Below the pieces are notes generated by a model that saw only the letters and a list, made by a program, of their open reading frames with translations, was not told the DNA's origin and ran no database searches. A DNA stretch of 64,000 bases from positions 2,418,001 to 2,482,000 of the forward strand of contig NZ_CP030064.1 of assembly GCF_003990725.2 (NCBI RefSeq), in the 5' to 3' direction. The first letter of the stretch is position 1, and every line of letters starts with the position of its first letter. The DNA is from Halorubrum sp. PV6 (GTDB lineage Archaea > Halobacteriota > Halobacteria > Halobacteriales > Haloferacaceae). Both the position numbers and the translations under genes were made by a program. Positions 1 to 64,000 of this stretch are shown in pieces.

Positions 1-2938
1 CGGTCTGGCTCGCCGGTTCGGCCGTGCCCTCGACGTCGTCGAGGCTCTGCTGTTGCGGGATGCCCTTGTCTATCTCGTCGTCGAGGTAGCGACGGAGCGC
101 GGTGCCGATGGCGTCCGGGATCGACTGGATCTGCTCGCCTTTGTCCCACGCGACCTTCGGGCTCCGGGTGCCGTGGAGCTCGTCGACGATCTCCTCGGGG
201 TCGACCCCCGAGCGGAGCGCCGTCGAGATAACCTTCGCGAGCGCCTCGGTGAAGGAGTTGGTGTAGCCGCCGGAGTGGCCGATGTTCGCGAACAGCTCGA
301 ACGGCCGACCGTGCTCGTCTTCGTTGATGGTGACGTACAGCTTCCCGTAACCGGTCTCGACGCGCTGGGTGACGCCGCTCAGCGAGTCGGGGCGCGGGCT
401 GCGTTCGCTGTAGTCGATCCGGGGCTGCTCGCTGGCTTCGAGCAGATCGGAAATCTCCGCGTCGATCTGCGCCTGCACGTCCTCGTTGTCGAGGAACGAC
501 TCGATGCCGCCGAACACCTCGCCGATCTGTTCGACGATGGTCTCGGCCGCCTCGGCCTCGTCGGCGAACTCCGTGTTCTTCGCGCGCGTCGTGAGCACCT
601 GCTTCGAGCGGGTGCCGTCGCGGTAGACGGTGACGCCCTTCCCGCCGTGGTCGTAGATGTAGCGGTACACCTCTTCCATCTCCTCGGCGGTGGCGTCGTT
701 CGGGAAGTTACACGTCTTCGAGATGGCGGAGTCGACGCCCTCCTGACAGGCACACTGGACCGACGCGTGCTGCTTGCCAGAGAGATCGCCGGTGACGACG
801 AACAGTTCGCCGATGGCGTCCGGGACCGTCTCTAACCCGTCCACGCCGTCGAACTCGTTGGTCGCCATCTGGTCTTGGGCCTCCTGTTTGACGGCGTCGA
901 CGTCGACGTCGTTCTCCTCTAAGGTGCGGAGGAAGTAGTCGTCGAACTCGACGAGCATCTCGTCGCCCTGCACGTCGTCGGAGACGTTCTTGTAGTAGGC
1001 GACGTTGTAGATGGGCTCACAGCCGCCGGTGGTGTTGCCGATCATCGACGTCGTGCCCGTCGGCGCGATGGTCGTCGTGTTGTGGTTGCGGATCGGGAAG
1101 CCGTCCGCCCACTCGTCGGCGTCGAGCCCGGTGTAGTGTTCGAACCAGTCGCGGTACTCGGTGGGATTCGCGTACTTCGAGTCCTCCCAGTCGTTGAACG
1201 TCCCGCGCTCTTCGGCGAGCTCGTGGGAGGTCTGTTTCGACGCGTGGTTGATGTGGGTCATCAGCTGGCGGGCGACCTCGTTGCCCGGCTCGGTCCCGTA
1301 CTGGATGCCGAGCTGGATATACAGCTGTGCGAGCCCCATGACGCCGAGCCCGATCTTCCGCATGTCGCGGACCTTCTCCTCGATCTTCTCGACCGGGAAG
1401 TCCGACATCGTCACGACGTTCTCCAAGAAGCGGGTGCCGTAGTCGATCCGCTCGTCGAACTCCTCGAAGTCGATCGCCTCCTCTAAGAACGCCGACATCG
1501 CGGCCTCCTGTGAGTCGTACTCGTCGGCGTGTTCCGCAGACCAGACGCGCCAGTCCGGTGCGTCCTGCGCCGCGAGCGTCGAGAGGTTGATATGCCCGAG
1601 GTTACAGGCCTCGTACTCTTCGAGCGGCTGCTCGCCGCACGGGTTCGTCGCGAGGATCCGGTGGTCCGGGTTTTCTTCCACGTCGAAGGAGTGCTCCTTG
1701 TTCACCCGTTCGAGGTAGATGACGCCCGGTTCGCCGTTCTCGTGGGCGCCCTCGATCATGTCGTCCCAGAGCTCCTGTGCCGGGATCGAGAGGACCTCGC
1801 CGACCTCAACGTGCTCGCCGAGACCGAACATATCGTAGATCTCTTTCGTCTCGGGGGTCGCGACGTGGGGCTCCTCCGTGCGCGGGTTCGTGAAGGTGAA
1901 CTCCTCGTCGTTGTACAGCGCCTCCATGAAGTCGTCGGTGACGCCGACGCTGATGTTGAAATTCGAGAGGTGGCCCTCGACCGCGTTCCGGAGGTGCTCG
2001 GGGACTTTCCCGTCCTCGTCGATCAGCTCGCGCGCCTCCTCTAAGGCGTCCGCGAAGGAGTTGTGCGTAAAGTCGTCGGGGTCGTTCAGGCGCAGCGAGT
2101 GGGCCAGGGAGACGTCTTTGTTCTTCGAGTGGATGAACTGGATGACATCGGGGTGCGAGACGCGCATGACGCCCATCTGTGCGCCGCGGCGCGCGCCGCC
2201 CTGCGCGATGGTCTCGCACATCTGGTCGAACGTCCGCATGAAGGTGATCGGGCCGGAGGCGATACCGCCGGTCGAGCCGACGGAGTCGCCGTAGGGGCGG
2301 AGCTTCCAGAACGCGTACCCCATGCCGCCGCCGGACTGGAACACCTCGGCCGCCTCCTTGGCGGTCTGGTGGATGTCCGTGATGTCGTCGCCGGGAGAGT
2401 CGACGAAGCAGGCGGAGAGCTGCTGGAGCTCGTCGCCCGCGTTCATCAGGGTCGGCGAGTTCGGCATAAAGGAGAGCTGCTCCATCCCGTCGCGGAACCG
2501 GTCCGCGGTCGCCTCGACGTGGTCGCGCACGGACTCGGGGAGTTCGGGGACGACGGTGTCGTACGCGAACTTGTTGACGTTGTGCGCGGTGAGCGTCGTC
2601 TCCGCGTCGTCGTCGACGGTCGTACCCGCACCGAAGACCTCCGCGGCGAGTTCGTCGCGTCGCGGGTGGTCGGGCTTCAGCTGGTCCGGCGTGACCGTGA
2701 TCTCGACGTCCTGTTTTTCGGACTCGAAGACCGCCTCCGCGAGCGCGACGTTGCGCGCGACGCGGTCGAACAGCTCCTCGGGGTTCTCTATCGCCTCGCC
2801 GTCCGCGTTCTTCCGGAGGTAGCGCGCGGGGAGGATGTTGTTGTAGGCGTTGGCGGTGAGCCGCTCTTCCATCGTCTCGCCCGTGGTTCGTTTGATCGGC
2901 AGTTCGAGTTCGTCGGCGGCGACGCCGTCGCTGCTCAT
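1..2938 (-). CDS. nrdJ: Adenosylcobalamin-dependent (class II) ribonucleotide reductase, 3'-truncated
   Basis: Reduces ribonucleotides to deoxyribonucleotides using a B12-derived radical. Reading the minus strand from ATG at 2938 gives 979 open codons that run off the left window edge, so the C terminus (usually a Cys-rich tail) is not seen. Visible motifs are an ATP-cone-like start, the first active-site cysteine in QQLSACFVDSP (about residue 175), the catalytic loop NPCGEQPLEEYEACNLG (from about residue 428) and PTGTTSMIGNTTGGCEP (about 625-645), typical of NrdJ. No intein interrupts these motifs, although archaeal RNR genes often carry them. Monocistronic as far as seen; a weak TATA-like box (cccatattgc, minus) lies at 2967-2976. 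Confidence 0.96.
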   Translation of the reverse strand, partial: MSSDGVAADELELPIKRTTGETMEERLTANAYNNILPARYLRKNADGEAIENPEELFDRVARNVALAEAVFESEKQDVEITVTPDQLKPDHPRRDELAAEVFGAGTTVDDDAETTLTAHNVNKFAYDTVVPELPESVRDHVEATADRFRDGMEQLSFMPNSPTLMNAGDELQQLSACFVDSPGDDITDIHQTAKEAAEVFQSGGGMGYAFWKLRPYGDSVGSTGGIASGPITFMRTFDQMCETIAQGGARRGAQMGVMRVSHPDVIQFIHSKNKDVSLAHSLRLNDPDDFTHNSFADALEEARELIDEDGKVPEHLRNAVEGHLSNFNISVGVTDDFMEALYNDEEFTFTNPRTEEPHVATPETKEIYDMFGLGEHVEVGEVLSIPAQELWDDMIEGAHENGEPGVIYLERVNKEHSFDVEENPDHRILATNPCGEQPLEEYEACNLGHINLSTLAAQDAPDWRVWSAEHADEYDSQEAAMSAFLEEAIDFEEFDERIDYGTRFLENVVTMSDFPVEKIEEKVRDMRKIGLGVMGLAQLYIQLGIQYGTEPGNEVARQLMTHINHASKQTSHELAEERGTFNDWEDSKYANPTEYRDWFEHYTGLDADEWADGFPIRNHNTTTIAPTGTTSMIGNTTGGCEPIYNVAYYKNVSDDVQGDEMLVEFDDYFLRTLEENDVDVDAVKQEAQDQMATNEFDGVDGLETVPDAIGELFVVTGDLSGKQHASVQCACQEGVDSAISKTCNFPNDATAEEMEEVYRYIYDHGGKGVTVYRDGTRSKQVLTTRAKNTEFADEAEAAETIVEQIGEVFGGIESFLDNEDVQAQIDAEISDLLEASEQPRIDYSERSPRPDSLSGVTQRVETGYGKLYVTINEDEHGRPFELFANIGHSGGYTNSFTEALAKVISTALRSGVDPEEIVDELHGTRSPKVAWDKGEQIQSIPDAIGTALRRYLDDEIDKGIPQQQSLDDVEGTAEPASQT

Positions 2939-3390
2939 TCGACGGCCACCCCGCTCGGTTGACGTGCAATATGGGTCATCTGTAGTGTTGGTGTACTGGC
3001 GTGGCGGGCCCTTGTAGGTTCGGATACGAAGACCCGACAGGCGTCTATCTGTTTGCTTCGTTATACAACGGCTGTGCCGCGCGTCTGACGGGAGTTTCGG
3101 TACGTCACCAACGGACGGACTCCGTACACATAAGCGTAGCCAGACCGGAGTGAAACTGATCGGCAGCCGAGAAAACCCCGAGAACAGAGGCGTTTCCCAC
3201 CGGAACAGAAGGGGGGTTCGAGCCGGCGTCGTCCGTCCGGTCGTCCGAGGACGCCGCCGCGCGGGGCGCGGATTCGGGTGATCGATCGTCGGTCTTTCGC
3301 CCGTTCCGCTCGGGTAAACTGTCAGAGTTCGAGAACGGATCGCGAGACGCGGCCCATAAGCTTATCAGCGGCCTCGCCGTGAACCGTGAC
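2939..3390. other. Intergenic region between nrdJ and a small membrane protein gene
   Basis: About 450 bp without a convincing gene. It should hold the nrdJ promoter (TATA-like box near 2967-2976) and the promoter of the rightward small gene (cttatc, 3361-3366). I looked for a cobalamin-riboswitch-like layout and a structured RNA and saw neither. A minus-strand open frame at 3105-3545 has Ser/Thr/Arg-rich composition typical of a shadow. Confidence 0.5.
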
Positions 3391-3603
3391 ATGACTGCTT
3401 CGCTCGCCGCGCTCGCGGCCTCGGTACCGCTGCAGGCCGGCCTCCTCGCCAGCCAGCCCGGACAGCTACTCGTCGCGCTCCTCGCCGTCGCCGTCGTGAT
3501 CGTCCTCGGGAAGTTCGTGTTGAAGCTGGCGTGGCGGCTCGTCACGATCGGTATCGTCCTCGTCGCGGCGTTCTATCTGCTGACGACGTTCGGCGTTATT
3601 TAA
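3391..3603 (+). CDS. Small hydrophobic membrane protein, unknown function
   Basis: A 70-residue protein, mostly hydrophobic, with one or two predicted membrane segments (roughly residues 20-38 and 45-64) separated by a basic patch (KFVLKLAWR). I prefer ATG 3391 to the in-frame GTG 3379 because a TATA-like cttatc sits about 28 nt upstream, as for leaderless haloarchaeal genes. It ends just before an A-run (3601-3607) and faces the convergent cdc48. I do not recognise the family; the codon pattern and promoter support a real gene, but function is unknown. Confidence 0.65.
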   Translation: MTASLAALAASVPLQAGLLASQPGQLLVALLAVAVVIVLGKFVLKLAWRLVTIGIVLVAAFYLLTTFGVI

Positions 3604-3638
3604 AAAAACCGCGGCGGCTCGCGGCTGCGATCCGGACC

Positions 3639-5906
3639 CTACTGGAAGGCGGGGCCGAGCTCGTCGCCCCGACGATCGACCTCTGACGTCCGGAACTGCT
3701 TTTCGATCTCCTCGTAGCGCTCGCGCGTCTCGGGAGTGACGCTCGGGTTCACCTCGTCTAAGGCGTCCTCGAAGTGCTGCATCGTCACGCGGACGTTCCC
3801 GACGGACTCGCCCACGTCCTCTCGCGAGACGCTGCCGATGAACTCCCGCGAGGCGTTCATCGATGCCTCGCGAGCGACGGCCTCGATGTCGGCGCCGACG
3901 TAGCCCTCGGTCTTCCGGGCGATCGCGTCGAGGTCGACGTCGTCCGCCAGCGGCTTCTCGCGCGTGTGCACCTCCAGGATCTTCCGGCGCGCGTCCTCGT
4001 CCGGCACGGGCACGTGGACATGCCGGTCGAGCCGGCCGGGGCGGAGCAGCGCCGAGTCGATCAGGTCCGGCCGGTTCGTCGTCGCGATGACGACCACGTC
4101 CTCCAGCGATTCGAGCCCGTCGAGCTCGGTCAGCAGCTGGGAGACGACACGTTCGCCGACGCCGGAGTCGCCGGAGTTCTTCCCGCGCTCGGTGGCGATC
4201 GAATCTATCTCGTCGAAGAACACGATCGTCGGCGCGTTCTCGCGGGCCTTACTGAACACCTCGCGGACGCCCTTCTCGGACTCGCCCACGAACTTGTTCA
4301 GCAGCTCCGGCCCCTTGATCGAGATGAAGTTCGACTCCGCCTCGTTGGCGACGGCCTTCGCGAGCAGCGTCTTCCCCGTGCCCGGCGGGCCGTACATGAG
4401 GACGCCCTTGGCGGCCTGCATGTCGAGCTCCTCGAACACCTCGGGGTACTCGAGGGGCCACTGGATCGTCTCGCGGAGCCGCTCTTTCGTCCCCTCCAGG
4501 CCGCCGACCTGGTCCCAGCTCACGTCGGGTACCTCGACGAACACCTCGCGGAGCGCGGAGGGTTCGATCCCCTTTAGCGCCTGTTTGAAGTCGTCTTCGG
4601 TGACCTGGATCGAGTTCAACACGTCAGCGTCGATCTCGTCGCTCTCTAAGTCGATCTCGGGGCGGATGCGCCGCAGCGCGTGCATCGCCGACTCCTTCGC
4701 CAGCGACTCTAAGTCCGCACCCACGAAGCCGTGGGTGTTCTCCGCGTACTCGTCTAAGTCGATCTCGTCGACGAGCGGCATGTTCCGCGTGTGGACCTGC
4801 AGGATCTCCTTGCGACCGTCGCGGTCGGGGACGCCGACTTCGATCTCGCGGTCGAACCGGCCGCCGCGCCGGAGCGCGGGGTCGATGGCGTCGACGCGGT
4901 TGGTCGCGCCGATGACGACGACCTCGCCGCGCTCTTCGAGCCCGTCCATCAGCGAGAGCAGCTGGGCCACGACGCGGCGCTCCACGTCGCCGCCGGCCTC
5001 CTCGCGTTTGGCCGCGATCGAGTCCAGCTCGTCCATGAAGATGATCGAGGGCGCCTCCTCCGAGGCCTCCTCGAACACGTCACGGAGCTGCTCTTCGGAC
5101 TCGCCGTAGTACTTCGACATGATCTCCGGGCCGGAGATGGTGTGGAAGCTCGCGTCGATCTCGTTGGCGACGGCCTTCGCGATCAGCGTCTTCCCCGTGC
5201 CCGGCGGGCCGTGGAGGAGCACGCCCTTCGGCGGGTCGATGCCGAGCCGCTTGAACAGCTCCGGATGCCGCATCGGGAGCTCGATCATCTCGCGGACCTG
5301 TTCGAGTTCGCCGTCGAGCCCGCCGATGTCCTCGTAGGCCACGTCAGGCCCGTCGCCCGCGCCGTCGCCGGGGGCGCTCCGCTCGGTCAGCTCCTCGGCG
5401 GGCACCTCGGAGATGGAAATCTCGGTGTCGTCGGTGATGACGACCGTTCCCGACGGGGTCGTCGAGGCGACCTTCATCGGGACCGCCTGCGACTGACCGC
5501 CCATCAGGCCGAAGCCCATCGAGGTGCGGATCGTCTGCCCCTCGGTCACGGGCTGTCCGGAGAGCTTGTCGCGGATGAACGGGGCGATCTGCCCGCGGAC
5601 GCGGAGTTGGCTCGGGAAAGCGATCGTCACCGACTCCGCCCGCGAGACGTCGACGGACTCGACGGTCACGCGGTCGTCGATGCCGACGTTCGCCTCCTGG
5701 CGGAGCCGGCCGTCGATGCGGACGACGCCGCTCCCGTCGTCCTCGGGGTAGCCGGGCCAGACGCGCGCGATGGCGGCCCCGTTGGCGCCCTCGACGCGGA
5801 CGATGTCGCCGCCGGAGAGCCCGAGCTCGTCGGCCGCGACGCGGTCTATCGCCGCGAGGCGACGCCCGGCGTCCTTCTGTTTCAGCGGTCTGACGGTGAG
5901 TTTCAT
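3639..5906 (-). CDS. cdc48: Cdc48/VCP-type AAA+ ATPase
   Basis: A 755-residue double-ring AAA+ unfoldase that remodels or extracts protein complexes and can feed the archaeal proteasome. The N-terminal double-psi barrel and Cdc48 domain 2 span about residues 1-185. D1 has Walker A GPPGTGKT near 233 and Walker [11 protein letters not shown]2 has Walker A GPPGTGKT near 505 and Walker [10 protein letters not shown], followed by arginine-finger-type NRPD and RPGR segments. The C terminus ends GPAFQ and lacks an obvious HbYX proteasome-docking motif. Its ATG overlaps the TGA of the upstream Hsp20-like gene by 4 nt, so the two are translationally coupled. Haloarchaea carry several Cdc48 paralogues; which this is cannot be told here. 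Confidence 0.95.
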
Positions 5907-6154
5907 CGGCTCCCCTCCACGGTGACCACGCCGTTCTCGACGGCGACCGAGTCGGCCGCGCCCGGCAGTTCGAACTCCGACTCGACGGGGTCGCCGTCCC
6001 CTTCGATCACGACGATAGCGGTGGTACCGACGGTGTCGACGGAGACGTTCTCCGTGTCCGCACCCAGATCGGCAGCGACGACCCAGCCGTCCTCGTACTC
6101 GTACCGGCGAAACAGCACCTCATCGCCGGTCGAACGGGTCTGTTGTATATCCAT
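5903..6154 (-). CDS. Hsp20/alpha-crystallin-like mini protein, coupled to cdc48
   Basis: An 83-residue protein with a beta-sandwich-like pattern ([36 protein letters not shown]) resembling a shortened alpha-crystallin domain; the closing GVVTVEGSR resembles the GVLTV strand of Hsp20 proteins. I believe haloarchaeal relatives are catalogued as a DUF related to Hsp20 (DUF7127). It is first in a two-gene unit with cdc48, overlapping it by ATGA, which suggests a substrate-presenting or adaptor partner of the unfoldase (inference). A TATA box (6181-6190) lies about 30 nt upstream of the ATG, consistent with leaderless transcription. Confidence 0.8.
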
Positions 6155-6180
6155 GCTAACTACAAGTTAGGCGCGAGAGT

Positions 6181-6190
6181 ATTTAAATAT
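6181..6190 (-). promoter_or_regulatory. TATA box of the Hsp20-like/cdc48 unit
   Basis: The AT-only block atatttaaat on the minus strand lies 27-36 nt upstream of the ATG at 6154 in an otherwise GC-rich region, the spacing expected of a haloarchaeal promoter with little or no leader. Confidence 0.65.
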
Positions 6191-6349
6191 ATCGCTGAAA
6201 ATCGCATGACGTGAGATGTTACAGGCGCATCGGTAGTGTTGCGGTTCGGGGCTCCACGACCCCGAACCCGTCCGGCGATCCCCGTCCGGTGACGGGAGCG
6301 TCTTCCGTCGGTCGTCCCGTTCGTGGCAGCGCCGCCGCACCGCCGGATG

Positions 6350-6358
6350 TTTATAAAC
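6350..6358 (+). promoter_or_regulatory. TATA box of the alpha/beta hydrolase gene
   Basis: tttataaac is centred 25 nt upstream of the ATG at 6379. This spacing marks a leaderless mRNA and decides the start codon against a longer open frame beginning at 6211. Confidence 0.7.
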
Positions 6359-6378
6359 TCCCGCGCGGGAGAACGAGC

Positions 6379-7164
6379 ATGAAGCGGGTCACCCACCACG
6401 ACCGCGACACGGCCTATCGGTTTTCCGACCGCGGCGGCGACGGACCGACGATCTGTTTCGTGCACGGGAGCGGCGGGAGCAAAGACGTCTGGAAGGCGCA
6501 AGCGCGCTTGAGCGACCAGTGTCCGGTAGTCACGCTCGATCTGTCGGGACACGGCGACAGCGACGACGTCGACACGCCCGCCGGCCCCGAGACGCTCGAC
6601 GCGTACGCGGACGACGTGGCCGCCGTGGCAGCGGAAACGGGCGCGACCGTCCTCTGTGGCAACTCGCTGGGCGGCGCCGTCGCCCTGTGGGTCGCCGTGG
6701 CGCGTGACCTCCCGCTCGACGGCCTCGTTCTCGCCGGGACGGGAGCGAAACTCGCCGTCGCGGACGCGCTCCGCGAGGCGCTCGCCTCCGACTTCGGCCG
6801 CGCGGTCGAGATGCTCCACCAGCCGGACCGGCTGTTCCACGACGCGCCGTCGGAGTACGTCGCCCTGTCGCGCGCCGGGATGCGCGACTGCGGACGAGCG
6901 GTCACCGAACGCGACTTCGAGACGTGTCACACCTTCGATGTTCGCGACCGGCTCGACGATATCGCGGTCCCGTCGCTCGCGGTCGTGGGCGAACACGACG
7001 CGCTCACGCCCGTGGAGTATCACGACTACCTCGCCGACCGGATCCCCGACTGCGAGCGCGCGGTGATCGAAGGCGCCGCACACCTCGCGATGCTCGAACA
7101 GCCGGCCGCGTTCAACGCGGCGCTGACGGCGTTCTGCTCGCGGCTGGCGTCAGAGACGAACTAG
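6379..7164 (+). CDS. Alpha/beta-fold hydrolase
   Basis: A 261-residue cytoplasmic alpha/beta hydrolase. The oxyanion segment HGSGGSKDVW is near residue 30, the nucleophile elbow GNSLGG near 95, the acid in GEHDALTP near 210 and the catalytic histidine in GAAHLAMLEQP near 235, so the Ser-Asp-His triad is complete. The sequence resembles BioH/lactonase-type members but the substrate cannot be predicted. The start at 6379 follows from the TATA box 25 nt upstream; the open frame extends 56 codons further without support. It is divergent from the Hsp20-like/cdc48 pair and stands alone. Confidence 0.9.
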   Translation: MKRVTHHDRDTAYRFSDRGGDGPTICFVHGSGGSKDVWKAQARLSDQCPVVTLDLSGHGDSDDVDTPAGPETLDAYADDVAAVAAETGATVLCGNSLGGAVALWVAVARDLPLDGLVLAGTGAKLAVADALREALASDFGRAVEMLHQPDRLFHDAPSEYVALSRAGMRDCGRAVTERDFETCHTFDVRDRLDDIAVPSLAVVGEHDALTPVEYHDYLADRIPDCERAVIEGAAHLAMLEQPAAFNAALTAFCSRLASETN

Positions 7165-7510
7165 CGGAGCTCGCGTCCGCGGTGCTGTCTGGTGCGAAGT
7201 AGGCGGTATAGGTCGGTGTGAAGAAGGCGATGTAAGTCGATGCGACGAACGAAACGGTCTGGCGGGTCGCGTCCGGCGAGGGACGCGCGGCCCGCGTCTG
7301 GAAGCTGCCTGGACAGAACTCGATACGGTGTGTGGCCGTCGACTGCGGTGGATAACCGTTGTTGATGTTCTCTCTACTCACCTCGTGATACGTGGTACCA
7401 CACGACACTATTTAAATCGTTCGCCGAGACGCGGCAACGGCCGAACCGGGCGGGAGGGGAACGGCTCCCTTTTCCACACCTTTTTCGCCGCAGCGACCGT
7501 ACCGGTGAAT
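7165..7510. other. Intergenic region with an imperfect 24-bp tandem repeat and hsp20 promoter
   Basis: About 345 bp between the hydrolase and hsp20. It holds a two-unit imperfect 24-bp repeat (7191-7238) and a TATA-like tatttaaat near 7411 that could serve the downstream hsp20 with a leader of about 70 nt. A minus-strand open frame at 7112-7408 across the repeat is not protein-like. Confidence 0.5.
7191..7238. repeat. Two-unit imperfect 24-bp tandem repeat
   Basis: Unit 7191-7214 (begins ggtgcgaagtaggcgg) and unit 7215-7238 (begins ggtgtgaagaaggcga) agree at 19 of 24 positions; a decayed third start (gatgcgacgaa) follows at 7239. The function is not evident. Confidence 0.6.
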
Positions 7511-7930
7511 ATGTCAGCGTTACGCGATGCGCTCCGAGACCTCCCGGACGCGGTGTTTGCGGATCTGCTCGAATCCGACGAGGGCTACGTCCTCGTCGTC
7601 GACCTCCCCGGTGCCACCGCCGAGACCACCGAGGTCCTCGCGGAGGACGGCCGCATCGTCATCGAGGGACGCCGCGAGAAGTCGATCCCCGAGGGGTTCA
7701 GTTACGTGCGCGAGGACCGACCGCTGTTCCTCGACGCGGAACTCCCGCTCCCGAGCGACGCGGACGGGAGCGATGCCGACGCCGAGATCGACCGCGGGGT
7801 CCTCGAAGTGACGATCCCCAAGCGAACCGAAAGCACCTCCCGAACGATCCCGGTCGACAAGGCCGGCGACGACGGCACCGAGACCGGCGGCGACGGTCCC
7901 GACGAGACCGACGAGTCCGGCGACGCCTGA
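7511..7930 (+). CDS. Hsp20/alpha-crystallin family small heat-shock protein
   Basis: A 139-residue ATP-independent holdase. The alpha-crystallin domain covers about residues 20-105 (YVLVVDLPG, EDGRIVIEGRREKS, VLEVTIPKR), with the GVLEVTIPK strand diagnostic of the family. The C-terminal tail is acidic and Gly/Asp-rich and has only a degenerate IxI-type motif (TIPV). ATG 7511 follows a short GGTGA ribosome-binding-like stretch; a TATA-like box lies about 95 nt upstream. The UbiB-like kinase starts 3 nt after its stop, so the two are probably cotranscribed. Confidence 0.9.
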   Translation: MSALRDALRDLPDAVFADLLESDEGYVLVVDLPGATAETTEVLAEDGRIVIEGRREKSIPEGFSYVREDRPLFLDAELPLPSDADGSDADAEIDRGVLEVTIPKRTESTSRTIPVDKAGDDGTETGGDGPDETDESGDA

Positions 7931-7933
7931 CGG

Positions 7934-9607
7934 GTGGTTACGCTGGTCAACTTCCGCGCATACTGGCGGTTCGTCGTGGTCATGCGGCAGTTCTCGCCGC
8001 TGATCGTCGCCTACTGGCGAGACCGCAAGCGGTACTTCCTGTTCGGCCGCGGTCGCGACGTCGACGCCGAGACCCAGCGCGAGCGCGCCGCCGTCCTCCT
8101 CGACATCCTGCTCACGCTCGGACCCACCTTCATCAAGCTCGGGCAGATCCTCTCGACGCGACCGGACATCCTCCCGCCGGCGTACATCGAGGTGTTGGAG
8201 GGCCTCCAAGACGACGTGCCGCCGGCCTCGTGGGAGGAGTCGCAGACGGTCATCGAGGAGGACCTCGGGCCGGTCGACGAGATTTTCGACGAGTTCGACA
8301 GAGAGCCGATAAGCGGCGCGAGCCTCGGGCAGGTGTACACCGCGCGCTACGAGGGCACCGACGTGGCGGTGAAGATCCGTCGGCCGGGGATCGAGTCGCT
8401 GGTCGAGGCCGACCTCCGGACGATCCGCTGGTCGATCCCGCTCGTCCGGCAGTTCACCGGCAGCGGGCGGGCGTTCTCGCTCGAAAACCTCGCCGACGAG
8501 TTCGCGAAGACGATCCGCGAGGAGATGGACTACGCCCGCGAGCGCCGGATGCTCGAAGAGATCCGCGACAACTTCGCGGCGGAAGACCGGATCCGGATTC
8601 CGACCGCCTTCGAGGCGGTGTCCGGCCCGCGCGTGCTCACGATGGAGTACATCCCCGGAACCAAGATCAGCGACGTCGACGCCCTCGACGACGCGGGGAT
8701 CGATCGGACCCGGATCGCCGGGACGCTCCAGGACGTGTACCTGCAGATGATCATCGACGACGGCGTGTTCCACGCCGACCCGCACCCCGGAAACCTCGCG
8801 GTCGACGAGGACGGGCGGGTGATATTCTACGACTTCGGGATGGCGGGCCGGGTCGACCCGTTCATCCAGGAGAAGATCGTCGACTTCTACGTCGCGGTCG
8901 CCCGGCAGGACATCGACGGCATCCTCGACACGCTGATCGCGATGGGAACCCTCTCGCCGGACGCCGACCGGGAGGTGATGGGGAACGTGATGGAGCTGGC
9001 CATCGCCGACGCCAGCGGCGAGGACATCGAGCAGTACCAGGTGAACCAGATCATCGAGCAGGTGGAGTCGACCATCTACGAGTTCCCGCTCCGGCTCCCG
9101 CCGAACCTCGCGCTGGTGTTGCGCGTCGCCACCGTCGTCGAGGGGGTCTGTGTCACCTTAGACCCCGAGTTCGACTTCATCTCGACCGCGACGGACTACC
9201 TCAGAGACGAGGGGTACTACGAGCAGACCGCGCGCGACCTGGCCGAGGACGCCGGGAGGCAGGCGCAGCGAACCGCGGAAGCGCTGTTCACGGTCCCGCC
9301 GAAGGCCGATGAGTTCCTCCAGCGGGCGAACCGCGGCGACCTCCACGTCGACGTGACGATCGACGACGGCTCGAAGGTCCTCGACAAACTCGCGATGCGG
9401 ATCGCCTACTCGGTGCTGCTCGCGGTCGGGGTGCTCTCCTCGACGATCCTCTACTCGTTCGCGCAGTCGTGGCGGCTCGCGGCGGTCGTCCTCCTCCTCG
9501 CCGCGCCGCTCGCCGTGGCGCTCTACCGGTCGTTCCGGAAGAACCGCGGGCTCCGCGCGACCCCGCAGTTCACCAGACAGGGGATGAAAAAGCGGCGCGA
9601 GGACTGA
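7934..9607 (+). CDS. AarF/UbiB (ABC1) family atypical kinase
   Basis: A 557-residue membrane-associated ABC1/ADCK/UbiB protein, a family linked to isoprenoid quinone synthesis or lipid homeostasis through atypical kinase/ATPase activity. The family KxGQ motif appears as KLGQILSTRPD (about residue 75), the Ala-rich nucleotide loop as SGASLGQVY (about 125), the ATP-binding lysine in VAVKIRRP, the catalytic loop as HADPHPGNL (about 280) and the metal-binding DFG as YDFGMAG (about 299). Two hydrophobic segments near residues 489-535 form the C-terminal membrane anchor. The start is GTG at 7934, 3 nt after hsp20. Menaquinone-related function is inferred from the family only. Confidence 0.93.
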   Translation: MVTLVNFRAYWRFVVVMRQFSPLIVAYWRDRKRYFLFGRGRDVDAETQRERAAVLLDILLTLGPTFIKLGQILSTRPDILPPAYIEVLEGLQDDVPPASWEESQTVIEEDLGPVDEIFDEFDREPISGASLGQVYTARYEGTDVAVKIRRPGIESLVEADLRTIRWSIPLVRQFTGSGRAFSLENLADEFAKTIREEMDYARERRMLEEIRDNFAAEDRIRIPTAFEAVSGPRVLTMEYIPGTKISDVDALDDAGIDRTRIAGTLQDVYLQMIIDDGVFHADPHPGNLAVDEDGRVIFYDFGMAGRVDPFIQEKIVDFYVAVARQDIDGILDTLIAMGTLSPDADREVMGNVMELAIADASGEDIEQYQVNQIIEQVESTIYEFPLRLPPNLALVLRVATVVEGVCVTLDPEFDFISTATDYLRDEGYYEQTARDLAEDAGRQAQRTAEALFTVPPKADEFLQRANRGDLHVDVTIDDGSKVLDKLAMRIAYSVLLAVGVLSSTILYSFAQSWRLAAVVLLLAAPLAVALYRSFRKNRGLRATPQFTRQGMKKRRED

Positions 9608-9638
9608 CCGCGCCGGGAGGCGGGCGACGCCACGGAAC

Positions 9639-10502
9639 TCACCCGCGACAGATCCAGACGTCTTCGGCCGGTTCGACGGTGTACCCGCGCTCGACGAGCC
9701 ACTCGTGGAGGTCGCGTTCGCTCGGCCGTGGGCTCTCACCTCCCGACTGCGTGTCGCCGTCGCGATCACCGGCCTCGTCGTGTACCTCGATGACCAGCAG
9801 CGGACGGTACGTCGCGATCGTCTGTGCTGCGCCCCGGAGGACGGCCGCCTCGTGGCCCTCGACATCGACCTTGATCGCGTCGGGAGGCGGGACGGCGTCC
9901 GCGATGTCGTCGCCCGCCGCGTGCTTCCCCGTCGCGTCGTCCTCGCCGTCGCTCCCTCGGACGATGTCGTCGAGTCGCAGTATCGGCACCGACTCCACGG
10001 CGGCGACCTCGGCGCCCCATCGGGTCGCGCGGTCGCGGTCGAACGCCGAGAGCTTCGAGAACGTCGACCGGTAAAACGAGAGCGTCGCCGTCGCGTCGCC
10101 GAGTCCGGCGCGTCTGAGGTCGATCGCGTCGGCGGAGCCGCCGCCGGATGCGGGGTCGCCGCCGGTCACTCTCAGGCCGTTCCGCCGCGCGTTGCGGGCG
10201 AGTCGGTCGGCGCTCTCGCCGTTCGGCTCGAAGGCGATCACGTGCCGGTCGGTGTCGAGCGCGAGCGGGATGGCGTGTTCGCCGACGTGCGCCCCGGCGT
10301 CGACGATCGTCGCGTCGGCCGGGAGCGCTTCGAGGGCGGCGAGCCCCGGATCGTCCCCGTGGGGATCGGTCGGCTCGTAGCTCCAGTACGTCCCGGCGAC
10401 GCCGCGTTTGGGCGTTGCGATCCCGACGGCGTACGTCAGATCCGCGAGCCGATAGCGCAGGCGGAACCCGGCCCGTTCGATCCGATTGGGGAGCGAGATC
10501 AT
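9639..10502 (-). CDS. FkbM family methyltransferase
   Basis: A 287-residue SAM-dependent methyltransferase. The SAM-binding region shows VDAGAHVGEHAIPLA (about residues 67-81) and the acidic-loop strand VIAFEPNGE (about 88-96); IKVDVEGHEAAVLRG (about 209-223) and PLLVIEVHDE (about 234) are hallmark FkbM segments. Acidic low-complexity insertions near 183-205 and 245-262 are haloarchaeal elaborations. It lies 4 nt downstream of the site-2 protease gene on the same strand and is likely cotranscribed. FkbM proteins methylate small molecules or glycans; the substrate is unknown. Confidence 0.9.
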   Translation of the reverse strand: MISLPNRIERAGFRLRYRLADLTYAVGIATPKRGVAGTYWSYEPTDPHGDDPGLAALEALPADATIVDAGAHVGEHAIPLALDTDRHVIAFEPNGESADRLARNARRNGLRVTGGDPASGGGSADAIDLRRAGLGDATATLSFYRSTFSKLSAFDRDRATRWGAEVAAVESVPILRLDDIVRGSDGEDDATGKHAAGDDIADAVPPPDAIKVDVEGHEAAVLRGAAQTIATYRPLLVIEVHDEAGDRDGDTQSGGESPRPSERDLHEWLVERGYTVEPAEDVWICRG

Positions 10503-10506
10503 CGGC

Positions 10507-11658
10507 TCAGGCGCTGACGACTTCGATCGGAACGAGGAGGAAACAGAGGGCCCCGACGGCGAACGTCGCGAGCCCGACCGCGACGCGCGCCCACCCGACT
10601 CGCTCCTCGTCGACGGGGTTCGCGGGGCCGTTGAAGGCGATCACGAGCGAGAACACGCCCCAGAACGTCCACAGCCCGACCGACTGGTCGATGCCGAACC
10701 CGCGCCAGAAGTAGAGGTACGCGGCGATCGACAGCAGGGCGCCGGGGACCAGCGCCGCGACGGTCTCCTGTCGCGGGCCGAGCATCGCGCGGACCATGTG
10801 GCCCCCGTCGAGTTGGCCGACCGGCAGCAGGTTGAGGAGAGTGAAGAACATCCCGACCCAGCCGCCGATCACCACCGGGTGTGCGGTGAGTCCCGGATCG
10901 TCGTACGTCGTCGGTTGCCCGAGGAGGTCGGCGATGAGCCCCAGGAGCGGTGGGTTGTTGAAGCGGATCATCGTCCCGGACGTGCTCGTGACCTCGGCCG
11001 GGATCCGAATCGGGTCGAGCGAGAGGCCGATGGCCGTGACGACGACCGTCGCGACCAGTCCGGCGATGGGCCCGGCGACGCCGATGTCGAACAGGGCCTT
11101 TCGCGAGGGCATTCGGCCGCGCATGCGGATGATCGCGCCGAGCGTCCCGAAGGGGACGACGAACGGGATGACGTAGGGGAGCGAGACGTCGACGCCGTGG
11201 TACCGGCCGGCGACGTAGTGGCCGAGTTCGTGTGTCATCAGCACGCCGAGGACGGCGGCCGTGAACGGCCACGCCCGCAGCAGCGTCAACGGGTTCGCGG
11301 TGATCGTCTCCCACCCGATGTAGTACCAGCCGTACGCACCCACGAACAGCGTAGAGATGACCGTCGCCGCGAACATGAGGACGTTGACCCACGGGATTCC
11401 AGATCGCCCCTGGGTAAACGGGGTCGCAACGACGACGTGGCCGCCCTCGACCGCCTCCACGTCGACGTCGTAGCCGGCCTCGCGGAACTTCGGGATCAGC
11501 TTTCGCGACAGCGTACGCTCCGGGATGTACGACTCGCCGACGTACCTGACGTGGTCGCCGTCTCGTCGGATCTCGTCGACCCGGAAAAACGTCCGGAGCG
11601 GCTCCGGACGCGGGACGTCGGGGCCGCACGACGGCTCCCCGCCCTCGTGTGTTGGCAT
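10507..11658 (-). CDS. Site-2 protease family (M50) intramembrane metalloprotease
   Basis: A 383-residue multi-pass zinc protease that cleaves within the membrane plane. The zinc-binding HELGHYVAG lies in a membrane helix near residue 146 and the partner motif LLPVGQLDGGH near 291; in between are several hydrophobic helices. A soluble N-terminal domain of about 105 residues precedes the first helix. I choose ATG 11658 because TATA-like agtataaacc (11681-11690) sits 23-32 nt upstream; an ATG one codon earlier (11661) is the alternative. It is followed by the FkbM gene. Family members often release membrane-bound regulators, but no substrate candidate is adjacent. Confidence 0.93.
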   Translation of the reverse strand: MPTHEGGEPSCGPDVPRPEPLRTFFRVDEIRRDGDHVRYVGESYIPERTLSRKLIPKFREAGYDVDVEAVEGGHVVVATPFTQGRSGIPWVNVLMFAATVISTLFVGAYGWYYIGWETITANPLTLLRAWPFTAAVLGVLMTHELGHYVAGRYHGVDVSLPYVIPFVVPFGTLGAIIRMRGRMPSRKALFDIGVAGPIAGLVATVVVTAIGLSLDPIRIPAEVTSTSGTMIRFNNPPLLGLIADLLGQPTTYDDPGLTAHPVVIGGWVGMFFTLLNLLPVGQLDGGHMVRAMLGPRQETVAALVPGALLSIAAYLYFWRGFGIDQSVGLWTFWGVFSLVIAFNGPANPVDEERVGWARVAVGLATFAVGALCFLLVPIEVVSA

Positions 11659-11680
11659 CACCGGTCGTAACTGGTCGGCG

Positions 11681-11690
11681 AGTATAAACC
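11681..11690 (-). promoter_or_regulatory. TATA box of the site-2 protease gene
   Basis: On the minus strand ggtttatact lies 23-32 nt before the ATG at 11658, consistent with a leaderless transcript. Confidence 0.55.
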
Positions 11691-11912
11691 CCGCGTCGGG
11701 ACCGCCGGCGGCAGTGACCCGAGAGGGGAACGTGTCAAAGCGGAGAGAGCGGGCGCTGTTGGCGGTGGGGAGACCCGCGTCTGGGCGGTGAAAGAGCGGG
11801 GGGACCGGTCCGCGCGGTTTACGGGGAGAGGGTCTGGGTTAAACGCCGTCCGTGACGTTTCTGTGCGGTCGGTGCGTTCGGGGACGCGTGGGAGCGGGCG
11901 GTGCGATCCGTG

Positions 11913-12170
11913 TCAGGCGGGCTCAACGCGCCACGTCGTCGCGCCCGTGTACGACCACTTCTCGACGGTGAGCTCCGTGGCGGAATCGCGGAGCTTCACC
12001 ATCAGCGCGCCGATCTCTTTCGGCGAGAGGTCGACGTCCTCGGAGATGAACTTCCCTTTGAAGTACATCTCGCCGTCCTCGGCGCGGTCGAGCAGGTACG
12101 CCTTCAGCCGCTCTTCCTTGCTGAGGTCGTCGCGTGCGGTCGTCGTGGAGGGGGTTGCAGTCGCGCTCAT
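11913..12170 (-). CDS. Small conserved haloarchaeal protein (DUF7123-like)
   Basis: An 85-residue soluble protein: a polar Thr/Ser-rich N terminus, then LSKEERLKAYLLDRAEDGEM, GKFISEDVDLSPKEIGALM and VEKWSYTGATTWRVEPA. The helix-strand pattern resembles a winged-helix-like fold, and I associate it with DUF7123, a family confined to haloarchaea; function is unknown. ATG 12170 has a TATA-like element (12200-12209) 30-39 nt upstream. A second start in another frame (12177) overlaps but encodes Arg-rich shadow sequence. Confidence 0.8.
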   Translation of the reverse strand: MSATATPSTTTARDDLSKEERLKAYLLDRAEDGEMYFKGKFISEDVDLSPKEIGALMVKLRDSATELTVEKWSYTGATTWRVEPA

Positions 12171-12494
12171 GGTACACCCAGTGCTTGCTGCCGGACGGTG
12201 TTATAAAGGTACGACCGTTGGGGGGCGTTCAGCGCCTTTCAGGGCGTTTCAGGTGAGACGACGGCGCTAAAAGGTGTCAGACGGATCGTTCACAACCGTT
12301 TCAGAACCGCTTAGATATTTTATAAGCATTAGAGAGCCCTTCGATATGATCTCGCCTCGACGAACCGCGTCGGAGCGAGCGAGTCGGGAAACGAGCGAAT
12401 GTTGCCCGTTGTCGGGCCGGGATCGAGTGGAACTGCGGCCGCGCGCGGAGAGAAATCGGTCGTGAGCCGGGCGCGAGGAGCCTCGCCGAAGGCG
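12171..12494. other. Intergenic region between the DUF7123-like gene and the MoaE fusion
   Basis: About 324 bp. It contains the TATA-like element for the minus-strand gene (12200-12209) and a strong rightward TATA-like block ttttataagc at 12314-12323 with an ATG at 12346, which would express only a 39-codon basic peptide ending at 12465. I do not call that peptide as a gene; the promoter-like block could also belong to an unseen RNA. Confidence 0.4.
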
Positions 12495-13337
12495 CTACTC
12501 TTGCCGGTGGACCCAGAACTCCGCCGCCTCTGTGGTCTCTTTTTTGAATATCGGCACCTCGTCTTTTAACCGGTCGATCCCGTCTTCCACGGCTCGGAAC
12601 GCCTCGCGGCGGTGTCCGGCGAGGACGGTGACGAACACGATGTCTTCGCCCGCCTCGATCACCCCCGTCCGGTGGTGCATCCGAACGTCGAACACGCCCG
12701 CTCGGTCGGTGAGTTCGGCCGCGATGACGTCCATCCGCTCCGCGGCGACCCCCTCGTACTTCTCGAACGCGAGATGCGTGGTGCGGTCGTCGTCGGGCGC
12801 GTCGCGCGCCCGGACACGTCCGGTGAACGTCGCGATGGCGCCGGCGCGGTCCGCGTCCGCGCCGTCCGTCATCCGATCGACGAGCGTCTCGCGGGTGATC
12901 CACGGCTCCGCGGCGTCTATCTCCGCGAGGAGCGCCTCGACGTCGACCGCGGCGGGCGCGTCGGCGGCGGCGATGACCGGACCGGGGACGGCCGATTCTT
13001 TTAGGTCCTCTCCGAGCAGGACCGTCGGGACGCGGAGGCGGGACTGGCCGAGTGCGATGAGGTACTCGTGGTCGGGTGCGAGGCCGTCGAGGAGGTCGTC
13101 GAGGCCGTCGACGCGTCCGCGCCCCGTCCACGAGCCGTCCCCGTCGAGAGCGATCGCCGTGTGTGCGCTCGCGTCGGGCGTCGTGCCGGGCTCCGAGTTC
13201 TCGTCGCGAACGCCGACCCCGCCGTCGGTCGCCTCCGGTTCGGCGGCGTCGACGACGGCCACCCGCCCGTCGAGGCGGTCCGCGAGCGACCCGGCGAGGT
13301 CGGCGGCTCCCGGACCGACGATCGATATCGGTTGCAT
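12495..13337 (-). CDS. moaE: Molybdopterin synthase large subunit fused to a MobB-like N-terminal domain
   Basis: A 280-residue two-part protein. The C-terminal half (about residues 140-280) is MoaE: it has the TGRVR start, HLAFEKYEG, HRTGVIEAGEDIVFV, GHRREAF and the lysine-rich catalytic region PIFKKETTEAAEFWVHRQE. It converts cyclic pyranopterin phosphate to molybdopterin with MoaD. The N-terminal half begins ISIVGPGAADLAGSLADRL, like MobB, but lacks the GKS/T of a P-loop, so GTP binding is doubtful. Such fusions occur in haloarchaea. It is divergent from pyrH. No other Mo-cofactor gene lies nearby. Confidence 0.9.
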   Translation of the reverse strand: MQPISIVGPGAADLAGSLADRLDGRVAVVDAAEPEATDGGVGVRDENSEPGTTPDASAHTAIALDGDGSWTGRGRVDGLDDLLDGLAPDHEYLIALGQSRLRVPTVLLGEDLKESAVPGPVIAAADAPAAVDVEALLAEIDAAEPWITRETLVDRMTDGADADRAGAIATFTGRVRARDAPDDDRTTHLAFEKYEGVAAERMDVIAAELTDRAGVFDVRMHHRTGVIEAGEDIVFVTVLAGHRREAFRAVEDGIDRLKDEVPIFKKETTEAAEFWVHRQE

Positions 13338-13451
13338 ACCCGAACGGGGGGTGCGAGCGGCTTATGCGTTTCCCGGCTCGTCGGGCGGGACGCGGCACCG
13401 ACCCGGTGCGCTTGATAATCCTTAAGACCGCGACAGGGATATTCGACCGTA

Positions 13452-14177
13452 ATGAGAGTCGTCGTTTCTATCGGCGGGAGCGTGCTCGCGCCCGATCTGG
13501 ACCCCGGCAGGGTGGCCGCGTACGCCGAGGCGATCGAGCGACTCACCGCCGACGGCTGTGAGGTCGGTGTCGTCGTCGGCGGTGGCGGCGTCGCCCGCGA
13601 GTATATCGAGACGGCCCGCGAGTTGGGGGCAAACGAGGTCGAACTCGACCAGCTCGGGATCGGGACCACCCGACTCAACGCCCGCCTCCTCATCGCCGCG
13701 CTCGAGGGGCAGGCGAACATCTCGCCGGCGACGGACTACGACGGAGCGGCCGCCGCGCTCCGGCGCGGCGAGGTGGCGGTGATGGGGGGTGTAACCCCCG
13801 GACAGACCACCGACGCGGTCGCCGCCGCCTTCGCGGAGTCCGTGGACGCGGATCTGCTCGTGTACGCGACGAGCGCGGACGGCGTGTACGACGCGGACCC
13901 CAACGCCGACCCGAGCGCGACCCAGTTCGAGTCGATGTCGCCGGCGGAGCTCGTCGACATCGTCCTCCCGATGAGCCGGGACGCCGGCGCCTCCGCGCCG
14001 GTCGACCTGCTCGCGGCGAAGCTGATCGACCGGGCGGGGATCCGTTCCCTCGTCCTCGACGGCACGGAGCCGAGCGCCGTCGTCGACGCGGTCCTCCGCG
14101 GCGACCACACGGGGACCGACGTGGTGCCGACCGGAAGCGACGAGCCGACCGACTGGGCGGAGGCGAGCGACGCATGA
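13452..14177 (+). CDS. pyrH: UMP kinase (uridylate kinase), archaeal type
   Basis: Phosphorylates UMP to UDP. The 241-residue amino-acid-kinase fold protein starts with VVVSIGGSVLAP, then VVVGGGGVAREY, LGIGTTRLNARLL, VAVMGGVTPGQTTDAVAAA and YATSADGVYDADP, matching archaeal PyrH; a short acidic C-terminal tail is extra. The ATG at 13452 has an AT-rich promoter block (gataatccttaag) about 40 nt upstream. The stop overlaps the lysS start (ATGA at 14174-14177), giving an operon with lysS and a small zinc protein. Confidence 0.95.
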   Translation: MRVVVSIGGSVLAPDLDPGRVAAYAEAIERLTADGCEVGVVVGGGGVAREYIETARELGANEVELDQLGIGTTRLNARLLIAALEGQANISPATDYDGAAAALRRGEVAVMGGVTPGQTTDAVAAAFAESVDADLLVYATSADGVYDADPNADPSATQFESMSPAELVDIVLPMSRDAGASAPVDLLAAKLIDRAGIRSLVLDGTEPSAVVDAVLRGDHTGTDVVPTGSDEPTDWAEASDA

Positions 14178-15922
14178 GCGCCGACGACGCGACCGACGCC
14201 GGCGAGACGACCGACGCCGCGCGCGACGACTCCCCGCACATTCTCTCCGAGAGGGCGGGCGACCGCGGCGCACCGGATCCCGACGAGGAGCGCGGCGGAG
14301 ACGGCGGCGAGCGGTTCCGAGCCTTCTGGGCCGACGTGGTGGCCGACGAGATCGAGGCGCGCGACCCCGACGAACCGATCGTGATCAAAGGCGGCGTCTC
14401 CCCGTCGGGCGTCGCGCACCTCGGGAACTTCAACGAGATCATGCGCGGCTACTTCGTCGCTGCGGTGCTTCGCGACCGGGGCCACGAGGTCCGGCAGGTG
14501 TTCACCTCCGACGACAAGGACCCGCTCCGCAAGATCCCGCGAAAGCTGGCGAACGCCGACGGGGAGATCGTCGGACTCGGCGAGGTGGACGCGGGCGCGC
14601 TCGGCCGCAACCTTGGGAAGCCGTACACCGCGATCCCGGATCCGTTCGGCGAGCGCGAGTCGTACGCCGCCCACTTCGCCGCCCTCCTCAAGGCCGACGC
14701 CGACCGGCTGTCGATTCCGGTCGAGATGGTCTCGAACACGGAGCTGTACGCCGACGGAGACTTCGACGAGGTGACCCGAACGGTCCTCTCAGATCTCGAC
14801 GGCGTTCGGGAGGTGCTCTCACAGTACCAGGACAAGGTCGACGGCGACTACGTCCCCTTCAACCCGGTGTGTGCCGAGTGCGGGAAGATCACGGAGACGG
14901 TCACGAGCGTCGACCCCGACAGCGAGACCGTCGAGTACGTCTGCACCGACATGGAGGTCGGCGACGAGTCGATCGACGGGTGCGGCCACGAGGGGACCGC
15001 GACCTTCCGCGAGGGGAAGCTCCCGTGGCGGCTGGAGTGGCCGGGCCAGTGGGACGTGCTCGGCGTCGACTTCGAGCCGTTTGGAAAAGACCACGCCGAG
15101 GGGTCGTGGCCCTCCGGCGTCGACATCGCGCGAAACGTCTTCGGGACCGAGCCGCCGGTGCCGATGGTGTACGAGTGGTTCACGCTCAACGGGGAGCCGC
15201 TCTCGTCGTCGGCCGGCAACATCGTCACCGTCCCCGAGCTGCTCGAACTGCTCGAACCCGCGGTGCTTCGGTACTTCTTCGCGCTCCACCCGAAGAAGGC
15301 CCGCGACCTGGACATCGAGCGGCTCGACCAGCTCGTCGACCGCTTCGACCGCTTCGAGCGCGCCTACTTCGGCGAGGTCGACGACGAGGAGCTGACCGCC
15401 TTCGCCGAGCGCGCGTACCCGTTCGTCGTCGGGCGTGCCGACGACCCGCCGGCGGAGAAGCCCGTCCGGCTCCCGTACACCTTCGCGGCCGTCCTCGGGA
15501 TGGTCGACGACCCCGCGTTCCGGGAACAGCTCGCGCGCGACGAGGGGCACATCCCCGCGGACGCCTCGGCCGCGACCGTCGACGCCGCGCTGGCCCGCGT
15601 CGAGAAGGCGCGCAACTGGGCGGAACGCACCGGCAACGAGTACGACTATCGGCTCCAGACCGACCTGCCGGACGCCGACTTCGACGAGTCGGTCGCGGCC
15701 GCCCTCGACAACCTCGCCGACTTCGTCGCCGCCGGCCACGACGGCGAGGCGATCCAGTCGGCGATGTACGAGACCGCGCGCGAACACGACGTGGAGGTGA
15801 GCGACTTCTTCGCCGCCGGCTACCGCCTCTTCTTCGACGACACGCAGGGGCCCCGGCTCGGCGAGTTCCTCGGCGAACTGGAACGCGAGTACGTCGTGGC
15901 GCGGCTCCGCCGGGAGGCGTAG
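14174..15922 (+). CDS. lysS: Lysyl-tRNA synthetase, class I
   Basis: Charges tRNA-Lys with lysine. The 582-residue enzyme is of the archaeal class I form, unrelated to class II LysRS. The HIGH-like signature is SGVAHLGNFNE (about residue 79) and the KMSKS-equivalent is PLSSSAGNIVT (about 345). Cysteines near residues 234-262 (CAECGK and the CGH segment) form a zinc site. The first 50 or so residues are an acidic, low-complexity extension before ERFRAFWADVVADEI, where homology begins, so a later start is possible but ATG 14174 overlaps pyrH neatly. Followed directly by the small zinc-finger gene. Confidence 0.95.
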   Translation: MSADDATDAGETTDAARDDSPHILSERAGDRGAPDPDEERGGDGGERFRAFWADVVADEIEARDPDEPIVIKGGVSPSGVAHLGNFNEIMRGYFVAAVLRDRGHEVRQVFTSDDKDPLRKIPRKLANADGEIVGLGEVDAGALGRNLGKPYTAIPDPFGERESYAAHFAALLKADADRLSIPVEMVSNTELYADGDFDEVTRTVLSDLDGVREVLSQYQDKVDGDYVPFNPVCAECGKITETVTSVDPDSETVEYVCTDMEVGDESIDGCGHEGTATFREGKLPWRLEWPGQWDVLGVDFEPFGKDHAEGSWPSGVDIARNVFGTEPPVPMVYEWFTLNGEPLSSSAGNIVTVPELLELLEPAVLRYFFALHPKKARDLDIERLDQLVDRFDRFERAYFGEVDDEELTAFAERAYPFVVGRADDPPAEKPVRLPYTFAAVLGMVDDPAFREQLARDEGHIPADASAATVDAALARVEKARNWAERTGNEYDYRLQTDLPDADFDESVAAALDNLADFVAAGHDGEAIQSAMYETAREHDVEVSDFFAAGYRLFFDDTQGPRLGEFLGELEREYVVARLRREA

Positions 15923-16111
15923 ATGACAGAGGACCGGTCGCTCGACGAGTTCGAGGCGGGTACCGACGACGAGCAGCGCGTCGCCGACGCGACCCCGGTG
16001 ACGACGACGTGGACCGCGGGCGGCGCCGACTGCGAGCGGTGCGGCGACCGCACCGAGCGCCGCTGGCTCGACGACGGCGACCGGGTCTGTCCCGACTGTA
16101 AGTCGTGGTAG
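15923..16111 (+). CDS. Small zinc-finger protein (CxxC-CxxC)
   Basis: A 62-residue protein starting immediately after the lysS stop. An acidic N terminus is followed by CERCGDRTERRW and a closing CPDC, a two-knuckle zinc-ribbon common among small haloarchaeal proteins. Its position at the end of pyrH-lysS suggests cotranscription. I believe haloarchaeal homologues are annotated only as DUFs; no function is assigned. Confidence 0.8.
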   Translation: MTEDRSLDEFEAGTDDEQRVADATPVTTTWTAGGADCERCGDRTERRWLDDGDRVCPDCKSW

Positions 16112-16188
16112 CCCGAGTCAAATTTTAAGACGGCACGGGGGGATACGTTAGTTACAGCACCGCTCGCCTGTGGTTTAATGATATATAA

Positions 16189-17211
16189 ATGAAATTAGGA
16201 CCCGACACCGTCTTCGGTCGCCCCCCGCGCAGTCTCGCTGTCGGGTACTTCTGTCTCGGCTCCGCGCTCGTCGTCGCGACCGACCTCGCACTCGCGTCGA
16301 TGGCCGGATCGCTCGCGACGTGGACGCCAGTTCGGGCCGCGGTCGGGGTCGCGTTCGTCGCCCTGTCGTCGGTCACGCTCTACGGCGCGACGGCGTATCA
16401 AGAGCGCCGCGCGGTCGCCGCACAGAGCGAACTCGACACGTCGAACCAACAGTTACAGGTGTTGAGTCGGGTGTTTCGCCACAACGTTCGGAACGACCTC
16501 AACATCATTCAGGGATACGCGGACCTGCTCGACGACCGCGTGGACGACGACCGGAGCCAGGAGTTCCTCCAGACGATCCGCGAGACGACGGACGACGTCG
16601 TCGAGATAAGCGAGAAGCTGCGGGTCATCGAGGAGACGTCGGCGGCGCCGCCGACCGGGCGGGTCAACCTCGCCGACTCGGTCCGCGACGCGGCCGCGGG
16701 CGTCGACCGGGCGGGCGTCTCGCTCACGATCGACGCGCCCGCCGAGGCGTGGGTCCGCGCGGACGCGTCGATCAAGTACCCGATCCGGGAGGTGTTCGAG
16801 AACGCCGTCACGCACAACGACGAGTCGGTGCGGCGCGTCGACGCTCACGTTACGGAGAACGGGACGACCGCGTGCCTGGAGGTCCGCGACAACGGGCCTG
16901 GGATCCCCGACGACGAGCAGGCCGTGTTGCGCGCCGAAGAGGAGACGCCGCTCTCACACGCGAGCAGCATCGGGTTGTGGCTCGTCAAGTGGATGTGTGA
17001 GACGCAGGGCGGAACCGTCGGCTTCGAGACGAGCGACGACGGGACGACCGTCCGGCTCCGGTTCGACGCGGCCGAGGACCCGCCGTCGACGACGAGCGCC
17101 GACCGAAGCGTGGGACGCGACACGAGCGCGGGCCGGCGCGGTGCGGGCGGCGACGAGACGGCCACGACGGAGGTCGTCGCCGACGGCGCCGGCGGCGAAG
17201 AAGGGGAATGA
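16189..17211 (+). CDS. Sensor histidine kinase with two membrane segments
   Basis: A 340-residue two-component kinase. Two predicted membrane helices (about residues 15-38 and 43-67) are followed by a short coil and the phospho-acceptor box VFRHNVRNDLNIIQGYADLL (His near residue 99). The ATPase domain shows the N box REVFENAVTHND, G1 box EVRDNGPGIPDDE and G2 box SSIGLWLVKWM. There is no PAS, GAF or receiver domain, and no response regulator is adjacent, so this is an orphan kinase of the haloarchaeal HisKA type. The Asp/Gly/Thr-rich C-terminal tail is probably unstructured. The signal sensed is unknown; the short loop makes an extracellular ligand domain unlikely. Confidence 0.92.
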   Translation: MKLGPDTVFGRPPRSLAVGYFCLGSALVVATDLALASMAGSLATWTPVRAAVGVAFVALSSVTLYGATAYQERRAVAAQSELDTSNQQLQVLSRVFRHNVRNDLNIIQGYADLLDDRVDDDRSQEFLQTIRETTDDVVEISEKLRVIEETSAAPPTGRVNLADSVRDAAAGVDRAGVSLTIDAPAEAWVRADASIKYPIREVFENAVTHNDESVRRVDAHVTENGTTACLEVRDNGPGIPDDEQAVLRAEEETPLSHASSIGLWLVKWMCETQGGTVGFETSDDGTTVRLRFDAAEDPPSTTSADRSVGRDTSAGRRGAGGDETATTEVVADGAGGEEGE

Positions 17212-17271
17212 CCGGGCGGGGGCGCGTCGGTCGATCGAGAACGGCGGGACGGGCCGGATCGGCGCGCGACG

Positions 17272-17406
17272 CTACTCGAGTTCCGTGATCGTCACGGCGT
17301 ACACCGCACCGCAGTTCCCACACTCGACGTGGACCCCGCGGCTCGTCTCGCCACGAGTGAACTCGGAGATCTCCTCCGAACACGAACACTCGAACTGAAC
17401 TTTCAT
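17272..17406 (-). CDS. 44-residue zinc-ribbon protein
   Basis: Read from ATG 17406 to TAG 17272. The protein starts MKVQFECSCSEEISEF and contains CGNCGAVYAVTITELE, so it has a CxC pair and a CxxC pair that can form one zinc ribbon. A TATA box (17427-17438) 21-32 nt upstream of the ATG strongly supports it as a leaderless gene. Small zinc-ribbon proteins are abundant in haloarchaea and mostly uncharacterised. Confidence 0.8.
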   Translation of the reverse strand: MKVQFECSCSEEISEFTRGETSRGVHVECGNCGAVYAVTITELE

Positions 17407-17426
17407 TAACTCGTATCGGAGACGCT

Positions 17427-17438
17427 GATATTTAAAAG
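17427..17438 (-). promoter_or_regulatory. TATA box of the 44-residue zinc-ribbon gene
   Basis: cttttaaatatc on the minus strand, 21-32 nt before the ATG at 17406; the position fits a leaderless transcript. Confidence 0.65.
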
Positions 17439-17524
17439 AATCCGTCTCGAAATCGGCGCTGAAAATCGGAGCGACCCCCGGCCGTCGGCCGGTCGCCGGC
17501 GTCGGTACGGTCGGTGCCGACGGG

Positions 17525-17815
17525 TCAGTCGTCGTCGACGATCACTTCGACCGGTTCGTCGCTCGCGTCGTCGTCGTCGATCGTGTCGGCGACGTCACCG
17601 GACTGCGTCTGCTGGTAGTAGAGCCCGCCGGCGACCGCGAGGACGATCCAGGAGCGCCAGTTCGCGAGGTTCAGGGTGTAGCCGATGCCGAACGGCTTCT
17701 CGACTAACATCCCTTTGCCGGGCTGCCAGTACGACGAGAGCAGTCGGCCGAGGCTCGGCCGCTCGAAGTTGTACGGGATTCCGAGAATCTCTCCCGAGGA
17801 CGGTTTGTCTGCCAT
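17525..17815 (-). CDS. DUF5808 domain small protein
   Basis: A 96-residue protein with the DUF5808-like core GIPYNFERPSLGRLLSSYW, LVEKPFGIGYTLNLANWRSW, a following hydrophobic stretch (IVLAVAGGLYY) that may be a membrane anchor, and an acidic tail. DUF5808 also occurs in bacterial membrane proteins; its function is unknown. A TATA box (catataaagc, 17837-17846) lies 22-31 nt upstream of the ATG. Confidence 0.85.
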   Translation of the reverse strand: MADKPSSGEILGIPYNFERPSLGRLLSSYWQPGKGMLVEKPFGIGYTLNLANWRSWIVLAVAGGLYYQQTQSGDVADTIDDDDASDEPVEVIVDDD

Positions 17816-17836
17816 AGGCGTATATCACTCGCCGGG

Positions 17837-17846
17837 CATATAAAGC
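17837..17846 (-). promoter_or_regulatory. TATA box of the DUF5808 gene
   Basis: gctttatatg on the minus strand ends 22 nt before the ATG at 17815, the haloarchaeal leaderless arrangement. Confidence 0.65.
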
Positions 17847-17907
17847 GTGGCGCAACTCGCCGTCGGTCGGGGGGCGATGGCGGCGCCGCAGGTCAAGAAT
17901 CCGCTCG

Positions 17908-19596
17908 TCACCGATAGCGGCCGCGGCCCTCGATGTCGCGGAGCCGGTCGAGAACCTCGTTGGCTCCGACCTCGGCGTAACCGTCCTCAAACGCCTCGAT
18001 CAGCGGCGCCGGATCGGCCGCCGTCGCGCGGATCGACCCCTCGAACACGTGAAGGTCCATCGCGTGGTCTTCGACGTGCCCCGTGTGATACGCGAGCCCG
18101 AAGTCGATGAGGACGGTTCGGTCGGTCGATGCGGCCGCCGCGCCGCCCGCGGCGTCTGCGCCCACCCGCACGTTTCGCGTCGTCGGGTCGCCGTGGACGA
18201 CCCCCGCCTCGTGGAGCCGCGCGAGCTGTCTCCCGACCGCCGCCGCGGAGTCGGCGCCGTCGTCGAGGGCGGCGGCGAGGTCGCAGGCGCCGACGTGCTG
18301 GAGCGTCAACGTCGCGTTCGGCACGTCGGCGTCCGCCACGAGCGGCGTCGGCACGCCCGCCCGGCGCGCCTCGCTCGTCAGTCGGGCCTCCGCGACGGTT
18401 CGGTCGCGCCTGAGCGTCCGGTCGAGTTCGGGGTGTCGATACGCCTTCGGCACGCGGCGCTTGACGACGCGGCGGTCGCCGTCCTCGCCGCTCGTCGTCA
18501 CCGTCGCCTCCGCGCCCCGTCGGTCTTCGTCCGTCGCGTCGTCGCCACCGGGAGCGCGGGCGCGGGCGATGGACCGCTCGTCTCGCCACGTCACGGGCAC
18601 CTGATCCGGGCGGAAGTTCGGGTCGATCGCGGAGTCGGCGACGGCGATGGTGTCGCCGGCGCGCGCCATTTTCGCGCCCAACACGGCGATCATCCCGGCG
18701 TTGTCGCGCAGAAACCGCGGTTCCGGGGCGTGGAACGCGGCGCCGCGAGCCGCGCACATCGACGAGAGCATCTCGCGGAGGCGGTCGTTCTGGGCGACCC
18801 CGCCGCCCAACACGAGTTCGTCGGCGCCCGTAAGCGAGAGGGCCCGCTCAGAGACCTCCGTCAGCATCGCGAACACGTGTTCTTGGAGCGAATAACAGAT
18901 CTTCTCGACCGGTACGTCGGCGTCGAACGCGTCGTTCGCGGCGGAGCTGATCCCCGAAAAGGAGAAGTCCATCCCCTTGACGACGTAGGGGAGGTCTAAG
19001 AGGTCGCCCGGCTCGTCGGAACTGGCAGACTCGGCGGCGTATCGCTTCGCGGCCGCCTCGACTTTCGGGCCGCCGGGGTGATCCCAGCCGACGTGGCGAG
19101 TGAACTTGTCTATCGCGTTGCCGACGCCGGCGTCCATCGTCTCTCCGAGGACGCGGTACCGGCCGTCGTGGTAGCCGAGCAGATGCGCGTTCGCGCCGGA
19201 GGCGTTGAGACACACCGGGTTCTCGAAGCCGGAGCGGTGGCGTCCGATCTCCAAGTGCGCCACCATGTGGTTGACGCCGACGAGCGGCACGTCGAGCGCC
19301 CCCGCAAGCGACCGGGCGGCGGTGCCGACGGTGCGGAGACACGGACCGAGCCCGGGACCCTTCGAGAAGGCGACGGCGTCGACCGCGTCGGGGCCGTGTT
19401 CCGCCTCGGCCGCGGTGAGGACGGCGTCGACGACTTCCGGGATCGCCTCGGACATGTGTTCGGCGGCCTCTCGCGGATGAATGCCGCCGCTGTCCGGCTC
19501 GTAGGGGTCAGATTCGATGAGAACGGCGTCGGTCTCGGCATCGTACAGGGCGGCGCTCGCACACCACGCGGTCCCTTCGATGCCGAGAACGCGCAT
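17908..19596 (-). CDS. kae1: Bifunctional Kae1-Bud32: tRNA t6A synthase / protein kinase
   Basis: A 562-residue fusion of two KEOPS-complex subunits. Residues 1 to about 330 are Kae1, which transfers threonylcarbamoyl to A37 of ANN-decoding tRNAs: GIEGTAWCASAAL, the metal-binding HMVAH (near 111), GPGLGPCLRTVG and LGGGVAQNDRL. Residues from about 350 are Bud32, a small RIO-like kinase that stimulates Kae1: VVKRRVPKAYRHPELD, the catalytic VHGDPTTRNV (near 469) and LIDFGLAYHTG. A linker of about 30 acidic residues joins them. It is the last gene of the minus-strand operon, 9 nt after rps24e. Confidence 0.97.
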   Translation of the reverse strand: MRVLGIEGTAWCASAALYDAETDAVLIESDPYEPDSGGIHPREAAEHMSEAIPEVVDAVLTAAEAEHGPDAVDAVAFSKGPGLGPCLRTVGTAARSLAGALDVPLVGVNHMVAHLEIGRHRSGFENPVCLNASGANAHLLGYHDGRYRVLGETMDAGVGNAIDKFTRHVGWDHPGGPKVEAAAKRYAAESASSDEPGDLLDLPYVVKGMDFSFSGISSAANDAFDADVPVEKICYSLQEHVFAMLTEVSERALSLTGADELVLGGGVAQNDRLREMLSSMCAARGAAFHAPEPRFLRDNAGMIAVLGAKMARAGDTIAVADSAIDPNFRPDQVPVTWRDERSIARARAPGGDDATDEDRRGAEATVTTSGEDGDRRVVKRRVPKAYRHPELDRTLRRDRTVAEARLTSEARRAGVPTPLVADADVPNATLTLQHVGACDLAAALDDGADSAAAVGRQLARLHEAGVVHGDPTTRNVRVGADAAGGAAAASTDRTVLIDFGLAYHTGHVEDHAMDLHVFEGSIRATAADPAPLIEAFEDGYAEVGANEVLDRLRDIEGRGRYR

Positions 19597-19605
19597 TCGG
19601 CGCGA

Positions 19606-19914
19606 TTAGGCTTCTTCGGCGTCCGCGTCGCCCTCGCCGCCGATCTTGTTGCGTTCGAGCATGTACTCCTGCTCGACGTCGAGCGCGTCCTCCGCGCTGT
19701 CGTACACCTTCGCGTAGCCGACCGTCTTGCGCATGCCGAACTTCGTGTCCAGTTCGTGGACGACGACCTCCTCGGAGGCTTTGTCCAGTTTGGCCGCGAG
19801 CGAGTCGCGGACGGAGAGACGGGAGGGGGTCGCCTCCTCGTGGGTCGTCTCGAATCGGATGTCCGTGCGGTGCAACATGGGGTTCTCCTCTTCGGAGATG
19901 ATATCGACGTCCAT
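19606..19914 (-). CDS. rps24e: Ribosomal protein eS24
   Basis: A 102-residue small-subunit protein. MDVDIISEEENPMLHRTDI, PSRLSVRDSLAAKL and VVHELDTKFGMRKTVGYAKVYDS are characteristic eS24 segments. It sits between the dephospho-CoA kinase gene and kae1. In many archaea the tiny eS31 gene follows rps24e, but only 9 nt separate rps24e from kae1 here, so eS31 is not in that slot. Confidence 0.96.
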   Translation of the reverse strand: MDVDIISEEENPMLHRTDIRFETTHEEATPSRLSVRDSLAAKLDKASEEVVVHELDTKFGMRKTVGYAKVYDSAEDALDVEQEYMLERNKIGGEGDADAEEA

Positions 19915-19994
19915 AGTTCAGTTAAACGTATATCCCCTCGAAAGCTGTAAAAGGATTTCGAAGCGGGGGTGCCAAAAACCCCGTCAACCGCCGC

Positions 19995-20576
19995 TTACCG
20001 ACCGTCGCCGTCCGCAGTCGGCCCGAGGAGGTCGTAGGCGGCTTCGACATCGCCGTCGAGCGCCTCGAACAGTTCCCGGGCCTCCGCGCGGGAGTCCGGC
20101 GTGACCGGAACGCGCACCATCCCCTCGCCCGGCTGTCCGTACACGACGCTCGCCCCGTCGGGCGCGGCGACGATCGCGGGCAGCGCGGCGAGGTCCTCCT
20201 CGCCAGTCACCTCGATCATGACCGGCTCGCCGGCAGAGAGCGCGTCGGCGAGCGCGGACAACAGGGCCGCCGAGAGCGACGCCGGGGCGTTTTCCACCTC
20301 GACCCGACGCACGTCGGCCTCGGCCATCGTAGAGGCGACCTCGGATCTGACCGCCTCGCGCTCCGTCTTTCCGTCCACGATGGCCACATCCGGGACGCGC
20401 CCGGCCTGACGGAGATGGTACGTGACGACGTCGCCGACGGCAACGATCGGCGCGTCGCGAGCGATCCGATCGGCGCGGGTCTCCGCCGCGGCCGCGAGGA
20501 GGGTCTCCGCGTCGGTCGTCACCAGTCCGAGCGGCTCTTTGAACGCGTCGCGCAGCGAGTCTGGGAGCGTGAGCAT
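19995..20576 (-). CDS. GTP-dependent dephospho-CoA kinase (DUF359 family)
   Basis: A 193-residue enzyme of the archaeal DUF359 family, shown in Thermococcus to phosphorylate dephospho-CoA with GTP in the last step of CoA synthesis. Typical segments are LPDSLRDAFKEPLGL at the N terminus, IVAVGDVVTYHL, PDVAIVDGKTER, IEVTGEEDLAALPAI and VVYGQPGEGMV. It replaces bacterial CoaE in archaea. It lies between spt4 and rps24e in the transcription/translation operon, as in many archaea. Confidence 0.93.
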   Translation of the reverse strand: MLTLPDSLRDAFKEPLGLVTTDAETLLAAAAETRADRIARDAPIVAVGDVVTYHLRQAGRVPDVAIVDGKTEREAVRSEVASTMAEADVRRVEVENAPASLSAALLSALADALSAGEPVMIEVTGEEDLAALPAIVAAPDGASVVYGQPGEGMVRVPVTPDSRAEARELFEALDGDVEAAYDLLGPTADGDGR

Positions 20577-20620
20577 TGAGTGAGAGAATCTGAGTCGGCT
20601 AATCGTCGGACGGTCGTCCG

Positions 20621-20818
20621 CTATCGGACCTTCAGCGCGTACGAGCCGGCCTTCGTGACGTTCATCTCCTCGGCGATTTCGCTTTCCTCGGGCCGGGTGA
20701 TGATGACGTAGCCCGCCCAGTCCTCGGTGAGCGACGAAGACCCGCAGTGTTCACAGGTCTGTGAGTCGGGGTCGTTGACGTGGTGACACTCACGACACGC
20801 CAGGCGGTCCTCGGCCAT
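20621..20818 (-). CDS. spt4: Transcription elongation factor Spt4 (RpoE'')
   Basis: A 65-residue zinc-ribbon partner of Spt5 that raises RNA polymerase processivity. Two CxxC knuckles (CRECHHV and CEHCGSSSL) are followed by DWAGYVIITRPEESEIA, diagnostic for archaeal Spt4. The first base of its ATG overlaps the last base of the rpoE1 stop, consistent with coupled translation. Confidence 0.95.
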   Translation of the reverse strand: MAEDRLACRECHHVNDPDSQTCEHCGSSSLTEDWAGYVIITRPEESEIAEEMNVTKAGSYALKVR

Positions 20819-21393
20819 CAGTCGGCCTCCTCACCGGTCTGTTCGCGGTGTTGTCGCTGTCCCTCCAACCACTCGTGTTTTCCGAGGCCCGGCTGCTTCG
20901 CGGTGAGCCCGATCTTCGAGTCGCGGGGGTTGCGCTCGTCGATGCTCTTCGTCACCACGCGCACCCTGACGGCGTCGTCGACGCCGAGGGTCTTATCCGA
21001 ATCCGAGGAGGCGAGCATCTGGTTCGCCCCGTCGAACGTGAGGTACTCGTCGGTGATCTGTGAGACGTGCAGCAGGCCGTCGACCGGCCCGATTCCGACG
21101 AACGCGCCGAACTCGACGGTCTCGACGACCGTCCCGTCGGCGACTTCCTGCATGTCGGGGTCGTAGGTCAGCGCGTCGAACTCGGCCTCGTAGTAGACGC
21201 CGGGGCGGTTGTGTAACACCGCGCCGTCGCCGATATCGTGGACCTCGATGACACTCACGACGCTCCCCACGTCTTCGTCCATTCGTCCTTCCAGTTTGTC
21301 CTGCAGCAGGGCTTTCACCCGCTTGTCGGTGACGTCCGCCAGGTGTTTCGGCGGTACCTCGACCGTATCCTTGAGTCGAACTCGTTTGTACAT
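20818..21393 (-). CDS. rpoE1: RNA polymerase subunit Rpo7 (RpoE')
   Basis: A 191-residue stalk subunit of RNA polymerase that pairs with Rpo4 and binds nascent RNA. An N-terminal RNP-like domain (MYKRVRLKDTVEVPPKHL, about residues 1-80) is followed by an S1 domain (about 82-165: GTVVETVEFGAFVGIGPVDGLLHVSQI). The C terminus is basic. It lies 22 nt downstream of the PIN-domain gene and overlaps spt4 by one base, a conserved archaeal order. Confidence 0.96.
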   Translation of the reverse strand: MYKRVRLKDTVEVPPKHLADVTDKRVKALLQDKLEGRMDEDVGSVVSVIEVHDIGDGAVLHNRPGVYYEAEFDALTYDPDMQEVADGTVVETVEFGAFVGIGPVDGLLHVSQITDEYLTFDGANQMLASSDSDKTLGVDDAVRVRVVTKSIDERNPRDSKIGLTAKQPGLGKHEWLEGQRQHREQTGEEAD

Positions 21394-21415
21394 ATTCGTT
21401 GGTTGTCCGCGTCCG

Positions 21416-21841
21416 CTAGGGTTCCGTTATCGCCAGTGTGTTCCGACCCCTTAAACCGATTACTGGTGCGCCCGCCTCCAGCACCCGGTTCGCCAGCGGT
21501 CGATCGTTGGTGACGACGCCGTCGACCCGGCCTTCGGTCGCCAGTTCGACGAGCGCGTCGTCGGCGTACGATGCGTCCGTTGCCACCGTCTCCGCCCGCG
21601 CCGCGAGGTCCGCACCCACGCTCGCCGCGGTCGCCTCCTTCCCGTTGCCGCCCTGGAGCCCGTCGAGCTCTGAGACGACCGCCGCCGGGACGACGGCCGT
21701 GGAGTCGCCGAGGAGCCGATCGAGCTCCTCGAACAGCCGGAGGTCCGCTTCGACCGGCGCCATCAGCGCGCTCGCGTCAAGAGCGACGACGGGGACGCCG
21801 TCGCCACCCGCGAGCCCGTCGGTGTGGGCGTCGTCGACCAC
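21416..21841 (-). CDS. PIN-domain ribonuclease-like protein
   Basis: A 141-residue PIN protein starting at GTG 21841, one base after the aIF2-gamma stop; the open frame extends 28 codons upstream into eif2g but without support. The four acidic residues of the PIN active site are visible in VVALDASALM, VVSELDGLQG, ASYADDALVELA and VVTNDRPLANRV. It is of the archaeal Fcf1/Utp23-like kind rather than VapC, because it is fixed between eif2g and rpoE1 and has no antitoxin partner. A role in rRNA processing is inferred from family and context. Confidence 0.9.
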   Translation of the reverse strand: MVDDAHTDGLAGGDGVPVVALDASALMAPVEADLRLFEELDRLLGDSTAVVPAAVVSELDGLQGGNGKEATAASVGADLAARAETVATDASYADDALVELATEGRVDGVVTNDRPLANRVLEAGAPVIGLRGRNTLAITEP

Positions 21842-21842
21842 G

Positions 21843-23087
21843 TCAGGAGAGCGTCCCGACGCCGATGAGTCGCCACCGTGCGCCGACACGGCGGTTGATG
21901 GCGATCTGTGCGCCCTCCTCGGCACAGACCGGGCGTTTGAGGCTCACTTCGCACTCGCCGTCGCGCGCGCTCGTCACCGCGCCGACCGTCGTCGCGGTGC
22001 CGACCGTGAGCATCAGCGGCTCGCCGGTAGATATCTCCTCGATGTCGCTCTCGCCGCTCTCGTCGTCCTCCTTGCCGACGACGCGTTCGAGCAGGTCGAC
22101 CTGCATCTCGAACTCGTTGCGCGTCGGCGGGAGCGTGCCGGGCTCGCCGGCGACCTGGCCCGCGAGCGCGTCGCCTTTCGTGAGACTCGGGTCGAGGCCG
22201 GTCCCGATACCGAGGAGCCCGCCGGGATGTGCGGAGTCGACGTCGTTGCTGCCGGCCTGTAGCGAACGCACCGTGGTTTCGAGGGGGCGCCACTCCGTCT
22301 GGCCCTCCTCGTCGACCTCGCGGCCGGGGCGGATCTCCAAGCCGTCGCCGACCGACAGCTCGCCGCTGACGAGCGACCCGCCGACGACGCCGCCTTTCAG
22401 ATCGGCCGCGGTCGCGCCCGGCCGGTTGATGTCGAACGAGCGGGCCGCGTACATGCGTGCGCTCTCGCCCGGATCGCGGTCGGGCGTCGGAATCTCCGTC
22501 TCGATCGCGTCGATGAGGAGATCGAGGTTGACCTCCTGCTGTGCGGAGACGGGCACGATCGGCGCGTCCTCCGCGACGGTTCCCTCGACGAACTCCGTGA
22601 TCTGCTCGTAGTTGTCGACGGCGCGGTCGCGGCTGACCAGATCGACTTTGTTCTGTGCGATGACGATGTTCTCGATGCCGATGAGATCGAGCGCCATCAA
22701 GTGCTCTTCCGTCTGGGCCTGCGGGACGTCCTCGGTCGCGCTCACGACCAGCACGGCCCCGTCCATGATCGAGGCGCCGGAGAGCATCGTCGCCATCAGC
22801 GTCTCGTGGCCCGGCGCGTCGACGAACGAGACCGTCCGAACGGGCTCGCTCGCGGAGCCGTCTTCGCACTCTTCGTCGACGGTGTAACACTCGGGCGCGT
22901 CGAGACCGGGACAGCGACGGAGCGTCGCGTCGGCGTACCCCAGCCGGATCGAGATGCCGCGTTTCATTTCCTCGCTGTGCTGGTCGGTCCACGAGCCGGA
23001 CAACGCCTGCACGAGCGTCGTCTTCCCGTGGTCGACGTGACCGACGAGACCGATGTTCACCTCCGGTTGTGTGTTGGCTTCAGTCAC
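21843..23087 (-). CDS. eif2g: Translation initiation factor aIF2 subunit gamma
   Basis: A 414-residue GTPase that delivers initiator Met-tRNA to the small ribosomal subunit. G1 is [13 protein letters not shown] (near residue 16), G3 is [19 protein letters not shown]4 is AQNKVDLV, with a zinc knuckle ([16 protein letters not shown]) between; EF-Tu-like domains II and III follow. The start is GTG at 23087, decided by a strong Shine-Dalgarno-like aggaggtcc (23091-23100, minus strand). First gene of the operon running to kae1. Confidence 0.97.
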
Positions 23088-23090
23088 TGT

Positions 23091-23100
23091 TGGACCTCCT
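23091..23100 (-). promoter_or_regulatory. Shine-Dalgarno-like site of eif2g
   Basis: aggaggtcc on the minus strand a few bases before the GTG at 23087. It is unusual among the mostly leaderless first genes here and fixes a non-ATG start. The actttatcac TATA-like box about 55 nt upstream fits a short leader. Confidence 0.6.
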
Positions 23101-23300
23101 AACGGAGTAGTCTTACCGGAAATTCGCCCCGTGCGAGTGATAAAGTTGCTGTTATAGTGGCGCCAGCGGTGTCGACGACGGCGGACGCCCGCCCGGCGAT
23201 CGCGACGGATCGGTATTTAAACGTCCGAGGCGGGAGAGACGCGCGGCCACCGACGTCGTCCGACGCGACTTTACGCCTCACCCGCGTACCGCGAGTCGAG

Positions 23301-23792
23301 ATGGGATACGCGTGTCCGGTGTGTGAGACCCCGCAGCGAGACGGCGAACACCTCGCGCATCACCTCGCGTTCACGGCGATGCTCCACGGCGGCGACCACG
23401 AGGCGTGGCTCGACGACCACGCCCCGGACTGGGGCGACCGCGATCCGGCGGGGCTCGCCGCCGAGGTGACGCCCCACGCCGCGGACGCCGAGTATCACGA
23501 GGTGTTCGAGGATACGGTCAATCGGGGTCGCCCCGACGTGGACGTGGGCGAACACGACCACGCGGGACACGGCCGCGGCCACGCCGGACACGGGACGCCC
23601 GGCGACGCCGGCCTCGTGGACGGAGCCGTCGACGCCGACCCGGAGGTTGCGGCCGCGGTGCGTGCGGCCCGAGAGATGGCACAGAATGCGGCGGAAGACG
23701 ACGGAGAGACCGACGGGCACCCGGACGACGAGACGGCGGCCGCGGAGAGGCGGTCAGCCGACGCGAGCGACGGCGCCGACGACGCCTCCTGA
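23301..23792 (+). CDS. DUF5810 family protein with N-terminal zinc knuckle
   Basis: A 163-residue protein: CPVCETPQRDGEHLAHHLAF resembles a C2H2-like zinc finger, followed by EAWLDDHAPDWGDRDP, a His/Gly-rich stretch (GEHDHAGHGRGHAGHG) and an acidic tail. Homologues are annotated as DUF5810 in haloarchaea, typically next to the DUF5809 gene as here. The ATG at 23301 has a weak TATA-like gactttacg about 28 nt upstream. Function is unknown. Confidence 0.82.
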   Translation: MGYACPVCETPQRDGEHLAHHLAFTAMLHGGDHEAWLDDHAPDWGDRDPAGLAAEVTPHAADAEYHEVFEDTVNRGRPDVDVGEHDHAGHGRGHAGHGTPGDAGLVDGAVDADPEVAAAVRAAREMAQNAAEDDGETDGHPDDETAAAERRSADASDGADDAS

Positions 23793-23889
23793 TCCGTTCC
23801 GTCCCGTCGAGTGCGACGACGGCACGTGAGCCGACGGCGCCCCGTCGCCGGAGCGGAACGCCCTTTTCAGTCGACGGCGAACGGCCGGT

Positions 23890-24327
23890 ATGGACACCAA
23901 AGGCACGTTTGCGCCGGAGACCCGCGCCGAGGCGCTCGAACAGTACGAGGAGGTCGGTCCGGTCGCGCAGGTCGTCGTCCGCGAGGCGACGAAGGCGATG
24001 TCGTTCGACGGCGACGAGTACGACGACCGAGTGACGCCGGAAGTGATCCGAACCGCGCGCGACGCGACGTTCGCCGAACTGCTCGCGGTCCACGTCGGCG
24101 AGGGGAGCGAGTTCGACGAGTGGCTCGCCGAAAGCGAGTTCGACGAAGACGACGTGGTACGGATGGGGTCGGAGAACGTCGACAACGTCGCGTGGCACCC
24201 GGTTCCGTTCGCGGACACCGTGATCGCGGCGACGTATCAGGAGGAACCGGACGCGGCCGTCAGCACCCTCCGCCGGAACGCGTTCGGACGGGTGTACCGC
24301 GAGGAGTTCTACGAGTCCGGCCGATAG
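23890..24327 (+). CDS. DUF5809 family protein
   Basis: A 145-residue acidic soluble protein (GTFAPETRAEALEQYEEVGP, VTPEVIRTARDATFAELLAVH, NVAWHPVPFADTVIAATY). The family is restricted to haloarchaea and has no known function. It lies 97 nt downstream of the DUF5810 gene on the same strand; the fixed pairing suggests a shared role. Confidence 0.82.
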   Translation: MDTKGTFAPETRAEALEQYEEVGPVAQVVVREATKAMSFDGDEYDDRVTPEVIRTARDATFAELLAVHVGEGSEFDEWLAESEFDEDDVVRMGSENVDNVAWHPVPFADTVIAATYQEEPDAAVSTLRRNAFGRVYREEFYESGR

Positions 24328-24367
24328 TCGCTGATAAATAGGGCCGCAGTTCCGCGCGGAGTGGCGG

Positions 24368-24916
24368 TTACTCGATCGTTCCCTGGGTGACGAGCGTGTC
24401 GTCTTCGAGGTAGTGTTCGAGGTGGTGGCCGTGTTCCTCGACGTCTTCGAGGATGTCGCGGAGCTGTTCTTCCGTGTTGTAGTCGCCGAGGTTGTTGGCG
24501 AGCTGGATGTGTTCGCGGAGCTGCTCGGTGATGTCGCCGAAGATTTCCAGATCGTTTTCGAGCGACGTTCGGATGTCGTAGGCGTCGGCGTCCTCGGGGC
24601 TTACCGGCGCGTGTTCCTCGTAGTTCGCGCCGCCGGAGAGCGGGACGCCGCCGAGCGCTTGCGCGCGCTCGGCGAGCACGTCGGCGCCGGCTTCGAGGTC
24701 CTCAGCGACCTCGCCGAGGTACTCGTGGATGCCGAGGAACTCGGCACCCTCGACGAGCCAGTGGTGCTTTTTGACCTGGTGGTAGAGGACGTACGTCGCC
24801 GCGAGGTCGCTGTTGAGCGCGTCGACGAGCTGTTCGGCCTTCTCTTCGGGGATGCGGAGCGCTTCGCTTTCGTGAACGTCGCCGTAGCGCTGTCGGGCTG
24901 TCTTCTGCGTACTCAT
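24368..24916 (-). CDS. dpsA: DpsA ferritin-like DNA-protection/iron-storage protein
   Basis: A 182-residue Dps protein that oxidises and stores iron and protects DNA in oxidative stress and starvation. The inter-subunit ferroxidase ligands are in VLYHQVKKHHWLVEG and GIHEYLGEVAEDLEAGADVLAERAQALGG in part; the C-terminal HGHHLEHYLEDD is typical of haloarchaeal DpsA. I use ATG 24916 (MSTQKTARQRYGDVHESEALR); an in-frame start 10 codons upstream has no support. A TATA-like cttatagtg lies about 43-51 nt upstream inside an unusually AT-rich stretch (24957-25010). Confidence 0.95.
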   Translation of the reverse strand: MSTQKTARQRYGDVHESEALRIPEEKAEQLVDALNSDLAATYVLYHQVKKHHWLVEGAEFLGIHEYLGEVAEDLEAGADVLAERAQALGGVPLSGGANYEEHAPVSPEDADAYDIRTSLENDLEIFGDITEQLREHIQLANNLGDYNTEEQLRDILEDVEEHGHHLEHYLEDDTLVTQGTIE

Positions 24917-25149
24917 ATCCTGTTTCCACGTACACGCGCGCGCCACTTAACTGTTCTCACTATAAGAACCTATTTTTAATATCTATAAAATAATTTTTCT
25001 GCTTTTATATCAGGCGGCAGGGAGCCGCAGGTCACCGAGCGCGAGCGCCGCCGTCTCGCTCCCGACTGCCGAGTCGCCGGGCCGGGACCGCGCCCGCTTC
25101 GCCCGCGAAGGGAAACGTCTTAATGGACTACGCGCGCAGTTCGTGGTGT

Positions 25150-26574
25150 ATGAGCAACGGCGACGACGACCCGGCCGAGGCCTCCGAGGAGGCCGACGCC
25201 GCGGACGACGCGGAGGAGGCGGGCGACGCCGGCGAGTCGACGGACGCGGCTGCGCCCACGCTTCCCGACGAAGCGACCGAGGAATCCCTCAACGAGTACC
25301 TCGACGAGATCGCAGGCCGGCTCGACGACGCCGAGACCGAGGCCGATCTCGACGACGTCGACGCGCTCCTCGACGACGCGGAGTCGGGAATCGAGGAGGC
25401 CGACCTCCCCGAACCGGCCGAGGACGACGAGGACGCCGACGACCCGCGCGGCGACCTCAAAGACCGCGTGGCTGAGCTGCGCGAGGGCGTCGAGGAGGCG
25501 CGCGGCCCCTACGCCGACGACGTGGTCGACGCGATCGAGTCGGCCGTGTCGACGCTCGAAGACACCGAGTGGACCGCCGCCGGGCGAGACGACGCCGCGG
25601 ACGCGGTGGTGGCGTTCGTCGACGCGGCCGCAGACGCGGTCGAAGGCGAGAGCGACGCGACGGACATCGACCCAGACACCGTCGACGCGGACGCGGCCGA
25701 CGAAGGCGGCGAGACGCTCGACAGCGTCGAAGAATACGTGGAGGCGCTCGAAGCGGTCGCCGGCGCGGTCGCGGACGCCGGCTTCGACCCCGACGACGAC
25801 GCGGCGGTGATCGCGGCGCTCCTCGAGGCGACCGACGACCTCGAGGCGGGCCTCGACGACGCGGAAGAGTGGGACGATCTGGAAACTCACGAGCAGCTCC
25901 GCGCACAGGGCTACTACGACGTGCTCGGCCACTACAAGGATTTCCCGGTGGAGTGGGCCGCGCTCAAGGAGCACGAGGCGCGCGGGAACGTCGACATGAT
26001 CCTGCTCGCGCTCGACTCGCTGCAGTCCGACTTCATGGAGCGGCACTGCCTCGAAGCGTTCGAGCGCATGGGCAAACGCGGGAAAACCGAGGCCTCCCTG
26101 GAGGAGCTGCTCGGCCGCGCCGAAAAGCGCAGCCAGTTTGCGATCCGCATCCTCGGCAAGATGGCGGCCGACGAGGCGACGGAGACGCTCGTCGAGTTCG
26201 TCGGTGAAGACTCGAACCCGCAGCTCCAGAAGGTCGTGTTCAAAGCGCTCGGCGAGATCGGCGCGAGCGAGGCGGTCCAGCCGCTCGCGAACGAACTCGA
26301 CCCCGGAAGCGAGACCGAGGACCTCGTCCGGCCCCACGCCGCTCGCGCGCTCGGACTCATCGGCGACACCCGCGCCGTTGCTCCCCTCGCCGATGCGCTC
26401 GCCGAGGACGACTCCGACGACGTCCGCGCTGCCGCCGGGTGGGCGCTCCGACAGATCGGCACGCGCGAGGCGCTCGAAACGGTCGCCGACTACGCCGACG
26501 AACACTCGTTCGTCGTCTCCACCGAGGGAGAGAAGGCCGAACGCGCGCTCGACGAGGCGGCCGCCGCCGCCTGA
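25150..26574 (+). CDS. HEAT-repeat protein with long acidic N-terminal region
   Basis: A 474-residue protein. The first 240 or so residues are extremely acidic (Ala/Asp/Glu) and helical; the C-terminal half has HEAT/PBS-lyase-like repeats (SQFAIRILGKMAADEATETL, PQLQKVVFKALGEIGASEAV, RPHAARALGLIGDTRAVAPL, VRAAAGWALRQIGTREALE). It is probably a protein-interaction scaffold. ATG 25150 starts the sensible protein; an in-frame start 9 codons upstream would add basic residues before the acidic region. A strongly open reverse frame across it is a composition artefact. Function unknown. Confidence 0.85.
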   Translation: MSNGDDDPAEASEEADAADDAEEAGDAGESTDAAAPTLPDEATEESLNEYLDEIAGRLDDAETEADLDDVDALLDDAESGIEEADLPEPAEDDEDADDPRGDLKDRVAELREGVEEARGPYADDVVDAIESAVSTLEDTEWTAAGRDDAADAVVAFVDAAADAVEGESDATDIDPDTVDADAADEGGETLDSVEEYVEALEAVAGAVADAGFDPDDDAAVIAALLEATDDLEAGLDDAEEWDDLETHEQLRAQGYYDVLGHYKDFPVEWAALKEHEARGNVDMILLALDSLQSDFMERHCLEAFERMGKRGKTEASLEELLGRAEKRSQFAIRILGKMAADEATETLVEFVGEDSNPQLQKVVFKALGEIGASEAVQPLANELDPGSETEDLVRPHAARALGLIGDTRAVAPLADALAEDDSDDVRAAAGWALRQIGTREALETVADYADEHSFVVSTEGEKAERALDEAAAAA

Positions 26575-26628
26575 CCACGGCCACCGTTCGCCCGACCGTT
26601 TTTTCCCGATGCCGCGGGCAGGCCGCCC

Positions 26629-28353
26629 GTGTCGTCCGCAGTTACTGATACCCCGGATCACTCGGTCGCAAGCGCCGTCGCCGTTGTACTCGGACTGCTC
26701 ATCTTCGCTGTGACGCCGCCGGTTGCGGCCGCAGGCGCCCCCGAGATGGGCGTACAGGATACGGCCCGTGACGTGACAGACGACGGCGTGACGGTCTCAA
26801 CCGGCGACCCGCAAAACCAGACGCTCGTCTCTGAGCGACCGTGGATCGTCGAACTGTTCCCGAATCCCACGGCCGCGCAGAACCGCGGCGAGTACCTCGT
26901 CGTCAGGCTCCCCGAACGCGGGAACTGGTCGCTCTCCGACGGGTATCACGAGGCCGCGATCCCGGCGAACGCGAGCGGCGTCGTCGCGTTGGCGATGGAC
27001 CCCGCGAACGCGACCCCGCTGCTCGACGACGAGACCGCGGGCGCGGCCTACGGGGCGACGAGGCTCTACGCGCTCGACGACTACTTCCCGCTGTCGGCGT
27101 CCGGCGACCGGGTCGCGCTCCGCCGGAACGGGACCGCGGTGGCCGTCGTCGACTACGACCGTGCGCCCGAGGGACACCGCTGGCGCGCGGCGTGGGGCGA
27201 GTGGCGGCCGCGAGGGTACGCCCCGCGGACGGCCATGCGCACCGAGAACGCGACCGTGCGCCCGTTCGTGCTGCCGGACAGTCCGGACGCGCCGGTCGAA
27301 CCGCTCCGCGGCGCCGACGACCGCCTGTTGCTCGCCGGCTACACGTTCGGGTCGGAGCGGGTCGCCGACCTGCTCGTTCGCGCCGCCGACCGCGGCGTCG
27401 ACGTGCGGGTGCTCGTCGAGGGGTCGCCCGTCGGTGGGTTCTCCGCCCGGAGCGCGCGACTCCTCGACCGGGTCGCGGCCGCCGGAGTCACGGTTCGCGT
27501 CCTCGATTCCGACCCCGAGCGGTTTCGGTTCCACCACGCCAAGTACGCGGTGGCAGACGACCGCGCGGTCGTCCTCACGGAGAACTGGAAGCCGTCGGGA
27601 ACGGGCGGCCAGACGAACCGCGGCTGGGGGGTCGTCACCGGCCCGCGAGCCGCCAACGAGACCGTCGCGGACGACCTCGCCGCGCTCTTCCGGGCGGACA
27701 TGGCAGCCGCCGACGCACGGTCGTGGTCCTCGTTTAAAAACGACACCGAGTTCCACGAGTCGGGGAGGGCAAACGAGTCGTACCCGACGCGGTTCGATCC
27801 CCCGACAGCGGCGACCGCCGACGTGACGCTTCTGACCGCCCCCGGAAACGCGGCTGACCGCCTGGTCGAACGGATCGACGCGGCCGACGACCGCGTGCTG
27901 GCCGTGGTCCCGCGGACGGGCGGGGCGAACGCTCGGCTCGTTCGCGCGCTCCGGCGGGCCGCCGACCGCGGCGTCGACGTCCACCTGCTGGTGTCCGGCG
28001 CGTGGTACGACCGCGAGGAGAACCGCGCGCTCGTCGAGACTCTCGCCGACGAGCCGATAGCGGTGACCGTCTCCCAGCCGCGGGGTCGGTTCGGGAAGAT
28101 CCACGCGAAGGGGGTCGTCGTCGACGACACCGCGGTTGTCGGGAGCCTCAACTGGAACGAGGGCGCGGCGACGGAGAACCGGGAGGTGCTGGTCGCCGTC
28201 GAGAACGAGTCGGTCGCGTCGTTCTACGCCCGCGCGTACGCCGCCGACTGGCGCGGCGGCGGCGTCCACCTCCCGGTCGGACTGTTCGGCGGGCTGAGCG
28301 TCGCGCTCGCGGGAGCGGGAATCGTCGCGAGAAGGCGCGTCCGGTTCGTGTGA
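26629..28353 (+). CDS. Secreted, membrane-anchored phospholipase D-like protein
   Basis: A 574-residue exported protein starting at GTG 26629. A signal-peptide-like segment (about residues 13-35) is followed by a lamin-tail-like region (WIVELFPNP, GEYLVVRLP, NWSLSDGYHEAAIP), then two PLD domains with HKD motifs HHAKYAVADDRAVVLTENW (near 301) and HAKGVVVDDTAVVGSLNW (near 490). A hydrophobic C-terminal segment ending in an Arg cluster anchors it to the membrane. Both HKD motifs are intact, so a phosphodiesterase or nuclease activity outside the cell is plausible; the substrate is unknown. Confidence 0.9.
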   Translation: MSSAVTDTPDHSVASAVAVVLGLLIFAVTPPVAAAGAPEMGVQDTARDVTDDGVTVSTGDPQNQTLVSERPWIVELFPNPTAAQNRGEYLVVRLPERGNWSLSDGYHEAAIPANASGVVALAMDPANATPLLDDETAGAAYGATRLYALDDYFPLSASGDRVALRRNGTAVAVVDYDRAPEGHRWRAAWGEWRPRGYAPRTAMRTENATVRPFVLPDSPDAPVEPLRGADDRLLLAGYTFGSERVADLLVRAADRGVDVRVLVEGSPVGGFSARSARLLDRVAAAGVTVRVLDSDPERFRFHHAKYAVADDRAVVLTENWKPSGTGGQTNRGWGVVTGPRAANETVADDLAALFRADMAAADARSWSSFKNDTEFHESGRANESYPTRFDPPTAATADVTLLTAPGNAADRLVERIDAADDRVLAVVPRTGGANARLVRALRRAADRGVDVHLLVSGAWYDREENRALVETLADEPIAVTVSQPRGRFGKIHAKGVVVDDTAVVGSLNWNEGAATENREVLVAVENESVASFYARAYAADWRGGGVHLPVGLFGGLSVALAGAGIVARRRVRFV

Positions 28354-28373
28354 ACTGACGGGCCTGCTGGTCG

Positions 28374-30320
28374 TTAGTCGTCGATGGCGGCCGTCGACGA
28401 GAGCGCCTCGTCGATCTCCGCGTCGGCCATCTTCTCGACGAGCGTCTCGATGACGGCGCTTCGGCGCCCTTTCACGAACTTGATCGAGCCGACGACGAGG
28501 TGGCCGCCGCCCGAGACGCCGGCCTCCGGGAGCTCCTCGTTGAGTTCGGTGACCATGTTCGGGATGTCGAGCCGCACCCCGTCCGACCGAAGCACGCAGA
28601 AGTCGGGGCCGTACCCGATGGTGATGACGGGGTCGCCGGTCTCCGTGACGCGAGTGTCGTGGAGTTCGCCGGTCGTCGTGCCGGGAGCGGGGTAGGTGAA
28701 CCGGTGGGCGTACTCGTCGAGGTCGATCCGGTAGAGGTGTGCGCCGGACGCGAGCCGCTCGTGTTCCACGTGGTCGTCGACGGCGTCGAGTTGGCGCTGC
28801 ACGTCGCGGTCGGCGCGGTCGGAGAGGAACTCGACGAGCTCCTCGTGACGGGCCGTATCCTCACAGCCAACGTTGAGCACGTCGTTGACGAGCGTTTTGC
28901 CCTCAGAGTAGCGCAGCCAGTGGGCGGCGTAATCGAGGGCGTCGCCGATGTCGAGCAGGTCCGACTCGTCGTACCCGGCGTCGGCCGCGAGCGCGATGTA
29001 GTCGTCCATCGACTCCGCCTTCGAGCGGTCGGAGAGCCCGGCGACCGCCGGGACGTGTTCGAGCTCCTCGGTGATCGACGGGTCGATCAGGCGGGCGAGT
29101 TCGACGCACATCATCCCGGTCGTGACCCGGTAGTCCTCGCCGTGGAGGTACGGGTTGACGTGGGCGTCGAGCAGCGGCTCGACCGCCTCGGGGTCCGGGT
29201 GGTGGTGGTCGACGGCCGCGATGGGAATGTCGTAGTGCGCGAGGTTCTCGTAGGCGGGCACGTCCTCCTCGGTCGACCCGTTGTCGAGCATGAGGAGGAA
29301 GGGGAGCTTCTGGCCGTGGCGCGCGCGACCCTCCAGCGCGAAGTTCAGGTCGCGGGTAACGTCTTCCATCTCGTAGTACGGCGCCTTGCTCGGGAGCCGC
29401 TTGAACAGGTGGCGGGCGGCGTCCGGGTCCTCGTGAACGTCACAGACGAAGTTCTCCAAGGCGAGTTGGACCGGAATCGCGGCGCACATCCCGTCGCCGT
29501 CGGCGTGGTGGCGAACCCGGATGGGGCGGCCGGCGAGGACGGTGCGCCGGAGCAGTCGGGCGAGTTCCCGGAGGTCGTCGTGGATCGGCTCGAACGCGTC
29601 CCAGTCGACGAGGGGGTCGACATCGGCGGGTTCGGCGCGCTCGTCGAGGGCCGCCTCGAAGCGGTCGCGGGCCTCGGTCGCCCGGTCCGTGGGGAGCCGT
29701 TTCAGCGAGTCGACCTCGAGTTGGAGGGCGTTCTCGCGGGTCTCGATCGCCCCGCTGACGTGGACCATGTCGCCGACCTCGATTTCGGGGTACGCGCGAA
29801 CGCCGGCCTCCTCGAAGGCGGCACACGAGACGACGCCGGACGCGTCCGCGACGGCGAAGATCGTCGGGCCGCCGGTCTGTTTCGCCTGGACTATCTCCCC
29901 CTCGACGGTGACCTCGTCGCCCGGCGTGAGGCCGTGAACGCGCGTGACGGTGGGTTCGTGGGCGATCGTTTCGGTGCGGTAGTCGCCGGGCGACTCGTCG
30001 TCGAACGCCACGTCGCCGTTCTCCTTCACCTCGGTCAGTCGGACGACCAGCCGGTCGCCGACGTCGTAACTGCCGTCGAGGTTCGACTCGTGGACGAGCC
30101 CCGAGACCGCATCCGAGACGTCGACGAAGATGCCGTAGTCGACGACGCCGTTGACCTCGGCGTGGTACATCGCGTCCACGGTGACGTCTTCGAGCGTGCA
30201 GTCCGGTGCCAGATCGTAGACGGTCGGCCGGTCGGCGGCCGCCCCCTCCGCCGCGTCGGCGTCGGGTTCGGGGCTCGAATCGCCCCGCGTGCCGGAATCC
30301 CCGGCGGTGTTTTCGCTCAT
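28374..30320 (-). CDS. DHH-family phosphoesterase, RecJ-like, with S1 and OB domains
   Basis: A 648-residue protein. An N-terminal S1 domain (VDAMYHAEVNGVVDYGIFVDV, about 48-105) and an OB fold (GDEVTVEGEIVQAKQTGGPTI, about 133-205) precede the DHH core: VRHHADGDGMCAAIPV (near 267), LMLDNGST, AVDHHHPD (near 373) and the C-terminal DHHA1 glycine motif GVSGGGHLVVGSIKF (near 603). Archaeal RecJ-like nucleases such as GAN and the haloarchaeal RecJ paralogues have this architecture and act in DNA repair or replication. The first DHH aspartates read HADGD, so the metal site looks intact. Confidence 0.9.
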   Translation of the reverse strand: MSENTAGDSGTRGDSSPEPDADAAEGAAADRPTVYDLAPDCTLEDVTVDAMYHAEVNGVVDYGIFVDVSDAVSGLVHESNLDGSYDVGDRLVVRLTEVKENGDVAFDDESPGDYRTETIAHEPTVTRVHGLTPGDEVTVEGEIVQAKQTGGPTIFAVADASGVVSCAAFEEAGVRAYPEIEVGDMVHVSGAIETRENALQLEVDSLKRLPTDRATEARDRFEAALDERAEPADVDPLVDWDAFEPIHDDLRELARLLRRTVLAGRPIRVRHHADGDGMCAAIPVQLALENFVCDVHEDPDAARHLFKRLPSKAPYYEMEDVTRDLNFALEGRARHGQKLPFLLMLDNGSTEEDVPAYENLAHYDIPIAAVDHHHPDPEAVEPLLDAHVNPYLHGEDYRVTTGMMCVELARLIDPSITEELEHVPAVAGLSDRSKAESMDDYIALAADAGYDESDLLDIGDALDYAAHWLRYSEGKTLVNDVLNVGCEDTARHEELVEFLSDRADRDVQRQLDAVDDHVEHERLASGAHLYRIDLDEYAHRFTYPAPGTTTGELHDTRVTETGDPVITIGYGPDFCVLRSDGVRLDIPNMVTELNEELPEAGVSGGGHLVVGSIKFVKGRRSAVIETLVEKMADAEIDEALSSTAAIDD

Positions 30321-30453
30321 GAAATCGTATCGGGAACGGCCGATGTTAAGCCTGTTCTATTGGGTCTCGGCCGGGAGACGGTCCGTGTCGACGGACGGCG
30401 TGGACCGCCGACGGGGCGGCGGTGCCGGCGCGGTCGGTCCCGCGGTCCGGAAT

Positions 30454-30461
30454 CCATATGG
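30454..30461 (+). promoter_or_regulatory. TATA-like box of the JAMM/ribL unit
   Basis: ccatatgg lies 24-31 nt before the ATG at 30485 and favours that start over the in-frame ATG at 30458, which overlaps the box itself. Confidence 0.5.
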
Positions 30462-30484
30462 GGCGACGGTTCCTCCGCTCGAAT

Positions 30485-31006
30485 ATGCGACTGTTCCGCT
30501 CGGACGAACTCCTCGGGATCGCCCGAGAGACATTGGAGTTCGTCCTCGAGGCGAGCGAGGAGACCCACCCCAACGAGTACATGGGGTTTCTCCGCACGGA
30601 CGACGCCCGGACGCTCGGCCTCGACCGGGACGGACAGGTTATCACCGACGTGCTCGTCATTCCGGGGACGACGTCGAACCCGACGAGCGCTACCGTCCGC
30701 ACCCAGATGAAGCCGAACGACATGCGGTCGGTCGGCTCGGTTCACTCCCACCCGAACGGCGTGCTCCGGCCGAGCGACGCCGACCTCGCGACGTTCGGGC
30801 AGGGGCAGGTCCACATCATCGCCGGCGCCCCGTACGGGTGGGGCGACTGGAAGGCCTTCGACAACGAGGGGAATCAGACGACGCTCGACGTGCTCGACGT
30901 GGCGGTTCCCGACGAGCACTTCTTCGATTTCACGCAGGAAGACATCGACCGTGAGATCGGCGAGGAGCGACGGGACGACGGCGGCTTCCTCTCGTGGTTT
31001 CGATGA
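30485..31006 (+). CDS. JAMM/MPN+ metalloprotease (HvJAMM2-like)
   Basis: A 173-residue JAB1/MPN domain protein. The catalytic glutamate is in NEYMGFL, and the zinc site is [16 protein letters not shown] (HxHPxG then SxxD), so all ligands are present. The family includes desampylases that remove ubiquitin-like SAMP proteins. In Haloferax volcanii I recall the same neighbourhood (a JAMM gene next to the FAD synthetase) for HvJAMM2; activity of that paralogue is less certain than for HvJAMM1. Its TGA overlaps the ribL ATG. Start chosen from the TATA spacing. Confidence 0.9.
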
Positions 31007-31455
31007 CGCGGGTCGTCGCGCAGGGGACCTTCGACCTGCTCCACCCCGGCCACGTCCACTACCTGACGGACGCAGCGACGTACGGCGACGAGCTGCACGC
31101 CATCGTCGCTCGGCCCACCAACGTCACCCACAAGCCCGCACCCATCCTCGCCGGGGCGCAGCGCCGCGACATGGTCGCCGCCCTCGACGTGGTCGACGAA
31201 GCGCACCTCGGCGACCCCGAGGACGTGTTCGTTCCCATCGAGCGGATCGACCCCGACGTGATCGTGTTGGGATTCGACCAGCACCACGACGAGACCGACA
31301 TCGCGAACGCGCTCGCCGACCGCGGCATCGACTGTCGCGTCGAGCGCGCCACGGGCCGCGAACCCCGCCACGAAGACGAGCTGCTCTCCAGCGGCGACAT
31401 CGTCGATCGGGTGTTGAAACGGCGCGGCACCGACGGTGAAGGACGGACGGAGTGA
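31003..31455 (+). CDS. ribL: FAD synthetase (RibL-type nucleotidyltransferase)
   Basis: A 150-residue cytidylyltransferase-fold enzyme, the archaeal RibL type that adenylylates FMN to FAD. It begins [18 protein letters not shown] with the HxGH nucleotide-binding motif, then LGFDQHHDE and [15 protein letters not shown] near the C terminus. ATG 31003 overlaps the JAMM stop (ATGA), so the pair is translationally coupled; a start three codons earlier is possible but less likely. Confidence 0.92.
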
Positions 31456-31513
31456 GGCGTCGTTCGCCCCCCGCGACGCGAGGCGAACGAGCGGAATACG
31501 GCGAAGCGCGGAA

Positions 31514-31520
31514 CCTATAT
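31514..31520 (+). promoter_or_regulatory. TATA-like box of the ctaB fusion
   Basis: cctatat lies 25-31 nt before the GTG at 31545 and supports that start; the open frame extends 31 codons upstream into ribL. Confidence 0.5.
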
Positions 31521-31544
31521 GGGTCGGTGCCTAACGGAAAGCAA

Positions 31545-32948
31545 GTGACGATACCCGATCGATTCCCCGCGGTTCTCGTGGCGGCGGCGATGGGCGTCTA
31601 CCTGCTCATCGTCGTCGGCGCGACGACCTCGCTCACCGAGGCGGCGACGGCCTGCGCCGGCTGGCCGGCCTGCGGAGACGGGACCGCGCTGCCCACCGAG
31701 AGCGACGGGTGGATAGCGCTCGGTCACCGGCTGCTCGCGGTCGTCGTGGGCGCGCTCGTCGCGCTGTCCGCGGCGCTCGCGTGGCGAGACGGGGCGAGCC
31801 GCCGGATCCGAGCCGCACTCACCGGGGCGCTGCTCGTGTACCCGGCACAGGCGGGCGTCGGCGCGCTCGTCGCGGTCGGCGGGCTCCCGGCCGCGCTCGG
31901 CTCCGTTCACCTCCTCCTCGGCGTGGCCATCTTCGCGGCCGTCCTCGCCGGGCTCGCGTGGTGGCTGGAGGCCGAGACGGGCGACCCGGACGACGCCCCG
32001 GTCGACTTCGAGTCCGGAACCGACGACCTCCCGCCGGTCGAGGACGCCCCGGATCCGGACGTGCCGACGGCCACGGTCCCACGCTTGCGGGCGACGGCCG
32101 CGGCGTACTTCCGGCTCATGAAGCCGCGGCTGATGTGGCTCCTCTGTCTCGTCGCCGCCGCCGCGATGGCGCTGGCGGGCGGCAGGGGGTTCACGCCGCC
32201 CGTCGTGGCCGCGACGCTCGTCGGCGGCGCGCTCTCCATCGGCGCCTCCGGCACGTTCAACCACGTCCTCGAACGCGACGTGGACAAGCGGATGCAGCGC
32301 ACGAACGACCGCCCGCTGGCGACCGACCTCGTGCCGGTGCCCAACGCGCTCGCGTTCGGCGGCCTCCTCACGGTCGTCTCGCTGGGGTTGTTCTGGACCG
32401 TGAACCCGCTGACGGCGGCGCTCGGACTGGTCGCCATCGTGTTCTACAGCGTCGTGTACACGCTCATCTTGAAGCCGAACACGGTCCAGAACACGGTCAT
32501 CGGCGGCGCCGCGGGCGCGCTCCCGGCGCTCATCGGGTGGGCCGCGGTGACCGGCGAGGTCGGCGGCGGCGGGCTGCTGCTCGCCTTGGTCATCTTCCTG
32601 TGGACGCCCGCGCACTTCTACAACCTCGCGTTGGCCTACAAGGACGACTACGAGCGCGGCGGCTTCCCGATGATGCCCGTCGTGCGCGGCGAGACGACGA
32701 CGCGCCGGCACATCGTCTGGTACCTCGGCGCGACGCTCGTGGCGGCGGTCGCGCTCGCGGCGGTCGCCGAGCCGCTGGGCGCGCTCTACGCCGTCGTCGG
32801 CGTCGCAGTGGGCGCCGTCTTCCTCTGGTACGTCGTTCGGCTCCACTACGAGCAGACCGAGGCGGCGGCGTTCCGCGCGTTCCACGCGTCGAACGCGTAC
32901 CTCGGCCTCCTGTTGTTCGCCGTCGTCTTCGACGCGCTGGTGGTCTGA
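31545..32948 (+). CDS. ctaB: Protoheme IX farnesyltransferase (heme O synthase) fused to a half heme-A-synthase
   Basis: A 467-residue membrane protein. The C-terminal part (about residues 185-467) is CtaB/UbiA, which farnesylates heme B to heme O: FRLMKPRLMWL, NHVLERDVDKRMQRTNDRPL (near 240) and the second Asp-rich loop NLALAYKDDYERGG. The N-terminal 145 residues look like half of CtaA/Cox15: VVGATTSLTEAATACAGWPAC, then a heme-ligand-like His in LGHRLLAVVVG and another in GSVHLLLGV, with four membrane helices. An acidic linker (about 145-180) joins them. Start GTG 31545 is set by TATA spacing; GTG 31527 is an alternative. It supplies heme for the oxidase encoded downstream. Confidence 0.9.
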   Translation: MTIPDRFPAVLVAAAMGVYLLIVVGATTSLTEAATACAGWPACGDGTALPTESDGWIALGHRLLAVVVGALVALSAALAWRDGASRRIRAALTGALLVYPAQAGVGALVAVGGLPAALGSVHLLLGVAIFAAVLAGLAWWLEAETGDPDDAPVDFESGTDDLPPVEDAPDPDVPTATVPRLRATAAAYFRLMKPRLMWLLCLVAAAAMALAGGRGFTPPVVAATLVGGALSIGASGTFNHVLERDVDKRMQRTNDRPLATDLVPVPNALAFGGLLTVVSLGLFWTVNPLTAALGLVAIVFYSVVYTLILKPNTVQNTVIGGAAGALPALIGWAAVTGEVGGGGLLLALVIFLWTPAHFYNLALAYKDDYERGGFPMMPVVRGETTTRRHIVWYLGATLVAAVALAAVAEPLGALYAVVGVAVGAVFLWYVVRLHYEQTEAAAFRAFHASNAYLGLLLFAVVFDALVV

Positions 32949-33004
32949 GCCCGGTCGGTCCGGAGGGGCCGACCCCCGCGTCCTCGATAACGCACCAGTC
33001 GCCC

Positions 33005-33016
33005 GGTATAAATACC
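33005..33016 (+). promoter_or_regulatory. TATA box of the Rdx family gene
   Basis: ggtataaatacc, 24-35 nt before the ATG at 33040; a strong match to a haloarchaeal leaderless promoter. Confidence 0.65.
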
Positions 33017-33039
33017 GTTCACCGCGTACGACGGGGTAC

Positions 33040-33282
33040 ATGACACGCGTCGAAGTCGAGTACTGCGTCCCGTGCGGCATGTTGAATCGCGCGCAAGCCG
33101 TCTCGGAGGCGATCCTCAAACAGTTCGGCGAGCAGGTCGACGAGGTCGCGCTCGTCACCGGCGACGACGGCGTGTTCGTCGTTCGCGCCGACGGCGAGGT
33201 CGTCTTCGACAAGACGGAAGACGAGTACGACGTCGACGCCATCGTGCGCGCCGTCAGGCCGTACGTCGGCGCGGCGGCGTAG
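33040..33282 (+). CDS. SelT/SelW/SelH (Rdx) family thioredoxin-like protein
   Basis: An 80-residue protein with thioredoxin-like layout: VEVEYCVPCGMLNRA carries the CxxC redox motif, then AILKQFGEQVDEVALVTGDDGVFVVRADGEVVFDK. In the Rdx family the second active-site residue is often selenocysteine in animals; here both are cysteines. Possible roles are disulfide reduction or copper handling, the latter suggested only by the adjacent Cu ATPase and oxidase operon. A leaderless start fits the TATA box. Confidence 0.9.
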   Translation: MTRVEVEYCVPCGMLNRAQAVSEAILKQFGEQVDEVALVTGDDGVFVVRADGEVVFDKTEDEYDVDAIVRAVRPYVGAAA

Positions 33283-33354
33283 CGGGCGCTCGGCGACCGA
33301 ACGACGGCGATTTTCGACGCTATTTATAAACTGAGGCAGTCGACACGCGGCTCG

Positions 33355-35811
33355 TCACGACTCCTTATAAACGGGCCGCGCGGAGTTCGACACCACGAGG
33401 ATGCTGCTCGCCGCCATCGCGACCGCCGCGAACAGCGGGTTGAGGACGCCGGAGACCGCCATCGGGATGGCGACCGCGTTGTAGACGAACGCCCAGCCGA
33501 GGTTCTGCTTGAGGCGGCGGTTCGTGCCGTGCGTGACCGCGAACAGTTCCGGGATCGCCGAGAGCCGGTCTTCGAGCAGGACGGCGTCCGCGGCGTCCGC
33601 GGCCAGGTCTGTCCCGCTGGCGACGGAGATGCCGATGTCGGCCGCGGCGAGCGCGGGGGCGTCGTTGCTCCCGTCGCCGACCATCGCGACGCGCTCGGTG
33701 GCGGTCAGCCGGCGGACCGTCTCGGCTTTCGCCTCCGGCGGGACCTCCGCGAACGTCTCGTCGATGGCCGGATGGTCCGCGAACTGCTGGGCCGCCGCGG
33801 GGGAGTCGCCGGTGAGGACGACGACGCGCCGCCCGTCCGAGGCGAGGGCCGTGACGACCGGCTCCCAGCCGTCGCGGACCTCGTCGCCGACGACGAGGAC
33901 GCCCGTGACGACCCCGTTCCAGCCGACGTACACCGGGACGCGACCCGCGTTACGGGCCTCGGTGCCGACGCCTTCGAGCGATTCGGCGACCGTCCACTCC
34001 TCGCCGTCGACCAGCGAGCGATGCCCGACGACGACCTCGTCGCCGTCGATCCGCCCGGAGACGCCCTTATCCGTCACCGTCACGTCCGCGACGGAGAGCG
34101 AGTCGTCGGGGCCGGCGGTCGGGGCGTCCCCGGTCGCCGCGTTGGCGTCGACCGGTGCTGAGCCGTCGGCCGTCGTCCCGCCGTCGGTCGCCGCGCGGTC
34201 GCGCTCCGGCGCGTCCGCCGCGGGTTCGTCTCCGTAGACCCCGGCGACGATCGCCTCCGCGATCGGGTGAACCGAGGCGCGTTCGAGCGCCGCGGCCCGC
34301 TTTCTGACGGTCTCCGGGTCCGTTCCGTCGGTCCGGGTGTCGAGAAGGCGCATCTCGCCGTCGGTGAGCGTGCCGGTCTTGTCGAGGACGACCGTGTCCA
34401 CGTCGGTGGCCTCCTCGAAGACGGCGTCGGAGACGACCACGATCCCCCGCTGCGCCGCGTCGCGGATCCCGGCCGCGACCGCGAGGGGCGTCGCGAGCCC
34501 GAGCGCGCAGGGACACGAGACGATGAGCACCGTGAGCCCCACGAGCGCCGCTTCGACGGGCGCGGCGCCGAGCGCGAGGGTCGCTCCGGAGGCGACGACG
34601 GCGACGGCGATGACAAGCGGGACGAACACCGTCGCCAGCTTGTCGACGAGCCGCTGGATGCCCGACCGCGAGCTTTGGATCTCCCAGAGCAGCCGCACGA
34701 GCGTGTCGAGCGTGCTCTCCGCGTCCTCGCCGACCTCAACGACGACCGGCGCGTCGGTGACGACGGTGCCGCCGCGGACCGCGTCGCCCTCGCGTTTCGT
34801 GGCCGGGAGCGACTCGCCGGTGACGAGCGCCTCGTCGACGGCGGCCGTCCCGTCGACGACGGTGCCGTCGAACGGGACGCGCTCGCCGGGGCGCACGAGC
34901 AGCCGATCGCCCGGCTCGACGGCGTCGGCGGCGATCGTCTCGCCCGCCTCGGTTCGGACGTCGCGGTCGGTCGCGGTGGTCAGCTCCGAGAGGGCGCCCG
35001 TTGCTCGCCGCTTGATCAGCGACTCGTAGTGGTTGCCGGCGGTGACCACGAGGATGACCGCGATCGTCACGTCGAAGTACAGGTCGGTCCGGCCGAGGAA
35101 CATCGCGAGGGTGCTGTACGAGTAGGAGCTCACCGCCGCGAGCGACACCAACAGATCCATGTTGGGCTGTCTGGCGCGGAGGCTCACGTACGCCCCCCGC
35201 AAGATGGGGAAGCCCGTATAAAAGAGGACGATCGAGGCGAACACCCACACCTGCGTGAACAGGTACAGTCCGGAGATGCCGCCCAGATCGAGGAAGGGCT
35301 CGTAACCGAAGTAGGTGGGATACAGGAAGACGACGTACCACAGCATCGCCATCATCCCGAAGAAGCCGCCGCCGATCAGGAACCGCACGACGGCGTCGTC
35401 GCTCGACCCCTCGGGGTCGGCGCGGCTGCTGGCGGTGTACCCGGCGACCGACAGCCGGTCCGGGAGTTCGTCGGGCGTGACGGCGTCGGGGTCGTAGTCG
35501 ACCCGGATCGTGTCGGTGGCGTAGCTCGCCTCCGCGGCCGCGACGCCGGGCTGTTCGCCCGCGGTCATTTCGAGGAACGACTCGCAGGTCGCACAGTGCA
35601 TGCCGTCGACGTGCAGGAACGTCGTCTCGCCGTCGAACGCTTCGTCGGGTTCGGCGGCCGGCCGGCGCTGTTCGACGTCGTCGAGCCCCTCGGCGTCGTC
35701 GAGCGAGCGCGAGACGGCGAGACAGCCGCGACAGCAGAACTCGCCGTCGACGTCTGGGGCTGTGTGCGGGTCGTCCCCGGTCGGCAGGTCACAGAGTGTA
35801 CAGGATGACAT
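33355..35811 (-). CDS. Copper-translocating P1B-type ATPase (CcoI/FixI-like)
   Basis: An 818-residue heavy-metal P-type ATPase. A short Cys-rich N terminus (CTLCDLPTG, FCCRGCLAVS) and one HMA domain with GMHCATC (about 75-81) are followed by eight membrane helices, the TGES actuator loop (near 330), the CPC metal site SCPCALGLATP (near 433), the phosphorylated DKTGTLTD (near 477), and GDGSNDAPAL (near 712). The N-terminal zinc-finger-like module plus HMA is typical of CcoI/FixI pumps that feed Cu to terminal oxidases, matching the divergently oriented oxidase operon. ATG 35811 is used; an earlier in-frame start adds Arg-rich residues. Confidence 0.94.
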   Translation of the reverse strand: MSSCTLCDLPTGDDPHTAPDVDGEFCCRGCLAVSRSLDDAEGLDDVEQRRPAAEPDEAFDGETTFLHVDGMHCATCESFLEMTAGEQPGVAAAEASYATDTIRVDYDPDAVTPDELPDRLSVAGYTASSRADPEGSSDDAVVRFLIGGGFFGMMAMLWYVVFLYPTYFGYEPFLDLGGISGLYLFTQVWVFASIVLFYTGFPILRGAYVSLRARQPNMDLLVSLAAVSSYSYSTLAMFLGRTDLYFDVTIAVILVVTAGNHYESLIKRRATGALSELTTATDRDVRTEAGETIAADAVEPGDRLLVRPGERVPFDGTVVDGTAAVDEALVTGESLPATKREGDAVRGGTVVTDAPVVVEVGEDAESTLDTLVRLLWEIQSSRSGIQRLVDKLATVFVPLVIAVAVVASGATLALGAAPVEAALVGLTVLIVSCPCALGLATPLAVAAGIRDAAQRGIVVVSDAVFEEATDVDTVVLDKTGTLTDGEMRLLDTRTDGTDPETVRKRAAALERASVHPIAEAIVAGVYGDEPAADAPERDRAATDGGTTADGSAPVDANAATGDAPTAGPDDSLSVADVTVTDKGVSGRIDGDEVVVGHRSLVDGEEWTVAESLEGVGTEARNAGRVPVYVGWNGVVTGVLVVGDEVRDGWEPVVTALASDGRRVVVLTGDSPAAAQQFADHPAIDETFAEVPPEAKAETVRRLTATERVAMVGDGSNDAPALAAADIGISVASGTDLAADAADAVLLEDRLSAIPELFAVTHGTNRRLKQNLGWAFVYNAVAIPMAVSGVLNPLFAAVAMAASSILVVSNSARPVYKES

Positions 35812-35934
35812 GGGTGATCGCGTCCGCACGGGCGGCCGGCACCGCACTACGTGCTGCCCGGTCGTCGGCCGTGTCGAGGTTCGTCGTCGGTCCGGCCGCG
35901 CGTCGCCGGTCGACCGGAGCCGTGCACGCTTCGA

Positions 35935-36135
35935 TTACGCCTGTTCGGGGTCGGCCGTCTCGCCGCTGAATCCCGGCAGACTGCCGCCGGTCGCGATCCG
36001 GAGGCTGGCCCAGATGAGCAGGACGTTCACTAACGTGATCGCGACGTACAGTTCGGCTCGGTCAGCGATGAACACCGCGGCGGGGACGAGCCCGCCGAGC
36101 ACGAGGAGAACCGCTTTCTGGATGGAGAAGTTCAT
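35935..36135 (-). CDS. Small membrane protein beside the ba3-like oxidase operon
   Basis: A 66-residue protein with two predicted membrane helices (AVLLVLGGLVPAAVFIA and YVAITLVNVLLIWASL), ending in a short acidic tail. It lies between the Cu ATPase (same strand, downstream) and the divergent oxidase operon. Haloarchaeal oxidase clusters commonly include such tiny subunits, so an assembly or accessory role is inferred. ATG 36135 is used; the upstream open frame overlaps the divergent promoter region. Confidence 0.75.
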   Translation of the reverse strand: MNFSIQKAVLLVLGGLVPAAVFIADRAELYVAITLVNVLLIWASLRIATGGSLPGFSGETADPEQA

Positions 36136-36200
36136 GGCGTAACCAACGGTCGCACGAACATATATAAGATCCGTGTTTTCAGGCTCCGAGAACGGGTGTG

Positions 36201-36210
36201 AATTATATGC
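36201..36210 (+). promoter_or_regulatory. TATA box of the cba-type oxidase operon
   Basis: aattatatgc lies 23-32 nt before the ATG at 36233. The same AT-rich stretch (36160-36210) must also serve the divergent small gene starting at 36135. Confidence 0.6.
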
Positions 36211-36232
36211 CTCCGACCGAATAACGACCTCT

Positions 36233-36409
36233 ATGGGAAGCAACGAGACCGCGCACGCGTCGTCGGAGGACGTGGGCGGAGACACAGAAGAGTTCGACCC
36301 GATCGGGACGCTCACGTTGATCGCGATATACTTCGCGATCCTCGTACTCGCGTGGGTGTACATCTACTACATCGAGTTCCTCGGCCGGGATCTGGTCGTC
36401 GTGGGGTAA
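36233..36409 (+). CDS. cbaD: Small single-helix oxidase subunit (CbaD-like)
   Basis: A 58-residue protein with a polar, acidic N terminus and one membrane helix (TLTLIAIYFAILVLAWVYI). Located 7 nt upstream of the subunit II gene, it corresponds by position to CbaD in the Natronomonas ba3 oxidase operon. Assignment rests on context and architecture rather than strong sequence motifs. Start supported by the leaderless TATA spacing. Confidence 0.75.
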   Translation: MGSNETAHASSEDVGGDTEEFDPIGTLTLIAIYFAILVLAWVYIYYIEFLGRDLVVVG

Positions 36410-36416
36410 TATCGAG

Positions 36417-36932
36417 ATGCACATTCACGCATACGAAAAACTCTGGCTCGCCGCATCGATTCTGCTCATCCTGCTGCTCATCGGTTCGGTCACGTACGGC
36501 GCCGTCGGTCCGGGCGTGGCGATGGTCGCCGACAGCGAGCAGCCGATCGACGCCGGCGGGCTCGACGAGGACGAGCGCTTCTCCGAGCCGCGCGTCGAAC
36601 AGGTCGGTGAGAATCACTACGCCGCGTACGTCGTCGCCTACCAGTTCGGATTCGAGCCGAATCCGATCGTCGTCCCCGAAGATAGCACGGTGACGTTCTA
36701 CGTCACCTCTCGGGACGTGATCCACGGCTTCGAGGTCGCCGGGACGAACGCGAACACGATGGTGGTCCCCGGCGAGGTCGCCGAGATCACCGTCGAAGTC
36801 GACGGGGAACAGGAGTACGGACTCCTCTGTAACGAGTACTGCGGCGCCGGCCACCACGTCATGGAAGGGAAAGTGAACGTCGTCAGCCAGTCGGAGTTCG
36901 AATCGCGGAACAGCGGAGGTGAGGACGCATGA
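36417..36932 (+). CDS. cbaB: Heme-copper oxidase subunit II, ba3-type
   Basis: A 171-residue subunit with one N-terminal membrane helix (about residues 8-30) and an external cupredoxin domain holding the CuA centre. Ligands are visible: the His in SRDVIHGFEV and the C-terminal set CNEYCGAGHHVM (two Cys, Glu, His, Met). It accepts electrons from halocyanin or cytochrome and passes them to subunit I. ba3 typing rests on the small size and single helix. Its end overlaps the subunit I start by 4 nt. Confidence 0.93.
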   Translation: MHIHAYEKLWLAASILLILLLIGSVTYGAVGPGVAMVADSEQPIDAGGLDEDERFSEPRVEQVGENHYAAYVVAYQFGFEPNPIVVPEDSTVTFYVTSRDVIHGFEVAGTNANTMVVPGEVAEITVEVDGEQEYGLLCNEYCGAGHHVMEGKVNVVSQSEFESRNSGGEDA

Positions 36933-38719
36933 GCGAAGCCATCGAAGCCGAACAGTCCTTCGTCGACAAGTTCCCCGACGAGGCGCGCATCGTCCGATCG
37001 TCGTTCCTCGGGTCTTTCTTAGCGCTGATCTTGGGTGCCATCTTCGGCATCATCCAGACCCTCCACCGGACCGACGTGGCGCGGATCATCCCGTCGACCG
37101 ACTACTACACCGTGTTGACCGCTCACGGGGTGTTCCTGGTGATCAGCTTCACCGTCTTCTTCCTCGTGGGCCTGTTCACCTGGGCCATCGTTCGAAGCCT
37201 GGATCGACCGCTCGTGAACACCAAAATAACCTGGACGTGGTACCTGATCATGTCGGGCGGGATGACGATGACCGGCATCTCGATTCTCGCCGGCTTCGTC
37301 GATTCGATCGACATGAGCGCGGACGTCCTGTACACGTTCTACGCGCCGCTGCAGGCGCACCCGCTGTTTTACACGGGGCTCGCCGTGTTCATCGTCGGGT
37401 CGTGGATCGCCGGCGCCGACTGGTTCCGGACGTTCCTCGCGTGGCGGCGCGAACACCCCGACGAGCGCATCCCGCTGCAGACGTTCATGGTGTTGACCAC
37501 GATGGCGATGTGGTACATCGCGTCCTCGGCGGTGGCAGCCTCCGTGCTCCTCTTCCTCCTGCCGTGGTCGCTCGGCTTCATCGATCAGGTGAATCCGACG
37601 CTGACCCGGACGCTGTTCTGGTTCTTCGGTCACCCGGTCGTGTACTTCTGGCTGATGCCGGCGTACATGCTGTGGTACACCGTGCTGCCGAAGATCGCCG
37701 GCGGGCGGCTGTTCAGCGACCCGCTCGCGCGCGTCGTGTTCGTGCTGTTCCTCCTGCTTTCGACCCCCGTCGGGATCCACCACCAGTACCTCGATCCGGG
37801 GATCGCGGAGGGGTTCAAGTTCATCTCGATGACGAACACGATGTTCCTCCTGCTCCCGAGTCTGCTCACCGCCTTCACCGTCGTGGCGAGCGTCGAGTAC
37901 GGCGCCCGCCAGCGCGGCGGTAGCGGTCTCCTCGGTTGGCTCACCGATCTCCCGTGGCGGAAACCGGAGTTCACGGGCATGATGCTCGCGGGACTGATGT
38001 TCGCCGCCGGCGGCTTCTCCGGCATGGTGAACGCCGGGATGAACATCAACTACATGATCCACAACACCATCTGGGTGCCGGGCCACTTCCACCTCACCGT
38101 GGGGACCGCGGTCGCGCTCACGTTCATGGCCGCGACCTACTGGATCTGGCCGCAGATCTCCAACAAGCCGATCTACAGCCGGACCATCGGCTTGGTGCAG
38201 GTCGTCGTGTGGTTCATCGGGATGGCGCTGATGTCGAACGCGATGCACGCACAGGGGATCATGGGCGTCCCGCGCCGGACCGCGGAGCCGGAGTACTCCG
38301 GGTTCGACTACGCGACGATGTTCGGCGGGTTCGAGGAGCTCAACATCCAGATCGCGATCGGCGGGACGCTGCTTTTCGTCTCGACGATCCTCTTCATCGG
38401 GAACCTCCTGTTGACGATGGGGAACCCGAAGGTCTCCGGGCTCGCCGAGTCGCTGCCGCCGGCGCTGTCCGGACCGACCGACTCTCCGGAAGTGCTGGAT
38501 AACCTCCGTCTGTGGGTGGGCATCGCGCTCACGCTCGTCGTGCTCGCGTACGCGCTCCCGATCGCCGCGATCATCAACCGCGGCGGGCTGCTCGGACCGG
38601 GCGTCGGCACGTATCCGGTGTGGCTCACGCCCCTGTTCGACGCGCTCGCGAACAGCGCGACGATCGCGATCGGTGCGGTCGGCGACGCGTCGGCCGCGCT
38701 CGTCGAGGTGGTCAAATGA
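36929..38719 (+). CDS. cbaA: Heme-copper oxidase subunit I, ba3-type
   Basis: A 596-residue catalytic subunit with at least 12 membrane helices that reduces oxygen to water and pumps protons. Heme ligands are in LTAHGVFLVISFT (near 62) and VPGHFHLTVG; the CuB ligands are in FFGHPVVYFW, with the cross-linked Tyr of the HPVVY motif, and TPVGIHHQYLDPG. The TM6 sequence and small partner subunits fit B-family (ba3) oxidases more than aa3. A Shine-Dalgarno-like ggaggtga (36916-36923) precedes its ATG, and the start overlaps cbaB. Confidence 0.95.
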   Translation: MSEAIEAEQSFVDKFPDEARIVRSSFLGSFLALILGAIFGIIQTLHRTDVARIIPSTDYYTVLTAHGVFLVISFTVFFLVGLFTWAIVRSLDRPLVNTKITWTWYLIMSGGMTMTGISILAGFVDSIDMSADVLYTFYAPLQAHPLFYTGLAVFIVGSWIAGADWFRTFLAWRREHPDERIPLQTFMVLTTMAMWYIASSAVAASVLLFLLPWSLGFIDQVNPTLTRTLFWFFGHPVVYFWLMPAYMLWYTVLPKIAGGRLFSDPLARVVFVLFLLLSTPVGIHHQYLDPGIAEGFKFISMTNTMFLLLPSLLTAFTVVASVEYGARQRGGSGLLGWLTDLPWRKPEFTGMMLAGLMFAAGGFSGMVNAGMNINYMIHNTIWVPGHFHLTVGTAVALTFMAATYWIWPQISNKPIYSRTIGLVQVVVWFIGMALMSNAMHAQGIMGVPRRTAEPEYSGFDYATMFGGFEELNIQIAIGGTLLFVSTILFIGNLLLTMGNPKVSGLAESLPPALSGPTDSPEVLDNLRLWVGIALTLVVLAYALPIAAIINRGGLLGPGVGTYPVWLTPLFDALANSATIAIGAVGDASAALVEVVK

Positions 38720-38931
38720 GCGTGGACGTGACCCGCGGCGGGCTCTTCGTGACGCTCGCCATCTTCGGCGTGATCATCTACGAGATGCGGACCGTCCTCG
38801 ACTTCGTCGGGGTCGAACTCCCGCTGATCCCGTATATGGCCGCGGTCTTCATCCTCGCCGGGCTGACGGTTTGGATCATCACGCTGAAAGGCGGGTGGCG
38901 GACCGAGCCCGAGCGCGACAAGCCCGCGTAA
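38716..38931 (+). CDS. cbaE: Small two-helix oxidase subunit (CbaE-like)
   Basis: A 71-residue protein overlapping the end of subunit I by ATGA. Two hydrophobic helices (LFVTLAIFGVIIYEM and LIPYMAAVFILAGLTVWII) are followed by a charged tail. By position it matches the last small gene of the Natronomonas cba operon. Sequence motifs alone would not identify it. Confidence 0.75.
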   Translation: MSVDVTRGGLFVTLAIFGVIIYEMRTVLDFVGVELPLIPYMAAVFILAGLTVWIITLKGGWRTEPERDKPA

Positions 38932-39005
38932 CGGCCGCCGTCTTTTCCTGCGATTTCGGTTCTCTCGACCGCGCCAGTTATGCCTTCTCGGTACAAGACA
39001 GAAGC

Positions 39006-39257
39006 ATGGGCACGACGCGCGTCACGGTTCGGTGTTGCGACTGTTCGTTGACGACGACGCACGACACGCTTCGAGACGCGCGACTCGCCGTCGACGACCA
39101 CGAGTCGGCGGCCGGCCACGACGTCGCGTGGACCATCGAGTCGCTCGATGCGGGCGTTTCGAAGGCCGGCGCTGACGCCGGCGTCTGCGGTCGACCCGAG
39201 TGCGCGAACGACGACTCACCGCTCGTGAACCCGGCGCCGCCGGAGCGAGAGCCGTAG
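39006..39257 (+). CDS. Small Cys-rich haloarchaeal protein, unknown function
   Basis: An 83-residue protein: VTVRCCDCSLTTTHDTLRDARLAVDDHESAAGHDVAWTIES suggests a small zinc-binding fold with Cys in CCDC and His in DDH/GHDV, a pattern seen in several haloarchaeal zinc-finger DUFs. A second Cys pair (CGRPEC) occurs near the C terminus. It lies 74 nt after the oxidase operon. Function unknown. Confidence 0.7.
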   Translation: MGTTRVTVRCCDCSLTTTHDTLRDARLAVDDHESAAGHDVAWTIESLDAGVSKAGADAGVCGRPECANDDSPLVNPAPPEREP

Positions 39258-39377
39258 CGCCGCCGGCGTCTGCGCTCGCGGAGCGGCTGAGACGCGCGAA
39301 GAACGGACGTAGAGGCGCCTCAGGCGAGAGAGTATATAAATTCGCAGCACTCGTTCTTTATATTGGAATTAACATAC

Positions 39378-39387
39378 AATATTAAAT
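39378..39387 (+). promoter_or_regulatory. TATA-like box of the tusA-SQR-DUF1641 operon
   Basis: caatattaaa, 30-39 nt before the ATG at 39417, in an AT-rich island (39351-39390) that contrasts with the surrounding GC-rich DNA. Confidence 0.55.
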
Positions 39388-39405
39388 CCGTGGGGCCGAA
39401 AGAGT

Positions 39406-39414
39406 GTACTGTAC
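39406..39414. promoter_or_regulatory. 9-bp palindrome GTACTGTAC at the tusA start
   Basis: GTACTGTAC ends two bases before the ATG at 39417. The same 9-mer sits immediately before the ATG of the rhodanese-MBL gene (43688-43696). Identical placement at two sulfur-gene starts suggests an operator overlapping the transcription start (inference). Confidence 0.4.
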
Positions 39415-39416
39415 GC

Positions 39417-39659
39417 ATGTCCACCACCGATATCGAACCCACGGATACCGTCGACGCCCGCGGAGCCGCCTGCCCCGGACCGCTGATGGACCTCATCGGT
39501 CGCGTTCGGTCCGCAGGCTCGGGAGACGTGATCCTCCTTTTAAGTGACAACGACCAGTCGCTGACCGACGTCAGAGAGTGGGTCGGCGAGACCGACAACG
39601 AACTGCTCGAAGTCGACGAGGCGGACGACCACTACGGCTTCTACGTGGAGGTCGCGTGA
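39417..39659 (+). CDS. TusA-family sulfur carrier protein
   Basis: An 80-residue TusA/SirA-fold protein. VDARGAACPGPLMDLIGRV contains the persulfide-carrying Cys in the family CPxP context (here CPGP), followed by SGDVILLLSDNDQSLTDVREWV. It passes sulfane sulfur between enzymes. It is followed by the SQR-like flavoprotein after one base and DUF1641, so it likely shuttles persulfide made by that flavoprotein (inference). Confidence 0.9.
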   Translation: MSTTDIEPTDTVDARGAACPGPLMDLIGRVRSAGSGDVILLLSDNDQSLTDVREWVGETDNELLEVDEADDHYGFYVEVA

Positions 39660-39660
39660 G

Positions 39661-40806
39661 ATGACGGACCGAATCGCCATCCTCGGCGGGGGGACCGGCG
39701 GGGCGGTGCTCGCGAACAACCTCGCGGAGCGGCTCGCCCCGGAAATCGACGACGGCGACGTCGAGGTGACGCTCCTCAACGACGGTCCGGACCACGTGTA
39801 CAAGCCCGTGTGGCTGTACGTGCCGTTCGGACAGCGCGAGCCGGCCGACGGCCGCCGACCGCTCGCCGACCTCGTCGACGACCGGATCGACCTCACGATC
39901 GACCGCGTGACCGATATCGACGCGGACGCGAAGTCGCTCGCGCTCCGCGACGCCGCCAGCCCGCTCGATTACGACTACCTCGTCGTCGCCACGGGCTCGA
40001 CGCTCGCCGCCGACGAGATCCCGGGGCTCGCGGAGGGGGGCCACGACTACTACTCGGAGGAGGGCGCGCTCGCGCTCAGAGACGAACTGCTCTCGATGAC
40101 CGAGGGGCACCTCGTGGTGAGCGTCATCGGAACGCCCCACATGTGTCCGGCGGCGCCGTTGGAGTTCGCGTTCATGGCGGACGACTGGTTCCGCGAGCGC
40201 GGGCTCCGCGACGACATCGATATCACCTACACGTACCCGATCAACCGCGTCCACGGAAACCCCCACATCGGCGAGTGGGCGGACCCGATAATGGCGGAGC
40301 GGGACATCAACACGGAGACGTTCTTCAACGCCGAGTCGGTCGATCCGGAGGCGAAGACGATCACCTCGATGGAGGGGACCGAACTCGACTACGACCTGTT
40401 GGCCGCGATCCCCCCGCACCGCGGGGTCGACGTGGTCGCGGACGCCGACCTCGGCGACCGCGGGTGGGTCGACGTCGACAAACACACCTTGGAGGCCGAG
40501 GCGGCCGACGACGTGTACGCGCTCGGCGACGCCGCGACGACGGGCGTCCCGAAGGCCGGCAGCGTCGCCCACTACCAGGCGGGCGTCCTGGCACAGCGGC
40601 TCGAAAGCGAGATCCGCGGGCGGCCGGCGACCGCGACCTACGACGGGAAGACGCTCTGTTTCATCGAGACCGGGATGGACGCCGCCTCGTTCGTCGAGTT
40701 CGACTACCAGAACCCGCCGTCGCCCGCGCCGCCGTCACAGAAGCTCCACTGGTCGAAGCTGGCGTACAACGAGTCCTACTGGCTCACCGCACGGGGGTTG
40801 CTCTGA
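39661..40806 (+). CDS. SQR-like FAD-dependent oxidoreductase
   Basis: A 381-residue pyridine-nucleotide-disulfide-fold flavoprotein similar to sulfide:quinone oxidoreductases. The FAD-binding AILGGGTGGAVLANNLA is at the N terminus, a second nucleotide-contact region is VVATGSTLA, and YALGDAATTGVPKAG (near 285) binds the FAD tail. Two cysteines sit where SQR has its redox pair: HMCPAAPLEF (near 162) and KTLCFIETG (near 338). It probably oxidises sulfide or persulfide and hands sulfur to TusA; quinone reduction is assumed from the family. Operon with tusA and DUF1641. Confidence 0.88.
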   Translation: MTDRIAILGGGTGGAVLANNLAERLAPEIDDGDVEVTLLNDGPDHVYKPVWLYVPFGQREPADGRRPLADLVDDRIDLTIDRVTDIDADAKSLALRDAASPLDYDYLVVATGSTLAADEIPGLAEGGHDYYSEEGALALRDELLSMTEGHLVVSVIGTPHMCPAAPLEFAFMADDWFRERGLRDDIDITYTYPINRVHGNPHIGEWADPIMAERDINTETFFNAESVDPEAKTITSMEGTELDYDLLAAIPPHRGVDVVADADLGDRGWVDVDKHTLEAEAADDVYALGDAATTGVPKAGSVAHYQAGVLAQRLESEIRGRPATATYDGKTLCFIETGMDAASFVEFDYQNPPSPAPPSQKLHWSKLAYNESYWLTARGLL

Positions 40807-40807
40807 G

Positions 40808-41488
40808 ATGACGGCCAACAGCACCGAGACGGAAGGCCCCGACGAGTCGGAAGAGGAGCCGCGAAGCGCCGAGGACCTGGACCGCGACGAGCTCGAAGCG
40901 ATCGTCGCCGAGAACCCCGAGGCGGTCGCGGCGTTCGTCGACCGGCTCGGCGCGGTCAACGAGTTCCTCGACGTGGTCGCGCTCGGCGAGAACGCGCTCA
41001 CGGACGAGATGGTCGTCGAACTCGCGGGCACGGCCTCGACGCTCGCGGAGTCGGCGGACGGCCTCGCGACGGACGAGACCGTCGCGCTCGCCGAGACCGT
41101 GGGAAGCAACGGGACGGAGTTACAGGCGGCGATGGAGACGCTGATCACGCTCCAGCGGAGCGGGACCTTAGACGAACTCGCCGAACTCGCCGAGGTGGGG
41201 TCGCTCGCCACCGCCGCGCTCGACGACGAGATGGTTCGCTCGCTGGCGAAGACCGGCTCCGGGCTCGGTGAGGTGGCGGACACGGCCGCGGACGACGACA
41301 CGCGCGACGGGCTGAAGACGCTGCTTTCCGGGGTCGGTGCCGCCCAACGGAGCGACCCGGAACCGGTGGGCGCGCTCGGGCTGGCGCGCGGCATTCGCGA
41401 CCCGGAGATCCAGTACGGGCTCGGCTACGTCCTCGCGATTTCGAAAGCGATCGGGAGAGCGCGAACGGACATCGGAGACGAGTCGTAA
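40808..41488 (+). CDS. DUF1641 domain protein
   Basis: A 226-residue acidic helical protein with the DUF1641 pattern AVAAFVDRLGAVNEFLDVV, TLITLQRSGTLDELAELAEV and GALGLARGIRDPEIQYGLGYVLAISKAIG. DUF1641 proteins are often beside SQR-like flavoproteins or formate-dehydrogenase-like enzymes in archaea and may bind or anchor them. Starts 1 nt after the flavoprotein stop. After its TAA, the same frame stays open for 47 more codons with an acidic repeat, suggesting an older longer C terminus. Confidence 0.88.
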   Translation: MTANSTETEGPDESEEEPRSAEDLDRDELEAIVAENPEAVAAFVDRLGAVNEFLDVVALGENALTDEMVVELAGTASTLAESADGLATDETVALAETVGSNGTELQAAMETLITLQRSGTLDELAELAEVGSLATAALDDEMVRSLAKTGSGLGEVADTAADDDTRDGLKTLLSGVGAAQRSDPEPVGALGLARGIRDPEIQYGLGYVLAISKAIGRARTDIGDES

Positions 41489-41518
41489 GGGAGGATCGAC
41501 AGCACCGACCGCGAGGAG

Positions 41519-41560
41519 CGCGACCACGAGGCGGACGAACGCGACCACGAGGCGGACGAA
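41519..41560. repeat. Perfect 21-bp tandem duplication
   Basis: Two identical adjacent copies (41519-41539 and 41540-41560), each starting cgcgaccacgaggcgg. In the frame of the upstream DUF1641 gene they would encode RDHEADE twice, after its stop codon. Confidence 0.8.
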
Positions 41561-41618
41561 CGGAACCCGCGTCGGCGAACCACCCGACTTTTTGATCACC
41601 CCGAGCGTCGGCAGGAAC

Positions 41619-42623
41619 ATGTCACCGACTGACAAGACACTCACGTTCGGCGTCCTCGGGACGGCGAACATCGCGAAGAAGGCCGTCATTCCGGCGATTC
41701 GAGCGAGCCAGCACGCGGTCGGCGCCGTCGCCTCTCGTGACGGCGCCCGCGCGGAGCGGTTCGCCGCCGAACACGGGATTCCGCGCAGCTACGGGGCGTA
41801 CGAGTCGCTGCTCGAAGACGACGGACTCGACGCGGTGTACGTTCCGCTCCCCAACGAACACCACGCCGAGTGGACGAGGCGGGCGGCCGACGCGGGGCTC
41901 GACGTGCTCTGTGAGAAGCCCTTGGCCGTCGACGCGGCGGAGGCCCGCGAGGTGGTCGCCCACTGCGAGGACCGCGGAGTCACGCTGATGGAGGGGTTCA
42001 TGTATCGGTACCACCCCCGGACCGAACGCGTCCTCGAACTGGTCGAGCACGAACTCACCGACGTTCGGACGGTGACCGCCACCTTCCGATTCCCGCTGTA
42101 CGACCGGCCCGGCGACGTGCGCCTGAACGACAGCCCCGGCGGCGGGTCGCTGATGGACGTCGGGTGTTACCCCATCTCGCTCGTCAGGACGGTTCTCGGA
42201 GAGCCCGACCGGGCGTATGCGCACACGAACGACACCCGCGGCGTCGGGGTCGACACCGAGTTGGCGGGCGTCTTGGAGTACGCCGACGGGCGGTCGGCTC
42301 GGGTCGCCTCCGGCTTCGACACGCAGTTGATCCAGCGCTACCGGATCGACGCGACCAACGGGTGGATCGTAGTTGAGCAGGCGTTCGACGCTCCCGCGGA
42401 CGAGCCGGTCGAGGTCACCTACCGGATCGACGGCCGGCGAGGCGTCGAGACGTTCGAGCCGGTCGACCAGTACCGCCGGCAGGTGGAGCATTTCGCCGAC
42501 CGAGTCGCCGCCGGCGAGGCGCCCCTGACGGACGGGGCGGAGGCGGTCGCGAACATGCGAGTTATCGACGCGTTAGACCGGAGCGCCGAGAGAAATGAGT
42601 CGGTCGCGGTCGAGGACGTATAA
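41619..42623 (+). CDS. Gfo/Idh/MocA-family NAD(P)-dependent oxidoreductase
   Basis: A 334-residue dehydrogenase. The Rossmann motif is FGVLGTANIAKKAVIPAI, the family signature CEKPLAVDAAEAREVV is near residue 93, and MEGFMYRYHPR and GGGSLMDVGCYPISLVR lie in the substrate domain. It resembles the haloarchaeal D-xylose dehydrogenase/glucose-fructose-oxidoreductase group, but sugar specificity is not readable. The ATG at 41619 has a weak TATA-like gactttttga about 28 nt upstream. It sits between two blocks of sulfur genes without an obvious link to them. Confidence 0.9.
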   Translation: MSPTDKTLTFGVLGTANIAKKAVIPAIRASQHAVGAVASRDGARAERFAAEHGIPRSYGAYESLLEDDGLDAVYVPLPNEHHAEWTRRAADAGLDVLCEKPLAVDAAEAREVVAHCEDRGVTLMEGFMYRYHPRTERVLELVEHELTDVRTVTATFRFPLYDRPGDVRLNDSPGGGSLMDVGCYPISLVRTVLGEPDRAYAHTNDTRGVGVDTELAGVLEYADGRSARVASGFDTQLIQRYRIDATNGWIVVEQAFDAPADEPVEVTYRIDGRRGVETFEPVDQYRRQVEHFADRVAAGEAPLTDGAEAVANMRVIDALDRSAERNESVAVEDV

Positions 42624-42629
42624 ACCGGG

Positions 42630-43217
42630 TCAGACGAGCAGTTGGATGTCCGCGTCGACCATGTCTTGGAACGCGGAGGCAGCGCCGACGCCGGTCGTAA
42701 CGCCGTCGTAGAAGTCGTCCTCGTCGTAGCCGAGGAGGTCGATCGTCATCTGACACGCCTGTAGCTCGACGCCGCTGGCGAGCGAGGTCTCGATGAGTTC
42801 TTCGATCGACGCGACGTCGTTGTCGTCGATCTTGTTGCGCATCATGCGCGTGGTCATCCGATCCATGCCGGGGAGCGCGGCGATCGCGTTCGGGACGGGC
42901 ATGTTCGGGTTCCCCACGGAGCTGAGCTGGAGGTTCTTCGAGTTCTCCTCGTGGAGGATCTCAAGTCCCCAGAACGTGTGGAAGAGGGTGACGTCGTAAC
43001 CGAACGCGGCGGCGGTGCTCGCGAGGATGAGCGGCGGGTACGCCATGTCGAGCGTGCCCTTGGTGGCGATGATCACCATCTTCTGCGGGCCACTATCGTC
43101 GACCTCCGACTGGAGGTCCGACACCTCGGTTTCGAGCGCTTCGATGCGAGCCTGCAGGTCGGCGACGGCTTCGGGGTCGAGGTCGTCGGGAGGCGACGCC
43201 GGAGTGTCCGTGCTCAT
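42630..43217 (-). CDS. DsrE/DsrF-like (DsrE2) sulfur-relay protein
   Basis: A 195-residue DsrE2-family protein. An N-terminal coiled coil (about 15-42, DLQARIEALETEVSDLQSEV) is followed by KMVIIATKGTLDMAYPPLILASTAAAFGYDVTLF and the conserved Cys region ELQACQMTIDLLGY (near 155). DsrE2 proteins bind sulfur on this Cys and exchange it with TusA. It starts 1 nt after a tusA gene on the same strand. Confidence 0.9.
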   Translation of the reverse strand: MSTDTPASPPDDLDPEAVADLQARIEALETEVSDLQSEVDDSGPQKMVIIATKGTLDMAYPPLILASTAAAFGYDVTLFHTFWGLEILHEENSKNLQLSSVGNPNMPVPNAIAALPGMDRMTTRMMRNKIDDNDVASIEELIETSLASGVELQACQMTIDLLGYDEDDFYDGVTTGVGAASAFQDMVDADIQLLV

Positions 43218-43218
43218 C

Positions 43219-43473
43219 TCACTCGGTCTTCCGGACGTAGTGTTTGTACACGTCCTGTCCGCCCTCGGTCGCCTCCTGCTGGTCGACGAGCTCGGCGCCC
43301 TCGGTCGACTCCGCCCAGCCGCCGATGTCGCTCATGCTTCCGGAGTCGGTGGAGACGATTTCGAGCGTCTCGCCGACGGGAAGGTCGTCGAACGCGCCTT
43401 TCGTCTTGATGACGGGCATCGGGCAGTTCTGTCCTTTCACGTCCAGCGTCTCGGATGCGGTTTCAGTACTCAT
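43219..43473 (-). CDS. TusA-family sulfur carrier protein (second copy)
   Basis: An 84-residue TusA with the canonical LDVKGQNCPMPVIKTKGAF (Cys-Pro-Met-Pro) and a C-terminal KHYVRK segment. It is the partner of the downstream DsrE2 gene. ATG 43473 is used; an in-frame start 11 codons upstream would overlap the inverted-repeat promoter. Unlike the other copy in this window, it has CPMP rather than CPGP. Confidence 0.9.
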   Translation of the reverse strand: MSTETASETLDVKGQNCPMPVIKTKGAFDDLPVGETLEIVSTDSGSMSDIGGWAESTEGAELVDQQEATEGGQDVYKHYVRKTE

Positions 43474-43505
43474 TGGTAGATCCCCCGTGTTGGGGCTAAT
43501 ACACA

Positions 43506-43524
43506 ATACTGGGTCGGCCAGTAT
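43506..43524. promoter_or_regulatory. 19-bp inverted repeat upstream of tusA-dsrE2
   Basis: Perfect 7-bp arms ATACTGG and CCAGTAT are separated by 5 bp. The site lies 33-51 nt upstream of the tusA start, in the region where the archaeal promoter elements must be. Its size and geometry match the repeat at 43639-43657. Confidence 0.5.
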
Positions 43525-43638
43525 AAGTGTGTCGATGCTTGTGGTTGACTTGAAAGACTGAACTATTCACTCACCCACCTATCACTCATGCGAGCGCACA
43601 AAGACTCTACCATCTACTGCGAGATATTGATATTGTGT

Positions 43639-43657
43639 GTATAGTGAATTACTATAC
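43639..43657. promoter_or_regulatory. 19-bp inverted repeat upstream of the rhodanese-MBL gene
   Basis: GTATAGT and ACTATAC arms around gaatt form a perfect palindrome, 40-58 nt before the ATG at 43697. The right arm (actatac) could double as the TATA box, so a bound protein would block transcription. Confidence 0.55.
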
Positions 43658-43687
43658 AAACCCTTAAGTTGCTCCTCCCGTTACGTG

Positions 43688-43696
43688 GTACTGTAC
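43688..43696. promoter_or_regulatory. 9-bp palindrome GTACTGTAC before the rhodanese-MBL start
   Basis: Identical to the element at 39406-39414 and directly abuts the ATG at 43697. Possible operator at the transcription start, or leader element. Confidence 0.4.
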
Positions 43697-53184: not shown

Positions 53185-53358
53185 TCAGCTGTACTTCTCG
53201 AATCCCATGTCTCGGGCGACCTCGCGGAAACACTGCCGGCAGAGGTTGATGTCGTACTTGCCGACGAGCCCCTGCTCGCGGTCGCACCGCCGGCACGTGT
53301 GCCGGGAGTCGGTGCGGTTCGACGCGTGTTCGCCCGTGTCGTTGTTCGCTTCGCTCAT
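53185..53358 (-). CDS. rps14: Ribosomal protein uS14, zinc-binding form
   Basis: A 57-residue protein read from ATG 53358 to TGA 53185. [20 protein letters not shown] and [18 protein letters not shown] give two CxxC knuckles for one zinc. The first 18 residues are an acidic haloarchaeal extension. Its ATG overlaps the uL5 stop (ATGA), and uS8 follows after 2 nt. Short length makes it easy to miss. Confidence 0.96.
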
Positions 53359-53879
53359 TCCGTTACCTCAACGTCGAAGTTCGTTTCGAGGAACGCAGCC
53401 GCGTCCTCGGCGGTCATCCGGTGTTTCTGCGGGATGGAGGCGGTCGCCTTGTCCCGCTTCGACACGCGGTAGCCGGGACGGACGATGGTCGTCGTCACGT
53501 CGAGGCCGTAGATACCGATGTTCGGGTCGTACTCCTGGCTCGGGAAGTCGGTGTGGTCTTCGACTCCGAAGCTCAGGTTCCCCGTGTCGTCGAACTGGTT
53601 CCGCGAGACGTCAGCGACGTCGAGCGCGGTCGCGAGGAACTCGTGTGCGTCCTCGCTGCGCAGCGTCACCTTGACGCCGATCGGGTCGCCCTTGCGGATC
53701 CCGAACTCGGCGATGGTGCGCTTCGAGGTCGTTCGGACCGACTGCTGGCCCGTGATCTCCTCGATGATCTCTTCTGCGTCCGCGAGCGGCTCACCGCCCT
53801 GTCCGACGCCCATGTGGACGACGACCTTCTCGAGGTACGGCTCGCGCATCTCGTGAGCGGCGGCTTCGGATTCACTCAT
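53355..53879 (-). CDS. rpl5: Ribosomal protein uL5
   Basis: A 174-residue 5S-rRNA-binding protein: [52 protein letters not shown] and [21 protein letters not shown], each partly quoted. ATG 53879 gives the usual haloarchaeal N terminus [11 protein letters not shown]. Confidence 0.97.
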
Positions 53880-54591
53880 CCGAATCACCCGTCTCGTCGT
53901 CGCCGGTGAAGTTCTCGTCGATGACGACGAGGTACTCCTCGACCGTCTCGTACCCGTCCTCGTCGTCGCCGACGAAGACCGTGTTCGAGCCGGAACCGAG
54001 CGTCACGTCGATGTCCGCCACTTCGCCGATGCGGCCGGCGTGCTGGCCGGCGACGGCGGTGACGAGCGCGCCCTCTTCGTACTCGAAGTGGGCGACGATC
54101 TCCTTCGACTCGTTGTCGACGACGATCGAGTCTTTCGTGTCGTACTCGGTGTCCGCGTCCACGAGGACGTTCGTCCCGTCGTGGAGCGTCAGCTGCACGT
54201 CGCCACCGGGGACGACGGACTTGTTCGTGATCTTCCCGAGCCGGCTCCCGGCGGCCTCCTCGTCGACGGGGGTCAGCGCGAGCCGACCGCCCTCGTCGGG
54301 GAAGACGCGGAAGGACTCCTCTCGCTCCGGGAACGCCAGGATGTCGAACATCCCGATCGGACGCTGCTCGTCCGAAACCGCGTCACCGTTGACGAGAATC
54401 GAGTCGTTGTTCAGCGCGTAGCGCGCCTCCTTGGTCGAGTCGACGTAGCCGAGCACGTCCCGCAGCAGGACGACGAGCGGAACGCCCGCCTCACCGTGGG
54501 GGCCGGCGCCGGCCTTGACGGTGAACGTGTTCGTCTTCCGCTCGACCGGCCAGGAGTTCGGTACTGCCAGTCGCTTCTGATGTCGCGTCAT
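53872..54591 (-). CDS. rps4e: Ribosomal protein eS4
   Basis: A 239-residue protein with an N-terminal basic start ([19 protein letters not shown]), an S4 RNA-binding region ([19 protein letters not shown]), a central eS4 domain and a C-terminal KOW motif ([16 protein letters not shown]). Acidic tail. Overlaps uL24 and uL5. Confidence 0.97.
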
Positions 54592-54944
54592 TCGTTATCC
54601 TCCTGGAGCCGCGCCTCCCGGCGCTCGTCTTCCAGGTCCAGTTCGGTCACCCGGACGTTGCTCGCCGGAAGCGGACGGGGAACCTCTTCTCCGTCCGCCT
54701 TCTCGACGGTAACGCCCTCGACGGTGATCCGTTCCGCGGACAGGTCGACGGCGACAACGTCTGCCTCCGTCCCGGCCGCGTCGCCGCGAAGCACCTCGAC
54801 GGTGTCGCCGGCGTTGACGCGGACGTTCCGCTGCCCGTACTCCGCACGGAGGTCGTCCGTGAGGGTGGCTCGAACCTGGCTCTGCCGCTCGTGGAGCGGC
54901 GCGGTCTCCGACCGTTTTCGCTGTTTGCGTGGCTGTTTCGTCAT
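54588..54944 (-). CDS. rpl24: Ribosomal protein uL24
   Basis: A 118-residue KOW-motif protein: [20 protein letters not shown], then [20 protein letters not shown]. Basic N terminus QPRKQRKRS. Two nt after uL14. Confidence 0.97.
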
Positions 54945-54946
54945 GG

Positions 54947-55345
54947 TTAGACGATCATCGTCGCGGTCGAGGCGATGCTCCCGAATCGTTCGGCGACCTC
55001 GCGAGCGACGGGGCCTTTGATCTCCGTGCCCCGCGGCTCCTCGAGGTCGTCGATGATGACGGCCGCGTTGTCCTCGAACTTTACTCGGGTCCCGCTCGGA
55101 CGGCGGATCGGCTTGCGCTGGCGGACGACGACCGCCTCCAGCACCTGCCGCCGCATCTCCGGGGTCCCTTTGGTGACCGAGACGGTCACCTTGTCGCCGA
55201 TACCTGCCTTGGGGTGACGGTTCTTCGTGCCGGAGTAGCCGGCCACGGAGATAACCTTCAGCTCACGGGCGCCGGTGTTGTCGGCGCACGTGATGAGCGA
55301 GCCCTTCGAGAGCCCTTGCGTGACGTCGGCCTTGAGCGCCTCCAT
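54947..55345 (-). CDS. rpl14: Ribosomal protein uL14
   Basis: A 132-residue protein: [20 protein letters not shown] and [23 protein letters not shown] 55345 coincides with the uS17 stop; a GTG one codon earlier is possible. Confidence 0.97.
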
Positions 55346-55689
55346 CACAGATCACCCGACAGGTTCTCGACGACGACGTGGGACTTCGTCTTCGAGAGCG
55401 GTCGCGTTTCCGCGATTTTTACTTCGTCACCGACTTCGAGCGAGTCGAGCACGCCCGGCACGTGAGCCGGGATGCGCGACCGACGCTTCATGTACCGATC
55501 GTATTTCGGTACGAACACGTCGTATTCTCGCTCGACGATGACGGTCTTTTCCATATCCGTCGACACGACCGTTCCCTCACGGGTCTGGCCGCGGACGGAG
55601 AGCTGCCCGTAAAAGGGGCACTTCTCGTAGTCGTAATCCTCCGGGTTGTCTGGCTCCGGAGGCGTGGGTACGTCGATTCCTATCGCCAT
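55345..55689 (-). CDS. rps17: Ribosomal protein uS17
   Basis: A 114-residue protein with the archaeal N-terminal part [20 protein letters not shown] and the OB-fold core [22 protein letters not shown] 55689 lies within the end of the RNase P gene; the open frame extends upstream as its shadow. Confidence 0.96.
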
Positions 55690-56138
55690 TGTGTGACACC
55701 TCGTTCGGTGCGTTCGGCGGGTCGATGCCGTAACCGCTCGCCATCCACCGTCGCGTAGACCACGTCTTTGCACTCGCCGCGTTGGCTCGCCGGACCCGCG
55801 TCGTCACCGGCGACGACGGTTGTGGATCCGGACGGGCCAGACTGACGGGGGCGAACCCCCGTAGTATCCGACCCGAGTTGGGACGCAGACCCCGACGACT
55901 GGTCGTCGCCGGCGGCTTCATCTGTGCGTGTGGTCGGTCGATCGACGACCGCGAACTCGAACATCGCGCCCGCTTTGGGCACGCGTTTGTCCCCCGACGG
56001 GGTTCGGACCACGAGGGTCCCGAACGTCTCCGACAGCACGCGCCCGGCGATACCCACGTGGGCGTCGCTGGCGGCGTCGGCCACCCGAACCGGGAGGCCG
56101 ACGAGTTCGTGCCGGGAGAGTGTGTCGGGGGAGATCAT
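55680..56138 (-). CDS. rnp1: RNase P protein component 1 (Pop4/Rpp29)
   Basis: A 152-residue RNase P subunit for tRNA 5' maturation. The core is LVGLPVRVADAASDAHVGIAG, ETFGTLVVRTPSGDKRVPK and FEFAVVDRPT; KDVVYATVDGERLRHRPAERT closes the fold. An insertion of about 50 Gly/Ser/Asp-rich residues (from about 72) sits in a loop. Located between uL29 and uS17 as in other archaea. Confidence 0.95.
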   Translation of the reverse strand: MISPDTLSRHELVGLPVRVADAASDAHVGIAGRVLSETFGTLVVRTPSGDKRVPKAGAMFEFAVVDRPTTRTDEAAGDDQSSGSASQLGSDTTGVRPRQSGPSGSTTVVAGDDAGPASQRGECKDVVYATVDGERLRHRPAERTERGVTQWR

Positions 56139-56140
56139 CG

Positions 56141-56353
56141 TTATTCGTCGTCGAAGTCGCCTTCTTCCTGCTGGATCGTCTTGATCCGCGCGATCGTCTT
56201 TTTCATCTCCTTGACGCGGCCGGGACTCTCCGGCATTCCGCCGGCCGCCCGCTGCGCCTTCGAGTTGAGCAGCTCGGTTTCGAGCTCTTCCAGTTCGACC
56301 TGGCGCTCGGCTGCCGTCATGTCGCGGATCTCGTCGGTGTAGAGGATCGCCAT
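56141..56353 (-). CDS. rpl29: Ribosomal protein uL29
   Basis: A 70-residue helical-hairpin protein: [20 protein letters not shown] and [18 protein letters not shown]. It abuts uS3 (stop at 56354) with no gap. Confidence 0.96.
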
Positions 56354-57292
56354 TTATTCGTCCCCCTCGTCTTCGTCGGCCGCTTCCATCTCTGCGACGA
56401 GGTCGGCCGCCTCCGATTCGATCTCCTCGTCGAGCTCGTCGACATCGTCCGCGTCGGCGTCGCCGACCGGCTCTTCGGCGGCAACGTCGGTCGCGTCCGC
56501 AGCCGTGTCCTGCGTCTCCTCGACGACCTCTTCGACGACTTCCTCGTCGATGACGTCGGCGGGGTCCTCGTCGGGCACGTCGACCTCCTCGTCGGCGCCG
56601 ACGTCCGGCACCTCCTCGGGCTCCTCTTCGAGGAGCGATTCGACGCCCTCGTCGTCACCGACGTCGACGGTCGCCTGCTCGACTTCTGGGACCTCGGCGT
56701 CCTCGCGGATGTCGAAGTCGTCCGGGAGCTGTGCGCCCGGCGGGATGATCTTCACGTTGACGCCGATCGTCCCGAGCTTCATCACCGCGACGCCCTGGCC
56801 GTGGTCGACGACCTCCTCTGCGGGCTCGCCGTTGTGTTTGATGTAGCCGCGGTTGAACTTCTCGACGCGCGAGCGTGCACCCGTGACCTTCCCGCTCAGG
56901 ACGATTTCGGCGCCGAGGGCGCCGGCGTCCATGATCCGGTCGATGGTCGTGTGACCGGCCTTCCGGAAGTACCAGCCGCGTTCCAGTGCGTTCGCGAGAC
57001 GGTCCGCGACGATCTGCGCGTTCAGGTCGGGCTCGTCGACCTCCTGAACGTCGATCTGCGGGTCGTCCATGTCGAAGCGGTCCTCGAGCTCGGTGGTGAT
57101 CTTGCGGATGTTCTTCCCGCCCTTCCCGATCACCATGCCGGGCTTTTCGGCCTTCAGGACGATCTGCGTGCCCATCGGCGTCTGAGCGACGTCCATGCCG
57201 CCGTAGCCGGCGCGGCCGAGCTCGTCCGCGAAGAACTCGTTGATCTGTGAACGGCGCAGGCCGTCCTCGATGAATTGGTGTTCGTCAGCCAT
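56354..57292 (-). CDS. rps3: Ribosomal protein uS3 with long acidic C-terminal extension
   Basis: A 312-residue protein. KH domain: [20 protein letters not shown]; then [20 protein letters not shown] and [17 protein letters not shown]. After residue about 205 comes a tail of over 100 mostly Asp/Glu/Val/Ala residues, characteristic of haloarchaea. Overlaps uL22 by one base. Confidence 0.97.
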
Positions 57293-57756
57293 TATTCGTC
57301 AGCCTCCGGCTCCTCGATGATGAGTTCGACATCGGCGAGGGTGGTATTCCACTGGGTCGCGCCCGCGGCTCGCGGGTTCCGACCGGGTCGTTCGCCGACC
57401 TTGTGAGGGGCGACGTGTTTGATGATCATCTCCTCGCCGTCGAACCCCTGTTCGATGGCGTTGTTCTTGACGTTCTCTAAGAGCTTGAGGAAGTCCTTCG
57501 AAGCCTTCGCCGGGTAGCGACCCGCGTCCCAGCCGTCGATGTCGGAGCGGTGGCCCGCGCCGGCGTTGTGCTGGCGCATCGGCACCGAGGTCTCCTCGTC
57601 GATGACTTCCTGCAGGAACTCCTCGGCGTCGGCGACGGTTTCGCCTTTGATCTCTCGGGAGATCTCCTTGCTGTCCTTCACGCTGATGGGCCGATCGCGG
57701 AGCATCCCCTTGGCGGTGGTCTCCGGGTCGGCCTCGACGCTGTAGTTGATTCCCAT
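57292..57756 (-). CDS. rpl22: Ribosomal protein uL22
   Basis: A 154-residue tunnel protein: [40 protein letters not shown] and [20 protein letters not shown]. Confidence 0.97.
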
Positions 57757-57759
57757 GGA

Positions 57760-58185
57760 TTACTTGAGGGGCACGAACTTCGAGGACCGGGTCGCGCCGA
57801 TGCCGGCCTGACCGTGTTCGACGGTGCTTCGAGTCAGGTGGAACTCACCGAGGTAATGACCGATCATCTCGGGTTCGACCTGCACGCGCTCGAAGCTGTG
57901 TCCGTTGTACACGGAGAAGGTGACGCCGACGAACTCCGGCAGCACCGGCATATCGCGCAGGTGCGTTCGAATCGGGTTGTCCGCCGTCGTCTCCTTGTCG
58001 CGGCTCCGGACCGTCTCCAGCAGCTTCTGCTGTTCGGTGCCGAGGCCGCGAACGATGCTTCGCCGCTGGCGAGCGGGGAGCAGTTCCGCGACTTCCTCTA
58101 CGTCCATCTCCTGTAGCTCGTCGAGCGAGTGACCGCGGTAGGCGAACTCCTTGCCCTCGCGGCCGGTGCGGTAATCTGAACTCAT
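57760..58185 (-). CDS. rps19: Ribosomal protein uS19
   Basis: A 141-residue protein: [21 protein letters not shown], then [20 protein letters not shown] and [23 protein letters not shown] overlaps the uL2 stop. Confidence 0.97.
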
Positions 58186-58904
58186 TTGTTGCCACCTCGT
58201 CCGGTGCGCTTGGATGCGATGTCACCGACCTTCCGTCCCGGCGGGGCGTCCCGCGAGACCGACTTCGGCTGGCCGGGGTGTTGGCGACCGCCCCCACCGA
58301 AGGGGTGGTCGACGGCGTTCATCGCGACGCCGCGCACGCGCGGGTATTTGGTCCCGCGCGCTTTCATCTTGTGGTGTTTGTTACCGGCCTTGACGAAGGG
58401 TTTCTCCGTCCGACCGCCACCGGCGACCACGCCGATCGTGGCGCGGCACTGCGGGTCGAGGCGCTTCACTTCGCCGCTGGGAAGCTGAACGACCGCGACA
58501 TCGCGGTCGTGGGTGAGAAGCGTCGCGGACACGCCGGAGGCGCGCGCAAACTTCCCGCCGTCGCCGCGGTTACTCTCGACGTTACAGACCGGGACACCCT
58601 CGGGGATCTCGGCCAGCGGGAGCGTGTTCCCCGGCTTGATCTCCGCCGAAACGCCGACCTGAATCGTCTCGCCCACGCGCACGCCTTCCGGCGCGAGCAC
58701 GAGCCGACGGTCGTCGTCCTCGAACTCGATCTCCGCGAGCGGAGCCGAGCGAGCGGGGTCGTGTTCGATCCCGACGATTTCGCCGGTGATCGTGTCCACG
58801 TCTTCGAGCTTCTTGTGCGACAGTTCCGCCTTGTAGCGGTGGGAGGGGGCCCGGAACGTCGGGCCGCCGCGTCCACGCCGCTGTCCTTGGATTCGTCGTC
58901 CCAT
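58182..58904 (-). CDS. rpl2: Ribosomal protein uL2
   Basis: A 240-residue peptidyl-transferase-centre protein: [21 protein letters not shown], then [18 protein letters not shown] and the essential-His region [18 protein letters not shown]. Confidence 0.97.
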
Positions 58905-58905
58905 C

Positions 58906-59160
58906 TTAGAACACCCCGATGCGCGATGCGATCTCGGTCGCGTCGTCGTCCGCGGAGAGCGTGACAGTCGCCTTCTTGGCTCCCTGCGGAGTCACCTGCG
59001 TGTTCACGTTGGTGACGGAGACGTCGTACCGGTCCTGCACTTCCTCGCGGACCTCGGGTTTGGTCGCGTCGATGTCGACGAGGAACAGCAGCTTGTTCTT
59101 AAAGTCCATCTCGTTCATCGCCTGCTCGGTGACTATCGGATGCTCGATGATGGAGTTCAT
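58906..59160 (-). CDS. rpl23: Ribosomal protein uL23
   Basis: An 84-residue tunnel-exit protein: IEHPIVTEQAMNEMDFKNKL and VTNVNTQVTPQGAKKATVTL. Overlaps uL4 by 4 nt. Confidence 0.97.
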   Translation of the reverse strand: MNSIIEHPIVTEQAMNEMDFKNKLLFLVDIDATKPEVREEVQDRYDVSVTNVNTQVTPQGAKKATVTLSADDDATEIASRIGVF

Positions 59161-59903
59161 CGGTCAGCCACCTCTTCGATGGCGCTCTCGGTCCACAGCG
59201 TGAGTCGGCCCGGATGCGCGCCCGGCGCGAGGTCTTCCGCGTTGACCTCTCGCGCGGTCGCGACGTCGACGCCCGAAAGGTTTCGGGCGGCGCGGGACGG
59301 CTCCTCGCTGGTGACGACCAGGACGGACTTCGGCTGGCTGTACTTTCGACCGCGGGTCTTCCCGCGACCGGCTCGGACGGAGCGACCCTCCTCGGCGCGC
59401 TCGATGTCGGCGTCGACGCCGACGGCTTCGAGCACGCCCAGGGCCTCCTGGGTCTTGTTGAGGTCCTCGAACTCGTCGCTCACGACGAGCGGGAGGTCGA
59501 GGTCCTCGTCGAACGCGTGACCGCGCTCGGCGACTTGCTCGGCGTCGGCGGTGGCCGCGATGGCCGACCGGATGGCGAGCTGTCGCTCCTTGTCGTTGAG
59601 GCTCTTCGTCTGGTCTTTCTCGGCCTTCGGCGGGTGCGCGGCGCGGCCCGAGACGGCGCTCGGGACGCGGCGGGCAACGTTCTCGGAGCGGGGGATGTGT
59701 GCGAGCCCGCGCCCGGAGCCGAACGACTCCGCGGGGGTTCGCAGCCCAGCGAACTCGTCGGCACCGTAGGCCTGTTTCCGGTTAGCCTGTGCGGCGGAGA
59801 CTGCCCGACCGATGAGGTCCGGTCGGAACGCGGTCTCGAAGATCGCCGGCAGCTCGATGCTGCCCGCGTCCCCGCCGTCCAGGTCGTGTACTGTTGCGTT
59901 CAT
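59157..59903 (-). CDS. rpl4: Ribosomal protein uL4
   Basis: A 248-residue protein: FETAFRPDLIGRAVSAAQAN, GSGRGLAHIPRS (tunnel loop) and GKTRGRKYSQPKSVLVVTSE. Ends in VDVATAREVNAEDLAPG and an acidic tail. Confidence 0.97.
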   Translation of the reverse strand: MNATVHDLDGGDAGSIELPAIFETAFRPDLIGRAVSAAQANRKQAYGADEFAGLRTPAESFGSGRGLAHIPRSENVARRVPSAVSGRAAHPPKAEKDQTKSLNDKERQLAIRSAIAATADAEQVAERGHAFDEDLDLPLVVSDEFEDLNKTQEALGVLEAVGVDADIERAEEGRSVRAGRGKTRGRKYSQPKSVLVVTSEEPSRAARNLSGVDVATAREVNAEDLAPGAHPGRLTLWTESAIEEVADR

Positions 59904-59906
59904 GTA

Positions 59907-60923
59907 TTATCCCTGGTTGGATGCGGTGGATACGTACCGGACCTCGGGGTCGAGGCGCGGCTGGTCGTTCGGCCGGATGGCCGGGCGGAAGCGAAGCAGG
60001 CGCTTGTCCGGACCAGGCAGCGAGCCCTTGATGAGCGCGTAGTCGCCGTCGACCTCGCCGTAGTTGACGAAGCCGCCGTCGACGCTGGCGTCGTCGCCCT
60101 CGCCGAAGTCGATGAGGCGCTTGTTGAGCTCGGTGCGCTGGTGGTAGCCGGTCTGCCCCTGCTGGGGAACGGTCGAGCGGACGCGGGATGGGTTCCACGG
60201 ACCGAGGTTGCCGATCCGGCGCCGCCATCCCTGGCGGGCGTGTTTGCCCTTCCGCTTTTGAACGCCCCATCGCTTGACGGGGCCTTGGGTCCCTTTCCCT
60301 TTCGTGATGCCCGAAACGTCGGTGTACTGACCGGCGCGGAAGACGTCACCGAACTCGTGGGCGCCGCCCTCGGCGACCAGATCGAGTCCGAAGTCGACGC
60401 GCTCCTCGAGGGAGCCGCCGCCGACGCGCGTCTCCATGACATCGGGCTTCTTCTTGGGAACGTTCTGGAGCTCCGAGGGGACGGTGTGGGTGATGACGCG
60501 GACGTCGTCGACCGCGCCCTCGTCTAAAAGCGCACGCAGTTCGTCGGCGTCTTCCTCGAAGGTGTCTTCCGCCGGGAGGTCGAGCGCGCGGTCGAGCTCC
60601 TCGTGGAACTCGGTCGCCCATACCTCTTCGACCGGCTTCTTTCCGTACGGCGTCTGTTCGTAGGCGCGCAGGGCGACGGCGTACATCGGCGGCGTCTCGA
60701 CGACGGTGACGGGAACGGACTCTTCCATTCCCTCACGCGGCGAGTTCGCCTCGTCGTTGACCATAACGACGTGCGTCATACCGGCTTTGTAGCCGGCGAA
60801 CCCCTGCAGTGCTGGGGCTCCGTCGTCGTCGGGCCACGATCGAATGCGCGGGACCTCTCGGTCTGCGCGGGTACGCGGGCCGTAGCCCAGCGAGCCTTTT
60901 CGTGGTCGGCTTGGTTGTGGCAT
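59907..60923 (-). CDS. rpl3: Ribosomal protein uL3
   Basis: A 338-residue protein: MPQPSRPRKGSLGYGPRTRA, GFAGYKAGMTHVVMVN and VSGITKGKGTQGPVKRWGVQ, then the W-containing finger region. First ribosomal gene, 4 nt after the SPOUT gene. Confidence 0.97.
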   Translation of the reverse strand: MPQPSRPRKGSLGYGPRTRADREVPRIRSWPDDDGAPALQGFAGYKAGMTHVVMVNDEANSPREGMEESVPVTVVETPPMYAVALRAYEQTPYGKKPVEEVWATEFHEELDRALDLPAEDTFEEDADELRALLDEGAVDDVRVITHTVPSELQNVPKKKPDVMETRVGGGSLEERVDFGLDLVAEGGAHEFGDVFRAGQYTDVSGITKGKGTQGPVKRWGVQKRKGKHARQGWRRRIGNLGPWNPSRVRSTVPQQGQTGYHQRTELNKRLIDFGEGDDASVDGGFVNYGEVDGDYALIKGSLPGPDKRLLRFRPAIRPNDQPRLDPEVRYVSTASNQG

Positions 60924-60927
60924 GTGT

Positions 60928-61794
60928 TTACTCCGTGAGTGTGAGCGAGCCGAGAGTCACGAACAGAGCCTCCTCCGTTCGGACGACCTCGCTCGCCTGT
61001 GCCGGGATCGTATTCAGCCAGAGGTCGAACCCCGGATCGGGTTCGACCGAGCGGCCGTCGGAAACGGCCGCCCGAATGTCGTCGGGCGAAAGCCCGAGCA
61101 TCTCCGGAAGCCCTCGTTCGGGCGCGCCGAAGGCGACGGTGTAGCCGCCGACCTCCCGCGCGTCCGAGACGATGCCGCCGAGCCGCGAGACGGAGAGTTC
61201 CTCCCCGTGTCGCGACGTCGCGACGGCCAAGCCGTCGCCGGCGAGCGCTTCCGACAGGTCCGCTTCCACGACCTGGAAACCGTCCTCCGGCTTCCCGGTG
61301 ATGCGGGCGCGGACCGGTTCTCTCGAAGAGACCCTGATGGTGACGCGCTCCCCCTGCTCGACCTCCATTCCGGAGGGCACGAGCAGGGAGATCGGGTGTT
61401 CCCGCAGCGGGGAATTGACCCGGACGCGGCCTTCAGGTCCGACCTCGGTCACGAGTCCCTGTGTTTTCGACTCTTCCCCGCTAGGGGTCGAGCCGGTCCG
61501 CCACGGCACGCGGAGCGGCGGGAGCACGCCGGCGTACCGGAGTTCGTCGCGCTCCCCCCAGAGATCCTTTCGGAGCCCCGGAGGGGTCGCGGCGTACCCC
61601 AGCACGGTCCGAACGTACTCGCCGCCCCGTCGCCGCTCGCCTTCCCCGTCGGGGAAGACGACCAGTCGATCCGCCCGGAACACCGCCGCCGCACGGGCGA
61701 CGTAGCCGAGTTTGCGAGTTGCCTCGCGGTCGTCTTCGGCTTCCCGGACGACCGAAGACGGAATACATATCGTGAGTCCGTCTTCGGTACGCAT
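60928..61794 (-). CDS. SPOUT-family RNA methyltransferase (DUF171-like)
   Basis: A 288-residue protein of the archaeal/eukaryotic SPOUT1 (C9orf114) group. The N-terminal part (DGLTICIPSSVVREA, RADRLVVFPDG) and C-terminal trefoil-knot part (GGYTVAFGAPERGLPEMLGL, FDLWLNTIPAQASEVVRTEEAL) make the SAM-binding SPOUT fold; an OB-like insert (KTQGLVTEVGPEGRVRVN, ISLLVPSGMEV) lies between. It heads the S10 superoperon, a conserved archaeal position, suggesting rRNA as substrate. Confidence 0.88.
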   Translation of the reverse strand: MRTEDGLTICIPSSVVREAEDDREATRKLGYVARAAAVFRADRLVVFPDGEGERRRGGEYVRTVLGYAATPPGLRKDLWGERDELRYAGVLPPLRVPWRTGSTPSGEESKTQGLVTEVGPEGRVRVNSPLREHPISLLVPSGMEVEQGERVTIRVSSREPVRARITGKPEDGFQVVEADLSEALAGDGLAVATSRHGEELSVSRLGGIVSDAREVGGYTVAFGAPERGLPEMLGLSPDDIRAAVSDGRSVEPDPGFDLWLNTIPAQASEVVRTEEALFVTLGSLTLTE

Positions 61795-62101
61795 CGTGGC
61801 GAGACTGTACCCCTCGATTTCAGACGGCGTCGTAAAAGGATAGCGGTCCCGCTTTCGGGCTGTGGCGCGTTCACACGGGGTCTCGCGGGCGTTTTCGGCT
61901 CTCGATCGAGACAGGCGTTCACACGGTCGGCCGTCGCAAGGGGGTACTGCCGACGCGGCCGCCCCACGGCCGTCACAACACGCAAATGGCGGCGAAAAGG
62001 GGGACGGGTCGGGCGGTTCCGGTCGGCGCCGAGGGTGCGTCGTCGAGCGTCGTTCGGAACGCTTATACCTCCGACTCGGGCTATGTGAAATTGCGAAGCA
62101 C
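61795..62101. other. Divergent intergenic region between the ribosomal superoperon and tRNA-Gly
   Basis: About 307 bp. It holds the superoperon promoter (a minus-strand tccttttacg at 61831-61840, 37-46 nt before the SPOUT ATG) and a TATA-like gcttatacct at 62061-62070, 32-41 nt before the tRNA. No open frame here looks coding. Confidence 0.45.
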
Positions 62102-62172
62102 GCACCGGTAGTGTAGTGGTATCACGCAACCTTGCCATGGTTGCAACCCGAGTTCAAATCTCGGCCGGTGCA
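62102..62172 (+). tRNA. tRNA-Gly (anticodon GCC)
   Basis: A 71-nt cloverleaf: acceptor GCACCGG pairs with CCGGTGC, D arm GTGTAGTGGTATCAC, anticodon arm CAACC-TTGCCAT-GGTTG with GCC, four-base variable loop CAAC, T arm CCGAG-TTCAAAT-CTCGG, discriminator A. CCA is not encoded. A TATA-like box lies about 35 nt upstream. Its 3' end is the left part of a longer hairpin, and its tail is copied several times downstream. Confidence 0.95.
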
Positions 62173-62203
62173 TCTTCTCGCTACGCTCGAAGATACACCG
62201 GCC
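62163..62203. repeat. 15-bp inverted repeat containing the tRNA-Gly 3' end
   Basis: Arms 62163-62177 and 62189-62203 match at 14 of 15 positions around the 11-nt loop TCGCTACGCTC. The left arm includes the acceptor 3' strand, so folding of a read-through transcript would compete with the cloverleaf. Confidence 0.8.
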
Positions 62204-62204
62204 T

Positions 62205-62235
62205 GACTCCCCGCTCGCTGCGCTCGCGGGGAGTC
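62205..62235. repeat. 10-bp perfect inverted repeat
   Basis: Arms gactccccgc (62205-62214) and gcggggagtc (62226-62235) flank the 11-nt loop TCGCTGCGCTC, which differs from the previous loop by one base. Confidence 0.8.
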
Positions 62236-62246
62236 TCGGCCGGTGC
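62234..62246 (+). repeat. Exact 13-nt copy of the tRNA-Gly 3' end
   Basis: tctcggccggtgc equals tRNA positions 62159-62171. A T-run (62247-62250) follows. Confidence 0.8.
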
Positions 62247-62276
62247 TTTTCTCACACAACGTAAGCAATCACCGAG

Positions 62277-62358
62277 AGAGATTTGAACGCTATCAGTCGC
62301 GCGCAGCGGACGAAGCGAGCGAGCACGTCTGATTCTGCGTTCAAATCTCTGCCGGTGC
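62277..62358. repeat. 20-nt tRNA-Gly tail copy inside a long inverted repeat
   Basis: 62339-62358 matches the tRNA T-arm and acceptor end (62152-62171) at 19 of 20 bases. Fourteen bases of it (62337-62350) recur inverted at 62277-62290, giving a hairpin with a 46-nt interior. Confidence 0.8.
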
Positions 62359-62401
62359 CTCCCTACGGTCGTGTGCCGCCCGGCTTCCCGCTCGCTGCGT
62401 C

Positions 62402-62469
62402 GCCGGCGCTGCGCGCCGGCTGCCAGAGAGACCAGAGGTCTCTCGCTGCTCACGGGAGTCTCGGCCGGT
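62402..62469. repeat. Two short hairpins and a fourth partial tRNA-Gly tail
   Basis: Hairpin 62402-62420 (7-bp arms gccggcg/cgccggc) and hairpin 62426-62444 (8-bp arms gagagacc/ggtctctc) precede tctcggccggt (62459-62469), an 11-nt copy of the tRNA 3' end. Confidence 0.7.
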
Positions 62470-62574
62470 ATGATTCATCCATTTAAATGAAAGCGTGAGC
62501 CGCCGGCGAGCGAACCGACCGCCACTTCTCCGCGACCGGTAGTTTCAATCGGCGATCCGCCGAACCGGTTGGAT

Positions 62575-63408
62575 ATGACCGTTCCAACCAAGACGCTCCC
62601 GAGCGGCGCCGAGTTGCCGGCGCTCGGACTCGGGACGTACGACCTCGGCGACCACACGGCAGACAGCGTCCGTGCGGCGCTCGACGCCGGCTACGCCCAC
62701 ATCGACACCGCCGAAGGGTATCACAACGAGGCGGCGATCGGCGAGGCGCTCGCCGAGTACGACCGCGACGAGGTGTTTCTCACCTCGAAGGTGCTCGCGA
62801 AGAACCTCAACTACGAGTCGGTGATCGAGTCGTGTGAGGCCTCGCTCGACCGACTCGGCACCGGCTATCTCGATTTATACCTCATCCACTGGCCGAACCC
62901 GGCAATCTCGCTGCGCGAGACGCTGCAGGCGATGGCCGAACTCCACGACCGGGGGCTCGTCCGCGACGTCGGCGTCTCGAATTTTAGCGCCTACCAACTC
63001 AGCTGCGCGCACCACGTCGCGGACGTGCCGATCGCGGTCAACCAGATCGAGTACCATCCCTGGTTCCAGCGCCCGGATCTCGTCGACTACTGCCACGAGT
63101 CGGACACCGTGATCGAGGCCGCGGCCCCGCTCGCGCGGACGGCGGTGTTCGACGACGAGGTCGTCGCCGACCTCGCCGAGACGTACGACAAACACCCCGC
63201 GCAGGTCGTGTTGCGGTGGGCGCTCGACAACGACGTGGTCGCGTTACCGCGGTCGGCGACCCCGGAACACGTCCGGGCCAACGCCGACCTCGACTGGGAG
63301 CTCGACGCCGCCGACCGGCGGCGACTCGACGGGCGCGACCGCGACGAACCGGTGTACGACACCCCGGCGCGCGACTGGACGAGCGACGTGTACGGGATCG
63401 AGCAGTAG
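62575..63408 (+). CDS. Aldo/keto reductase
   Basis: A 277-residue NAD(P)H-dependent (alpha/beta)8-barrel reductase. The catalytic tetrad is visible: Asp and Tyr in HIDTAEGYHNE (about 43-53), Lys in VFLTSKVLAKN (near 73) and His in LYLIHWPNP (near 107). GVSNFSAYQL and NQIEYHPWFQRPDLVDYC are AKR signatures; PRSATPEHVRANAD near the C terminus binds the cofactor phosphate or adenosine. Resembles 2,5-diketo-gluconate reductase-type AKRs; the carbonyl substrate is unknown. Start ATG 62575 is preferred to a TTG two codons earlier. Confidence 0.93.
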   Translation: MTVPTKTLPSGAELPALGLGTYDLGDHTADSVRAALDAGYAHIDTAEGYHNEAAIGEALAEYDRDEVFLTSKVLAKNLNYESVIESCEASLDRLGTGYLDLYLIHWPNPAISLRETLQAMAELHDRGLVRDVGVSNFSAYQLSCAHHVADVPIAVNQIEYHPWFQRPDLVDYCHESDTVIEAAAPLARTAVFDDEVVADLAETYDKHPAQVVLRWALDNDVVALPRSATPEHVRANADLDWELDAADRRRLDGRDRDEPVYDTPARDWTSDVYGIEQ

Positions 63409-63442
63409 CCGACGCCTCTCGCGCCGGCCGCGAGCCTTGCGC

Positions 63443-64000
63443 TTACGACCGATCCGTATCGAGGTCGACGGGCTCCCCCGTCTCGGCCGACTGATAAATG
63501 CCGTCGATAGCGCGCACGTCCGTGAGCGCGTGGTCCCCGTCCGGGTGGAACGGTTCGCCGGCCAGAAGCTGGTGGCCGAAGTAGGCGAACTCCGCTTCGA
63601 TCTGGTGGACCTGCTCGAAGTCGACGTCGACGCGCGTGCCGTCGCGGACGACGGCGAACCCCCTGTCCTCGCGCTCGTAGAACGCCGGATCGAGGATCAG
63701 GCGCCCGTCCGTGCCGGTGACCTCCAGCCGGCTCGCGTGCTCGGCGTTCTGGCTCACCGTACACAGCGCGTCGACGCCGTCGGGGAACGCCAGCCGGAAA
63801 CTGGCGTGTTCGTCGACGCCCGCGAACGCCTCGTGGCGCGTTCGGGTCCGGCCCGACACCTGCACCGGGTCCTCGTCGAGAACGAATCGGGTCGTGTTGA
63901 TCGGGTAGACGCCCAGATCCATGAGCGCACAGCCGCCGGACAGTTCGGGGTCGAGCCGCCACTGATCGGTGTCGCCGGCGAGCTCCCCGAGCATCGTCTG
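63443..64000 (-). CDS. Gfo/Idh/MocA-family oxidoreductase, 5'-truncated (xylose-dehydrogenase-like)
   Basis: The C-terminal 185 residues of a dehydrogenase entering from the right edge; start and Rossmann domain lie outside. GGCALMDLGVYPINTTRFVL is the family substrate-domain motif, followed by HASFRLAFPDGVDALCTVSQNAEHAS and GHQLLAGEPFHPDGDHALTDVRAIDGIYQSAETG. This resembles haloarchaeal sugar dehydrogenases of the D-xylose 1-dehydrogenase/Gfo6 group. It differs from the other family member at 41619-42623. It converges on the aldo/keto reductase. Confidence 0.88.
   Translation of the reverse strand, partial: QTMLGELAGDTDQWRLDPELSGGCALMDLGVYPINTTRFVLDEDPVQVSGRTRTRHEAFAGVDEHASFRLAFPDGVDALCTVSQNAEHASRLEVTGTDGRLILDPAFYEREDRGFAVVRDGTRVDVDFEQVHQIEAEFAYFGHQLLAGEPFHPDGDHALTDVRAIDGIYQSAETGEPVDLDTDRS

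Follow-up and report, generated by a model that had tools for sequence, protein, structure and literature searches.

The window, by which we mean the whole stretch of 64,000 nucleotides analysed here from Halorubrum sp. PV6, contains a tRNA-Gly(GCC) gene followed on its 3' side by three small units that extend to position 62469, and every unit ends with a direct tail copy (Table 1). The units measure 74-112 bp and represent two classes. Class S, as seen in this genome and at the orthologous locus, comprises hairpins with GCTNCGC loops and a tail of 13-15 nt, and class L, about 118 bp long, opens with a spacer or hairpin, after which come the T-loop and T-stem in inverted copy (T'), a conserved core with covarying stems, and a direct copy (T) of tRNA nt 52-73 ending at the tRNA 3' end. 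In the second unit copies of the tRNA T-loop/tail flank the core (GCGCGCAGCG to GAGCACGT), one of them inverted and the other direct, and from the tRNA onward the tails of the locus are oriented T, T', T, T', T, T. A preliminary description of this DNA had reported the three direct tail copies, and all of them are confirmed as claimed. The inverted copy that it placed at 62189-62203 does exist as a 15-nt arm, 93% complementary to 62163-62177, but its tRNA-derived part is restricted to 62196-62203, and the longer inverted tail copy of unit 2 is absent from that description.

Table 1. Features of the tRNA-Gly(GCC) locus, in window coordinates
Feature	Position	Strand	Basis
tRNA-Gly(GCC) gene	62102..62172	+	ARAGORN; Rfam RF00005, 65.4 bits
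tRNA nt 52-73, from T-loop edge to discriminator base; the part copied in core-bearing units	62151..62172	+	identity profile, 49 units
Unit 1 (class S), hairpin with loop TCGCTACGCTC	62172..62194	+	
Unit 1, short inverted tail copy CACCGGCC	62196..62203	-	
Unit 1, hairpin, perfect 10-bp stem, loop TCGCTGCGCTC	62205..62235	+	
Unit 1, direct tail copy, 13/13	62234..62246	+	
Unit 2 (class L, 62247-62358, 112 bp), leading spacer	62247..62269	+	
Unit 2, inverted tail copy T'	62270..62288	-	
Unit 2, T'-core-T hairpin	62277..62351	+	covariance model R1 match, 66.8 bits (contig 2480277-2480351)
Unit 2, conserved core GCGCGCAGCG-GACGAAGCGAGC-GAGCACGT	62299..62328	+	core pattern match (contig 2480299-2480328)
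Unit 2, direct tail copy, 19/20	62339..62358	+	
Unit 3 (long-form class S), spacer; nested hairpins at 62402-62420 and 62427-62443	62359..62458	+	
Unit 3, direct tail copy, 11/11	62459..62469	+	

The region is rich in secondary structure, with two 11-nt loops at 62178-62188 and 62215-62225; 62102-62475 folds as DNA better than 100/100 shuffles (z -8.0), as does 62160-62475 folded as RNA (100/100, z -6.3). The sequence CTCGGCCGGTGC, with at most one mismatch, occurs eight times in the window against 1.75 expected, a count reached in 0/100 shuffles. The ORFs that cross the units, of 90 and 67 aa, are mechanical only, and for this reason we call the units apparently non-coding; downstream of the array, the ORF at 62575-63408 is read as a putative aldo/keto reductase. 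A second tRNA-Gly(GCC), at contig position 2181842, is followed by a first hairpin identical to that of the window and by a second one longer by about 50 bp, and this extra sequence in unit 1 of the paralogous locus recurs nearly identical inside unit 3 of the window. Elsewhere in the window, the Rfam L4-Archaeoglobi ribosomal-protein leader (RF03135) matches at 61334-61436 on the minus strand with 74.4 bits (gathering threshold 34.5), inside a 288-aa ORF (60928-61794, minus strand) and not in an intergenic leader.

Tail copies are a recurrent feature of the tRNA genes of this genome. Using the 46 tRNAs found with the Rfam model, we searched for exact copies of at least 11 nt of each tRNA's own tail within 700 bp and took the expectation from the tails of the other tRNAs. 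Downstream, 17/46 tRNAs have direct copies, 32 in all, against 2.9 tRNAs and 3.1 copies expected, a count inflated by one tandem tRNA pair, which is also the artefactual source of the single direct copy found upstream; inverted copies downstream number three against 0.6. Counted on both strands, GAGCGNAGCGA has 25 occurrences in the 700 bp 3' of tRNAs, at 13/46 of them (one occurrence shared by the tandem tRNAs at 116697 and 116800 being counted twice), and none in the 700 bp 5'. Some arrays contain perfect tandem units: three of 122 bp behind tRNA-Phe (63569), two of 135 bp behind tRNA-Tyr (1711557), and two of 81 bp at 2689362. The tRNA-Tyr units, found at 1711557-1711900 and in two further stretches (two genera in all), differ from the other units read in including a longer, degenerate copy of the tRNA, with the core region interrupting its T-arm. 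In a genome of another family, tail copies stand at 11 of the 30 tRNAs fetched (46 in the genome) against 2.4 expected, whereas a genome that lacks the core pattern has them at 2 of 30 (45 in the genome) against 1.3, one of the two being a tandem tRNA. This core-less genome nevertheless has GAGCGNAGCGA four times 3' and never 5' of the same 30 tRNAs, which indicates that the loops alone are independent of the core. The preliminary description had also suggested searching the genome for hairpins with the loop TCGCTRCGCTC next to other tRNAs. The tRNA-adjacent placement is indeed non-random, but the bare loop is not enriched genome-wide, with 17 matches against 36 for the reversed control, and was dropped as a family marker. 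A hairpin-A consensus regular expression, which was found at 4/46 tRNAs only, was likewise dropped.

The conserved core provides a more specific handle on the family. We searched with the pattern GCGCGCAGYGN{0,30}GAGCACGT, using the reversed pattern as a control. In the PV6 genome there are eight matches, 8/8 of them 3' of tRNAs and on the tRNA strand (control 0), and across the genus the pattern is present in 49/52 genomes (control 0 in 52). Among 30 of these 49 genomes, from each of which one locus was fetched, the first core follows a co-oriented tRNA at a distance of 51-182 bp in 25 cases, and the remaining five comprise a coding-like chance match, a contig edge, and three loci with other DNA before the array. 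At the level of the order, 117/195 genomes and 49/66 genera contain the pattern (control six matches in five genomes), and all 30 loci fetched from the 117, again one per genome, lie in tRNA 3' flanks, 27 co-oriented and three with the core inverted. The commonest exact 22-mer, GCGCGCAGCGAAGCGAGCACGT, gave a similar picture in named genomes: among the 123 matches listed, from 120 stretches, 101 lie within 600 bp 3' of a co-oriented tRNA. Nine of the other 22 have haloarchaeal T'- or T-like arms, six of these with fewer than 250 bases of upstream sequence to read, and 13 belong to different sequences, mainly repeats of Planomonospora/Planobispora type and of alphaproteobacterial type. The former type accounts for seven stretches, six of them with names, and the latter for hairpins flanked by GGGGAGGTCGAC and CGGGTGGGG in three stretches, one from an alphaproteobacterial MAG; no tRNA lies within 600 bp of the 22-mer in either set. 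One contig filed under a Bacteroidetes MAG (QS_9_68_14) has the 22-mer 69 bp behind a tRNA-Val(TAC) and is probably a misbinned haloarchaeal contig. A link to viruses was rejected: 109 IMG/VR stretches match the core pattern, nearly all of which we judged by eye from context to be chance coding matches; one is the putative provirus end described below (L237), and another holds a hairpin resembling that of the alphaproteobacterial MAG.

A covariance model (R1), built from 45 diverse units out of 118 distinct ones, extends these results. At E<=0.01 it finds 14 matches in the PV6 genome, all behind tRNAs and 13 of them within 350 bp. The fourteenth, at 304327, lies 1.9 kb behind tRNA-Ala(CGC) and is followed by the tail of that tRNA. 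The intervening stretch (302450-304326) is AT-rich, has ORFs of 235 and 229 aa and contains none of the genome's Phage_integrase (PF00589) matches; it is perhaps a small integrated element. Five weaker matches (E 0.019-0.73) comprise four in tRNA arrays and one, at 613714, outside. In a census of the phylum with stricter filters (E<=1e-5), 40/246 genomes match, all 40 of them within the order, of which at least three members have no match. The window locus is thus one case of an order-wide family in the Halobacteriales, and the suggestion of the preliminary description that a tRNA-tail-derived palindromic repeat family shaped the region is borne out, as the same architecture recurs at many tRNAs.

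Class L units are sharply delimited with respect to the tRNA. In 49 units (duplicates, five units with poor T copies and units without a tRNA being left out of the profile), the direct copy T is 80-100% identical to the host tRNA over nt 52-73, with identity at 35% just before and 45-59% just after this stretch; since many tRNAs have GG at positions 52-53, the 5' edge of T may be element sequence. In 132/140 non-redundant arrays, one or more T copies match at 15/22 positions or better, and successive tails have a median spacing of 118 bp (quartiles 112-128.5), which unit 2 of the window, at 112 bp, fits. Where an array has at least two tail copies (58 arrays), fidelity is higher in the first copy in 35 cases and in the last in 6, with 17 ties. 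The inverted copy T' also follows the host. Its summed match to the host T-loop in 62 units is 571 against 494.5 (sd 6.8; 0/2000 permutations reach it), and with one unit per isoacceptor (23 units) it is 209 against 181.7 (sd 4.1; 0/5000). This tracking concerns the T-loop half of the tRNA. The idea that T' also copies the acceptor half was rejected, as the unit's own tail beats at least 95% of the others in 10/61 units for T' versus 53/61 for T.

The hairpin formed by these parts is conserved as a structure. In 147 non-redundant units, the five pairs adjacent to the core are Watson-Crick in 80.5% of cases against 52.5% with shuffled arms, and those of the T'/T stem in 74.5% against 61.2%, with 0/2000 shuffles reaching either value. 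In the 45-unit alignment, both sides change in 16/24 pairs and 0/500 shuffles reach any of five measures, these counts being uncorrected for relatedness. The pairs of the core itself hardly vary because the core was used to select the units, and they are thus uninformative on covariation. Mismatches in the T'/T stem are asymmetric: in 112 distinct stems the ratio of G.T to A.C is 3.24 against 1.58 in permutations (0/1000 reach it), which suggests that pairing takes place in the sense strand, either RNA or single-stranded DNA. At the apex, GNA triloops are found in 32/75 distinct cores against 8.2 (sd 2.7) in shuffles, a count from the matches listed, with coding-like and very divergent strings left out beforehand. 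They are enriched and not universal, ANG being found in 19 and GNG in 15 of the 75. The DNA mini-hairpin d(GCGNAGC) is unusually stable.

The orthologous locus in other species shows that units come and go. Among 31 tRNA-Gly loci examined, the reductase lies nearby in 12, each from a different species; the interval between tRNA and reductase start is readable in 12/12 and measures 100 to 902 bp. One species has no unit and another an inverted-tail remnant without a direct copy. Two have a single class S unit, and two more a class S unit followed by other sequence, which in one of them is a long unrelated insert. Three have a class L unit and then a class S unit, and the window genome and two others have the order S-L-S. 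Hence tail-bounded units are present, absent or reordered while the tRNA on one side is unchanged and the right flank remains recognisable. Base-for-base conservation, which the preliminary description had named as evidence against integration scars, is not what these 12 species show, and its suggestion of repeated gain and loss agrees with the polymorphism in units. A separate intergenic repeat with TCCAAAGCCCC(A/G)G lies between array and reductase at four loci, and also occurs in two stretches of the PV6 genome.

On balance, we lean towards regarding the region as an array of small, apparently non-coding cassettes that are gained and lost by recombination at the T-loop/3' end of the tRNA. 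Cassettes would be added, and removed, at the end of the array nearest the tRNA, through recombination within or next to the T-loop/tail, and each arrival would keep the tRNA intact, a tail copy marking each unit. The logic would be that of tRNA-targeting integrative elements, but with a cassette that has no gene of its own; the enzyme would act in trans, a tyrosine recombinase being the first candidate, or homologous exchange between tails could spread the units. A sharp tail boundary, co-orientation, an intact tRNA, fresher proximal tails and a core shared by many tRNAs are expected of repeated insertion at the T-loop/3' end. Among these lines of evidence, tRNA specificity, orientation, the sharp boundary, covariation and better proximal tails are established for class L, and presence/absence with differing order for both classes at one orthologous locus. 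Several observations count against this explanation. Local duplication and deletion of units clearly also happen, and loss between tails together with tandem duplication (the 122-, 135- and 81-bp copies) accounts for part of the polymorphism. In its acceptor part T' is not matched to the host tRNA, the tolerance of G.T over A.C in the T'/T stem points to a role of the sense strand, and the core-less genome still has GAGCGNAGCGA 3' of its tRNAs.

The main rival explanation is that the units are an RNA element, co-transcribed with the tRNA, whose T'-core-T hairpin acts in the precursor (in 3' processing, in sequestering the extra tail, or as a released small RNA like that of the E. coli tyrT repeats), the units being born by duplication and kept for their function. 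We hold this to be a real if less probable possibility, and one compatible with the cassette explanation. It agrees with the strong co-orientation with the tRNA, with the covariation of both sides in 16/24 pairs, and with the G.T/A.C ratio expected from pairing of the sense strand. However, single-stranded sense-strand DNA would leave the same mark, and the covariation counts carry no correction for relatedness. In addition, tail copies stand at a minority of tRNAs and the orthologous locus has from none to several units, which makes such an element dispensable at a given tRNA.

Returning to cassettes, a more specific mechanism is conceivable, which we consider doubtful. Here the gene-less cassettes would be strand-folded hairpins that mimic the T-arm/tail and are recombined, in the manner of integrons, into the T-loop of almost any tRNA by one trans-acting recombinase, with each arrival regenerating the tRNA and stamping the host tail on the unit. 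The hairpins are often capped by a GNA triloop and have a fixed C.A mismatch in the core stem. Structure-specific recombination of a folded strand is a feature of attC arrays; in our units, the covariation shows a maintained fold.

Archaeal integrases of the SSV/pNOB8 kind recombine at tRNA 3' ends and leave tail duplications, and the preliminary description had invoked them as the mechanism. For the units themselves this is not supported, given that they are about 118 bp or less, that the repeat in core-bearing units is tRNA nt 52-73, and that none of the eight Phage_integrase (PF00589) matches in the genome is at the locus, the distance exceeding 80 kb in every case. The classical integrase route is also awkward in itself, since a double-stranded circle of 118 bp would be hard to recombine. 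A related explanation is that repeated integration and then excision or decay of ordinary tRNA-targeting elements, of the SSV/pNOB8 or SNJ2-like kinds, left nothing but scars in the form of tails and attachment-site fragments. Larger integrated DNA does occur at such tRNAs. One of the three genus loci with other DNA before the array (L280) has an insert of about 8 kb behind tRNA-Gly(TCC), which ends in a 3' part of the tRNA that extends back into the anticodon arm. At another locus (L237) the array follows the 3' half of a tRNA-Gly, with a tail that also extends into the anticodon arm, in what reads as the putative end of a haloarchaeal tailed provirus. In L281 and L282, the other two of those genus loci, a putative integrase 3' end, interpreted from the sequence, precedes a 14-15 nt tail and the array; no cognate tRNA lies within the stretches fetched, and we infer two further cases of larger integrated DNA. 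The class S tails of 13-15 nt resemble this short kind, and the att site of SNJ2 is 14 nt long (PMC8371274). However, the tails of these larger elements differ from nt 52-73, and the spacers are not random decay, as the core, the near-constant length and the covarying stems are common to different tRNAs and genera. Three integrase matches of the PV6 genome are near tRNA genes, at 1.0 kb (tRNA-Met), 1.7 kb (tRNA-Ile) and 6.2 kb (tRNA-Pro), with no core in the stretches read around them, and where larger integrated DNA is found at such tRNAs it sits between tRNA and array; both observations suggest that the arrays are separate from such elements. We regard scars alone as an unlikely explanation. 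Least probable of all, in our view, is an artefact of replication or repair in which palindrome-promoted template switching copies the tRNA tail both ways and duplicates it in tandem: the alternation of T and T' copies, the perfect tandem copies and the inverted core at 3/30 order-level loci would fit it, but the near-constant unit length and one conserved core at many tRNAs across the order, with 14/14 good R1 matches of the PV6 genome behind tRNAs, are left unexplained and speak against it as the sole cause.

If the units are indeed mobile cassettes, they offer a simple natural system for asking how small a tRNA-targeting mobile unit can be and which enzyme moves it. They would also allow one to ask whether arrays of tails protect tRNA genes against larger elements or serve as decoys for them.

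Several known systems resemble the arrays in part. The tyrT locus of E. coli has tandem repeats of 178 bp that include 19 bp of the tRNA tail and encode rtT RNA, which is transcribed and released during tRNA processing. As in the haloarchaeal arrays, tandem units stand behind a tRNA gene and each contains a copy of the tRNA 3' end; compared by description, however, tyrT concerns one tRNA in one bacterium, whereas the haloarchaeal units are found at many isoacceptors, with a covarying core, an inverted T-loop copy and gain and loss between species. Transfer RNA genes are, according to PMC8371274, preferred docking sites of archaeal mobile elements, with 3' ends favoured and target regions that include the T stem-loop and the 3' end. 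The SSV, pT26-2 and SNJ2 elements, as presented there, repeat the tRNA 3' end and leave the tRNA intact, as do our units, which differ in having no integrase, a length of about 118 bp or less, a tandem arrangement and one core family at many tRNAs. A duplicated tRNA 3' end flanking the insert, typical of SSV/pNOB8 elements, is indeed seen after each unit, but a kilobase insert with an integrase gene or its fragments is not found in the 74-112 bp units of the window. Likewise, the short block of identity at the tRNA 3' end that is typical of SNJ2-like elements is present (13-15 nt in class S, 14-15 nt in L281 and L282), but an integrase within the unit is not, there being no PF00589 match at the locus.

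Non-autonomous elements offer another comparison. T' and T are inverted repeats as in a MITE, but they follow the host tRNA. SMR-A of Haloquadratum is about 110 bp long, with no transposase, terminal inverted repeats, targeted insertion and an unknown mode of mobilisation (PMC3119063). It thus resembles our units in size, absence of a transposase, inverted repeats, targeting and a haloarchaeal host, but it targets palindromes of IS605-type transposons and PATEs and not tRNA genes (PMC3119063). Insertion into such palindromes is not seen in the PV6 genome, where 14/14 R1 matches (E<=0.01) lie in tRNA 3' flanks. The attC cassettes of integrons, including archaeal ones (PMC9668308), are similarly arrayed imperfect palindromes that could fold single-stranded, with one conserved junction and one orientation; the terms Halobacteri* and haloarchaea* are absent from the main text of that paper. 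In our units no cassette genes or IntI were found. The consensus of attC junctions is GTTRRRY/RYYYAAC, which the consensus of the unit junctions, GGTTCRAATC, does not match. Because each known family considered fails a tested feature or could be tested only in part, we claim membership in none of them, and we found no description of this cassette family in the open-access papers searched, including passages of PMC3119063, PMC8371274, PMC9897764 and PMC9668308. Relative to known tRNA-targeting elements, what is new here is a unit without a recombinase, of near-constant length, with one core family across many tRNAs.
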